Part shown: piece by piece, positions 1-64,000 of the stretch
How the letters are laid out: each line of letters begins with the position of its first letter
Numbering within the stretch: position 1 is the stretch's first letter
Assembly (NCBI RefSeq): GCF_014302995.1
Contig: NZ_CP060295.1
Span: 2,294,001-2,358,000 of the forward strand
Source of the DNA: Variovorax sp. PAMC26660
Lineage (GTDB): Bacteria; Pseudomonadota; Gammaproteobacteria; Burkholderiales; Burkholderiaceae_C
Length of the DNA: 64,000 nucleotides
Direction: 5' to 3'
The notes under the pieces: model-generated
What the model saw: only the letters and a program-made list of their open reading frames with translations
Told to the model about the DNA's origin: nothing
Databases searched by the model: none
Position numbers and translations under genes: made by a program

Positions 1-1
1 G

Positions 2-49
2 TTGGCGGGGCGACACGAAGTGCGCGAAGCCCGGGGGCGAGTCAAGTGA
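2..49 (+). CDS. Response regulator, C-terminal end only (tentative)
   Basis: Only one frame at the left edge closes with a stop that overlaps the next start: it runs from base 2 to a TGA at 47-49 and gives about 15 residues ending in RGRVK. That stop overlaps the GTG start of the sensor kinase in a GTGA arrangement typical of translationally coupled two-component pairs. That it is an OmpR/TctD-type response regulator is inferred purely from this position; the visible residues carry no diagnostic motif. Confidence 0.35.
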   Translation: MAGRHEVREARGRVK

Positions 50-1491
50 AGCTGTTCCAGCGCGCCCAGCGCTCCCTGTTCGGCGAAATCCTCGACTGGA
101 TGCTCACGCCGCTGCTGCTGCTGGTGCCGGTGAGCATCGGCGTCACCTGGCTGGTGGCGCAGGGCATCGCCAACGCGCCCTTCGACCGCGCGCTCGAACA
201 CAACATCAAGGCGCTGGCCGAACTGGTGACGGTGAAGGAGGGCGAAACGCAGTTCGCGCTGTCGCAATCGGCACGCGAGATCCTTCGGGCCGACGATGCC
301 GGCCACGTGTACTACCAGTTGGTCGACGGCCACGGCGCGCTGCTCGGCGGCGAGCGCGATCTGCCGCATCCCAATGTCGACGAGCCGCCGGGCCCGAACG
401 TCGTGCTGCTGCACAACAGCGAGGTCCACGGCAAGCCGGTGCGCGTGGCCTCGCTCTGGATCGCCAGCGGCCGCGAAGAGGTGCCGGCCAGCCTGCTGCA
501 ACTGGCGGAGACGCGCGAGAAGCAGTCGGTGCTCGCCGCCGAGATCATCAAGGGCGTGCTGCTGCCGCAGTTCGCGATCCTGCCGTTGGCGGTGCTGCTG
601 ATCTGGCTGGCGCTGGTGCGCGGCATCAAGCCGCTGTCGGTGGTGGAGGCGCGCATTCGCGAACGGCGCCCCGGCGACCTGAGCCCGCTCGACGAATCTT
701 CGGTGCCGCTCGAAGTGGTGCCGCTGGTGTCGTCGGTGAACGAGCTGCTGAACAAGCTCAACGATTCCATCGACACGCAAAAGCGCTTTCTGGCCGATGC
801 GGCGCACCAGCTCAAGACGCCGCTGGCGGGCCTGCGCATGCAGGCCGACCTGGCCCAGCGCGAAGGCGCCAATGCCGACGAGCTGAAGCAGTCGCTCAAG
901 CAGATCGGCCGCGCCAGCGTGCGCGCCACGCACACGGTGAACCAGTTGCTGTCGCTCGCGCGGGCCGAAGGCACCAGCGCCATGACCCACCAGCAGCCCT
1001 GCGACCTGGCGCGGCTCACCATCGAGGTGGTGCGCGAGGCCGTGCCGCGCGCGATCGAAAAGCGCATCGACCTGGGCTACGAGGGCGCCCAGACGGGTGC
1101 GCCCGGCGTCATGTTCGACGGCAACCCGACGCTGCTCAAGGAGCTGGTGCGCAACCTGGTCGACAACGCGCTCAACTACACGCCCTCGGCGCCCCCCGAA
1201 CGACCCGGCCGGATCACCGTGCGCGTGCTGGCCGACCCCTTCGGCCATGTGCTGTTGCTGCAGGTGGAAGACAACGGCCCGGGCATCGCGGAGTCCGACC
1301 GCGAGCTGGTGTTCGAGCCCTTCTACCGCGTGCTCGGCAACGAGGCCGACGGCTCGGGGCTGGGCCTGCCGATCGTGCGCGAGATTGCCAACCAGCACCG
1401 CGCGCAGGTGAAGCTCGAAGACGCGCACCCCGGCAAGCATTCGCCGGGAGCGCTCTTCACGGTGCGCTTCGAGGGCGAGCACCTGGAGTGA
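46..1491 (+). CDS. Two-component sensor histidine kinase (TctE/QseC-like)
   Basis: An inner-membrane histidine kinase of 481 residues that autophosphorylates and passes phosphate to a response regulator. A transmembrane helix lies near residues 17-40, then a periplasmic domain of about 125 residues, a second helix at about 170-192, a HAMP-like linker, a dimerisation domain with the phospho-acceptor His254 in AAHQLKTP, and an ATPase domain with N-box Asn374 (LVDNALNY), G1 DNGPGI at 409-414 and G2 GSGLGL at 436-441. The architecture matches kinases with the 2CSK_N sensor domain such as TctE, which in related bacteria control tricarboxylate uptake; the ligand here is unknown. The GTG start is chosen because it overlaps the stop of the upstream partial gene. 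Confidence 0.93.
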   Translation: MKLFQRAQRSLFGEILDWMLTPLLLLVPVSIGVTWLVAQGIANAPFDRALEHNIKALAELVTVKEGETQFALSQSAREILRADDAGHVYYQLVDGHGALLGGERDLPHPNVDEPPGPNVVLLHNSEVHGKPVRVASLWIASGREEVPASLLQLAETREKQSVLAAEIIKGVLLPQFAILPLAVLLIWLALVRGIKPLSVVEARIRERRPGDLSPLDESSVPLEVVPLVSSVNELLNKLNDSIDTQKRFLADAAHQLKTPLAGLRMQADLAQREGANADELKQSLKQIGRASVRATHTVNQLLSLARAEGTSAMTHQQPCDLARLTIEVVREAVPRAIEKRIDLGYEGAQTGAPGVMFDGNPTLLKELVRNLVDNALNYTPSAPPERPGRITVRVLADPFGHVLLLQVEDNGPGIAESDRELVFEPFYRVLGNEADGSGLGLPIVREIANQHRAQVKLEDAHPGKHSPGALFTVRFEGEHLE

Positions 1492-1557
1492 GCCTGTCCG
1501 CTGAAAAGTGCAGTGCCAGTGCGGCGCATGCTCGCGCGCGGTGCCGGCTCGGGTGGA

Positions 1558-1755
1558 TCAGGGCGCGGGTGCGCTGACCTTGGGTTCCTTGCGGATCTGC
1601 AGCCACTCGGGCCGGATCTGCCGCGCAAGCCGTTGCGGCTCGCGCTCGTTGAGGCCGGCCGGGGCCAGGCCGAAACCGACCAGATCACCGCGCGCCCACA
1701 GGAAGTAGCCGGCGTTGGCCAGCAGCAGGGCGACGAGTACCAGGCGCAATTTCAT
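1558..1755 (-). CDS. Small single-pass membrane protein, possibly a truncated SPOR-type protein
   Basis: The predicted protein has 65 residues: a hydrophobic N-terminal helix (about residues 3-20), a short linker with EREPQRLARQIRPEWLQI, and a proline-rich end. It starts 5 nt after the birA stop on the same strand, so it is probably translated from the birA message. From memory, related genomes have a longer protein at this place whose N-terminus looks similar (helix, then 'EPQRL..QI.P') and which ends in a peptidoglycan-binding SPOR domain. No SPOR domain is present here, so this may be a natural short form or a remnant. Function unknown. Confidence 0.6.
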   Translation of the reverse strand: MKLRLVLVALLLANAGYFLWARGDLVGFGLAPAGLNEREPQRLARQIRPEWLQIRKEPKVSAPAP

Positions 1756-1760
1756 CCGCG

Positions 1761-2579
1761 TCAGAAGGCCATGCCGCGAGGGCGCACGCTCACTTCGTCG
1801 CTGGTGATCAGTTGCAGGCCGGCGTCGGTGCGCACCTGCAACTCGCCACCCCAGGCCACGCCTTCGCACAGGCCGGCGGTGCCGTCGCTCAGCACCACCT
1901 CGCGCCCGCGCAGCACGTCGCGCGCGGCAAAGCGTTCGGCGAATGGCGCGAAGCCGCCTTTCTCGAAGGCCAGCACGGTGCGCACCAGCGGCTCGGCCAT
2001 CTCGCGCAGCACCTCGGGCGCGCTCGCCTCGGGCCGCCACTGGCGCAGCCACGCGGGCGGCGTGCGCATGCCGTCGCCTTCGCGCGCGCCGATGTTGATG
2101 CCGATGCCGATCACGACGTAGCGCTGCCCGTCCTGCCGCGCGGCCTGCGGCATCGCGGTCTCGATCAGGATGCCGACCAGCTTGCTGTCGTTGACCCACA
2201 CATCGTTGGGCCACTTGAGCCCGATCTTGTGTTCGCCCGTCGGGTCGAGGCTTTCGGCCACGCTGACACCGACGGCGAGCGACAGGCCCGACCAGTCCGC
2301 GGGCGCCAGCGGCAGGCCCAGCGAAAAGGTGAGCGAGGCAGCGACCTCTTGCTGCGGCGCGCTTTGCCAGGGGCGACCGAGGCGGCCGCGTCCTGCCGTC
2401 TGGCGCTCGGCCACCAGCAGCACGGGCTCGGTGCGGCCGGCGCGCGCACGGCGCATCAGCTCGGTGTTGGACGAATCGACCTCGGCCACGGCCTCGACCG
2501 TGAAGCCCGGCAGCAGCGGCGCGACCGCTGCTGCGATCCGGTCTTCGAACCAGGCGGCCGTGGTGCTGCGGCTGTTCAT
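1761..2579 (-). CDS. birA: Biotin--[acetyl-CoA-carboxylase] ligase
   Basis: BirA activates biotin with ATP and attaches it to the carrier-protein lysine of acetyl-CoA carboxylase (AccB) and other biotin enzymes in the cytoplasm. The 272-residue protein shows the biotinyl-AMP loop GRGRLGR (63-69), KWPNDV (122-127), the ligase lysine in SKLVGIL (Lys133) and GIGIN (158-162). There is no N-terminal helix-turn-helix, so it is a monofunctional ligase rather than an E. coli-type repressor-ligase. The ATG lies 2 nt after the stop of the SET gene, so the two are probably cotranscribed. Confidence 0.95.
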   Translation of the reverse strand: MNSRSTTAAWFEDRIAAAVAPLLPGFTVEAVAEVDSSNTELMRRARAGRTEPVLLVAERQTAGRGRLGRPWQSAPQQEVAASLTFSLGLPLAPADWSGLSLAVGVSVAESLDPTGEHKIGLKWPNDVWVNDSKLVGILIETAMPQAARQDGQRYVVIGIGINIGAREGDGMRTPPAWLRQWRPEASAPEVLREMAEPLVRTVLAFEKGGFAPFAERFAARDVLRGREVVLSDGTAGLCEGVAWGGELQVRTDAGLQLITSDEVSVRPRGMAF

Positions 2580-2581
2580 GC

Positions 2582-3223
2582 TCAGTCCTTGTCGGACTTG
2601 TCTTTCTTGGCGGATTTCTTGTCCGCCTTCTTGTCGGCTTTTTTCCCGGCCTTCTTGTCAGCCTTCTTGTCAGCCTTCTTGGCTTCCTTCTTTTCGGCCT
2701 TTTTCTTTTCAGCCTTTTTCTTCGCCTTCTTCTTTTTCTTCTTCTCTTCGTCTTCGTCCTTGGGCGTCAGCAGCGTGCCGCGGCACTGCTCGGAGCCGCA
2801 CCAGCAGGGAAATTCGGACAGGAGCTTGGGCGTGTACGGCTCGTCGATGACCAGGCCGTAGTCGTAGTTGAGTTCTTCGCCCGCGGAGATGTTGCGCAGC
2901 GCCTTGATGAAAACGCGGCCATCGGTTTCATCGGCTTCGCAGTTCGGCTCGCACGAGTGGTTGATCCAGCGCGCGTCGTTGCCCTTGACGTTGCCGTCGA
3001 TCACACGCCCGTCATCGATGTGGAAGTAGAAGGTGTGGTTGGGCTGCGTCGGGTCATGCGGATGGCGGCGCAGCGCCTCTTTCCAGTTGATGACCTCGCC
3101 CTTGTATTCGATGAGCGTTTCGCCTTCGGCCAGGTCCTGCACGGCGAACACGCCGTTGCCATGAACATCGGAGCGCCGCATCTGAATTCGGCGGCCGGCG
3201 GAAAGTGGGGTTTTGGAAGGCAT
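2582..3223 (-). CDS. SET-domain protein-lysine methyltransferase with lysine-rich tail
   Basis: SET enzymes transfer methyl groups from S-adenosylmethionine to protein lysines. The first 150 of 213 residues form a compact SET domain: GNGVFA near the N-terminus, the cofactor/knot motif NHSCEPNC (88-95), GEELNYDY (115-122) and a post-SET zinc motif CxCxxxxC (Cys140, 142, 147). Residues about 155-213 are almost only Lys, Ala, Glu and Asp in KKAD-type repeats, resembling a histone H1 tail; this part could bind DNA or be a substrate itself. It leads the SET-birA unit and is divergent from topB. The substrate cannot be read from the sequence. Chlamydial SET proteins act on histone H1-like proteins, which makes a nucleoid target plausible. 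Confidence 0.9.
   Translation of the reverse strand: MPSKTPLSAGRRIQMRRSDVHGNGVFAVQDLAEGETLIEYKGEVINWKEALRRHPHDPTQPNHTFYFHIDDGRVIDGNVKGNDARWINHSCEPNCEADETDGRVFIKALRNISAGEELNYDYGLVIDEPYTPKLLSEFPCWCGSEQCRGTLLTPKDEDEEKKKKKKAKKKAEKKKAEKKEAKKADKKADKKAGKKADKKADKKSAKKDKSDKD
2625..2684 (-). repeat. 12-bp tandem repeat coding for the KKAD tail
   Basis: Five consecutive 12-bp units begin at 2625, 2637, 2649, 2661 and 2673. The units at 2649 and 2661 are identical (GCCTTCTTGTCA on the plus strand) and the others differ at a few positions. Each unit encodes four residues of the lysine-rich tail. The wider stretch of about 2585-2757 is strongly pyrimidine-biased on the plus strand. Such tracts are prone to slippage, so the tail length may vary between strains (inference). 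Confidence 0.8.
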
Positions 3224-3244
3224 CGCCGAAGTCTGTTAGTTTGA

Positions 3245-3279
3245 ATATGCACACATGCGCGTGTGCGCGTGCGCACGCG
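3245..3279. other. 35-nt alternating purine-pyrimidine tract (Z-DNA prone) in a divergent promoter region
   Basis: Every base from 3245 to 3279 alternates purine and pyrimidine without exception, mostly as GC and GT/AC steps, which is the sequence class that most readily adopts left-handed Z-DNA under negative supercoiling. It fills much of the 85 bp between the SET gene start (3223) and the topB start (3309). The alternation is seen directly; Z-DNA formation and any regulatory effect are inference. Confidence 0.75.
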
Positions 3280-3308
3280 GGAAGCCGCAGAGTATAGAGA
3301 GCCCTCAG

Positions 3309-6266
3309 ATGACAAAGACTTTGGTAATCGCAGAAAAGCCGTCGGTGGCACAGGACATCGTCCGTGCACTCACGCCGGTGGCCGGCAAATTCGACAAACA
3401 TGACGAACATTTCGAGAACGACAGCTATGTCGTGACCAGCGCTGTCGGCCATCTGGTCGAGATCCAGGCGCCCGAGGAATTCGACGTCAAGCGTGGCAAG
3501 TGGAGCTTTGCCAACCTGCCGGTGATTCCGCCCCACTTCGACCTGAAGCCGGTCGACAAGACAAAGACGCGCCTGAACGCCGTGGTCAAGCAGGCCAAGC
3601 GCAAGGACGTGACGCAACTCATCAACGCCTGCGACGCGGGCCGCGAGGGTGAGCTGATCTTTCGCCTGATCGAGCAGTACGCCGGCGGCAAGACGCCGCT
3701 GGGCAAGCCGGTCAAGCGCCTGTGGCTGCAGTCGATGACGCCGCAGGCCATTCGCGACGGCTTCGACCAGTTGCGCACCGAAAAGCAGATGCAGGGCCTG
3801 GCCGACGCCGCGCGCTCGCGCTCCGAGGCCGACTGGCTGGTGGGCATCAACGGCACGCGCGCCATGACGGCGTTCAACTCGCGCGACGGCGGCTTCTTCC
3901 TGACGACCGTGGGCCGCGTGCAGACGCCCACGCTGTCGGTGGTGGTCGAGCGCGAGGAGCAGATCCGCAAGTTCGTCTCGCGCAACTATTGGGAAGTGCA
4001 CGGCAGCTTCGCGGCCGAGGCCGGCGAGTATCCGGGCAAGTGGTTCGACGCCAACTGGAAGAAGGCCAACGCGCCGCTGCAGGCCAACGGCGAGCCCGAC
4101 CCCGAGCAGCGCGCCGACCGCGTGTGGAACGAGCAGGACGCGCTGGCCATTGCCAATGCCGCGCGCGGCAAGCCCGCCACGGTGACCGAAGAAAGCAAGC
4201 CCACCACGCAGGCCTCGCCCGCGCTGTTCGACCTGACCTCGCTGCAGCGCGAGGCCAACGGCCGTTTCGGCTTCAGCGCCAAGACCACGCTCGCGCTGGC
4301 GCAGAGCCTGTACGAACGCCACAAGGCGCTGACCTACCCGCGTACCGATTCGCGCGCGCTGCCGGAAGACTATCTGCCGGTGGTCAAGGACACCATGGGC
4401 ATGCTCGCCAACAGCGGCATGAAGCACCTGGCGCCGTTCGCCCAGCAGGCGGTCGACGGCAACTACGTCAAGCCCAACAAGCGCATCTTCGACAACGCCA
4501 AGGTGTCGGATCACTTTGCGATCATCCCCACGCTGCAGGCACCCAGCGGCCTGAGCGAAGCCGAGCAGAAGCTGTATGACTTCGTGGTGCGCCGCTTCCT
4601 GTCGGTGTTCTTCCCGAGCGCCGAGCACCAGGTGACCACGCGCATCAGCACGGTCGAGCAGGGCGGCAAGAAGTACCCGTTCCGCACCGACGGCAAGGTG
4701 CTGGTCAAGCCGGGCTGGCTCGCCATCTACGGCAAGGAAGCGCAGGACGACGAGAAGGAAGACGACAAGGACGGCAAGCGCCTCGTGCCGGTGAAGCCGG
4801 GCGAGATCGTCAACACCGAGTCGGCCGACATCAAGGGCCTGAAGACGCGCCCACCCGCGCGCTACTCTGAAGCCACGCTGCTCGGCGCCATGGAAGGCGC
4901 CGGCAAGACCATCGACGACGACGAGCTGCGCGAGGCCATGCAGGAGAAGGGCCTGGGCACGCCAGCCACGCGCGCGGCCACCATCGAAGGGCTGATCGCC
5001 GAGAAGTACATGCTGCGCGAAGGCCGCGAGCTGATCCCCACGGCCAAGGCCTTCCAGCTCATGACGCTGCTGCGCGGCCTGGGCGTGGAAGAACTGTCGA
5101 AAGCCGAGCTGACGGGCGAATGGGAATACAAGCTCGCGCAAATGGAAAAGGGCGCGCTCAGCCGCGACGCCTTCATGCGCGAGATCGCGGCGATGACCGA
5201 GCACATCGTCAAGAAGGCCAAGGAATACGACCGCGACACCGTGCCGGGCGACTACGCCACGCTCGAGACGCCGTGCCCCAATTGCGGTGGCGTGGTGAAG
5301 GAAAACTACCGCCGCTACGCCTGCACCGGCAAGACCGGCACCGGCGAAGACGCCTGCGGCTTCTCGTTCGGCAAGTCGCCGGCCGGGCGCACCTTCGAGG
5401 TGGCCGAGGCCGAGGCGCTGCTGCGCGACAAGCACATCGGCCCGATCGACGGCTTCCGCTCCAAGGCCGGCTGGCCTTTCACTTCGGAGATCGTCATCAA
5501 GTACGACGAGGAAGCGAAGAACTGGAAGCTGGAGTTCGACTTCGGCGACGACAAGAACGCCGAGAGCGGCGAGATCGTCGACTTCAGCGAGCAGGACACC
5601 GTGGGCCCGTGCCCGGTGTGCGGCGCGCCGGTGTTCGACCACGGCAGCAACTACGTCTGCGAGAAGTCGGTGCCGACCACTGCGCAGCCGACGCCCAGCT
5701 GCACCTTCAAGACCGGCAAGATCATCCTGCAGCAACCGGTGGAGCGCGCGCAGATGGAAAAGCTGCTCGCCACCGGCAAGACCGACCTGCTCGACAAGTT
5801 CGTGAGCATGCGCACGCGCCGCGCCTTCAAGGCCTTCCTCACGTGGAATGCTGAAGAGGGCAAGGTGACCTTCGAGTTCGCACCGCGTGAAGGCGGCAGC
5901 AAGTTCCCGCCGCGCAAGACCTTCGGCAAGCCAGCGGCAAAGACCGCGGCCGCCAAGAAGGTGGCAGCGAAGAAGACGCCCGCCGCCAAGAAGGCACCCG
6001 CCGCGAAGAAGGCGGCCACGCCACGCAAGCCGGGCACGGGCTTGAAGCCCAGCGACTCGCTGGCCGCGGTGATCGGCGCCGATCCGGTGGCGCGCACCGA
6101 GGTCATCAAGAAGCTGTGGGACTACATCAAGGCCAACAACCTGCAGGACGCGCAGAACAAGCGCGCGATCAATGCCGACGCCAAGCTGAAACCTGTGTTC
6201 GGCAAGGACCAGGTGACGATGTTCGAGCTTGCCGGCATCGTGGGCAAGCACCTCTCGGCGCTCTGA
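3309..6266 (+). CDS. topB: DNA topoisomerase III with C-terminal SWIB domain
   Basis: A type IA topoisomerase that cuts one strand, passes another and reseals it, decatenating DNA and removing negative supercoils. The 985 residues contain a Toprim domain (Glu9 in IAEKPS; DAGREGE at 109-115), the catalytic Tyr343 in LTYPRTDSR, two C-terminal zinc-finger-like regions (CPNC at 656-659; CPVC at 768-771), an Ala/Lys/Pro-rich H1-like linker (about 870-908) and a SWIB/MDM2-like domain (about 909-985, with LWDYIKANNLQD). It is much longer than E. coli TopB (about 650) because of the linker and SWIB. I chose ATG 3309 over an in-frame ATG at 3255 because MTKTLVIAEKPS aligns with the conserved Toprim start, and the extra residues would be encoded by the alternating GC tract. 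Confidence 0.95.
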   Translation: MTKTLVIAEKPSVAQDIVRALTPVAGKFDKHDEHFENDSYVVTSAVGHLVEIQAPEEFDVKRGKWSFANLPVIPPHFDLKPVDKTKTRLNAVVKQAKRKDVTQLINACDAGREGELIFRLIEQYAGGKTPLGKPVKRLWLQSMTPQAIRDGFDQLRTEKQMQGLADAARSRSEADWLVGINGTRAMTAFNSRDGGFFLTTVGRVQTPTLSVVVEREEQIRKFVSRNYWEVHGSFAAEAGEYPGKWFDANWKKANAPLQANGEPDPEQRADRVWNEQDALAIANAARGKPATVTEESKPTTQASPALFDLTSLQREANGRFGFSAKTTLALAQSLYERHKALTYPRTDSRALPEDYLPVVKDTMGMLANSGMKHLAPFAQQAVDGNYVKPNKRIFDNAKVSDHFAIIPTLQAPSGLSEAEQKLYDFVVRRFLSVFFPSAEHQVTTRISTVEQGGKKYPFRTDGKVLVKPGWLAIYGKEAQDDEKEDDKDGKRLVPVKPGEIVNTESADIKGLKTRPPARYSEATLLGAMEGAGKTIDDDELREAMQEKGLGTPATRAATIEGLIAEKYMLREGRELIPTAKAFQLMTLLRGLGVEELSKAELTGEWEYKLAQMEKGALSRDAFMREIAAMTEHIVKKAKEYDRDTVPGDYATLETPCPNCGGVVKENYRRYACTGKTGTGEDACGFSFGKSPAGRTFEVAEAEALLRDKHIGPIDGFRSKAGWPFTSEIVIKYDEEAKNWKLEFDFGDDKNAESGEIVDFSEQDTVGPCPVCGAPVFDHGSNYVCEKSVPTTAQPTPSCTFKTGKIILQQPVERAQMEKLLATGKTDLLDKFVSMRTRRAFKAFLTWNAEEGKVTFEFAPREGGSKFPPRKTFGKPAAKTAAAKKVAAKKTPAAKKAPAAKKAATPRKPGTGLKPSDSLAAVIGADPVARTEVIKKLWDYIKANNLQDAQNKRAINADAKLKPVFGKDQVTMFELAGIVGKHLSAL

Positions 6267-6269
6267 GCC

Positions 6270-7256
6270 ATGCAGCGCCGTCACCTTGCCGCCGCACTGG
6301 CTGCGGCAGCAGCGATGCTGGCGGGCGGCGCGGGCCTGGCCCACGCCGCCGCGTGGCCTGACAAGCCCGTCAAGCTGGTCGTGCCTTTCCCGCCCGGACA
6401 GGCCACCGACATCTTTGCCCGCGCACTCGCCGAACAGCTCGGCAAGCGACTGGGCCAGCCCGTGATCATCGACAACAAGGCTGGCGCGGGCAGCAACATC
6501 GGCACCGAGTTCGTGGTGCGCGCGCCGCCCGACGGCTACACGCTGGTGGTGGCTGGCAGCGCGATGGCGGTGAACCAGACGCTGTATGCCAAGCCGGGCT
6601 TCGACCCGCGCAAGGACCTGGTCGGCATCTCGCTGATCGCGAAGGTGCCGCTGGTGTTTCTGGCCACGCCCGAAAGCGGCATCCGCACGCTGGCCGACCT
6701 CACGGCGCGCGCGAAGGCCGAGCCCGGCCGGCTCAGCTACGCGAGCGCCGGCATCGGCGGCACGCAGCACCTGTCGGGGGAGATGTACAAATCAGCGGCG
6801 CACGTGTTCATCACGCACATTCCTTACCGGGGCAGCGGGCCGGCGCAGTCGGACTTTCTGGGCAACCAGATTCCGCTGATGGTCGATTCGGTGACGGCCG
6901 CGCTGCCGCACATCAAGGCGGGCAAGGCGATTGCGCTCGCGGTGACGTCGGCCACGCGCTCGTCGCAATTGCCCGATGTGCCCACCGTGCGCGAGTCCGG
7001 CGTGGCGGGCACGAAGAACTTCGAGGCCGTGGGCTGGCTCGGCCTGATGGCACCGCGCGGCACGCCGCCCGAGATCGTGGCGCGGCTGAACCACGAGGTG
7101 ACCGACATATTGAAGAGCGAGCAGATGGCGCGCTTCATCCGTGACCGGGGTTCCGAGCCGGCGCCCACGAGCGGACCCGAGTTCGACCGCTTCGTGGCGA
7201 GCGAGATCGGGCTCTGGGGTGCGGCGGTGAAGGCTTCGGGCGCCAAGCCCGAGTAA
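6270..7256 (+). CDS. Bug-family tripartite tricarboxylate transporter substrate-binding protein
   Basis: A periplasmic solute-binding protein of 328 residues. A signal peptide ends near residue 26-27 (GLAHA-A) and is followed by the Bug hallmark [15 protein letters not shown] and by [13 protein letters not shown] in the second lobe. Bug proteins capture carboxylates or related small acids for TctAB-type permeases; no tctA or tctB gene is nearby, so it is an orphan. Its ATG lies only 3 nt behind the topB stop, suggesting read-through from topB even though the functions look unrelated. The ligand cannot be predicted. Confidence 0.9.
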
Positions 7257-7279
7257 TCAACGCGCGCAGCAAATGCCGG

Positions 7280-8206
7280 TCAGCGCAGGACCGGCGCCGC
7301 TGCCTCCCCGCTGCGGTCGACTTCGGCCAGCAGCCAGTTGCGGAAGTGATCGAGCGTGGCGAGTTGGCCGCGCCCTTCGGGGTAGCAGAACCAGTAGCCC
7401 TCGTTGCCGCGGTAGCCACCGCCGGGCAACGGCTCGTCCACCAGGCCCGAGGCAATTTCGTCCTGCACCAGGCAGCGCGGCACCAGCGCCACGCCCATGC
7501 CCACCATCACCGCGCGGATCATGGTCTGGAACTGGTCGAACTGCGGGCCCGCCAGCGGGTCGAGCCCGCGCACGCCGTGCGCCTCGCTCCATTGCACCCA
7601 CGACTGCGGCACCGTCACGTGGCGAAGCAGCGTGCAGCGGGCCACGTCCTGCGGGGTCTTGATCACGGCCTCGGCCTGCGCCGCGCGCGGCGCGATCAGC
7701 GCCACGTCCTGCCCCGCGAGGTAGTGCGAGCGGGCGCCGGGCCAGTGGCCGTCGCCGAACAGGATGGCGCAGTCGAGTTCGGGCCGCTCGAAGTCGTAGC
7801 CATGCACGAAGGGCACGAAATGCAGCGTGATCTGCGGATGGCGGCGCTGGAAATCGGGCAACCGTGGAATCAGCCACTTGGCGCCGAAGGTGGGCAGGGT
7901 GGACAGGTGCAGCGCGCCACCGCCGTCGCCGCTGGTAATCAGCTCCAGCGTGGCCGCCTCCAGTTGCGCGAGCAGGGCGCGCACCGCTTTCTCGTAGCGC
8001 TCCCCCGCAGGCGTGAGCGCCAGCCGCTTGCGGCTGCGCTCGAACAGCGGCGCGCCGATCCAGCGTTCCAGCTCTTGCACCTGCTTGCTGACAGCGCCCT
8101 GCGTGAGGTGCAGCGCCTCGGCCGCGCGCGAGACGCCACCGAAGCGCACCACCGTCGAGAAGGCGCGCAGCAGGTTCAGAGGCGGGTTGAGACGACGCAG
8201 TGACAT
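7280..8206 (-). CDS. LysR-family transcriptional regulator (GcvA-like)
   Basis: A DNA-binding regulator of 308 residues with a winged helix-turn-helix at about 10-69 (FSTVVRFGGVSRAAEALHLT...VSKQVQELE) and a periplasmic-binding-protein-like effector domain. It is divergent from the Bug and N-formylglutamate amidohydrolase genes and very likely controls them through the inverted repeat at 8224-8244. The effector may be a formylated or acylated amino acid, by association with the amidohydrolase; this is inference. Confidence 0.9.
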   Translation of the reverse strand: MSLRRLNPPLNLLRAFSTVVRFGGVSRAAEALHLTQGAVSKQVQELERWIGAPLFERSRKRLALTPAGERYEKAVRALLAQLEAATLELITSGDGGGALHLSTLPTFGAKWLIPRLPDFQRRHPQITLHFVPFVHGYDFERPELDCAILFGDGHWPGARSHYLAGQDVALIAPRAAQAEAVIKTPQDVARCTLLRHVTVPQSWVQWSEAHGVRGLDPLAGPQFDQFQTMIRAVMVGMGVALVPRCLVQDEIASGLVDEPLPGGGYRGNEGYWFCYPEGRGQLATLDHFRNWLLAEVDRSGEAAAPVLR

Positions 8207-8223
8207 GGCGAGATGCCCATTAA

Positions 8224-8244
8224 AACATTCCAGATCAGAATGTT
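8224..8244. promoter_or_regulatory. LysR-type operator, 7-7-7 inverted repeat
   Basis: AACATTC, seven bases, then GAATGTT is a perfect inverted repeat. It contains the LysR-box signature ATTC-N7-GAAT (T-N11-A). It lies 18 bp from the LysR start and 72 bp from the start of the divergent Bug gene, the usual place for an autoregulated LysR site. Confidence 0.65.
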
Positions 8245-8316
8245 AGCGGGTATATCCTTTGCTTCGAGTACTGCAGCAAATCGCTCCACCGCTCCCTGTT
8301 TCATTGGAAGAACCTC

Positions 8317-9279
8317 ATGCAACGTCGTCATTTCATTTCCACACTGGCCGCCGCTTCCGTCATCCCAGGAATATCTTTTGCCCAAGGCAAGCCGATCCGC
8401 CTGGTCGTGCCCTTCCCGCCCGGTGGCGCCACCGACATCACGGCCCGCGTGCTCTCCGAGCCCCTGGGCAAGATCCTCCAGCAGCCCGTGGTGATCGACA
8501 ACCGCGCCGGCGCCGGCGGCTCCATCGGCATGGCCGAGCTGGCCCGCGCCACCCCGGACGGCCTGACTTTCGGCGTGGCCACGCTGTCCACGCACGGCGT
8601 CAACCCGGCCGTCTACGCGAAGCTGCCCTACGACCCGATCAAGGGTTTCGTCGCGGTGACCGAGCTGGTGAAGGCACCGGGCGTGGTCGTCATCAATCCG
8701 GCCGTGCTGCCGGTCTCCAGCTTCGCCGAGCTGGTGAAGTACCTGAAGGCCAACCCGGGCAAGGTGTCGTACGCCTCGCCGGGCAACGGCACCATCGGCC
8801 ACATGTGGGGCGAGCTGTTCAAGAGCAGCACCGGAACCTCGATGGTGCACATCCCCTACCGCGGTGCGGGCCCGGCCATCAACGACGTGCTCGCGGGCCA
8901 GGTGCCGGTGTACTTCGACCAGGTCGCGTCGTCGCTGCCGCACGTGAAGTCGGGCAAGCTGAAGGCGCTGGCCGTGTCCTGGAGCGGCCGTCTCGACGTG
9001 CTGCCCGACACGCCGACCTACGCCGAGCTGGGCTACCCGGCCAACAACGCCCCGTCGTGGTTCGGCATGGTCGCGCCCGCTGGCACCTCGCCCGAGATCG
9101 CGCTGCGCATGCAGCAGGCCGTGGTCACCGCGCTGAAGGACAACTCGGTGCGCGAGCGCCTGGCGCTGCAGGGGCTGTACGCCTCGGGCACCACGCCGGC
9201 CGAGTTCACCAAGCAGATCGCGAGCGAGATCGAGAAGATGAAGAAGGTGGCCGCCTTCGCGCGCATCCGATTGGACTGA
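8317..9279 (+). CDS. Bug-family tripartite tricarboxylate transporter substrate-binding protein
   Basis: A periplasmic binding protein of 320 residues. The signal peptide has a twin-arginine-like start (MQRRHF) and likely cleavage after SFA (about 22). The mature part has [16 protein letters not shown] and VHIPYRGAGPAINDV, both typical of Bug proteins. It is followed 13 nt later by an N-formylglutamate amidohydrolase and preceded by a divergent LysR gene. The trio suggests uptake of an acid that is then deacylated; an acyl-amino acid is the obvious guess. No permease gene is nearby. Confidence 0.9.
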   Translation: MQRRHFISTLAAASVIPGISFAQGKPIRLVVPFPPGGATDITARVLSEPLGKILQQPVVIDNRAGAGGSIGMAELARATPDGLTFGVATLSTHGVNPAVYAKLPYDPIKGFVAVTELVKAPGVVVINPAVLPVSSFAELVKYLKANPGKVSYASPGNGTIGHMWGELFKSSTGTSMVHIPYRGAGPAINDVLAGQVPVYFDQVASSLPHVKSGKLKALAVSWSGRLDVLPDTPTYAELGYPANNAPSWFGMVAPAGTSPEIALRMQQAVVTALKDNSVRERLALQGLYASGTTPAEFTKQIASEIEKMKKVAAFARIRLD

Positions 9280-9292
9280 ACGACAGCTGCCT

Positions 9293-10165
9293 ATGCATCC
9301 AGTTCTGAAACTGATTCAAACCCGCGCCCAGGTGACAAGCGTCGCCGGGCACACGCCGCTGGTGCTGGACTCGCCGCACAGCGGCACGGTCTACCCCGAG
9401 GACTTCCAGCCGGTGTGCGACCTGGCCACGCTGCGCCGGGCCGAGGACACGCACGTCGAGAAGCTCTATGCCTTCGCGCCCGAGATGGGCGCGGCCTGGG
9501 TCGAGGCGCACTTTCCGCGCAGCTACCTCGACGCCAACCGCGACATGAGCGAGATCGACACCACGATGCTCGACGGTGCGTGGACCGACCCGGTGTCGAC
9601 CGATCCGCGCGTGCTGTCCAAGGTGCGCCTGGGCAAGGGCCTGATCTGGAAGCTCACCGACGAAGGCCTGCCGATCTATGACCGGCCGCTCACGGTGGAC
9701 GAGGTTCGCCAGCGCATCGACCAGTGCTGGCGCCCTTACCACGCGGCGGTGGCACAGGCCATCGACAACGCGCATGCGCGGCACGGCTACAGCATCCACA
9801 TCAACTGCCATTCGATGCCGGCCATTGCGGGCAGCCATGCCACCGACTTCCCGGGGCTGGCGCATGCCGACTTCGTGATCGGCGACCGAGACGGCAGCAC
9901 GGCCGATCCGGCGCTGTCGCAAAAACTCTGCGAGCACCTGCGCGCCTTCGGCTACAGCGTGGACTACAACCACCCGTACAAGGGCGTGGAGCTGGTCCGC
10001 AGGCATGGCAAGCCGGCAGAGAACCGGCACAGCATCCAGGTCGAGATCAACCGCAAGCTCTACATGGACGAGGCCACACTGGCGCTGAATGAAACCAGCG
10101 CGGCGCGGCTGCAGGAACATCTGCGGTCGATGGTCGGGCTGCTGCTGGCGACCGACCCGCGCTGA
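9293..10165 (+). CDS. N-formylglutamate amidohydrolase
   Basis: The 290-residue protein belongs to the FGase family (HutG of Pseudomonas), which hydrolyses N-formyl-L-glutamate to formate and glutamate, the last step of one histidine-degradation route. Visible family motifs are DSPHSG (26-31), RSYLDANRD (76-84) and the metal-site region HINCHSMP. No other hut genes are present, so the real substrate may be another N-acyl amino acid supplied by the neighbouring Bug protein. The gene appears to form a two-gene operon with it. Confidence 0.85.
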   Translation: MHPVLKLIQTRAQVTSVAGHTPLVLDSPHSGTVYPEDFQPVCDLATLRRAEDTHVEKLYAFAPEMGAAWVEAHFPRSYLDANRDMSEIDTTMLDGAWTDPVSTDPRVLSKVRLGKGLIWKLTDEGLPIYDRPLTVDEVRQRIDQCWRPYHAAVAQAIDNAHARHGYSIHINCHSMPAIAGSHATDFPGLAHADFVIGDRDGSTADPALSQKLCEHLRAFGYSVDYNHPYKGVELVRRHGKPAENRHSIQVEINRKLYMDEATLALNETSAARLQEHLRSMVGLLLATDPR

Positions 10166-10241
10166 TCGACCGCCTGCCGGCGCCGGGTTGCACAACAACC
10201 CTGCTGCCGGCGGGCATGTTGTTACAGGGCGGAAAAGAGCG

Positions 10242-10259
10242 GCGGCCTATAGTGGCCGC
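10242..10259 (+). promoter_or_regulatory. Possible -10 element inside a palindrome
   Basis: TATAGT at 10248-10253 is framed by perfect inverted arms GCGGCC and GGCCGC. It lies 26 bp upstream of the small lipoprotein start. The hexamer is close to the sigma-70 -10 consensus, and the arms could bind a repressor or form a hairpin. No convincing -35 at standard spacing was found. Confidence 0.35.
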
Positions 10260-10285
10260 AGTCCCACCATCCCCTGGAGTTTTCC

Positions 10286-10471
10286 GTGAAGCCATTCATT
10301 GCTGCTGCTTTCGCCATCGCGATGGGCCTGCTGGTATCGGGTTGTGCCAGCACGGGCTCGTCGGGTACGAGCGCCAGTTCGTCGTCTTCACCGGCTTCGT
10401 CGGGCAGTGGCGTCACGGTGTTCGGCACCATCGACGCCGGCGTCAGCGGCTACAAGACCCAGTCGCGCTGA
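10286..10471 (+). CDS. Small Ser/Gly-rich lipoprotein
   Basis: The protein has 61 residues: a short positively charged start, a hydrophobic segment and a lipobox LVSGC (Cys at about 20), followed by a Ser-rich low-complexity region and the end VTVFGTIDAGVSGYKTQSR. It should be lipidated and membrane anchored. GGAG at 10276-10279 serves as ribosome binding site. No known domain; the short tail VFGTIDAGV resembles the start of outer-membrane porin strands, but that is too little to infer function. Confidence 0.75.
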   Translation: MKPFIAAAFAIAMGLLVSGCASTGSSGTSASSSSSPASSGSGVTVFGTIDAGVSGYKTQSR

Positions 10472-10481
10472 TCCTGATCCT

Positions 10482-11111
10482 TCAGGCCACGCCGGCCAGA
10501 TAGCCGTGCAGCGCGCCGCGCAACTGCCGTGACAGCGCCTGCAGGTCGGGCCGCCCGCCCGTGCCGATGTGGGTGTGCGCGACCAGGCCGTAGATGATGG
10601 TCTGGCACACGCGGGCCGCTTCCTTCTTCGGGCAATCGGCCGCCAGGTCTCCGGCGGCATCGAGCACGCCCACCCACTCGGCCACGAAACGGTCGTACAT
10701 CTTGCGATAGGCCTCGGGACTGGAAAGGTGCCGCTCCAGCAGGTAGTGCGCGCCCCAGGCCAGCGGCTGTTCGCGGTGCCCGTCGATCTGCGCATCGATC
10801 ACCGCATCGACGATCTCCCGCAGCGGCCGCCCCGCATGCGCGGCAACAGCCTCGCGCATTCCCAGCAGCAACGCCTTGGAGCGCAGGTGCAGGCACACGC
10901 GCGCCAGGTCGTCCTTGCTCGCGAAGTATTCATAGAAGCTGCCGAGCCCCGTGCCTGCCACGGCCACGATCTCGCGGATGGTGATCGCCGCATAACCCTG
11001 CTCGACCAAAAGCCGAACAAAGGCTTCCTGCAACGCCTGCGAGGTGTGGCGCGCGCGGGACTGGCGCGGCTTTCTCCTCGGAGCGGCGGCCGGTGCGCGG
11101 GCGCTTGTCAT
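10482..11111 (-). CDS. TetR-family transcriptional regulator
   Basis: A repressor-type regulator of 209 residues. A basic N-terminus (PRRKPRQSRARHTS) leads into a TetR helix-turn-helix at about 27-72 (TIREIVAVAGTGLGSFYEYFASKDDL), followed by an all-helical ligand domain. It is divergent from the thioesterase/acyl-CoA dehydrogenase/acyl-CoA synthetase operon with 72 bp between starts, so it probably represses that operon in response to an acyl-CoA or fatty acid (inference). An in-frame ATG 66 bp further upstream exists, but the resulting extension lacks family similarity. Confidence 0.88.
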   Translation of the reverse strand: MTSARAPAAAPRRKPRQSRARHTSQALQEAFVRLLVEQGYAAITIREIVAVAGTGLGSFYEYFASKDDLARVCLHLRSKALLLGMREAVAAHAGRPLREIVDAVIDAQIDGHREQPLAWGAHYLLERHLSSPEAYRKMYDRFVAEWVGVLDAAGDLAADCPKKEAARVCQTIIYGLVAHTHIGTGGRPDLQALSRQLRGALHGYLAGVA

Positions 11112-11183
11112 CGGCGCCGAACCCGAACACCTTGTGCCTCGGTTGTTCCTAGAATTTTTAGACCCATCGAACGGCATTCTGCA

Positions 11184-12014
11184 ATGACCCACACCGACTC
11201 CGTCCCCGAGAAATCGAGCACCGCCGTCTACACAGAACAAGGCGACGCCTGGCAGCCCGGCGAACTGTCGCGCGGCCCTTGGGACCCGCGCGCGCAGCAC
11301 GGCGGCGCGCCCTGCGGCCTGCTGGCGCATGTGGCCGAGCGCGCCGCGCCGGGGCCCGGCTGGCAGCTCGCGCGGCTCACGGTCGAGCTGGTCAAGCCGG
11401 TGCCCGTGGCGCCGCTGGTCACGCGCGCGCAGGTGCAGTCGTCGCGCGCCACGGTGCGCGTGGGCATCGACCTGCTGGCGGGCGATGTGGTCGTGGCGCG
11501 GGCGCATGCGCTGCTGCTGCACCAACAGCCGTTGACGCTGCCGGCCGATTTGCCGGGCGCATCGCCGCACCCGTTGCTGCCGCTGCCTCGGGACTGCAAG
11601 GACCGGATACGCATTCCCGGCCTGCCCGAAGGCATTTCGTTCTATCAGACCGCCATGGAATCGCGCGTGGCGCAAGGCGACGCCAGCCGGCCGGGCCCCT
11701 GCGCCGCGTGGTTCCGCCTTGCGGTGCCGCTGGTGCAGGGCGTGGCCACCTCGCCCGCCATGCGGGCGGCGGCCGCCGCCGATTTCGGCAACGGCCTGAG
11801 CTGGGTGCTGCCGCCCGATCGCTTCCTGTTCGCCAACGCCGACATGAGCCTGAACCTGTTCCGCATGCCCGAAGGCGAATGGATCGGCCTGCGGTCCACC
11901 ACCGAGGCGCACGGCGATGGCGCCGGCCTCACCGTGTCCCACCTGTACGACGAGCGCGGCCCGATCGGCATCGCCACCCAGACGCTGGTGCTGCGCGAGC
12001 GCGCGGCCGCCTGA
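11184..12014 (+). CDS. Acyl-CoA thioesterase, double hotdog family
   Basis: The 276-residue protein has the layout of TesB-like/thioesterase-superfamily enzymes with two hotdog folds: an N-terminal half with WDPRAQHGGAPCGLLAH and LTVELVKPVP, and a C-terminal half with NADMSLNLFR and GWIGLR-like residues (EWIGLRSTTEAHGDG) before the final SHLYDERGPIG. Such enzymes hydrolyse acyl-CoA to free acid and CoA. It is first in a three-gene operon, 27 nt before the AidB-like gene, under the divergent TetR regulator. The chain-length range is unknown. Confidence 0.85.
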   Translation: MTHTDSVPEKSSTAVYTEQGDAWQPGELSRGPWDPRAQHGGAPCGLLAHVAERAAPGPGWQLARLTVELVKPVPVAPLVTRAQVQSSRATVRVGIDLLAGDVVVARAHALLLHQQPLTLPADLPGASPHPLLPLPRDCKDRIRIPGLPEGISFYQTAMESRVAQGDASRPGPCAAWFRLAVPLVQGVATSPAMRAAAAADFGNGLSWVLPPDRFLFANADMSLNLFRMPEGEWIGLRSTTEAHGDGAGLTVSHLYDERGPIGIATQTLVLRERAAA

Positions 12015-12041
12015 ACCTTCACCGACCACGGAGACAAGCAC

Positions 12042-13682
12042 ATGACCACCACCGGCATCCACCCCGACAACCAAGTTCCCGAACTCAAGGACTACAACGT
12101 CTACACCAGCGACCCCGCGTTGCGCCGCGCAGTCGCGCGCGGGGGCGCCACATGGCGCGATGACGAACTGGTACGCCAGGGCGCCGAATACGGCGCCGAA
12201 GCCACGCTGCGCGCCGCCGAGGACGCCAACCGCCACGAGCCCGAGCTGCACACACACTCGCGCATCGGCGAGCGCATCGACCAGGTGCAGTTCCACCCGG
12301 CATGGCACACGATGATGTCGATCGCCCGGCGCAACGGCATCGCCAACCTGCCGTTCTTCGACGAGCGGCCCTCGGCCTGGGTCGGCTACGGCGCTTCGCT
12401 CTACATGCACAGCCAGATCGAGTCGGGCTCGACCTGCCCGACCACCATGACCAAGGCCTGCATCCCGGTGATGCGCCGCAACGCCGCGCTGTACGGCGAC
12501 CTGAGCGCCAAGCTCGCATCGAACGAGCACGATGCGCGCGACATCCCGCTCGAAGGCAAGACCTCGATGACCGTCGGCATGGGCATGACCGAGAAGCAGG
12601 GCGGCAGCGACGTGCGCACCAACACCACGCGCGCCGTGCCCGCGGGCAGCGGGCCGTGGGGCGACGAGTTTTTGATCACCGGCCACAAGTGGTTCTTCTC
12701 GGCGCCGATGTGCGACGGGCACCTGGTGCTGGCCAAGACCGACGAGCACGGCTCCTCGTGCTTCTTCGTGCCGCGCTGGCGGCCCGACGGCAGCAAGAAC
12801 CCGATCCACATCCAGCGGCTGAAGGACAAGGTCGGCAACCGCTCCAACTCCAGCAGCGAAGTCGAGTTCAAGGACGCGTGGGGCGTGCGCGTCGGCGACG
12901 AGGGCCGCGGCATCCCGACCATCATCGAGATGGCGACCGTGACCCGCCTGGACTGCGCGCTCGCCAGCGCGGGCTTCATGCGGCAGGCCTTCGCGCAGGC
13001 CGCGCACTATGCGCGCAACCGCTTCGCCTTCGGCAAGGCGCTGGTCGACCAGCCGGTGATGACCGAGCTGCTGGCCGACATGGCGCTCGAATCCGAAAGT
13101 GCCACGCTGCTGGCGATGGAGCTGGCCTCGCGCTTCGGTTCCGCCGCGCCGTTGGACACGGCCTGGCGCCGCCTGCTCACGCCCGCCGCCAAGTTCTGGA
13201 ACTGCAAGCGCGCCGTGGCCCTCACCGGCGAGGCGATGGAAGTCTTCGGCGGCAACGGCTATGTGGAAGACGGCCCGATGGGCCGGCTGTTCCGCGAGGC
13301 GCCGGTCAACTCGATCTGGGAAGGCTCGGGCAACGTGATGTGCCTGGACGTGCTGCGCGCCGTCTCGCGCAACCCGGACGACGTGCACCTGGTGTTCGAC
13401 CAGTTGCAGGACATCGCCACCGGCGAGCCGCGCCTGCAGACCGAGATCGACGTGCTGCGCCGCATGGTGCAACTGCCGCCGCAGGAGCTGGAGCGCCAGG
13501 CGCGCCGCTTCACGCAGCGGCTGGTGCGCGCAACGCAGGCCTGCCTGATGCTGGAACATGCGAGCGTCGAGGCCTCGGCCGCCTTCGTGTCGAGCCGCTT
13601 CGACCCCGACTGGGGCCCGGTCACCGGCATCAGCGCCGGCACCAGCGACCCCGGCGCGCTGGTGCGCGCCGCCTGGCATTGA
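12042..13682 (+). CDS. aidB: AidB-like acyl-CoA dehydrogenase
   Basis: A flavoprotein of 546 residues that closely follows E. coli AidB (about 540) in length and motifs: GMTEKQGGSDVRTNTTRA, GHKWFFSAPMCDGHLVLA, LKDKVGNRSNSSSEVEF, EAMEVFGGNGY and NSIWEGSGNVMCLDVLR. AidB is induced by alkylation damage, binds DNA and has weak isovaleryl-CoA dehydrogenase activity. Here it sits between a thioesterase and an acyl-CoA synthetase, which argues for true acyl-CoA metabolism. GGAG at 12030-12033 is the ribosome binding site. Confidence 0.88.
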   Translation: MTTTGIHPDNQVPELKDYNVYTSDPALRRAVARGGATWRDDELVRQGAEYGAEATLRAAEDANRHEPELHTHSRIGERIDQVQFHPAWHTMMSIARRNGIANLPFFDERPSAWVGYGASLYMHSQIESGSTCPTTMTKACIPVMRRNAALYGDLSAKLASNEHDARDIPLEGKTSMTVGMGMTEKQGGSDVRTNTTRAVPAGSGPWGDEFLITGHKWFFSAPMCDGHLVLAKTDEHGSSCFFVPRWRPDGSKNPIHIQRLKDKVGNRSNSSSEVEFKDAWGVRVGDEGRGIPTIIEMATVTRLDCALASAGFMRQAFAQAAHYARNRFAFGKALVDQPVMTELLADMALESESATLLAMELASRFGSAAPLDTAWRRLLTPAAKFWNCKRAVALTGEAMEVFGGNGYVEDGPMGRLFREAPVNSIWEGSGNVMCLDVLRAVSRNPDDVHLVFDQLQDIATGEPRLQTEIDVLRRMVQLPPQELERQARRFTQRLVRATQACLMLEHASVEASAAFVSSRFDPDWGPVTGISAGTSDPGALVRAAWH

Positions 13683-13693
13683 GGGCCGCAGGG

Positions 13694-15202
13694 ATGGATT
13701 TCGTTTCCCTTCTCGACCAGCACGCCCGCATCCAGCCAAACAAGGAATGCCTGCGCCTGGCAGGCCGCGCCTGGACGTACGCCGAACTGGCCGGCCTCAC
13801 GCGCCGTGCGGCGACCGTGCTGCGTGCGCAAGGCATCGGCCCCGGCGACAAGGTGGCGCTGCTGTGCTTCAACTCGCCGGGCTTCGTCATCGCGATGTTC
13901 GGGGCCTGGCGCCTCGGCGCAGCAGTGGTGCCGATCAATCACAAATTGCAGGCGCCCGAGATCGACTACATGCTGGCCCATTCCGGCGCGCGGCTGTGCG
14001 TTTTCGATGGCACGCTCGCGCCGCAAGCCGCGCGCGTACAGCACCGTTGCGACTGGATCGCGACCGAGAACGCGGCCGAGGGCATGCCGTTGCTCGAAGA
14101 CCTGCTGGCGCGGGCCGAGCCGCTGGCCGACGAACCGGCACCTGCAGGCGATGCGCTGGCGCAAGTTCTCTACACCTCGGGCACCACCGGCAAGCCCAAG
14201 GGCTGCCTGCACAGCCACCAGAACGTGTTCATGGCGGCGGTGTGCACAGCCGCCGGCATGTCCCTCTCGCGCAACGAGCGTACGCTGATCGCGATGCCGG
14301 TGTGGCATTCGTCGCCGCTCAACAACTGGCTGCTGGGCACGCTGCTGATGGGCGGCACCGTGGTGCTGCTGCGCGAGTACGCGCCCAAGGCCTTTCTCGA
14401 CACGCTGGCGGCCGAGCGCATCACCTTCACCTTCGGCGCGCCCATCGCTTTTCTCGCGCCGCTGTCGGTCGTGCCCGACGTGGCCGGCTACGACTTCAGC
14501 GCCATGCGCCTGTGGGCCTACGGCGGCGGCCCGCTGGGCGCCGACATGGCGCGCAAGCTGGCCGAGAGCTACCGCAGCGACCGTTTCGTGCAGGTCTACG
14601 GCATGACCGAATCGGGGCCGCTGGGCACGGTGCTGTACCCGGAAGACGCGATCGCGAAGGCCGGCTCCATCGGTCGCGCGGGCGTGCCCGGCGTGGCGGT
14701 GGAGGTGCGCCACGCGGACGGGCGGCGCTGCGCGGCAGGAGAGGTCGGCGAGATCCATCTGCGCTCGCCGGCGGTGATGCAGGGCTACCTCGACAACCCG
14801 CAGGCCACGGCCGAGGCCTTCGACGCGCACGGCTGGTATCGCACGGGCGATCTCGCGCGGGTGGACGAAGACGGCTTCCTGTTCATCGTCGACCGGCTGC
14901 GCGACATGATCATCACGGGCGGCGAGAACGTCTATTCGAAGGAAGTGGAAGACGTGCTCGGTGCGCACCCCGACGTGCAGGACGTGGCCGTCATCGGCCG
15001 CCCACATGCCGAATGGGGCGAAACGGTGACGGCGGTGCTGGTGGCGCGCTCGGGCCGTGCGATCGATGCGGGTGCGCTGGCCGGCTTTCTCGAACAGAAG
15101 CTGGCGCGCTACAAGATCCCGCGTGTCTACGAGCTGCGCGAGACGCTGCCGCGCACGGCCACCGGCAAGCTGCTCAAGCACCTGCTGCGCGAGCCGGCCT
15201 GA
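13694..15202 (+). CDS. AMP-forming acyl-CoA synthetase (class I adenylate-forming)
   Basis: The enzyme activates a carboxylic acid with ATP to acyl-AMP and then to acyl-CoA. The 502 residues show the P-loop LYTSGTTGKPKG (about 158-169), YGMTESG (302-308), TGDLARVDEDGFLFIVDR with the hinge region, GGENVYSKEVEDVL, and the C-terminal catalytic lysine in PRTATGKLLKHLL. It is the last gene of the operon, 11 nt behind the AidB-like gene. Together the three genes activate, oxidise and release an acyl chain; the substrate is unknown, perhaps a branched or short-chain acid. Confidence 0.92.
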   Translation: MDFVSLLDQHARIQPNKECLRLAGRAWTYAELAGLTRRAATVLRAQGIGPGDKVALLCFNSPGFVIAMFGAWRLGAAVVPINHKLQAPEIDYMLAHSGARLCVFDGTLAPQAARVQHRCDWIATENAAEGMPLLEDLLARAEPLADEPAPAGDALAQVLYTSGTTGKPKGCLHSHQNVFMAAVCTAAGMSLSRNERTLIAMPVWHSSPLNNWLLGTLLMGGTVVLLREYAPKAFLDTLAAERITFTFGAPIAFLAPLSVVPDVAGYDFSAMRLWAYGGGPLGADMARKLAESYRSDRFVQVYGMTESGPLGTVLYPEDAIAKAGSIGRAGVPGVAVEVRHADGRRCAAGEVGEIHLRSPAVMQGYLDNPQATAEAFDAHGWYRTGDLARVDEDGFLFIVDRLRDMIITGGENVYSKEVEDVLGAHPDVQDVAVIGRPHAEWGETVTAVLVARSGRAIDAGALAGFLEQKLARYKIPRVYELRETLPRTATGKLLKHLLREPA

Positions 15203-15218
15203 AGGCCGCCCGCGCGGT

Positions 15219-16100
15219 TCAGCGCCGCAGCAATGCCTGTCGCAGCAGTCGGGCCGCGCGGTTGCGGATGCGCCCCGGCATCTCGCGCATGGAGGTGCGC
15301 GGCGCCACGCGGGCAGTGGCACAGGCCCAGAGGAAGTCGTGCAGGATCGGCGAATCGTCGACCGTCTCGGTGCTGCCGTACTTGTGGAACTCGGGGTGCC
15401 ACTGAGTCGCGGCGATGTAGCTGCGACCCTTTTCCGGACGGCGGCGGATGGCCTCGGGCACGCGGTCCGGCAGGCTCCAGGCCTCGATGTCGAAGCCCGG
15501 TGCGATGTCCTTCACGCCCTGGTGGTGGATGCTGTTGACGCGCGCGCTCTTCACTTCGGGGAACAGCTTCGACAGCCGCGTGCCCTGCACGATCTCGATC
15601 TCGTGGAAGTTCTGGTCGTAGGTCACCGGGTCGCGGTGCCGCAGGCCGCCGTCATGCTGCGCCTCGATGTCCTGGTAGAGCGTGCCGCCGAAGGCCACGT
15701 TGATGAGCTGCAGGCCGCGGCACACGCCGAAGATCGGCTTGCCGGCTTCCTCGAAGGCTTCGACCAGCGCCAGGTCGTACAAGTCGCGCACGCGGTCGCC
15801 GATCCAGGCGTCCTTCAGCGGCACTTCGCCATAGCTGCCTGGCCAGACGTCGGCGCCGCCGTGCATCACGACGCCGTCGAGCCACTCGGCGTAATGCGAC
15901 AGCTTGGTGTCGCCGCGCGCGGTTTCGCCGGTGGGGCAGGGCACCATCACGACCATGGCGCCGGCCGACATGAGCCAGTGCGCGATCGATTGCTCGACGT
16001 ACTGCAGCGTCTTGTTGGTGAAGAGCGAGCGGGCCGGGTCGGCATGCGAGAAGCAGGCGGACAGGCCGATCTTGAGCCGGGCGGAAACAGGTTGTGTCAT
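15219..16100 (-). CDS. Gamma-glutamyl-gamma-aminobutyrate hydrolase-like peptidase C26
   Basis: A class I glutamine amidotransferase-fold hydrolase of 293 residues related to PuuD. The nucleophile is Cys127 in FGVCRGLQLINV, preceded by the oxyanion region VVMHGGADVWP; the catalytic His-Glu pair is in QWHPEF. Family members cleave gamma-glutamyl bonds, for example gamma-glutamyl-GABA in putrescine breakdown. No other put/puu genes are close, so the substrate is open. ATG 16100 (MTQPVSARLKIG) gives the normal family N-terminus; a longer in-frame start at 16151 is less likely. It is divergent from the isomerase-like gene. Confidence 0.88.
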   Translation of the reverse strand: MTQPVSARLKIGLSACFSHADPARSLFTNKTLQYVEQSIAHWLMSAGAMVVMVPCPTGETARGDTKLSHYAEWLDGVVMHGGADVWPGSYGEVPLKDAWIGDRVRDLYDLALVEAFEEAGKPIFGVCRGLQLINVAFGGTLYQDIEAQHDGGLRHRDPVTYDQNFHEIEIVQGTRLSKLFPEVKSARVNSIHHQGVKDIAPGFDIEAWSLPDRVPEAIRRRPEKGRSYIAATQWHPEFHKYGSTETVDDSPILHDFLWACATARVAPRTSMREMPGRIRNRAARLLRQALLRR

Positions 16101-16237
16101 CGCGGGACTGTCAGTGCGAACTGAGCGAGGTGTGCGAAAAGGAAAATCCATTGTGGCTCTTTGGCCTCTCGCACGGGGTCGGACGACACGCCAAGTATGC
16201 TTTCAACGCCGCCCCACCGAATAAGGAAGACAAGCCA

Positions 16238-17293
16238 ATGAAAACCATCAAGGGCCCCGCCATTTTTCTGGCCCAGTTCGCGGGAGACACCGCCCCCTTC
16301 AACACGCTCGACGGCATTGCCGGCTGGGCGGCCGGGCTGGGCTACAAGGGCGTGCAGATCCCGAGCTGGGACGCGCGCCTGTTCGATTTGAAGAAGGCCG
16401 CCGAGAGCAAGACCTACTGCGACGAAGTGAAAGGCACGCTCGCGAAGCACGGGCTGGAGATCACCGAACTCTCGACGCACCTGCAGGGCCAGTTGGTCGC
16501 GGTGCACCCGGCCTACGACGCGGGCTTCGACGGCTTCGCGGCGCCCGAGGTGCGCGGCGACCCGGTCAGGCGCCAGCAATGGGCGGTGCAGCAACTGCAC
16601 TTCGCGGCCAAGGCGTCAGCCAACCTGGGGCTCACGGCGCACGCCACCTTCTCGGGCGCGCTGGCCTGGCCCTACCTGTACTCGTGGCCGCCGCGCCCGC
16701 CGGGACTCATCGAGGAAGCCTTCGACGAACTCGCGCGCCGCTGGCGCCCGATCCTCGATGCCTTCGACGCGGTGGGCGTGGACGTGGGCTACGAGATCCA
16801 CCCCGGCGAAGACCTGCACGACGGCGTGAGCTACGAGATGTTTTTGGAGCGCGTGAACAACCATCCGCGCGCCTGCCTGCTGTACGACCCGAGCCACTTC
16901 CTGCTGCAGCAGCTCGACTACCTGGCCTACATCGACCACTACCACGAGCGCATCAAGATCTTTCACGTGAAGGACGCGGAGTTCAACCCGAGCGGCAAGC
17001 AGGGCGTGTACGGCGGCTTCCAGAACTGGATCAACCGGGCCGGGCGCTTCCGCTCGCTGGGCGACGGGCAGGTCAACTTCAAGGCCATCTTCTCGAAGAT
17101 GGCGCAGTACGACTTTCCGGGCTGGGCGGTGCTGGAGTGGGAGTGCTGCATCAAGCACCCGGAAGACGGCGCGCGCGAAGGCGCGAACTTCATTGCCGAT
17201 CACATCATCCGCGTGGCCGATCGGGCCTTCGACGACTTCGCAGCCGGCGGCGTCGACGTGACGGCCAACCGGAAGATGCTCGGCCTGGGCTGA
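16238..17293 (+). CDS. Sugar phosphate isomerase/epimerase family protein (xylose isomerase-like TIM barrel)
   Basis: A protein of 351 residues with the fold of AP endonuclease 2/xylose isomerase-like barrels: YKGVQIPSWD near the start, ITELSTHLQGQ, VDVGYEIHPGEDLHDG, LLYDPSHFLLQQLDY and IKIFHVKDAEF supply the Glu/Asp/His metal ligands usual in this superfamily. Close relatives are annotated as sugar isomerases or inositol-catabolism enzymes; the substrate here is unknown. AAGGA at 16223-16227 is a good ribosome binding site. Its end lies 4 nt from the convergent end of the catalase-like gene. Confidence 0.85.
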   Translation: MKTIKGPAIFLAQFAGDTAPFNTLDGIAGWAAGLGYKGVQIPSWDARLFDLKKAAESKTYCDEVKGTLAKHGLEITELSTHLQGQLVAVHPAYDAGFDGFAAPEVRGDPVRRQQWAVQQLHFAAKASANLGLTAHATFSGALAWPYLYSWPPRPPGLIEEAFDELARRWRPILDAFDAVGVDVGYEIHPGEDLHDGVSYEMFLERVNNHPRACLLYDPSHFLLQQLDYLAYIDHYHERIKIFHVKDAEFNPSGKQGVYGGFQNWINRAGRFRSLGDGQVNFKAIFSKMAQYDFPGWAVLEWECCIKHPEDGAREGANFIADHIIRVADRAFDDFAAGGVDVTANRKMLGLG

Positions 17294-17297
17294 AACT

Positions 17298-25598: not shown

Positions 25599-25919
25599 AT
25601 GTCCGACGACAACCAGATCTTCATCCCGCCCTCGTTCTTCGTGGTCTACAGCGATGCGCGCCAGCGCCTGCGCGAACCGATCGGCGTGGTGCGCGAGCGC
25701 TACGAGATCTGCGAGGACCTCGCCAACCACCTCGTGGGCCATGCGCAGATCCAGCACCACACCGAGGTGCCGGTCGAAAGCGAAATCCTGCGCCGCATTC
25801 ACGCCGGGCTGGCCACGCCCGAAGCAGGCGTGTCGGCCGCCGAAGCCGGATGGATCGTGCAGCGGCTGGCCGAGCTGCTGGGCTGGGAAGGCCCCGAGCC
25901 GGCCCCCACCGAAGACTGA
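25599..25919 (+). CDS. Conserved hypothetical protein, 106 residues
   Basis: A soluble, acidic protein: MSDDNQIFIPPSFFVVYSD, then REPIGVVRERYEICEDLANHLV, a helical middle and an acidic end (WEGPEPAPTED). From memory, similar about 100-residue proteins in Burkholderiales carry the label 'ATPase with chaperone activity', but I see no Walker motif to justify that. Function unknown. It starts 25 bp after the terminator and precedes an exported unknown on the same strand. Confidence 0.72.
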   Translation: MSDDNQIFIPPSFFVVYSDARQRLREPIGVVRERYEICEDLANHLVGHAQIQHHTEVPVESEILRRIHAGLATPEAGVSAAEAGWIVQRLAELLGWEGPEPAPTED

Positions 25920-25938
25920 CCGAGCCACGGACACGGCC

Positions 25939-26490
25939 ATGCAACGCGTTGCCGCGGCATTGCTTTTGTCCTCGCTCCTTCCGCTTCCCGCGCTGGCCGG
26001 CCACATGCCGATGTCGTGCGCACTGGGCAGCGGGCGCGATGCCGTCGTGACGGTCTCGCGCAACCATCCCATCGCCGACACCGCCGTCTATCACCTGACA
26101 CAGGGCCGCGCGGCACCGCGCCCGCTGTTCGATGGTGAGCCCGACGATTCGCGCGGTGCCGATGTGCGTGTGCAATGCGCAGGCAAGCGCCAGCGCGCGA
26201 TGGTGGTGCAGGGCGAGTTCATGTCGGCCGGCTATCCGAAGGGACTGATCGTCCTTCATGAACCGCGCACGGGCCGCTTCGTGCAACTCGCCTTCGCCGA
26301 GCGCAATGCGCCCGGCTGGCTGTACCTCGGCCCCAAGGACCGCCTGCTGGTGTTCCCGCCCGGCGGACGGATCGAAACGCGCAAGCGCTACCTCGTCTAT
26401 CGCTTCGCGGCCGGGCAGGAAAACACGGAAGAAGTGGTCGACGCGCTGCCCGATGCGCGCGGCTACGAGATGATCCGCCTTCAACGCTGA
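25939..26490 (+). CDS. Exported protein of unknown function
   Basis: A 183-residue protein with a clear signal peptide (MQRVAAALLLSSLLPLPALA, cleavage after about 20) followed by HMPMSCALGSGRDAVVTVS. The mature part is probably beta-rich, contains two cysteines (CALG and VQCAGK) that could form a disulfide, and the stretch KDRLLVFPPGGRIETRKRYLVY. I do not recognise a domain. It lies 19 nt after the 106-residue gene and 16 nt before the MerR gene, so the three may share a transcript. Confidence 0.7.
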   Translation: MQRVAAALLLSSLLPLPALAGHMPMSCALGSGRDAVVTVSRNHPIADTAVYHLTQGRAAPRPLFDGEPDDSRGADVRVQCAGKRQRAMVVQGEFMSAGYPKGLIVLHEPRTGRFVQLAFAERNAPGWLYLGPKDRLLVFPPGGRIETRKRYLVYRFAAGQENTEEVVDALPDARGYEMIRLQR

Positions 26491-26506
26491 TCCCAAGGAG
26501 CCCTTC

Positions 26507-27541
26507 GTGCTGCTCAAAGTCGGAGAACTCGCCAGATACACCGGCCTCACGGTGCGCGCGCTGCATCACTACGACGCCATCGGACTGCTCGCGCCCTCGG
26601 CACGTTCGGAGGCCGGCTACCGGCTCTACAACGCCGCCGACATCGGCCGCCTGCACGCCATCCAGGCGCTGCGGCTGCTGGGCCTGCCGCTGGCGGAAAT
26701 CGGCGGGCTGCTCGGCGCTGAAAGCGGATCGCTGCCCGCGATCATCCAGCGCCAGATCGCATCGCTCGACCAGCAGATCGCCCAGGCCTCGGCGCTGCGC
26801 GAACGGCTCGCCTTGCTCGAAGAGCGGCTCGCCGAAGGTGCCCAGCCCGACATGAAGGACTGGCTCGCCACGCTGGAGCAGATGACCGCCTACGGCCGCT
26901 ACTTCAGCCCCGCAGAGATCAAGTCGCTGATGGCCAACTGGAGCGCCGTGGCCAGCCAGTGGCCGCCGCTCATCGCCGACGTGGCCGCGCTGATGGCGCG
27001 TGGCGTGCCCTCCGATGCGCCCGAGGTGCAGCCGCTCGCCTACCGCTGGATGAACCTCATGGGCCAGTGGATGGACGGCAACTACGACCTCGTCACGCGC
27101 TGGGGCGAGATGTACCGGCGCGAGCCGGTGGCGCGGCGCGACGATGGGCCGCCGGCCGAACTGATCGACTACATCGGCGCGGCCATCGGCCTGCGCATGG
27201 CCGCGCTGCTGCGCCACCTGGACACCGAAGACTTCGCGCGCCTGGGCAAGCCGCCCGAAGACGAATGGCGCCGCCTCGGCGAAGAACTCGCTGCGCTTCA
27301 GGCCCGCAACGTGCCGCCCGGGGACGATGCAGTGCAAGCCATCGCGCTCGCCTGGGTGCGGCTCTTCGATGCCTTCACCGACCACGACCCGGCGCTGGCC
27401 GCGCGGCTGATGAAGGCCATGGCCACCGAGCCCGTGTTGCAGGCGGCCGCCGTGGTCGGCCCCGCGGTGCGCGACTACCTGCTGCAGGCCATCGCCATAC
27501 GCCAACAAAAAAGTCCGGCGGCCGGCCCCGCCACCCCTTGA
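26507..27541 (+). CDS. MerR-family regulator with TipAS-like effector region
   Basis: A regulator of 344 residues: a MerR helix-turn-helix at about 2-70 (KVGELARYTGLTVRALHHYDAIGLL in two segments, YRLYNAADIGRLHAIQALR), a coiled-coil dimerisation helix (about 80-120) and a long helical C-terminal region with WMDGNYDLVTRW that resembles TipAS/antibiotic-binding domains. MerR proteins twist promoters with long spacers; the ligand of this one is unknown. The GTG start is supported by AAGGAG 6 nt upstream (26495-26500). Confidence 0.88.
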   Translation: MLLKVGELARYTGLTVRALHHYDAIGLLAPSARSEAGYRLYNAADIGRLHAIQALRLLGLPLAEIGGLLGAESGSLPAIIQRQIASLDQQIAQASALRERLALLEERLAEGAQPDMKDWLATLEQMTAYGRYFSPAEIKSLMANWSAVASQWPPLIADVAALMARGVPSDAPEVQPLAYRWMNLMGQWMDGNYDLVTRWGEMYRREPVARRDDGPPAELIDYIGAAIGLRMAALLRHLDTEDFARLGKPPEDEWRRLGEELAALQARNVPPGDDAVQAIALAWVRLFDAFTDHDPALAARLMKAMATEPVLQAAAVVGPAVRDYLLQAIAIRQQKSPAAGPATP

Positions 27542-27576
27542 CCCTGACGTTGCGTGAGGCCCAACAGTCGGCCTCC

Positions 27577-28800
27577 ATGAACAACGCAAACACACCCCAA
27601 CGGCTCCACGCGCTCGACAACCTGCGCGCCCTGATGATGTGGCTCGGCATCGTGCTGCACGTGGCCATCAACCACCTCACCCTCGCCGACTCGCCGCTGC
27701 CCTGGCGCGACCCGAAAACATCGCCGGTGGCCGATCTGCTGCTGATCTTCATCCACAGCTTTCGCATGCCGGTGTTCTTCGTGCTGGCCGGCTTCTTCGT
27801 TGCGCTGCTGGTCGAGCGGCGCGGCGCGAACGGCATGCTGAAGAACCGTGGCCTGCGGCTGGCGTTGCCCTTCGCGCTGTTCTGGCCGCCGCTGTTCGCG
27901 CTGACCACCGTGCTCGCGATGGTCTACATCCACCTGACGGCGCGCGGCGTGCCGGGCATCGACACCGCACTGACGCCCGCGCGCCAGCCGGGCGGCTCGC
28001 CCTTCAACACAATGCACCTGTGGTTCCTGTACCAACTGTTCTGGCTCAGCGTGGCGGCCAGGGCCGGCGTGCGGCTGCAGCGCTTCGTGCCGGCGCCATT
28101 GCGCGAGACCATCGCGCGCGGCTTCACCGGGCTGGCTTCGCGCCGCTGGGGTTTCGCGGTGCTCGCGCTGCCACTGGCTTTCGTCGGCTCGTTCTATCCG
28201 TCGGGCATCGTGGCGACCAGCAGCTCGTTCCTGCCGCCGCTTGCCGAGTGGGTGCAGAGCGGATTGTTCTTCGTGTTCGGCTGGTATCTGTACGCGCAAC
28301 AAGATCGCCTGCTGGCGCTGTTCGCGGCGCGCTGCAAGGGCCATGCGCTGGCCGGGCTGGCGTTCTTCGCGGCGACCGTGGTGTTGCTCGGTGCGTCGAA
28401 GACCAGCGGCCCGCACCAACTGCCGCACCCCGCGTTCTGGATCGCCTTGGCCTACAACGCCTGCGCGTGGCTCTGGAGCCTGGCACTGATCGGCGGCTTC
28501 GTGCGCTACCTGCCGCGCCAGAACGCGGTGCTGGCGTACCTCTCGCAAAGCTCGTACTGGGTGTACCTGGTGCACATGCTGGGCACCGTCGGCTTCGGCA
28601 TCCTGCTGTTCAACGCGCCCATCGGCGCACTGACGAAGATGGGCCTGAACATCGCGGCCACCTCGCTGGTGGCGCTGGCCAGCTACCAGTTGCTGGTGCG
28701 GCACACGCCCATCGGGCGGCTGCTGAACGGTCAGCGCAAAGAAGAAGAAAAGCGCTCGACCAGAAAATCGACGAAGGCGCGCGTCTTGGCCGCCAAGTGA
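27577..28800 (+). CDS. Acyltransferase family 3 membrane protein (OpgC-like)
   Basis: An integral membrane O-acyltransferase of 407 residues with about 10 hydrophobic segments. The N-terminus RLHALDNLRALMMWLGIVLH carries the family's early Arg and His, and FVLAGFFVALLVERRG follows. Such proteins add acyl groups to periplasmic glucans (OpgC/MdoC) or other surface sugars. It starts 35 nt after the MerR gene, which may regulate it. The last 70 bp run antisense over the 3' end of the LysR gene; the resulting C-terminal tail is Lys/Arg/Ser-rich. Confidence 0.85.
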   Translation: MNNANTPQRLHALDNLRALMMWLGIVLHVAINHLTLADSPLPWRDPKTSPVADLLLIFIHSFRMPVFFVLAGFFVALLVERRGANGMLKNRGLRLALPFALFWPPLFALTTVLAMVYIHLTARGVPGIDTALTPARQPGGSPFNTMHLWFLYQLFWLSVAARAGVRLQRFVPAPLRETIARGFTGLASRRWGFAVLALPLAFVGSFYPSGIVATSSSFLPPLAEWVQSGLFFVFGWYLYAQQDRLLALFAARCKGHALAGLAFFAATVVLLGASKTSGPHQLPHPAFWIALAYNACAWLWSLALIGGFVRYLPRQNAVLAYLSQSSYWVYLVHMLGTVGFGILLFNAPIGALTKMGLNIAATSLVALASYQLLVRHTPIGRLLNGQRKEEEKRSTRKSTKARVLAAK

Positions 28801-29624
28801 CGCGAGGGGTAAACCGCGTAGACCGGCGTCTTGTCGGCCTCCCAGTCGCCGAGCACCGCTTCGAGCCTCCCCTCGGCCAGCTCCTGCGCGACATAGATGC
28901 GCGGCACCAGGCTGAGCCCGAAGCCGGCCAGCAGCGCGTCGCGCACGGCGATGCTGGAGCTGACCTTGTAGCGCCCGTCGATGGCCACGGCCACGCTGCG
29001 GCCGGCACGGCTGAAGGTCCATTTGTTCGCGTGGCCCGACAGCGTGAACTGCACGCAGTTGTGGGCCTTCAGGTCTTCGGGCTGCACGGGTCGGCCGGCG
29101 GCAGCGAAGTACGCGGGCGCGCCGCACAGCACATGCGCCATGGTCATCAGCTCGCGCGCGACGAGGCTGGAGTCTTCGAGCCGGTCGCTGCCGCGAATCG
29201 CCAGGTCGTAGCCCTCGCCGATCAGGTCGGTGCGGCTGTCTTGCAGGTTCAGCTCCAGCCGCAGGTTCGGGTAGCGGTCCATGAAGGCCGGGATGTGCGG
29301 CGAGATGCAGGTCAGCGCAAAGGTCAGCGGCGCGCTCACGCGCAGCACGCCGCCGGGGCTGCTGCCCATGGGGGCTAGTGCGGCATCGGCTTCGGTGAGG
29401 TCGTCGAGGATGCGCGACAGCCGCTCGTGGTACGCGGCGCCCGCTTCGGTCAGGCTCATGCTGCGCGTGGTGCGGTTGATGAGCCGCACTTTCAGGTGCG
29501 CTTCCAGCTCCGCGATGTTCTTGCTGACGGCTGCCGCCGACAGCCCCATCTGCCGCGCAGCGCCGGCAAAGCTGCCGGTGCTCGCGGTGGTGCGGAAGAC
29601 CTTGAGGGCGGTGAGATGGTCCAC
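28731..29624 (-). CDS. LysR-family transcriptional regulator
   Basis: A 297-residue regulator: MDHLTALKVFRTTASTGSF followed by AAGAARQMGLSAAAVSKNIAELE-type helix-turn-helix (about 18-60) and the CrgA-like effector domain (GVLRVSAPLTFA). It is divergent from an EamA transporter gene; 112 bp with palindromes lie between the starts, so it likely regulates that exporter. The 3' end overlaps the convergent acyltransferase gene by 70 bp. Confidence 0.9.
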   Translation of the reverse strand: MDHLTALKVFRTTASTGSFAGAARQMGLSAAAVSKNIAELEAHLKVRLINRTTRSMSLTEAGAAYHERLSRILDDLTEADAALAPMGSSPGGVLRVSAPLTFALTCISPHIPAFMDRYPNLRLELNLQDSRTDLIGEGYDLAIRGSDRLEDSSLVARELMTMAHVLCGAPAYFAAAGRPVQPEDLKAHNCVQFTLSGHANKWTFSRAGRSVAVAIDGRYKVSSSIAVRDALLAGFGLSLVPRIYVAQELAEGRLEAVLGDWEADKTPVYAVYPSRHLAAKTRAFVDFLVERFSSSLR

Positions 29625-29646
29625 GCTTGATTCACGACTGAGGGTA

Positions 29647-29693
29647 AATGATCAATTCATTATTCAGTCATTCACAACCAAGGGTCAATTGAC
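29647..29693. promoter_or_regulatory. Palindromes between LysR and EamA genes
   Basis: AATGA-TCAAT-TCATT (29647-29661) is a perfect inverted repeat of LysR-site size, and GTCAATTGAC (29684-29693) is a perfect 10-bp palindrome. Both lie in AT-rich sequence between the divergent starts and are probable regulator binding sites. Confidence 0.5.
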
Positions 29694-29736
29694 TAGATTT
29701 GACGGCACACACCGCCATTCAAAGAGAGAGCCAGCC

Positions 29737-30624
29737 ATGACCCGCCGCGCCACCGACGTCCTCCTTACCGCGGCCGCGCCGGCCATCTGGGGCAGCACCT
29801 ACATCGTCACCACCGAGCTGCTGCCGGCGAACTACCCGCTGACGGTGGCACTGCTGCGCGCGCTGCCGGCGGGGCTGCTGCTCCTGCTGATCGTGCGCAA
29901 GCTGCCCGAGCGGGCATGGTGGGGGCGCATCTTCATCCTGGGCGCGCTGAACTTCTCGATCCTGTGGGCGATGCTGTTCCTCGCGGCCTACCGGCTGCCG
30001 GGCGGTGTGGCGGCGACGATCACCTCGGTGCAGCCACTGCTCGTGGTGTTCCTGGCGAGTGTCTTCCTGGGCTCGCCGGTGCGTGCGCTGTCGGTGGCTG
30101 CGGCGGTGGTCGGCATTGGTGGCGTCGCGCTGCTGGTGCTGACGCCGAATGCCGCGCTCGACGCTGTCGGCATCGCCGCCGCGATTGCAGCCGCCGTGTC
30201 GATGACCTTCGGCACGGTGCTCAGCCGGCGCTGGCAGCCGCCAGTGTCGGCGCTGGTCTTCACCGCATGGCAACTGACCGCTGGCGGCCTGTTGCTGCTG
30301 CCGGTGGCATTGCTGCTGGAGCCGCCGCTGCCCGCACTCACCCTCAACAACTGGATCGGCTTTGCCTGGCTCGGGCTGGTCGGCGCTGCGCTGACCTACA
30401 TCGTCTGGTTCCGTGGCGTGGCACGGCTGGAGCCCTCGGCCATCGCGCCGCTGGCCTTCCTGAGCCCGGTGACGGCGGTGATTCTTGGCTGGGCGCTGCT
30501 GGGGCAGAGCCTGTCGGTGCTGCAGGTCGTGGGCATCTTCATCGTGATCGCGAGCATCTGGCTCAGCCAGCAGGCGCAGCGTGGCGCCCAGCCGCTGGTG
30601 CGCGCAGCGCCTGCAACGCGCTGA
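29737..30624 (+). CDS. EamA/DMT-family transporter
   Basis: A 10-helix drug/metabolite transporter of 295 residues made of two EamA repeats: the first from AAPAIWGSTYIVTTELLP to LVLTPNA, the second from AAAIAAAVSMTFGTVLSRRW to FIVIASIWLSQQ. Relatives such as YedA/RhtA-like proteins export amino acids or other metabolites. AGAGAGA upstream serves as ribosome binding site. It is the likely target of the divergent LysR regulator and ends 5 nt from the convergent desaturase. Confidence 0.9.
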   Translation: MTRRATDVLLTAAAPAIWGSTYIVTTELLPANYPLTVALLRALPAGLLLLLIVRKLPERAWWGRIFILGALNFSILWAMLFLAAYRLPGGVAATITSVQPLLVVFLASVFLGSPVRALSVAAAVVGIGGVALLVLTPNAALDAVGIAAAIAAAVSMTFGTVLSRRWQPPVSALVFTAWQLTAGGLLLLPVALLLEPPLPALTLNNWIGFAWLGLVGAALTYIVWFRGVARLEPSAIAPLAFLSPVTAVILGWALLGQSLSVLQVVGIFIVIASIWLSQQAQRGAQPLVRAAPATR

Positions 30625-30629
30625 CTAAG

Positions 30630-31562
30630 CTAAGCGGGCTGCGGCGAAGTGGCGCGCTTGAGCAGGCTCAGGTAGCCGGGCTGCACTTCCATGCGCGCCG
30701 TCGCGCCCTGGCGCTGCAGCAGGCGGTGCGCCTTCGGCAAGGCCCAGCAGGGCAGGTTGGTGAACATGTGGTGCTCGCAGTGGTAGTTGACCCAGTAGGG
30801 CGCCACGAAGATGCGTTCGAGCCAGCCGGCGTGCGTGGTGCGCGCCTGGCGCAACGGATCGGCCTCGTTCTGTGCCACCAGCGCATGCTCGGCGATGTTG
30901 CGCACGCGGCTCACGAGCGGCAGCCATGTCGCCATCGGCAGCAGCCACATCAGCAGCCAGGCCCACCCGTAGCCGGCCAGCGCGAACGCCAGAAAGCCGA
31001 GGCCATTGGCGATGAGAAAGCGCCGGTCTTTCGCGATTTCCCTGCCGAACGCTTTCAGCGCGGACTCGCCCTGCGCACGCTTGCGAATGCCCTCGGCGAT
31101 GTGGCCGAAGCGCTGCTTGTAGAAAGTCTGGCCGCTCAGGTCGCGCACGACCTTGCGCCACATCGATTCACGCGCGATCGGGAAGGGCGCCGACAGCACG
31201 AGGTCCGGGTCTTCGGTCTGCTGCACGAAGCGGTGGTGCTGCAGGTGGTACGGCCGGTAGTCGCGCAGCGTCGACGAGCACAGCCAGTACCCGACCCAGT
31301 CGTTGACCTTGCGGTTGCGGTGCAGGCCCGCGTGCGCGGCGTCGTGCATGAGGATGAACAGCCCCAGTTGCCGCGTGCCGACGATCGGCACCATCAGCGC
31401 AATGGTCCACGGCCACACGATGCCCATGAGCATCGCCGCGCCGATCACGGCCCAGCAATGCACCACCAGCCACAGCCCTTTCCATGACGAGCGCGTGGTG
31501 AGCGCCTGCCACTCTTCGGTGGAGAAGAAATCTTCCGGTTGAGCACGGGGTGCAGCGGCCAT
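30630..31562 (-). CDS. Membrane fatty acid desaturase
   Basis: A di-iron membrane enzyme of 310 residues that introduces a double bond into an acyl chain. All three histidine boxes are visible: HDAAHAGLH (73-81), HLQHH (106-110) and HCEHH (261-265), between hydrophobic stretches at about 30-70 and 190-235. The layout resembles hydroxylase/desaturase proteins of the FA_desaturase family; beta-carotene hydroxylase-like activity cannot be excluded. I chose ATG 31562 (MAAAPRAQPEDFFS); starts further upstream add an Arg/Ser-rich leader without similarity. It may adapt membrane fluidity. Confidence 0.85.
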   Translation of the reverse strand: MAAAPRAQPEDFFSTEEWQALTTRSSWKGLWLVVHCWAVIGAAMLMGIVWPWTIALMVPIVGTRQLGLFILMHDAAHAGLHRNRKVNDWVGYWLCSSTLRDYRPYHLQHHRFVQQTEDPDLVLSAPFPIARESMWRKVVRDLSGQTFYKQRFGHIAEGIRKRAQGESALKAFGREIAKDRRFLIANGLGFLAFALAGYGWAWLLMWLLPMATWLPLVSRVRNIAEHALVAQNEADPLRQARTTHAGWLERIFVAPYWVNYHCEHHMFTNLPCWALPKAHRLLQRQGATARMEVQPGYLSLLKRATSPQPA

Positions 31563-31635
31563 GCGGGCCAGTATGCGCCGCATGGGTGCGAGGGAACACG
31601 CGGAATTCCCCGAAGTCGGGGCGAGGCCCTTGGAC

Positions 31636-32346
31636 CTACTTGTCGATGATCTTGCGGGCGAAGACTTCGAGGTAGTCCATGAGCCGGTTGGCACCCGCGA
31701 TGGCCGCCGCCTCGTCGCCCGTCGCGATGCCCTGCGCCAGTTCGAGGTGCGCGTTGGCGCCCTCCACGATCTCGCCCTCGTGCTGGTAGGCGTACCAGAA
31801 GCGGCGGCACTGCACGATGAGCGGCACCACCGCCTTCACCGCCGAGTCGTTGTGGCTGGCCTGGTGGTTGACGAGGTCGAGCGCGCGGTCGGCCTTCATG
31901 TAGTCGTTGAGGTCGCCACGGCCCGCCGCTTCGACCATGGCCTCGGCGCAGCGCACGATGGCCGTGCGCTGCAGTGCAGTGGCGCGGCGCGCCGAACAGG
32001 CGGCAATCAGCAGTTCGAGCACGCGCCGGGTCTGGATCACGTCGAGGTGGTCGGCCAGGTCGATGGTCGACACCAGCAACCCACGGCGCGGCTGCTGCAC
32101 GATGAGGCCGATCGACACCATGCGCATCAACGCCTCGCGCACCGGCGTGCGGCCCAGGCCCGTGCGCTCGGCGAGGTCGGCCTCGGCGATCTGGCTGCCG
32201 GGTTCGAGCTGCATGGTCGACAGCAGCGTCTCGATGGCGTCGTACGCAAGGTCGGCGGCGCGGCGCTTGGGCGGTGGGCGGGTGTCGGTCTTCTTCGGGG
32301 GGGCCATGGGTTTCTTCTGCGGCGGATGCCGCTGCTGCGGCGTCAT
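31636..32346 (-). CDS. GntR-family regulator with FCD domain (hydroxyproline operon)
   Basis: A 236-residue regulator: a winged helix at about 30-95 (AYDAIETLLSTMQLEPGSQI, LAERTGLGRTPVREALMRM) and a helical FCD ligand domain (about 100-230) with the metal-binding histidine region LVNHQASHNDS. Its ATG overlaps the stop of the dehydrogenase gene (ATGA), so it is the last gene of the operon and is probably autoregulated through the palindromes at 38081-38108. The effector is likely a hydroxyproline-pathway intermediate (inference). Confidence 0.9.
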   Translation of the reverse strand: MTPQQRHPPQKKPMAPPKKTDTRPPPKRRAADLAYDAIETLLSTMQLEPGSQIAEADLAERTGLGRTPVREALMRMVSIGLIVQQPRRGLLVSTIDLADHLDVIQTRRVLELLIAACSARRATALQRTAIVRCAEAMVEAAGRGDLNDYMKADRALDLVNHQASHNDSAVKAVVPLIVQCRRFWYAYQHEGEIVEGANAHLELAQGIATGDEAAAIAGANRLMDYLEVFARKIIDK

Positions 32347-33632
32347 TGTCGGGCCTCCTCATTGCCTGCCAGGCCGGCCAGCGTGGCGATGCGGACCGGC
32401 GACAGCGGCGGCCGCGGCGCGGGCGGCGTCCATCCGAAGAGGAACTGCGCGGCGTCGCCACACACACGGCCCTGGCAGGCGCCCATGCCGCAGCGGCGGT
32501 GCAGCTTGGCATCGGTCCAGCCGCTGCAATTCGAGAGTGCCGACAGCGGCACGTCTTCGCAGCGGCACACGAGCGTGTCGGGCTGCGGCATCTGCCGGAT
32601 GTCGGGGGCCAGCGCGAAGCTGCGATGCAGCCGCGCGGCGAAGGCGTTCCATCGGGCGCGTTCGGCCTCGTGCGCTTTGGCGGCGCGCTCGTTGCCCACG
32701 GCGGCGTAGCCGGCGATGGTGCCCTGCGCCAGCGCGCGTTCGCTGCCTCCGAAGCCGGTGCATTCACCGGCTGCGTAGATGTCAGGGACGCTGGTGGCTT
32801 GCCGCGTATCGACCGTGATGGCCTGAACGCCGAAGCCCGCAGGCGTGAGCGCGCAGCCGAGCATCTGGCCCAACTGCGTGTTGGGTGTGAGGCCGAAGCC
32901 GCAGGCCACGCGAGCGCAGGCCATTTCAATCTCGCGGTCGCCCTGCCGAAGGCGCACCGATTCGACTTGCGTTGCGCCTTGTACCGAGACGATGCGCGAT
33001 GAGGTGCGGTACTGCGGATCGGCCAGCGTCACCGCCTGCACGGCCTTGCCCGGCCAGCGCAGCAGGCTCGCGCCAAAACCCACGACCGATGCGAACGACG
33101 CCTGCTCGGCAATGCACAGCACCTTCGCCCCCGCCGCGCGCGCCGTGGCTGCGGCGGCCAGCAGCAAGGGTCCGCTGCCCGCGATGACGATGCGTTCGCC
33201 CTCGACCGGCATACCCGCCTTGATGAGCGCCTGCAGGCCGCCCGCGCCCGTCACGCCGGGCAGCGTCCAACCGGGAAAGGGCAGCAGCAACTCGCGCGCG
33301 CCGGTGCACAGGATGAGCTTCTTCCAATGCATGCGCGTGGCGCGCTCGGCATCTTCGAGCAGCAGTTCGTGGTGCGCCGACACGGCGACGATGCGGGTGC
33401 CACTGCACACACGAATGTTGGCGTGCCGTGCAAGCGCCTCGCGCAATTTGCGCGCCGCCGTGGGCAGCGTCGCACCGGGGCCGTCGCGCCAGATCTGGCC
33501 GCCAGGTGCGGGGTTGTCATCGATGACGACGATCGATGCGCCACTGGGCGCTGCCGCGACCGCTGCAGCCATGCCGGCCGGGCCCGCGCCGACGATCAGC
33601 AGGTCGCAGTGTTCCAGTGCCGCGACGCTCAT
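32343..33632 (-). CDS. D-hydroxyproline dehydrogenase, FAD/NAD(P)-type subunit
   Basis: A 429-residue flavoprotein related to HcnB/opine oxidase subunit A. It has an N-terminal FAD site IVGAGPAGMAAA (GAGPAG 15-20), a second Rossmann motif IVIAGSGPLLLA, and a C-terminal cysteine cluster (CRCEDV ... CGMGACQGRVC) that fits a [2Fe-2S] BFD-like domain. With the 82-residue ferredoxin-like subunit and the 367-residue flavoprotein it makes the heteromeric D-hydroxyproline dehydrogenase known from pseudomonads, oxidising cis-4-hydroxy-D-proline to a pyrroline. Start ATG 33632 overlaps the previous stop (ATGA). Confidence 0.88.
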   Translation of the reverse strand: MSVAALEHCDLLIVGAGPAGMAAAVAAAPSGASIVVIDDNPAPGGQIWRDGPGATLPTAARKLREALARHANIRVCSGTRIVAVSAHHELLLEDAERATRMHWKKLILCTGARELLLPFPGWTLPGVTGAGGLQALIKAGMPVEGERIVIAGSGPLLLAAAATARAAGAKVLCIAEQASFASVVGFGASLLRWPGKAVQAVTLADPQYRTSSRIVSVQGATQVESVRLRQGDREIEMACARVACGFGLTPNTQLGQMLGCALTPAGFGVQAITVDTRQATSVPDIYAAGECTGFGGSERALAQGTIAGYAAVGNERAAKAHEAERARWNAFAARLHRSFALAPDIRQMPQPDTLVCRCEDVPLSALSNCSGWTDAKLHRRCGMGACQGRVCGDAAQFLFGWTPPAPRPPLSPVRIATLAGLAGNEEARQ

Positions 33633-33877
33633 TCCGCCGTCTCCACGCGCATGCCTTCGCCGCAGACGGTCTGGCAGGCGAGCCTGCGCCGGCCGTCGAC
33701 CAGCACGCGGCATTCCTGGCACACGCCCATGCCGCAGAAGGGCGCGCGCGGCTGGCCGCTGACGGAGGTGCGCGCCACGCCCATGCCGCCTGCAATGCGC
33801 AGTGCAGCCGCGACCGAACTTCCGGTCTTCACGCGAACGAGGTTGCCATCGATGTGCAGCAAGGTGTGATCGCTCAT
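33629..33877 (-). CDS. D-hydroxyproline dehydrogenase, [2Fe-2S] subunit
   Basis: A small ferredoxin-like subunit of 82 residues with the cluster ligands Cys48, Cys53, Cys56 and Cys68 in FCGMGVCQECRV and ACQTVC. It should pass electrons between the two flavin subunits encoded on either side. Both ends overlap neighbouring genes by ATGA, so the three subunits are translationally coupled, which agrees with a stoichiometric complex. Confidence 0.9.
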   Translation of the reverse strand: MSDHTLLHIDGNLVRVKTGSSVAAALRIAGGMGVARTSVSGQPRAPFCGMGVCQECRVLVDGRRRLACQTVCGEGMRVETAE

Positions 33878-34977
33878 GCCGTCTCCAGCAAGCCGCGCGG
33901 CGCGTAGGGCGCTGCGTCGAATTCGGGAACAGTGCCGGTCATCAGCGCCGCGAGCAGGTGCGCGCTGCCCGGCGCCGTGGTCACGCCCAGGCCTTCGTGC
34001 CCGACCGCCAGCCAGAGCCTGTCGCGCCACGGATGCTTGCCCAGCAGCGGCAGGCCATCGGGTGTGGCGGCGCGCATGCCGGTCCACGAACGCACGGCAC
34101 TCAGATGGGCGAGCCCCGGCAGGTAATCGAGCGTGCGCTGGAGCATGCGCGCGAGCATCGGCGCCTCGACTGTGGGGTCGGTCGTGTCGAACTGGCGCGA
34201 CGAGCCGACCAGCAACTGCCCCGTGGGGCGCGGCTGCACATTGAACGCGACCGAGTCGCCATCGCTGTGGTGCGCGCTGGTCACATAGCCCAGCTCGACC
34301 AGTTGGTGATGCACGGTGCCCGGATAGCGGTCGGTGATCAGCAGGTGCCCCTTCTTCGGGCGTATCGGCAGCTCGGGGCACAGCGTCGTCGCCTGGATGC
34401 CGTTGGCCAGCACGATCTGCAGCGCGGTGCGGCGGCTGCCGTCGTCAAGCCGCAGCGTGCCGTCGTCTTCGATGGCCTCGACCTTCGCCTGCTCGACACG
34501 GACTGCATCGCCGCCTTCATCGAGCAGCCAGCGTGCCGCGTTCGGTGCATAGAGGATGCCGTCGCCCGGCACTTCGAGCGCGCCTGACAGGCCACGGCGC
34601 AATGCAGGTTCAGCTTGCGCGAGCGCGACCGCGTCGCGCAGGCGGCTGTCGATGCCGTGCGCGCGCAGCCGTTGCTGCTTGCGTTCAGCCTCGGCCATTT
34701 CTTCGTCGTTCGCGGCGATCCAGAGCGTGCCGCAGGGGCTGTACGCGCAGTCCTCGCGCATGCGCGGCGCAAGGGCGCGCCAGCGCGCAATCGAATCGCG
34801 GCTCAGTGCGAGTTCAGCCGGGTTGTCGTCCATCACCACGAGATGGCCCATGCCGGCGCCCGTCGCACCGCCGATGCGGGCATCAAGCACCAGCACCCGG
34901 CGGCCGGCTTGTGCCAGCGCGTGGGCGCACGCGGCACCGACGATGCCGGCGCCGATGACGATGACATCCGCGTCCAT
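33874..34977 (-). CDS. D-hydroxyproline dehydrogenase, DAAO-type FAD catalytic subunit
   Basis: A 367-residue flavoprotein of the D-amino acid oxidase/glycine oxidase superfamily. The dinucleotide site is VIVIGAGIVGAACAHAL (GxGxxG at 9-14), and the C-terminal part has SWTGMRAATPDGLPLLG and VGHEGLGVTTAPGSAHLLA, typical of the FAD-binding end. It should carry the amine-oxidising site acting on cis-4-hydroxy-D-proline, the epimerase product. It lies 11 nt downstream of the epimerase gene and overlaps the next subunit by ATGA. Confidence 0.9.
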   Translation of the reverse strand: MDADVIVIGAGIVGAACAHALAQAGRRVLVLDARIGGATGAGMGHLVVMDDNPAELALSRDSIARWRALAPRMREDCAYSPCGTLWIAANDEEMAEAERKQQRLRAHGIDSRLRDAVALAQAEPALRRGLSGALEVPGDGILYAPNAARWLLDEGGDAVRVEQAKVEAIEDDGTLRLDDGSRRTALQIVLANGIQATTLCPELPIRPKKGHLLITDRYPGTVHHQLVELGYVTSAHHSDGDSVAFNVQPRPTGQLLVGSSRQFDTTDPTVEAPMLARMLQRTLDYLPGLAHLSAVRSWTGMRAATPDGLPLLGKHPWRDRLWLAVGHEGLGVTTAPGSAHLLAALMTGTVPEFDAAPYAPRGLLETA

Positions 34978-34988
34978 GCCGCCCGGCA

Positions 34989-35927
34989 CTAGAGCCGAAT
35001 GCCCCAGCCGAAAGGATCTTCGTCGTCGATCAGCAGCGTGGCTTCGGCGCTGATGTGTGCGCGGCCGCGCAGCGTGGGAATGACCTTGTCGCCGTCCATC
35101 GCGTAGCTGGCCTCGAAACGGCTGCCGATCACGCTGGCCTGCGTCCACACGGCCCCCGGCGCGAGCTTGCCGTCGGCCGCGAGGCAGGCAATCTTGGCGC
35201 TGGTGCCGGTGCCGCAGGGTGAGCGGTCGTAGGCGTTGCCGGGGCACAGCACGAAGTTGCGGCTGTCCGCGCCTTCATCGCCATCGTTGGCGAAGAGTTC
35301 GATGTGGTCCACCTCCGCGCCGTCCGCGCCGGTGATGCCCTGCGCGGCCAATGCCTTGCGCAGCGCCGCGGTGTAGTCGGTCAGCGCGGCGAGGTTGTCG
35401 CTCGCCACGCGCTGGCCGTGTTCGCTCACCAGGAAGAACCAGTTGCCGCCCCAGGCCACGTCGCCGCGCACGGTGCCGTGGCCGGGCAGTTCGACCGCCA
35501 CCTGGTGCAGGTGCCGATAGGCCGGCACGTTGCGCACGCTCACCGAGCCATCGGCATGCAGCGTGGTCGTGACCATGCCCACGGGCGTTTCGATGCGGTG
35601 CTCGCCCACGCCGATGCGCCCCATGTGCGCGAGGCTCGCGACCAGCCCGATGGTGCCGTGGCCGCACATGCCCAGATACCCGGCGTTGTTGAAGAAGATG
35701 ACGCCGGCCGCCGCGTCTTTGGATACGGGCTCGCACAGCAGCGCACCCACCACCACGTCGCTGCCGCGCGGCTCCAGCACGGTGGCCGCGCGCCATTTGT
35801 CGTGCTGGTCGGCCAGCAGCGCGCGGCGCTCGGCCATGCTGCCGCCACCCAGATCGGGAAAGCCGCCGATGACCAGGCGCGTGGGCTCGCCGCCCGTGTG
35901 CGAGTCGATGATCTGGATGCGGTGCAT
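34989..35927 (-). CDS. 4-hydroxyproline 2-epimerase
   Basis: A proline-racemase-family enzyme of 312 residues that interconverts trans-4-hydroxy-L-proline and cis-4-hydroxy-D-proline without cofactor. Both acid/base cysteines are present: Cys88 in MCGHGTIG and Cys238 in [12 protein letters not shown] threonine at the second or first position would indicate a dehydratase, so this is an epimerase/racemase. The length and the surrounding D-hydroxyproline dehydrogenase genes favour hydroxyproline over proline. It is third in the operon, after the binding protein. Confidence 0.93.
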
Positions 35928-35937
35928 GTCTTCGGAC

Positions 35938-37071
35938 TCAGTAGCTGGCCAGGGGAACCGGGGCTGCGTTCTTGAAGGTGAACACCGTGATCGGTGCCTG
36001 CTTCATGTTGCCCTTGTCGTCGTAGGCGTAGGTGGCGGCCACGCCCTTGTAGGTGGTCTTGTAGAGCTCGGCGCCCACCTTGTCGGGGTCGATGGAGTTG
36101 GCCTTCTGCATCGACTGGCCGATGAACATGACCTGGTCGTAGTACGAAGCGGCGTAGGCGTCGGCATCGACGTTGAAGCGCTGCTTGAACTTGGCCTTGA
36201 AGGCCGGGCCGCTTTGCGCCTTCTCGAGGATGGAGCCGCCCTGTGCGCAGAACACCAGGTCGTTGACCGCATCGCCGCCGAGCTTGCCGGTGGCGGGGCT
36301 GCAGACGGTGTCGCCGCCCAGCAGCTTGCCGGGTACCGCGAGCTGCTTCATCTGGCGCGCCATCGGTGCGGCCTGCGGCGCGTAGCCGCCGAAGAAGATG
36401 GCCTCGGGCGCCTTGGCCTTCATGTTGGTCAGGATGGCGGTGAAGTCGACCGCCTTGTCGGTGGTGAATTCCTGCCCGACGATCGTCAGGCCCTGCGTCT
36501 TCGCTTCCTTGGTGAACTCTTCCGCCAGGCCCTGGCCGAAGGCGGTGCGGTCGTCGATCACGCCGACCTTCTTGACCTTGAGCACCTTGGCCGCATAGAC
36601 CGCCATGGCGCCACCGATCTGGTTGTCGCTGGCGATGATGCGGTACAGGTTCTTGTAGCCGCCCTGCGTGACCTTGGGGTTGGTGCCCACGGTCGACAGC
36701 AGCACGCCGCCCTCGCTGTACAGGCGCGAGGCCGGAATGGCCACGCCCGAGCAGTACGGGCCCATGACGTACTTCACGCCGTCGTCCACGAATTTCTGCG
36801 CCACGCTCACGCCGGTCTTGGCATCGCACTGGTCGTCTTCGGAGACCAGCTCGAACTTCAGCGTCTTGCCGCCGACGCTGATCTTCTTGGCGTTGAGTTC
36901 TTCGACGGCCAGGCGCACGCCGTTTTCATTGTCCTTGCCCGCGAAGGCATTGGGGCCCGACAGCGGGCCGCTGTGACCGATCTTGACCACCTGCTCCTGC
37001 GCGTACGCCTGGCCTGCAACGGCGAGGGCCACGAGGCTTAGAAACGGAACCATGTGTGCTTTTGTCTTCAT
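35938..37071 (-). CDS. Branched-chain amino acid ABC transporter-type binding protein (LivK-like)
   Basis: A periplasmic binding protein of 377 residues with a signal peptide ending AYA-Q (about 24) and the LivK start [25 protein letters not shown]. It probably captures hydroxyproline or a related imino acid, judged from its place between the pyrroline deaminase and epimerase genes. The permease and ATPase genes are missing from the window, so it must use components encoded elsewhere. Confidence 0.92.
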
Positions 37072-37119
37072 GCTTCTTCCTAGGTTAGGGACGATGAAAA
37101 GGGCTTTTGTTGTAAGCGA

Positions 37120-38034
37120 TTACATGACCGACTGGTACTGGGCAGGACGCGTAGCCAGCGCCTTCTTGACCACCGCTTCGATGAAGGCGCGTTCCTCGCC
37201 GATCAGCGGCAGGCGCGGGCGGCGCATGTGCTCGGAGCCCACGCCCACCAGCAGGTCGATGAGCTTGAGGTTCTGCACCAGCTTGGTCGACACGTCCAGG
37301 TGCAGCATCGGCGTCATCCACTGGTACAGCTTGAGCGCTTGTGCAAACTCGCCGGCCTTCATCAGGTCGTACAGCGCCACGGTCTCGCGCGGGAAGGCAC
37401 AACCGACACCGGCCAACAGACCATCGCAGCCCAGCGCCAGGCCTTCGTAGGCCAGGTCGTCCACGCCCAGGAAGAGCTGGTAGCGGTCGCCCACGGTGTT
37501 GCGCAGGTCGGTGATGCGGCGGATGTTGTCGGTGCTCTCCTTGATTGCCGCGATCCATTCGCAGTCGGCCAGCTCGACCATGTGCTCGGGCTTGAGGTCG
37601 ACACGGTAGGCCACCGGGTTGTTGTAGACCATGATGGGTTTTTGCGCGGCATTGGCGATGGTGCGCACGTTGAGCATGGCTTCGCGCGCATCGGCCACAT
37701 AGATCACCGAGGGCATCACCATGAAGCCGGCCACGCCCAGCTTGTTGGCGCCGTCCACGTAGCGCAGCGCCTCGCGCGTGCTGGTCTCCGACACGTTGGC
37801 CAGCACCGGGATGCGGCCGGCGGCAGCCTCCAGCGCGATCTTGGCGACCTGCAGCTTTTCTTCCAGCGTCAGCGTGCTGGCTTCGCCCAGCGAGCCGCAG
37901 GTGACCAGGCCGTGGATGCCATTGCGGATCTGGAAGTCGATGTGGCGGGCAGTGCCCTCGGCATCGATGCTTTCGTCGGCGTGGAACTTGGTGGTGATGG
38001 CGGGAAAGATGCCTTGCCAGCGGGGATTGCTCAC
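37120..38034 (-). CDS. Dihydrodipicolinate synthase-family deaminase/lyase (pyrroline-4-hydroxy-2-carboxylate deaminase)
   Basis: A 304-residue class I aldolase-fold protein. Schiff-base Lys165 (AAIKEST), Tyr137 (MVYNNP) and the GSLGE loop (47-51) match the DapA/NAL superfamily. In hydroxyproline pathways this family member deaminates 1-pyrroline-4-hydroxy-2-carboxylate to 2-oxoglutarate semialdehyde (LhpC/HypD), which fits the operon. It begins with GTG at 38034, with AGGAG about 9 nt upstream, and is the first gene of the operon, behind the palindromic operator region. Confidence 0.88.
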   Translation of the reverse strand: MSNPRWQGIFPAITTKFHADESIDAEGTARHIDFQIRNGIHGLVTCGSLGEASTLTLEEKLQVAKIALEAAAGRIPVLANVSETSTREALRYVDGANKLGVAGFMVMPSVIYVADAREAMLNVRTIANAAQKPIMVYNNPVAYRVDLKPEHMVELADCEWIAAIKESTDNIRRITDLRNTVGDRYQLFLGVDDLAYEGLALGCDGLLAGVGCAFPRETVALYDLMKAGEFAQALKLYQWMTPMLHLDVSTKLVQNLKLIDLLVGVGSEHMRRPRLPLIGEERAFIEAVVKKALATRPAQYQSVM

Positions 38035-38080
38035 GGTGTCGCTCCTGTGGAATGTGCGGCGGGAAAACGTCGCGATCTAA

Positions 38081-38108
38081 ATATATTAATAATATATCCA
38101 ATGGATAT
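38081..38108. promoter_or_regulatory. Two abutting palindromes in front of the hydroxyproline operon
   Basis: ATATATTA-A-TAATATAT (38081-38097) and ATATCCA-A-TGGATAT (38094-38108) are both perfect inverted repeats and overlap by 4 bp. They lie 46-75 bp upstream of the first gene in an A/T-rich island, unlike the GC-rich neighbourhood. The left one may overlap the promoter; the right one has the size of a GntR/FCD operator. Confidence 0.6.
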
Positions 38109-38197
38109 CCGTAGGGCAAGCGCGCTTCCAGACGCTTGGTTTGTGTGATACCGGGGCTAACGACGGGCGCGGGCGATCCCCTCGCCGCGCTCCCGTT

Positions 38198-38671
38198 TCA
38201 TTTCTTCCAGAACTGCCAGCGCTTCGCAGGCTTTCCGGGCAGCGCGATGCCCTCGGCGCGGGTCGAAAGAAACTGCAGATACTTCGGGTCTTCGTCGGCC
38301 AGCAGCTCGGGGCCGCCGCCCATGCAGGCGCGCATCAACTCATCTGCCGCGCGGTCCAGGTTGCCCAGCTCGAACTGGCACTGGCCCAGCCGAAGGTGCA
38401 GGAAGGGGTTGCCGATCGCGTCCGGGAAATGCATGGCGTTCGAGAGGTTGTCGCGGCCGGCCTCGAAATCACCGGACAGGAAATTGGCATCGCCGATGGC
38501 GGCCAATGTCCAGGTGCCGGCCTCCCAGTCGGTCTTCGGTTCGGGCAGCAGGTCGAAGGCCGCCCAGTACAGCGGGGAGGCCGCGGCAAACTGCCCGGCC
38601 TCCGCCTGCGCGTCGCCTTGCGCGCACAGCCGCTTGATCTCTTCGTGAATGTCGTCGGACAGTTCCGCCAT
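38198..38671 (-). CDS. TPR-like protein of unknown function
   Basis: A soluble, helical protein of 157 residues: ALSDD-type acidic start (MAELSDDIHEEIKRL), then helix pairs with AAASPLYWAAFDLLPEP, GDANFLSGDFEAGRDNLSNA and LRLGQCQFELGNLDRAADELMRA, which look like two to three tetratricopeptide repeats, and a basic end KRWQFWKK. Probably a protein-protein adaptor. ATG 38671 has GGAG 10 nt upstream; an ATG 18 nt earlier is possible. It lies 20 nt after the glycine-zipper gene. Confidence 0.75.
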   Translation of the reverse strand: MAELSDDIHEEIKRLCAQGDAQAEAGQFAAASPLYWAAFDLLPEPKTDWEAGTWTLAAIGDANFLSGDFEAGRDNLSNAMHFPDAIGNPFLHLRLGQCQFELGNLDRAADELMRACMGGGPELLADEDPKYLQFLSTRAEGIALPGKPAKRWQFWKK

Positions 38672-38691
38672 CGGTTGCGTCTCCTTCATGT

Positions 38692-39432
38692 TCACTTGCG
38701 GCCGTCCGCAGGCCGCAGCACCCCTCCCTTGAGCGTGACCGGTTTGCCGACGGGAGGTGCCGTCTTGGTTTCGACCGTGCGCAGCGTGCCATTCTGCATA
38801 CGCACGCTCACCTGGTAGACCGTCACCGTGCGCACATGCTTCTCGATGGCATTGCCCGCGAAGCCGCCGCCGACCGCGCCCAGCACGGTTGTCGCGGCGC
38901 GTCCGCCGCCGTGGCCGAACTGGTTGCCGACCAGCCCGCCCACCACGCCGCCGGCCACCGCACCAACGCCCGTGGTCCGCTGCTCCCGTTGCACTGGCCG
39001 CACCGATTCGACATGGCCGCAGACCGCGCAAGGCGGCGGTGCCGGCCGGGCTGCGACCATCGGCGCGTTCGCACCCGGCGCCGGGCCGGGCTGGATGGCT
39101 TGCATCGGAGCCGGCTCAGGTGCCCTGGCAGGCGCCGGCATCGGCGCGGCAGCCATTGCCGGCGGCGCTACGCCCGCGCCCGTGGGCGGCGCAACAGGCG
39201 CCATGGGCATGGCTTGCGGCTTGAAATCGTCCGGCGCCTGGGGCGATGCGGCAGCCAGCACCGCCGGCGGTGGTGCGCCGGCGGCGCTGGTGTCGGTGCC
39301 CTGCTTGTGCAGCAGCACGCCACCGAGCGCCACCACGGCCGCGGCCAGCAGGCCGATCACGGCCCACAGCGCCTTGGGCGACTTGCTCGCTTGCTGCCCC
39401 GGCGGGGGATTGAGCGGTGTCGTCGAGTCCAT
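38692..39432 (-). CDS. Glycine-zipper 2TM-domain envelope protein
   Basis: A 246-residue protein: one N-terminal membrane helix (about 22-40, ALWAVIGLLAAAVVALGG), a long Pro/Ala/Met-rich linker, a CAVCGHV motif, and a glycine-zipper segment VGAVAGGVVGGLVGNQFGHG followed by ATTVLGAVGGGFAGNAIE. Similar domains (as in SlyB/PcP-type lipoproteins) insert in or stiffen the envelope. The final part VYQVSVRMQNGTLRTVE is typical of this family. The paired cysteines in the linker may form a disulfide or bind a metal. Confidence 0.82.
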   Translation of the reverse strand: MDSTTPLNPPPGQQASKSPKALWAVIGLLAAAVVALGGVLLHKQGTDTSAAGAPPPAVLAAASPQAPDDFKPQAMPMAPVAPPTGAGVAPPAMAAAPMPAPARAPEPAPMQAIQPGPAPGANAPMVAARPAPPPCAVCGHVESVRPVQREQRTTGVGAVAGGVVGGLVGNQFGHGGGRAATTVLGAVGGGFAGNAIEKHVRTVTVYQVSVRMQNGTLRTVETKTAPPVGKPVTLKGGVLRPADGRK

Positions 39433-39550
39433 GAAAAAGTCCCTTTCTGTCCGAGGCTGGATGCATCGGAACCCATCAGGGAGCATGGCCGAGGCCGGCG
39501 CGTTGTCAATCCGCCGGCGTCCTACACAGCCTGCCGGCCGTCACACCATG

Positions 39551-40552
39551 TCAGTCGATCTTCGCGCCCGACGCCTTCACCACCGCGCCCATCGCGTCCC
39601 AGTCGGCGCGCAGCAGTTTCTGGAATTCTTCCGGGCTCTGGCTGCGCGGCTCCACGCCCAGGCGCTTGAAGCGCTCCTGGATCGCCGGGTCGGCCAGCAC
39701 CTTGTTGGCCGCGATGTTGATGCGCTCGACCTCGGCCTTGGGCGTGCCGGCCGGCGCGAGCAAACCGATCCACGAATCGAAGGCGTAGCCCGGCAGGCCG
39801 CTTTCGGCCACGGTCGGCAGCTTCGGCAGGAAGGGGCTGCGCGACTGGCCGGTAGAGGCCAGCAGCTTCACGCGTGCATCGTCCTGGAAGCCGATGACAC
39901 CGATGCTCGACGAGATCACGGCCTGCACGCGGCCCGCGAGCACTTCGTTGACGGCCTCGCCGGTCGATTTGGTGGGGATGTGCGTCATCTGCAGGCCCGC
40001 CTTGGCAAGAAAGGACGCCATCGCGAGGTGCGTGGCGCTGCCGTTGCCGGCCGAGGCGTAGTTGTACTTGCCGGGGTGGGCCTTGACCTCCTTGATGAAG
40101 TCGGCCGTGTTCGACACGTTGAGCCCGCTCGTCACCGCCAGCACGTAGCCCGCGTTGCCGACGTTGGCCACGCCCACGAAGTCCTTCAGCGGGTCGTAGC
40201 TGAGCTTGTTGTAGAGAAAGCCCGCGATGCTGTGGCTGGCCGCTGCGAGGAGCAGCGTGTTGCCGTCGCCCGGCGCGCGCGCCACGATGGCCGCGCCAAC
40301 GGTGCCGCCCGCACCCGCGCGGTTCTCGACGATGGCGCTGGCATTGAGCGCCGTGCCCAGTTCGTTGTTGAAGGCGCGCGCCACCGTGTCCTGCACCGCG
40401 CCCGTGCCGAAGGGCACGACGATGTGCAGCACGCGCTGCTGCGCATGGGCTGGTGCGAAGGCACAGAGCGCGGCAGCGGTTGCGAGCGCGCAGAGAGAAC
40501 GTCGGGAGAACAGGGTCGAAGGCATCGCGAGGGCCGCTTTCTTTTTCATCAT
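39551..40552 (-). CDS. Bug-family tripartite tricarboxylate transporter substrate-binding protein
   Basis: A periplasmic binding protein of 333 residues: signal peptide to about residue 37 (AFAPAHA-QQ), then LHIVVPFGTGAVQD, with the usual PFPPGG replaced by PFGTGA, and MTHIPTKSTGEAVNEV in place of the HIPYRG motif. The deviations suggest an unusual ligand. It follows the M20 amidohydrolase by 16 nt, so it may deliver that enzyme's substrate. No permease is nearby. I take ATG 40552; a TTG just before it and a further ATG after it are also possible. Confidence 0.87.
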   Translation of the reverse strand: MMKKKAALAMPSTLFSRRSLCALATAAALCAFAPAHAQQRVLHIVVPFGTGAVQDTVARAFNNELGTALNASAIVENRAGAGGTVGAAIVARAPGDGNTLLLAAASHSIAGFLYNKLSYDPLKDFVGVANVGNAGYVLAVTSGLNVSNTADFIKEVKAHPGKYNYASAGNGSATHLAMASFLAKAGLQMTHIPTKSTGEAVNEVLAGRVQAVISSSIGVIGFQDDARVKLLASTGQSRSPFLPKLPTVAESGLPGYAFDSWIGLLAPAGTPKAEVERINIAANKVLADPAIQERFKRLGVEPRSQSPEEFQKLLRADWDAMGAVVKASGAKID

Positions 40553-40568
40553 CAACAGAGAAGGAATT

Positions 40569-41774
40569 TCAGGTGCCCGACGGCAGCCAGCGCTGCGCCA
40601 GCTTCACGAAGTAGCTGGCACCGATCGGGATGATCTCGTCGTTGAAGTCGAACGAGGTGTTGTGGATGATGCAAGGGCCGGGCCCGTGGCCACCGAGCCG
40701 GTGGTCGCCGTCGCCATTGCCCAGGAAGGCATAGCAGCCGGGCCGCGCGAGCAGCATGTGGGCGAAGTCTTCGGCGCCCATCACGGCAGGGAAGTCGTCG
40801 GTGACCATGTCGTCGCCCACCACCTCGCGCATCACGCCCGCCGCGAAGCGCGCCTCCGCCGGGTGGTTGACCGTGGGCGGCGACGAGCGATTGAAGAACA
40901 CCTCGGCCGTGCAGCCGTGCGCCGCCGCCACGCCCGCGGCCACTTCGCGCAGGCGGGCCTCGATCTTGTCGATGGCTTCGATGGAGAAAGTGCGGATCGT
41001 GCCGCCCACGGTGGCCACATCGGGAATCACGTTGGGCGCATCGGAGCCCTGCAACTGCGTGACAGCGAGCAGTGCGCGCTCGGTGCTCGGGATGGTGCGC
41101 GGCACGATGGTCTGCAACTGCTGCGCCAGCGTGACCACCGCCGCCACCGGGTCGATGCCGGTGTGCGGCATCGAGGCGTGCGTGCCGCGACCGCGCACCG
41201 TGATCTTGTAGGTGTTGCTCGACGCCATCAGCGCGCCTTCGTTGAGCGCGAAACGGCCGACGTCGCCGACCGGGAAGTTGTGCAGCGCGAAGACCGCGTC
41301 GCAGGGGAAGCGCTCGAACAGGCCGTCCTGGATCATCTTCTTGGCGCCGGCCTTGCCCATCTCCTCGGCCGGCTGGAAGATGAAGTGCACCGTGCCGTCG
41401 AAATCGTCTGGCCCTTGCTGCGACAGGTGCCACGCGGCAGCCAGCAGCATCGTCGTGTGGCCGTCATGCCCGCAGGCGTGCATGCGGCCGGCGTGGGTGG
41501 ACTTGTGGGCGAACTCGTTGGCCTCGTGCAGCGGCAGCGCGTCCATGTCCGCGCGCAGGCCGATGGTGCGCGTGCCCGTGCCCTTGCGCAGCACGCCCAC
41601 CAGCCCCGTGCCGGCGATGCCGCGGTGCACCTCGATGCCCCATTTGGCGAGCAGGCCTGCGACTTTTTCGGAGGTGCGGTGTTCCTCGAAACCGAGTTCG
41701 GGGTGCGCGTGGATGTCGCGCCGGATGTCGACGAAGCGGGTGGCGTTGGCGGCGAAGGAGTCGACGATGTTCAT
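40569..41774 (-). CDS. M20-family amidohydrolase (hippurate hydrolase-like)
   Basis: A metal-dependent amidohydrolase/aminoacylase of 401 residues. Metal and catalytic motifs are RADMDALP, HACGHDGHTTM (Cys101-His106) and QPAEEMGKAGAKKMI; the C-terminal DFPAVMGAEDFAHML carries the last ligand. Family members remove acyl or aryl groups from amino acids (hippurate, N-acetyl amino acids, indole-3-acetyl conjugates). Combined with the Bug protein it suggests uptake and hydrolysis of an acylated amino acid. It starts behind a palindrome at 41798-41814. Confidence 0.9.
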   Translation of the reverse strand: MNIVDSFAANATRFVDIRRDIHAHPELGFEEHRTSEKVAGLLAKWGIEVHRGIAGTGLVGVLRKGTGTRTIGLRADMDALPLHEANEFAHKSTHAGRMHACGHDGHTTMLLAAAWHLSQQGPDDFDGTVHFIFQPAEEMGKAGAKKMIQDGLFERFPCDAVFALHNFPVGDVGRFALNEGALMASSNTYKITVRGRGTHASMPHTGIDPVAAVVTLAQQLQTIVPRTIPSTERALLAVTQLQGSDAPNVIPDVATVGGTIRTFSIEAIDKIEARLREVAAGVAAAHGCTAEVFFNRSSPPTVNHPAEARFAAGVMREVVGDDMVTDDFPAVMGAEDFAHMLLARPGCYAFLGNGDGDHRLGGHGPGPCIIHNTSFDFNDEIIPIGASYFVKLAQRWLPSGT

Positions 41775-41797
41775 GGTGGGTGGGAGCTGCAGCGGAG

Positions 41798-41814
41798 TCG
41801 TTCGAAGCGAACGA
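41798..41814. promoter_or_regulatory. Palindrome upstream of the amidohydrolase/Bug operon
   Basis: TCGTTCG-AAG-CGAACGA is a perfect 7-bp inverted repeat, 24 bp from the amidohydrolase start. It could be an operator for this operon; no regulator gene adjoins it. Confidence 0.45.
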
Positions 41815-41862
41815 TTCTGGCGCAGCCGCCCACCGGGCGCATGCTGATTTACGCGCGTCGGC

Positions 41863-42735
41863 TCAAGCGAGCCGCCCTTCCTGCCGCAGCTTCGCCCCGA
41901 CGCGCCGGATCTCGGCCTCGCCCTGGTCCAGAGTCGCCCGGCTCGTGTGCACCGAGTAGTGGCCCATCACCAGGTCGTGCGGATGCTTCACCGCCGAGCC
42001 CAGCACGAAGGACGTGTCGCCATGCGCCACGAAGTCCAGGGCCGTGTCGGATTCCTCGAACACTGCCAGTTCGCCGGCATCGACCGGGCCACCCGCGCTG
42101 TGGCCCGCGCCGAGCCGGCCCGCGTTGACCGCGACCCAGCCCACCGTGTGGCCAGCGGGCGGCGTGTAGCGCCAGTGTTCGCCGTCTTTCAACTGCACGG
42201 CCAGGTAGTTCATCGGGGACGGTGCCGGAATGGCGCTTTGCGCCGCGCCATAGCGTCCGAGCAGCACACGCGCGGGCCCTTCCTGCGGCACCTGCGAGGG
42301 CGCAAGGTAGATGCTCTGGGCCGGCGCGTTTTCTTCCGAGGCCGGCAAGGCCACCCAGAGCTGGAAGCCCTGCACGCGCTTGACGCCCGGCGCGGGCGCA
42401 CCGGTGTGCCACACGCCGTTGCCGGCGCGCATCCACTCGACGCCGCCACCCAGCAGCACGCCTTGTTCGCCGGTCGTGTCTTCGTAGAGCGTGTCGCCCT
42501 CGATCAGCCAGGTCAACGTGGCAATGCCCGAATGCGGATGCAGGCCGAAGCCCTTGTGGCCACCTTCGGTGTTGAAGCCGAACAGGTCGAGGAACACGAA
42601 GGGCTTGAGGAATTCGCCCAGGTCGCCCGGGCTCACGAGCCGCGTGATCGCCCCGTGCTTCGAGCCGCGCGTGCGGTAGACGATGGCGCGGGTTTCGGTG
42701 GCTGCGGCGCTGGCGAGTGCAGTCGCGGTCGTCAT
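41863..42735 (-). CDS. Pirin family protein
   Basis: A bicupin of 290 residues. The N-terminal iron-site region GLHPHSGIATLTWLIEG (His66, His68) and GVEWMRAGNGVWHTG are conserved; pirins bind Fe(II), and bacterial members can oxidise quercetin or act as redox sensors. Its ATG overlaps the stop of the FMN reductase gene (ATGA), so both belong to one operon with DoxX, divergent from a LysR gene. A role in quinone or flavonoid stress is likely but inferred. Confidence 0.9.
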   Translation of the reverse strand: MTTATALASAAATETRAIVYRTRGSKHGAITRLVSPGDLGEFLKPFVFLDLFGFNTEGGHKGFGLHPHSGIATLTWLIEGDTLYEDTTGEQGVLLGGGVEWMRAGNGVWHTGAPAPGVKRVQGFQLWVALPASEENAPAQSIYLAPSQVPQEGPARVLLGRYGAAQSAIPAPSPMNYLAVQLKDGEHWRYTPPAGHTVGWVAVNAGRLGAGHSAGGPVDAGELAVFEESDTALDFVAHGDTSFVLGSAVKHPHDLVMGHYSVHTSRATLDQGEAEIRRVGAKLRQEGRLA

Positions 42736-43316
42736 GCGGTGTCCCTCGCGGTCTTCAGCGCCTTGGCCCACCACGCCATGTCGTCCAGCATGCCCTTGGC
42801 GGCCTGCCCCAGGTGCGGGAAGTCTTCAAAGGTCTTGCCCTGCTGCCAGATGCCCAGGAACTCGACCATGCCGATGTGCACGGCATTGCGCACCGGCGCC
42901 ATCTGCATCTCGACCGCGATCAGCCGCAGTTGCTCGATGGCACGCGCCGCACCCACGCCGCCGTAGCCCACGAAACCGATCGGCTTGCGGATGAATTCCT
43001 TGTAGGCCCAGTCGATCGCGTTCTTCAGCACCGCGCTGGGGCCGTGGTTGTATTCGGGCGTGACGACGACGAGGCCGTCGAAGGTGGCCAGTTTGGCCTG
43101 CCAGCGCTGCGCGGCCTCGTTCTTCACCGGGCCCCAGGCGGGCGCGCCGGCCTCGTTGAAGAAGGGCAGCGGATGGTCGCGCAGGTCGACCAGCTCGAAG
43201 GCGAGGTCGGTGCGCTGCTTGGCGATCTCGTGGATCCACTGCGCGGGCTTCTCGCCGAAGCGGCCTTCGCGGGTCGAGCCGAGGATGATGCCGATGCGGG
43301 GTTGTTGTTGGGTCAT
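42732..43316 (-). CDS. NADPH-dependent FMN reductase / quinone reductase
   Basis: A flavodoxin-fold oxidoreductase of 194 residues with the phosphate loop GSTREGRFGEK, the family signature PEYNHGPSAVLKNAIDW and GYGGVGAARAIEQL. Such enzymes (ChrR/NQR-like) reduce quinones, azo compounds or chromate with NAD(P)H and FMN. It is second in the DoxX/reductase/pirin operon. The start ATG 43316 precedes MTQQQPRIGIILGS. Confidence 0.92.
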   Translation of the reverse strand: MTQQQPRIGIILGSTREGRFGEKPAQWIHEIAKQRTDLAFELVDLRDHPLPFFNEAGAPAWGPVKNEAAQRWQAKLATFDGLVVVTPEYNHGPSAVLKNAIDWAYKEFIRKPIGFVGYGGVGAARAIEQLRLIAVEMQMAPVRNAVHIGMVEFLGIWQQGKTFEDFPHLGQAAKGMLDDMAWWAKALKTARDTA

Positions 43317-43354
43317 GGGGACGCTCCTGGTTTGAAGGGGGTAGGGAAGAAGGC

Positions 43355-43741
43355 TCAGGCAGTCGCGGCAGCCGACGACGGCACGGGCCGCAGGCGCCAG
43401 GCGACAAAAGCCGACAGCAGCGCGAGCACGACGGCCGGCGCGGGGTTGCCGCCGATCAGCACGAGGTGCGTGGCGACGGCGCAGACCATCGTTGCGGCCA
43501 GCAGCAGGCCGCCGAAAAAGCCGGTTGCGGGCACAAGCAGCAGCACCGCGCCGCCGACCTCGACGAGGCCCGTCACGTAGCGGAACCATTGGCCGAAGCC
43601 GATGGCATCGAACACCTGGACCATCTGCGGCACGCCGGCCAGCTTGGATACGCCGGCGGCGGCGAAGGCCAGCGCAAGAAGGATGCGAACGCCCCAGACG
43701 ATGCGGCGCTGGGTGGGAGAAGTGGGGAGTGGGGAAGTCAT
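43355..43741 (-). CDS. DoxX family membrane protein
   Basis: A four-helix inner-membrane protein of 128 residues (ILLALAFAAAGVSKLAG at the first helix, then VTGLVEVGGAVLLLVPA and two further helices). DoxX-type proteins associate with redox enzymes and quinone or thiosulfate metabolism. It heads the reductase/pirin operon. ATG 43741 is preferred; an ATG 18 nt earlier would add MPNLLP. Confidence 0.82.
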   Translation of the reverse strand: MTSPLPTSPTQRRIVWGVRILLALAFAAAGVSKLAGVPQMVQVFDAIGFGQWFRYVTGLVEVGGAVLLLVPATGFFGGLLLAATMVCAVATHLVLIGGNPAPAVVLALLSAFVAWRLRPVPSSAAATA

Positions 43742-43771
43742 GGGCAGAAGGTTAGGCATGCACCCACTGAT

Positions 43772-43790
43772 CGACTAGACGGTAGAGTCG
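43772..43790. promoter_or_regulatory. Possible LysR site between DoxX and LysR genes
   Basis: CGACT, nine bases, AGTCG forms an exact inverted repeat in the 87-bp divergent spacer, about the size and place expected for a LysR operator. Arms are short, so confidence is modest. Confidence 0.4.
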
Positions 43791-43828
43791 GATTGCACTC
43801 GTCCAAAATTTGAAGGAATCAACCCGCC

Positions 43829-44755
43829 ATGCTCGACCTCAACGACATCGCCGTGTTCGTGCAGGTAGTGCGCCACGGCAGCTTTGCCGAGGCCGGCCGG
43901 CGGCTGGGCCTGCCGCCCAACACCGTGAGCCGGCGCATCCAGCAGCTCGAAGCGCAACTGGGCACCCGGTTGATGCAGCGCTCGACACGCAAGCTGACGC
44001 TGACGAGCGCGGGGCAGGAATTTCACGACCGGTGCGCGGCAGCAGTCGACGGGCTGGTGGCGGCCGGGCAGGAACTGGCAGCGGGCGGGCAGGCGCCGAG
44101 CGGGCTCGTGCGGGTGGCGGCACCGGCGGATTTCTTCGATTTCTTCCCGATGGAGTGGGTCGCGGATTTCCTTGCGGCCCATCCGCTGGTCAGGCTCGAC
44201 TTCGTGCTCAGCGACGCACCCGCCGACCTGATCGCGGAGCGGATCGACGTGGCGTTCCGTGGCGGCGTGCTGCGCGATTCGGGCTATATCGGCCGGCGGC
44301 TGGCCACGCGCAGCGGCGGCTTGCTGGCAAGCCCCGCCTACATCGCGCGGCGCGGCCAGCCCGCGAGCCTGCAGGACCTGGTGAACCACGACTGCGTGAC
44401 CCCGCCGCACCCCACCGGCCACACCACCTGGCGACTCGCCGGCCCCGATGGGGAGGAAGAAGAAGTGCAGGTGACAGGCCGTTTCACCGGCAACACCGCG
44501 CAGGCGCTGCGCAAGGCGGCGCTGGCCGGGCTGGGCATCACGCAACTGCCGCCGTCAATGGCCACACGCGACGCGCAGGAAGGCCGGCTGGTGCCGGTGC
44601 TGCCGCAGTACCAGTACACGGGCCGGGGCTTGAGCGTGGTCTACCCGAGCCGCAAGCACCTGCCGCTGGCGGTGTCGACCTTCATCGACATGGTGATCGG
44701 CAAGCTGGGCCAGATGGACGTGCTGCAGGAGCCTGCACCGCCGGGGAAAGCCTAG
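43829..44755 (+). CDS. LysR-family transcriptional regulator
   Basis: A 308-residue regulator of the CrgA/QhpR-type LysR branch: helix-turn-helix at about 17-58 (FAEAGRRLGLPPNTVSRRIQ) and an effector domain beginning SGLVRVAAPADFFDFF. By its divergent position it should control the DoxX/FMN-reductase/pirin operon, perhaps sensing a quinone or electrophile; many relatives do so. AAGGA upstream is the ribosome binding site. Confidence 0.9.
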   Translation: MLDLNDIAVFVQVVRHGSFAEAGRRLGLPPNTVSRRIQQLEAQLGTRLMQRSTRKLTLTSAGQEFHDRCAAAVDGLVAAGQELAAGGQAPSGLVRVAAPADFFDFFPMEWVADFLAAHPLVRLDFVLSDAPADLIAERIDVAFRGGVLRDSGYIGRRLATRSGGLLASPAYIARRGQPASLQDLVNHDCVTPPHPTGHTTWRLAGPDGEEEEVQVTGRFTGNTAQALRKAALAGLGITQLPPSMATRDAQEGRLVPVLPQYQYTGRGLSVVYPSRKHLPLAVSTFIDMVIGKLGQMDVLQEPAPPGKA

Positions 44756-44794
44756 CCGCCTGCGCTCTTTCGTTTCCACTGAAAATGCGACCCC

Positions 44795-45271
44795 ATGAAA
44801 ATCGAAAAAGACACCGTCGTCACCATCAAGTACAAAGTCTCGGACGCCCAGGGCAAGCTCATCGAAGCCAGCCCCGAGCCGATGGCCTACCTGCATGGCG
44901 GCTACGAGAACACGCTGCCCAAGATCGAGGAAGCGCTCGATGGCAAGGAGAAGGGCTACCAGACCGTGGTGGACCTCTCGCCCGAAGACGCCTTCGGCCA
45001 GCGCGATGAGGCGCTGGCGCGCAGCATCCCCAAGGCCGAGTTTCCGCCGGGCGTGAAGGTCGGCGGTCAACTGCAGGGCCGACTCGACGACGGCACCGAG
45101 CATGTGTTCACCGTGATGAAGATCAAGGGCCCGGTCGTGCTGCTCGACGGCAACCATCCGTGGGCCGGCAAGGCGCTGCGCTTCAGCCTGCAGGTGACGG
45201 ACGTGCGCGCGGCGCTGCCAGTGGAAATCGAGCACAAGCATGTGCATGGGGCGCACGGGCACCACCACTGA
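44795..45271 (+). CDS. slyD: FKBP-type peptidyl-prolyl isomerase SlyD-like
   Basis: A two-domain prolyl isomerase and chaperone of 158 residues. The FKBP part begins IEKDTVVTIKYKVSDAQGK and resumes after an inserted-in-flap chaperone domain (YENTLPKIEEALDGKEKGYQ to DDGTEHVFTVMKIKG). SlyD binds nickel through a His-rich tail in E. coli; here the tail is short, ending HKHVHGAHGHHH, so some metal binding is still possible. Cytoplasmic. Confidence 0.92.
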   Translation: MKIEKDTVVTIKYKVSDAQGKLIEASPEPMAYLHGGYENTLPKIEEALDGKEKGYQTVVDLSPEDAFGQRDEALARSIPKAEFPPGVKVGGQLQGRLDDGTEHVFTVMKIKGPVVLLDGNHPWAGKALRFSLQVTDVRAALPVEIEHKHVHGAHGHHH

Positions 45272-45286
45272 CCTGTAGCCTAGGTC

Positions 45287-46123
45287 ATGGATTTCCCCAA
45301 CGCTTCCAACATCTCCAGCGTTTTCGGCGTCGTCGCGCCCTTGCTCATCGGGGCCGCTTTTCTATGGGTTGTCTGGCGCACCGAATCACGCCATGTACTG
45401 ATCAGCCGCCTGTGGCAGTTGGTTCATGGGAAGCAGGAGATTTCCGACCCGGAAGTCCGCGCATTCGTCGACGAGCAAACAAGCCTGATTTCATTTCGCA
45501 TGTTTTCGGGCGTGCCGGTCACCAGCCTGGAGGCGGCGCACCAGCTGATTGAGTGGACGAAACTAAATGGGGTGCAGATGCGCACGTTGAGCGTGTGCGG
45601 AGAACTCTTCGATCCAGAGCTTCGCCAGATCAAGGTCCACAAGCTGCCGTCGCGGTTTTCTCAGGCTTGGAGACTCGTCGGACTTTTTACGGCGGTGACA
45701 ATCGGCTTCGTCAGCGTGGTAAGCCTCTCCTCGTCGAAGCCGCTTCTAACGCTCAACAGCACACAGCGGCATTTCTGGGGGAGCGCAAATGAAGCGACGC
45801 CGTTTTGGCCTCTCACAGCGAACGCATTACGGGTCGCCGACTGCTCGCAAGCTGCGAGTGCGAATGCAGCGCGTACGATGTTCACTGAACAGGAGGTCGG
45901 CGTTCTTTGCGGCGTTCTGAAGTCAGAGACCGCTCCCGAATTCATGAGAAAGGCGCTGAGCGATCAGCGCTGGGCTTTGGTGATGTTGATTGTGTTCGCC
46001 CTGTGGCTTTCATGGATCGGCTTCTTTGCTTGGGCGGCCGGATTCGCCGCCCATAACCTCGCGAGGCGCCACATCGATCCATCGCTCCCAGGATCTCAGT
46101 TGATCTTGGATCTAGGCAGCTAG
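45287..46123 (+). CDS. Membrane protein of unknown function (possibly DUF6216-like)
   Basis: A 278-residue protein with an N-terminal helix (about 9-29, ISSVFGVVAPLLIGAAFLWVV), a cytoplasmic part of about 95 residues, a second helix (about 127-147), an extracytoplasmic part with several cysteines, and a final helix (about 228-252, WALVMLIVFALWLSWIGFFAW). Its DNA is visibly less GC-rich than the genes around it and uses rarer codons, as in acquired genes. I think it resembles DUF6216 proteins but this is uncertain. It follows slyD by 15 nt, and its stop codon overlaps the convergent CYTH-CHAD stop. Confidence 0.75.
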   Translation: MDFPNASNISSVFGVVAPLLIGAAFLWVVWRTESRHVLISRLWQLVHGKQEISDPEVRAFVDEQTSLISFRMFSGVPVTSLEAAHQLIEWTKLNGVQMRTLSVCGELFDPELRQIKVHKLPSRFSQAWRLVGLFTAVTIGFVSVVSLSSSKPLLTLNSTQRHFWGSANEATPFWPLTANALRVADCSQAASANAARTMFTEQEVGVLCGVLKSETAPEFMRKALSDQRWALVMLIVFALWLSWIGFFAWAAGFAAHNLARRHIDPSLPGSQLILDLGS

Positions 46124-47715
46124 TCGCCCTTCTTCCAGAACCGCGGTGCCTCCTCAATCCCGCCCAGCGCCTTGCGGCATGTCTTCGCATGGACCGCATG
46201 CCTCGCGCTGAACCAGCCGACCGCAAACCACGCACGCCCATCGCGCGCCGCGGCTTCGCGGTAGAGCGCGAGCGCGACGGCTTCGTCATTGAACTCGCCC
46301 AGCGCGTCCTGCGCGGGGCGCAGGTGCTTCAGGTAGCGCTCGGCGGCTGACGACGACTTTCCCTCCGCGTCGAACAGCGGCGCGATGAACTCGGCGAGGT
46401 AGCGCAGGCGCTTGAGCCGCTTGCGCACGCGGTGCTGGCTTTCGGTGTCCAGTGACTCGAAGCGGGCACCGTCGCGCACAGCCTGTTTGTGCAGATGCTG
46501 CAGGCGCTTGCGCAGCAATCGGTAGGCGTCGTCAGCGCTCATCGGAGCGGGCACTGACGGGGTTTCGGGGGCTTCTTCGGCGTTGTGCGTCGGCGCGGCC
46601 TCCGCAGATCCGGCGGCCGTGAATCCGATCAGCGAAACCAGCACGCTTTGAAATGCCGGCGCACGCACCGCATCACCGGGCGACGGCCCACGGGCGGCCG
46701 TGTCGTCGCCAGCCAGCGGATCGAAGTCCGGCGCGCCCGCATCGCGCAGTTGCGGCTGCGCCAGCTTCACGACCTGTTCGCGGTCGCGCAGGGCGCCGAG
46801 CGCGCGGAAGGCGTCGACCAGCGGCGGCTCCCATTCACCGGCATCGAACAGGCCCGAGGCTACGTCGAGCCCCGCCAGTTCGCGCAGCGCGGTGCGCAGG
46901 CGCCGGATGCCGATGCGCAGTTGGTGGATCTGCTCTTCGTCGGTGCTGCCGGCCGCGATCTCGCTGGCATTGGGCAGCATCTGCGCCAGGCAGGACGCGA
47001 CCACGGCCTGCTGGATGGCGCGGCCGTCGGGATGCTGTGTGGCGAAGCGCGGCGCCTCGGCTTTCACGGCGGGCACGATGTCCTGCGCGGCCAGCAGGCG
47101 CGCGCCGCGCTCGGCCTTCGAGACGGTGCTGAACCACAGCCCGTGCTGCTGTGACCAGCGGCGTGAGAGCGACACCAGCCCCTGCACATCGCCACGCTTG
47201 AGTTCCAGCTCCAGCTCGCACACGGGCGATTCGCGCTGCTCGGGCGTGCCCGCATGGGCGACGACCTTGCCGACGTCGAGCGCCATCTCCACGATCGCGC
47301 CGCCGGGCCCGCTGACGCGCACGTCGCGCGTGAGCCGCACGATGTCGGTCGATTGCCGCTCGACCAGCGGCGCGCCGCCATCGGCCAGCAGCTGGGTGAG
47401 CCGGTCGCCGACCGGCGTGCCCTGGTGACGTTGCGGATCGATATCGGGTGTCGCGCTGGCCGCACCCAGGTCGACGTTGTGCTCCAGCCGATGCAGCGCG
47501 TTGTCGCCCGTGGCCTTGACGGTCTGCACCCAGCGCCGCCCCTCCTTGCGCAGCCGCAGCACCATGCCGTGCGCGGCGAGCTGCTGGTCGGCGGTATCGA
47601 AATAACGGGCCTGCAGGCGGGTGCGGACCACGGTGCCGCGCCGCAAGGCGGCTTCGACGGCCTTCAGGCGGTCGGCGGGAATGCAGAACTTGAACTCGAT
47701 TTCCATGGTGGCCAT
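46120..47715 (-). CDS. CYTH and CHAD domain protein (inorganic triphosphatase YgiF-like)
   Basis: A 531-residue protein joining an N-terminal CYTH triphosphate tunnel domain (EIEFK at 5-9 gives the ExExK signature; KATGDNALHRLEHNVDL and CELELELKRGD are further tunnel strands) to a C-terminal CHAD domain (about 225-531), a His/basic helical region that binds polyphosphate. It has a longer than usual Ala/Pro/Glu-rich insertion inside CHAD (TAAGSAEAAPTHNAEEAPE). Probable role: hydrolysis of inorganic triphosphate and polyphosphate association. ATG 47715 gives MATMEIEF; ATG 47706 is an alternative. Confidence 0.92.
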   Translation of the reverse strand: MATMEIEFKFCIPADRLKAVEAALRRGTVVRTRLQARYFDTADQQLAAHGMVLRLRKEGRRWVQTVKATGDNALHRLEHNVDLGAASATPDIDPQRHQGTPVGDRLTQLLADGGAPLVERQSTDIVRLTRDVRVSGPGGAIVEMALDVGKVVAHAGTPEQRESPVCELELELKRGDVQGLVSLSRRWSQQHGLWFSTVSKAERGARLLAAQDIVPAVKAEAPRFATQHPDGRAIQQAVVASCLAQMLPNASEIAAGSTDEEQIHQLRIGIRRLRTALRELAGLDVASGLFDAGEWEPPLVDAFRALGALRDREQVVKLAQPQLRDAGAPDFDPLAGDDTAARGPSPGDAVRAPAFQSVLVSLIGFTAAGSAEAAPTHNAEEAPETPSVPAPMSADDAYRLLRKRLQHLHKQAVRDGARFESLDTESQHRVRKRLKRLRYLAEFIAPLFDAEGKSSSAAERYLKHLRPAQDALGEFNDEAVALALYREAAARDGRAWFAVGWFSARHAVHAKTCRKALGGIEEAPRFWKKGD

Positions 47716-47767
47716 GATGCCCCGTCTTTTTCCCCACACCCTGACCGCGCAAGCGATTCAAAAATCA

Positions 47768-47816
47768 TGTGGACGCCGTCCATTTTCTTTGATATCTTTT
47801 GTGGACGGCGTACACA
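47768..47816. promoter_or_regulatory. Pair of operator-like palindromes before the VOC gene
   Basis: TGTGGACGCCGTCCA at 47768-47782 recurs inverted at 47800-47816, where the reverse complement reads TGTGTACGCCGTCCACA, with one mismatch in 15. Each copy is itself near-palindromic, and the centres lie about 32 bp apart, three helical turns. The layout fits two dimers of a TetR- or MarR-type repressor. No such regulator is encoded beside them. Confidence 0.6.
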
Positions 47817-47865
47817 AGACCTTGCAAAAACGCCGACTTCACCTTCATCGAACCAGGAAAACCTC

Positions 47866-48288
47866 ATGGCCAACAAACAGATTTTCGTGAACCTTCCCGT
47901 CAAGAACCTCGACAAGACCAAGGCATTCTTTGCCGCGCTGGGCTACTCCTTCAACGCGCAATTCACCGACGCGAATGCCGCGTGCATGGTGATCGAGAAG
48001 GACAGCATCTTCGCGATGCTGCTGGTCGAGGACTTCTTCAAGACCTTCACCACCAAGAGCATCACCGACACCCGCACGAGCACCGAGGTGCTGGTGTGCC
48101 TCTCGTGCGAGAGCCGCGCCGAGGTCGATGCGATGGTCGCCAAGGCGGTGGCCGCCGGCGGCACGGTGCCGCGCGAACCGCAGGACTACGGCTTCATGTA
48201 CGGCCACGGTTTCCAGGACATCGACGGCCACCTGTGGGAGCTGATGTACATGGACCCGAACGCCGTCGTGACGCACCAGAACCCGTGA
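47866..48288 (+). CDS. VOC/glyoxalase-fold protein
   Basis: A 140-residue protein of the vicinal oxygen chelate superfamily, close to the YaeR/PhnB-like lactoylglutathione lyase-related group: IFVNLPVKNLDKTKAFFAAL at the start, DTRTSTEVLVCLSCESRAEV in the middle and FQDIDGHLWELMYMDP at the end, which holds the C-terminal metal-site Glu. The reaction is not predictable. AGGA upstream is the ribosome binding site. The paired palindromes in its promoter suggest tight repression. Confidence 0.88.
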   Translation: MANKQIFVNLPVKNLDKTKAFFAALGYSFNAQFTDANAACMVIEKDSIFAMLLVEDFFKTFTTKSITDTRTSTEVLVCLSCESRAEVDAMVAKAVAAGGTVPREPQDYGFMYGHGFQDIDGHLWELMYMDPNAVVTHQNP

Positions 48289-48310
48289 CGCCACGCGGCT
48301 GAAGACCCCG

Positions 48311-48328
48311 AACGATGCCCATCGTTCC
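48311..48328. promoter_or_regulatory. 18-bp perfect palindrome upstream of the second pirin gene
   Basis: GAACGATG-CC-CATCGTTC is a perfect inverted repeat in the 155-bp gap between the VOC and pirin genes, 23 bp after the VOC stop. It could be an operator for the pirin gene or a weak terminator hairpin; there is no T-run. Confidence 0.5.
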
Positions 48329-48443
48329 ATACGCGCTCTTCACTGTTGCACGGACGGTGCCTACCGGAAGGCGCCGCCGCCCCGATATTCCATCCACTGG
48401 CACGGCATCATTGGCCGCGCCCCACCCGGAAAGGAATAGCAGC

Positions 48444-49502
48444 ATGTCCGACAACAACAAGAGCCCCATCGTCCAGATCGCACCCCTCGGTTTTCCGTGG
48501 CAGACGATCGACCCGTTCCTGTTCTGCGTCTATCACGACGACGCGTACCCGAAGGCCAATGGGCAGATGGGACCGCAGGCCTCGCTGGCCGGGCGCCAGA
48601 TCGGCCAGGACTTCAGCCGCAAGGACGGCTGGAGCATGTACCACGGCGACACGGTGCCGGGCTTTCCCTCGCACCCGCATCGCGGCTTCGAGACGGTGAC
48701 CATCGTGCGCAAGGGGCTGGTCGATCACTCCGACTCGCTGGGCGCCACCGCGCGCTTCGGCGGCGGTGATGTGCAGTGGCTCACGGCCGGCAAGGGCATC
48801 GTGCATTCGGAGATGTTCCCGCTGCTCGACGCGGGCGCGCCGAATCCGCTGGAGCTGTTCCAGATCTGGCTGAACCTGCCGGCGAAGAACAAGATGGCCG
48901 AGCCGCACTTCACCATGTTCTGGTCGGATGCGATCCCACGCTTCGCCTCCGACGACGCGAAGGGCGGCCGCACCGACGTCGCAGTGATCGCGGGCCGCCT
49001 GGGCGACGCCGCCAACGGACAAGACCCGATCCAGCCGCTCGCACCGCCGCCCGACTCGTGGGCTTCGCAGGCCGATGCCGACGTGGCGATCTGGACCATC
49101 AAGATGACGCCCGGCGCCCAATGGACGCTGCCCGCCGCCACGGGCGAGGGCACGCGGCGCATGCTGTATTTCTTCAAGGGCGCGGTGGCGCACATCGCCG
49201 GCCAGCGTGTGGAAGGCCCGGCCGCCATCGAGCTGCGCGCGAATGCAGACGTGGAAATTGCCAACGGCAACGACGAAGCCAGCGAGTTCCTGGTGCTGCA
49301 GGGCCGCCCGATCGCCGAGCCGGTGGCGCAGTACGGCCCCTTCGTGATGAACACGCAGGCCGAGATCAGCCAGACCATGGCCGACTACCGCCGCACCCAG
49401 TTCGGCGGCTGGCCCTGGGACGATTCGGCGCCGGTGCACGCGCACGATGCGGCGCGCTTTGCGCGGCATCCGGGCGGGCGCGAGGAAATTCCTGCGGCTT
49501 AG
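48444..49502 (+). CDS. Pirin family protein
   Basis: A 352-residue bicupin, larger than the pirin at 41.9 kb and only distantly similar. The iron-site region is FPSHPHRGFETVTIVRKG and GKGIVHSEMFP; the second cupin half has MLYFFKGAVAHIAGQ. It ends with a longer C-terminal segment (PFVMNTQAEISQTMADYRR). Likely a redox or dioxygenase-type protein. AAGGA at 48431-48435 is the ribosome binding site. It ends 7 nt from the convergent YciI gene. Confidence 0.9.
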   Translation: MSDNNKSPIVQIAPLGFPWQTIDPFLFCVYHDDAYPKANGQMGPQASLAGRQIGQDFSRKDGWSMYHGDTVPGFPSHPHRGFETVTIVRKGLVDHSDSLGATARFGGGDVQWLTAGKGIVHSEMFPLLDAGAPNPLELFQIWLNLPAKNKMAEPHFTMFWSDAIPRFASDDAKGGRTDVAVIAGRLGDAANGQDPIQPLAPPPDSWASQADADVAIWTIKMTPGAQWTLPAATGEGTRRMLYFFKGAVAHIAGQRVEGPAAIELRANADVEIANGNDEASEFLVLQGRPIAEPVAQYGPFVMNTQAEISQTMADYRRTQFGGWPWDDSAPVHAHDAARFARHPGGREEIPAA

Positions 49503-49509
49503 GCGCGCG

Positions 49510-49800
49510 TCAGAACGTCTTGAGGACTTCGACGCTCAAGGCGGTCATGCTGGGAATGAACTCGATCACGTCGGTGCGTGCGACGCCGTTCTGCACGAAC
49601 GGATCGCGCGCAAGCACGGCGTCGAGCCCGTCCCGATCGCCGGAGCGCGCAAGGATCACGCCGCCCTTGCGCGGCACCTGTCGACCCGAGGCCACGAACA
49701 GGCCGCTGGCGTAGTGCTTCTTGAGCCAGGTGAGGTGCGCGTCCATCAGCGCGTCGAGTTCTTCGAGCGGGCGGATGTAGGTGAGGGTGACGATGAACAT
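49510..49800 (-). CDS. YciI family protein
   Basis: A 96-residue dimeric alpha-beta barrel protein. It begins MFIVTLTYIRPLEELDALMD, with the family's H..W region HLTWLKKHYASG, and ends DPFVQNGVARTDVIEF; the conserved His and Asp match the YciI active-site-like pair. Function of the family is mostly unknown, with a few dehydrochlorinase or muconolactone-like enzymes. Confidence 0.9.
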   Translation of the reverse strand: MFIVTLTYIRPLEELDALMDAHLTWLKKHYASGLFVASGRQVPRKGGVILARSGDRDGLDAVLARDPFVQNGVARTDVIEFIPSMTALSVEVLKTF

Positions 49801-49920
49801 GGCGGGATCGCGGGTAGTGCGGAAGCCCCGATCCTATGGCCTGAGCAGGGCGACTGCCGGGCGCGTGTGTGTCTGGCAGGTAACTGTGCCTACGGCGGTT
49901 GACCCGGCGTCGTGCTTCGC

Positions 49921-51249
49921 CTACACGCCGCCGACGAGCACCGACGCCACCAGCCACACATTGGCCGCGCTGATCGCGCCGAACAGCAGCCACGCCAGCC
50001 CCTTCCGCACCGGCCCATTGGCAAAGCCGCCCATCATCTGGCGGTTGCTGGTGAAGCGGATCAGCGGCCACATCGCGAACGGCAACTGGAAGCTCAGCAC
50101 CACCTGGCTGAGCACCAGCATCTTGCCCACGCCACCATCGCCGAACCACCAGACGCCCAGAAAGGCCGGGCCCAGTGCGAGCCCCCGCGTGATCAGCCGG
50201 CGCTGCCAGCACGGGATCTTCAGGTCCAGAAAACCTTCCATGATGAGCTGGCCCGCGATGGTGCCGGTGAAGGTCGAGCTTTGCCCCGAGGCCAGCAGCG
50301 CAATGCCGAACAGCGTGGCCGCGAGCGCGCTGCCGACGATGGGCTCGATGAGGCGGTAGGCATCGTCGATCTCGGTCACTTCGCGGTGGCCCGTGGCATG
50401 GAAGGCACTGGCCGCCAGCACCATGATCGCCGCGTTGACCAGCAGCGCGAGCGACAGCGACACCACCGCGTCGAGCGTGCAGAAGCGCACCGCCTCGTGC
50501 CGGGCCGCATCGGTGTCGGCGATCAGCCGCGTCTGCACGATGGACGAATGCAGGTACAGGTTGTGCGGCATCACGGTCGCGCCGACGATGCCGATGGCCA
50601 GGTACAGCGCGCCCGGCTGCTGCAGCCGCTCCAGGCTGGGGCCGAAGCCCATCGCCACGCCGAACCAGTTGGGCGGGGCCATTGCCAGCTCGACGATGAA
50701 GCAGCCGGCGATGGTGCCCACCAGCCCGAGCACGATGGCCTCGACGCGGCGAAAGCCCGCGCCCTGCAGGCCCAGCACCAGCAAGGTGTCGAAGGCCGTG
50801 ATGCCGATGCCGACCGGGATCGACACGCCGAACAGCAGATGCAGCGCCAGCGCGCTGCCCAGCACCTCGGCGAGGTCGCAGGCCACGATGGCCAGCTCGG
50901 CACCGAGCCACAGCAGGCGGTTGACGCGCGGCGAGTAATGCGCGCGGCACGCACGCGCCAGGTCTTTCTGCGTGACCAGCCCGAGCCGCACGCACAGCGT
51001 TTGCAGCAACATGGCCGCGAGGCTCGCGAGCAGCACCACGAAGAGCAGGCCGTAGCCGAACTTCGATCCGGCCTCGATGTCGGTGGCCCAGTTGCCCGGG
51101 TCCATGTAGCCGACCGACACCAGCAGCCCCGGGCCCGCGTAGCGCAGCAACTTGCGAAAGAAGGGCAGATCCTGCGGCACCGCCACGCTGCCCTTGACCT
51201 CGGAAGGGCAGAAGGGCGCGGTGGCCTTGCGCGGCAGCGGGAAGAACAT
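49921..51249 (-). CDS. mntH: Nramp-family divalent metal transporter
   Basis: A proton-coupled manganese/iron importer of 442 residues with 11 membrane segments. The metal-site motifs are intact: DPGN at 50-53 (GYMDPGNWATD) and MPH at 227-229 (GATVMPHNLYLHS). It should bring Mn(II) into the cytoplasm. The N-terminus is about 25 residues longer than in E. coli MntH. A 142-bp divergent spacer separates it from the monooxygenase-fold gene; no MntR-like site was recognised in it. Confidence 0.93.
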   Translation of the reverse strand: MFFPLPRKATAPFCPSEVKGSVAVPQDLPFFRKLLRYAGPGLLVSVGYMDPGNWATDIEAGSKFGYGLLFVVLLASLAAMLLQTLCVRLGLVTQKDLARACRAHYSPRVNRLLWLGAELAIVACDLAEVLGSALALHLLFGVSIPVGIGITAFDTLLVLGLQGAGFRRVEAIVLGLVGTIAGCFIVELAMAPPNWFGVAMGFGPSLERLQQPGALYLAIGIVGATVMPHNLYLHSSIVQTRLIADTDAARHEAVRFCTLDAVVSLSLALLVNAAIMVLAASAFHATGHREVTEIDDAYRLIEPIVGSALAATLFGIALLASGQSSTFTGTIAGQLIMEGFLDLKIPCWQRRLITRGLALGPAFLGVWWFGDGGVGKMLVLSQVVLSFQLPFAMWPLIRFTSNRQMMGGFANGPVRKGLAWLLFGAISAANVWLVASVLVGGV

Positions 51250-51391
51250 GCGGGCGATGATAGGGGCGCGTCGCGAATCGATGGGGCGGTGCGGTTGTCG
51301 CGGACCGGACCCACGCGCAAGCGCCCGATCTCTTAGATTCGACAGCCGTATCCATCTGTCTGTTCACCTACCTGCACCGGAGACTTTTTCA

Positions 51392-62791: not shown

Positions 62792-64000
62792 TCACGAGCC
62801 CTGGCTCGAAGTAGCGAGCCCCGGCGGCGCTTGTTTTTTGGCCGCCTGTGCTGCGGCGGTCTTGCGGCGCTTGCGCTCCACGAGCCAGACCGCACCCGCA
62901 AGGCCAAGGCCCAGCGCCATCACGACCAGGTCGAAACCCGCCACCGCGCTCGGACCCGCGCGCAGGCTCACCGTCAGCGGCGCCGGACCGGTGAACGCAT
63001 TGAGCACAGGCAGCAGCGCGAACAGCAGCGCGCCGAGCGCCAACTGTGCCTGCCACATGCGCAGCGTCGGCCGCAGCAGGCCCAGCACGGCCGTCGCGCC
63101 CCAGACGATGAAGAACCAGCGGATCTCGGCCTCGCCGCGATCGGCCACATCGAGCGGCAACAAGCGGTTGGCCCAGAAGAACGAAGCCATCGCCACGGGC
63201 AGGCCGGCCACGGCGCCGAGGTTGAGCCCGTCGACCAGTCGCAACCCGAAGCCGATGCGCCCGCCCTGCTTGAGCGTCTTGGCGAACTTCTGGCGCTCCT
63301 TCACGGCCCACAGCAAAAGTCCGGTCGCCACCATCAGGCAGCCCGCGAGACCCGAGAGGAAGAACAGCGCACGCAGCAGCGGATCGGCGAAGCGCCCGAT
63401 GTGCAGCCCGTAGAGCACGCCGCGCGTTTCGGCGGCCGGCCTGGTCGCGTCACCGAACGCGCCGATCAGCGCGCCGGTGGCGCCGTTGAACTGCATCGAC
63501 GGTTGTTCGTACGAAAGTTGCGGCCCTTCCGCGCGCGTGATCGACACCACGGAATTCGCGTCGTTCGGCAGGTGCACGGTGATGCGGCCCACGGCCGCGC
63601 CGTTCCAATGCGCGGAGGCCTGCGCGACCATCGGTGTGATGGAGGCGAGCGGCACCTTGTTGCCCGAGGCCTTGAACTGGTCGCGACCGCCGCCCGGGAA
63701 GGCTTCGGAGAAGAACGCCTGTTCGCCGCCGCGGTCCTTGTAGGCCACCTGCGGGCCCCACGGCATGTACATGAACATCAGCGTGACGAGGCCGGTGTAC
63801 GTGATCATCAGGTGATAGGGCAGTGCCAGCACCGCCGTCACGTTGTGCGCGTCGAGCCACGAGCGCTGGCCCTTCTTGGGGCGGAAGGTGAAGAAGTCCT
63901 TGAAGATGCGCTTGTGCGTGACGATGCCGCTGAAGATCGCGACCAGCATGAACATCGCGCAGAAGCCCACGATCCAGCGCGCCCACAGCGCAGGCATGTA
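62792..64000 (-). CDS. PepSY-associated TM helix protein, partial at its N-terminus
   Basis: The reading frame is open to the right window edge, so the start lies outside; about 400 residues are visible. Membrane helices near the visible start (FCAMFMLVAIFSGIVTH), a PepSY-like extracytoplasmic part (SWLDAHNVTAVLALPYHLMI) and LYGLHIGRFADPLLRALFFL match the PepSY_TM family, which reduces ferric siderophores or similar iron complexes at the membrane. With DUF3325 it probably ends an iron-uptake operon. Full-length members usually have about 500 residues. Confidence 0.88.
   Translation of the reverse strand, partial: YMPALWARWIVGFCAMFMLVAIFSGIVTHKRIFKDFFTFRPKKGQRSWLDAHNVTAVLALPYHLMITYTGLVTLMFMYMPWGPQVAYKDRGGEQAFFSEAFPGGGRDQFKASGNKVPLASITPMVAQASAHWNGAAVGRITVHLPNDANSVVSITRAEGPQLSYEQPSMQFNGATGALIGAFGDATRPAAETRGVLYGLHIGRFADPLLRALFFLSGLAGCLMVATGLLLWAVKERQKFAKTLKQGGRIGFGLRLVDGLNLGAVAGLPVAMASFFWANRLLPLDVADRGEAEIRWFFIVWGATAVLGLLRPTLRMWQAQLALGALLFALLPVLNAFTGPAPLTVSLRAGPSAVAGFDLVVMALGLGLAGAVWLVERKRRKTAAAQAAKKQAPPGLATSSQGS

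Follow-up and report, generated by a model that had tools for sequence, protein, structure and literature searches.

An alternating purine-pyrimidine tract conserved between the divergent SET-birA and topB genes of Variovorax and its family: a candidate supercoiling-responsive element

Among the known systems closest to the one considered here is that of Chlamydiae, where the set of CT737 (NUE), cpnSET, CT460 and CT643, as presented in excerpts of PMC6426960, PMC3980110 and PMC12445093, has in common with the Variovorax genome that a SET protein occurs in one genome together with a small SWIB protein and a topoisomerase fused to SWIB, and that H1-like Lys/Ala sequence is involved. However, the chlamydial topoisomerase in these excerpts is TopA, whereas the locus of Variovorax sp. 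PAMC26660 carries a type III enzyme; here SET and topB are divergent neighbours, their pairing persists without SWIB, Hc1 is not found above the cut-off, and the hosts of the pair are, by their record titles, largely environmental bacteria. The host-directed proteins BtSET and LegAS4/RomA (excerpts of PMC3980110 and PMC10117894) likewise have a KMT2-like SET domain with post-SET, while the present one, unlike them, looks vertically inherited and stands beside birA and topB across the family sample. The topoisomerase itself is an ordinary member of the known topoisomerase III-SWIB group (NF011313/PRK14724), matched over its full length and with no difference at the protein level.

Promoter elements that form Z-DNA are known mainly from eukaryotes. 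With such elements (SIBZ theory in PMC3024258) the locus shares an alternating CG/CA-rich tract for which a B-Z transition is predicted when supercoiling is at a physiological level; it differs from them in that the tract is bacterial, lies at a topoisomerase gene and is conserved over the family by its alternation and not by its sequence. The supercoiling-responsive topoisomerase promoters, such as those of topA/gyrase in Streptomyces (PMC5055605, in excerpt), would be alike in tying a topoisomerase gene to topology, if the reading proposed below is true, but the candidate sensor is here an alternating tract that selection would maintain and that would have a promoter facing it on either side.

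In the window, i.e., the whole analysed stretch of 64,000 nucleotides, the SET-domain protein gene (2582..3223, minus strand, 213 aa) and topB (3309..6266, plus strand, 985 aa) lie head to head with their start codons 85 bp apart, so that the divergent arrangement around one intergenic region, pointed out in the first-pass annotation, is borne out. The Pfam SET match (E 1e-23) covers residues 22-123, and the closest solved structures are KMT2A SET domains (E 1.3e-26); the GxG, NHSCxPN and YxY motifs are present in columns with little or no variation among 15 relatives, and the post-SET cysteines C140, C142 and C147 (CxCx4C) are invariant in 15 sequences, while the LegAS4 equivalog model gave a weak match of 42 of 550 bits, far below its cut-off. 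The product is predicted from its sequence to be an active lysine methyltransferase of the KMT2-like type, and SET enzymes with methionine as the target exist as well (BurB; excerpt of PMC12542666). Its last ~57 residues (2585..2755, minus strand) form the KKAD/KKAE-type Lys-rich tail that the first pass had also described, which is sporadic among the relatives. The birA-type biotin ligase gene (1761..2579, minus strand; Pfam PF03099, TIGR00121 above the cut-off) starts 2 bp downstream of SET and probably forms an operon with it; this spacing and the conserved Z-DNA-prone tract in the gap are features beyond the earlier annotation. TopB contains the Pfam domains Toprim, Topoisom_bac, Toprim_Crpt and SWIB, the last at residues 913-982 (6045..6254, plus strand; PF02201, E 3.6e-26) after an AAKK-type, Lys/Ala-rich linker (5919..6044, plus strand, limits approximate), as had been read from the letters before. 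The reading frame is open back to 3255, with the homology beginning at the ATG at 3309. The NCBIfam equivalog NF011313 (TopoIII-SWIB) is matched by residues 1-983 with 1993 bits versus the cut-off of 1088 and spans the whole TopoIII-SWIB protein; therefore the fusion was already known, in agreement with the earlier remark. The Rfam scan of the window at gathering thresholds gave no matches.

The survey of adjacency proposed in the first-pass annotation demonstrated conservation far beyond close strains: SET and topB are divergent and at most 1 kb apart in 121 of the 123 sampled family genomes with both genes among the matches listed, the remaining two having them on separate contigs, and the pairing recurs in all 80 named loci. 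In the fully read family loci (40/40) birA-SET/topB is kept while the other neighbours decay, with a histidine kinase in at most 22 of the 40 (some of them weak paralogues) and tctC in two. BirA is found in 78 of the 80 named loci and directly faces topB in five of the six loci lacking SET. The conserved unit is the divergent pair of (SET-)birA versus topB, usually with an alternating tract of 20-50 bp between them; within it SET, the predicted active enzyme, is kept in some loci and lost from others. Outside the host's family the neighbours of SET differ.

This conservation bears on the earlier proposal that SET and TopB are functional partners, the Lys/Ala linker of TopB being the site that SET methylates, by analogy to the chlamydial SET/H1-like proposal. 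In its favour are the family-wide pairing itself, the retained catalytic residues of SET and the Lys-rich linker of TopB, the position of SET between gyrB and topB in one other family (L114, L115, L138) or directly after gyrB in three small genomes of another family, and the SET/SWIB/topoisomerase complex proposed for Chlamydiae in the excerpted part of PMC6426960. However, 46 of the 121 divergent pairs have topB matches ending near residue 880-930, short of SWIB, a direct search found SWIB absent from 23 of the 110 judgeable SET loci, and SWIB is present in two of the six SET-less loci; a SET tail of at least 20 aa with at least 20% Lys occurs in just 5 of the 43 fetched family loci (window excluded), birA is equally close and equally conserved, and no topoisomerase adjoins SET in most other families seen. 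The pairing is thus independent of SWIB and of the Lys-rich tails, and since SWIB, linker and SET tail all vary independently of it, SET as the partner of the TopB linker is weakened to a rather improbable explanation: the adjacency stands, whereas the SWIB domain or the Lys-rich linker of TopB is not supported as the reason for the presence of SET.

It is possible, though on balance doubtful, that SET targets a stand-alone H1-like SWIB protein or, as in the third option of the first-pass annotation, another nucleoid protein, the adjacency to topB merely reflecting a shared topology-responsive promoter region. The genome encodes a second SWIB gene for a 161-aa H1-like Lys/Ala protein (AAKKAPAKK) ending in SWIB, 67% identical to that of TopB over 72 residues; this gene, together with the SWIB domain reported in 11% of Proteobacteria (excerpt of PMC6426960), makes the former statement that SWIB is otherwise eukaryotic too strong. 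In other families, Lys/Ala stretches are seen again on SET, at one end or the other, sometimes N-terminal and sometimes missing, and the excerpt of PMC3980110 reports the methylation of Hc1 by cpnSET but also NUE without Hc1 methylation. An Hc1-type histone was rejected as the substrate here, as no Hc1 (Pfam PF07432) passes the cut-off in the genome, the best match having E 0.66 and 13.2 of 23.5 bits. The KKAxKKA pattern search of the genome found the SET tail as its sole match; the spacing misses the AAKK-type linkers and the H1-like SWIB protein, and therefore this search excludes nothing. The likeliest candidate substrates would be Lys-rich nucleoid-type proteins, namely the own tail of SET or the H1-like SWIB protein.

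The gap between the two start codons holds a purine-pyrimidine alternation, unbroken for 35 bp (3245..3279, found by pattern search), that is prone to Z-DNA. A 26-nt alternating pattern matches just two places in the genome (7.39 Mb), this tract being the longer; among 846,108 bases of 41 genomes, runs of at least 20 nt were found 29 times in the SET-topB gap and nowhere else, and those of at least 18 nt 34 times in the gap and twice elsewhere. The alternation score reaches at least 15 in 126 of the 139 distinct gaps versus 3.1% of 6,950 dinucleotide shuffles, and at least 20 in 105 of them versus 0.26%. The other 13 gaps score below 15, some of them (L021, L074, L126) having both promoter boxes and no tract, and the SET-less loci retain alternating runs of 11-19 bp in four of six. 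Ten of the 139 gaps exceed 400 nt, with extra material between the tract and topB; by eye, L195/L199 have a thioredoxin-like reading frame there. In other families the alternation is just 7-11 bp upstream of topB (n=12) and 6-17 bp upstream of SET (n=62 loci, some being two pieces of one gene); the tract is therefore not general to topB, and a general feature of either gene was rejected. A second recurrent tract (G000:C1:3627859, G159, G164, G129, G023) is not comparable, lying inside a glucoamylase-like frame, which was read for the first four and judged from the letters alone for G023.

The 599 tract sites had 18 transitions and 3 transversions, and the flanks (1,969 sites) 70 and 76 (p=0.0018), i.e., in the tract transitions occur at the flank rate and transversions are depleted about eightfold, and even and odd gap lengths stand at 11:1 in the tract versus 4:22 in the flanks (p=1.2e-5). 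Accordingly, it is the alternation, rather than base identity, that is conserved, a pattern that Z-DNA formation would require. Relative to alternating steps of the flanks, CG/GC steps are enriched and TA/AT depleted. These patterns give good support to the capacity for left-handed Z-DNA under negative supercoiling as the constrained property. With B-Z energies that nearly agree with those tabulated in PMC3024258 and a two-state model assuming a 5-kb domain, the transition is expected at sigma -0.042 in the window and at a median of -0.041 over 131 gaps, these values being energy estimates only. Dinucleotide slippage could contribute in part to the even-length gaps. The coding origin of the tract was rejected, because the gaps of 2, 4 and 6 nt within it would mostly break a frame.

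Another alternation-dependent property, such as a flexible or kinkable pyrimidine-purine hinge, a promoter-proximal pausing array or a phase-variable dinucleotide tract, is an unlikely ground for the conservation; each likewise requires alternation or yields even-length gaps, but TA, the most flexible dinucleotide step, is depleted here, and mixed units slip poorly while slippage leaves the depletion of transversions unexplained. A GC-rich stretch by the start site is a known supercoiling-sensitive promoter feature (excerpt of PMC8422995), which speaks for this group. It is very improbable that the tract serves a sequence-specific regulator as its operator, the sites alternating by chance: an edge starting ATATGCACACATGCG or its near variant recurs in several genera, but elsewhere the sequence varies between genera while the alternation stays, the flank-like transition rate argues against it, and hairpins or palindromes are not in excess of unit shuffles. 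The same comparison, in which tracts with shuffled units fold as well as the native ones (mean z 0.04, n=114), led to rejection of a cruciform or hairpin role.

The topB and SET-birA promoters appear, with moderate confidence, to face each other across the tract. The candidate -10 box of topB, TAGTTT (3237..3242, plus strand), is placed by comparison with relatives, and that of SET-birA, TATACT (3291..3296, minus strand), holds the position of the relatives' TACAAT box, the SET-side scan of the window having preferred the overlapping TACTCT; a stricter sigma-70 promoter scan had no passes in the window. In 107 of 128 cases, ATTGTA (TACAAT on the opposite strand) is present no more than 45 nt past the tract, and all six SET-less loci keep it. 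The facing arrangement outscores the alternative for topB in 103 and for SET in 106 of 118 gaps, the topB-directed boxes being weak (mean score 5.16 versus 4.53, sd 0.58, for shuffled flanks).

We consider it about an even chance that a supercoiling-responsive element lies between the facing topB and SET-birA promoters, with the Z-DNA-prone tract as its switch. The -10 of SET-birA (TACAAT/TATACT) would lie between the tract and topB, and that of topB (TAnnnT) on the SET side; with this placement, each of the two transcripts would begin close to its own edge of the tract, opposite that of the other, and cross the tract. Past about sigma -0.04, the tract might flip and take up ~7 turns, which may hinder the loading of DNA at both promoters, and upon relaxation it might return to the B-form and let both promoters fire; the sign could also be opposite. 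With a tract flipping in this manner, the expression of topoisomerase and SET-birA would follow the local DNA topology. Selection on alternation, not on sequence, would accordingly make the tract a built-in supercoiling sensor of the topoisomerase gene. That the family has kept a Z-DNA switch dedicated to this place, with the promoters of topoisomerase III and of the SET-biotin ligase operon facing each other across it, i.e., a natural bacterial Z-DNA regulatory element maintained by selection, is put forward tentatively, at somewhat less than an even chance. Among the articles listed in searches of the open-licence PMC literature, none described a Z-prone promoter of topB or, for the host's family, the pairing of SET with topB.

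To our knowledge, it is unsettled whether Z-DNA plays any natural role in bacteria, and the 139 distinct natural versions of the gap at a topology-changing gene therefore make such a role directly testable. The pairing of SET and topB independently of SWIB and Lys-rich tails points the search for the SET substrate in another direction, and the locus suggests an intra-bacterial role for SET proteins, the class better known as host-directed effectors.

In the single-contig genome (7.39 Mb) of Variovorax sp. PAMC26660, the gene of a 213-aa SET-domain protein (2582-3223, minus strand), whose nearest solved relatives are the KMT2A SET domains and whose catalytic and post-SET motifs are kept as in 15 relatives, lies head to head with topB (3309-6266, plus strand), assigned by domain and family model matches to topoisomerase III with a C-terminal SWIB and covered by an already named NCBIfam equivalog. 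Most of the closest named SET proteins come from Variovorax. A birA-type gene (1761-2579, same direction as SET) starts 2 bp past the SET end, and SET and birA therefore probably form an operon directed away from topB. An evenly drawn sample of the host's family, Burkholderiaceae_C (200 genomes, 141 genera), gave matches to SET in 187 genomes and to topB in 193. Among the matches listed (150 genomes for each gene, 123 with both), the two genes were divergent within 1 kb in 121 of 123 genomes, with a median distance of 157 bp between the matches; in the remaining two they were on separate contigs, topB being at most 226 bp from a contig end in both. The divergent pair is also present in five more genomes, where one of the two matches was unlisted, and in each of 80 named loci of the genome collection (the 80 best among 589 relatives of SET, picked by SET and partly from the same genomes as the sample), which represent Variovorax, Acidovorax, Hydrogenophaga, Polaromonas, Limnohabitans, Rhodoferax, Comamonas, Ramlibacter, Piscinibacter and others; one, labelled Brevundimonas, may be a misnamed bin. 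Thus, the pairing to which the first-pass annotation drew attention is real and family-wide. Full reading of 40 family loci showed birA, SET and topB together in every one, while the histidine kinase of the window had a match in 22 of them, some of these being weak paralogues, and the window's tctC in 2; the conserved block is birA-SET/topB, and the surroundings decay. Past topB in the window, two TctC-type receptor genes (6270-7256 and 8317-9279) stand on either side of a lysR gene, a neighbourhood retained in only 2 of the 40 relatives' loci.

It had been proposed from the window that SET may methylate the Lys-rich linker of TopB, its own tail or another nucleoid protein. However, 46 of 121 topB matches stopped short of the SWIB end (75 reached it), and a direct search of the 123 loci with SET found SWIB in 87 and not in 23, with 13 not judgeable; SWIB was also present in two of six SET-less loci. 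A Lys-rich SET tail, defined as at least 20 aa with at least 20% Lys, was present in 5 of the 43 family loci fetched, a count that leaves out the window and L083 (18 aa); in other families the Lys/Ala stretch of SET is N-terminal, C-terminal or missing. Since SWIB is missing from many topB genes and the SET tail is sporadic, an action of SET on the SWIB linker cannot be what the pairing depends on, although SET may have such an activity within this genus. SET was unmatched in 13 of the 200 family genomes, and in six of these that were read birA directly faces topB in five, the sixth being at a contig end. In L065, L066 and related loci, a SET gene encoding an N-terminal H1-like Lys/Ala tail adjoins lipB, which shares one Pfam family with birA, perhaps by coincidence.

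The gap between the SET and topB start codons contains an unbroken purine-pyrimidine alternation of 35 bp (3245-3279). A 20-nt alternating pattern, expected 0.6 times in the window by shuffling, was found only at this tract (8 overlapping matches). In the whole genome, a 26-nt pyrimidine-first pattern, blind to an exact 26-mer of the opposite phase, occurred in two places, the tract and position 6294955, a tandem repeat of CATGCA, and a purine-bounded 20-nt pattern in eight, the seven besides the tract lying inside ORFs of a simple gene caller. In 846,108 bases (the window plus the 40 family loci), the SET-topB gap held 29 runs of at least 20 nt vs 0 elsewhere, and 37 vs 11 of at least 16 nt. 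Alternation scores of at least 15, 20 and 25 were reached by 126, 105 and 77 of 139 distinct gaps, respectively, vs 3.1%, 0.26% and 0.014% of 6,950 dinucleotide shuffles (simple random-path), with 13 gaps scoring below 15; an unbroken run of at least 20 nt was present in 107 of the 139, the longest being 53 nt. A purine-bounded tract of at least 24 nt was found in 101 of the 200 family genomes, and among the matches listed 75 of 131 tract positions, in 74 genomes, were within about 800 bp of a topB or SET start, 17 of the other 56 belonging to genomes for which no match to topB or SET was tabulated. Several genomes also share an alternating tract of about 25 nt within the coding sequence of a glucoamylase-like gene (L273 at 1861, i.e., G000:C1:3627859 of the host; L274-L276). 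Ten of the 139 gaps exceed 400 nt; in the 672-nt gaps of L195 and L199, a thioredoxin-like reading frame was seen by eye between tract and topB.

For the substitution test, gap sequences were aligned in pairs, each used once, with the tract taken as the union of runs of at least 15 nt in either member; its definition on one member gave stronger numbers but hides the transversions of that lineage, and the union-based counts are therefore relied on. In 20 pairs of at least 80% identity, the 599 tract sites had 18 transitions and 3 transversions vs 70 and 76 in the 1,969 flanking sites, i.e., similar transition rates (3.0% vs 3.6%) and a deficit of transversions (0.50% vs 3.86%, p=0.0018). The transition to transversion counts for tract vs flanks were 11:1 vs 19:29 at 90% identity, 15:3 vs 47:60 at 85% and 50:14 vs 129:140 at 70%. 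Alignment gaps of even and odd length stood at 11:1 in the tract vs 4:22 in the flanks (p=1.2e-5); slippage may contribute to the even-length gaps, but not to the transversion deficit. Thus, in the tract the purine/pyrimidine phase is constrained and the base identity is free. CG/GC steps are more, and TA/AT steps fewer, in the tracts than in alternating steps of the flanks, the direction favoured by Z-DNA.

When estimated with a two-state model of a 5-kb domain and energies close to those of a published table (PMC3024258), the window tract would undergo the B-Z transition at sigma -0.042 and absorb 6.9 turns, the median of 131 gaps being -0.041. We infer that the tract may form Z-DNA and act in regulation, of whichever sign. 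Of 128 gaps, 107 carry ATTGTA no more than 45 nt beyond the tract towards topB, typically at a distance of about 10 bp; its other strand, TACAAT, is a good candidate for the SET -10 box, and a sigma-70-weighted scan of 118 gaps picked it as such in 87. On the SET side, TAnnnT boxes 5' of the tract are less uniform (TTGACA-16-TATGGT in L195 and L199). The facing promoter arrangement scored higher in 103 (topB) and 106 (SET) of 118 gaps, with box scores of 5.16 and 5.33 vs 4.53 and 4.65 in shuffled flanks (sd about 0.58). A stricter promoter scan of the window found none, and its own boxes are therefore inferred from relatives. ATTGTA is kept in the SET-less loci (6/6), as are runs of 11-19 bp in 4/6; the element is therefore part of the divergent promoter and not of SET. 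The tract is not indispensable, since some gaps have the boxes without it.

Outside the family, SET was matched in 64 and topB in 125 of 260 genomes sampled from the order (8 from the window's family), and SET in 25 of 370 from the class (3 from the family). In one other family (L114, L115, L138; the sequence of L142 ends before gyrB), gyrB and topB flank SET, which is convergent with topB; in another, three small genomes (L123, L124 and L064, the last called from a partial upstream frame) have SET directly 3' of gyrB. Its other neighbours include an ilvD-type gene, lipB, folE, a histidine kinase and an acetolactate synthase gene (adjoining in some loci, two genes off in others); gyrB, lipB, ilvD-type, ilvB-type, folE and dprA were identified by model, the rest by eye. 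Topology genes are thus beside SET in two other families and not in several further ones. As to a substrate, the leading candidate for methylation among nucleoid proteins is a stand-alone H1-like SWIB protein of 161 aa (L128 9630-10115, minus strand, G000:C1 near 5364635 of the host), which joins a Lys/Ala repeat half of AAKKAPAKK type to a SWIB with 67% identity to that of TopB over 72 residues; a database search with it gave 6,279 matches at 1e-8, with SWIB in 120 of 120 among the matches listed. By appearance, this protein is the source of the C-terminal extension of TopB, which resembles a fused copy of it. The second SET gene of the genome (L127, G000:C1:5534261-5534695), about 40% identical to the first, encodes no Lys-rich tail within the frame that was read.

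The pairing is best explained by a single promoter region shared by the birA/topB unit, with SET usually included, that would respond to DNA topology. BtSET of Burkholderia is, by description in excerpts of PMC3980110 and PMC10117894, a secreted effector; the family-wide presence of SET in largely environmental relatives invites the question of its role inside the bacterium.
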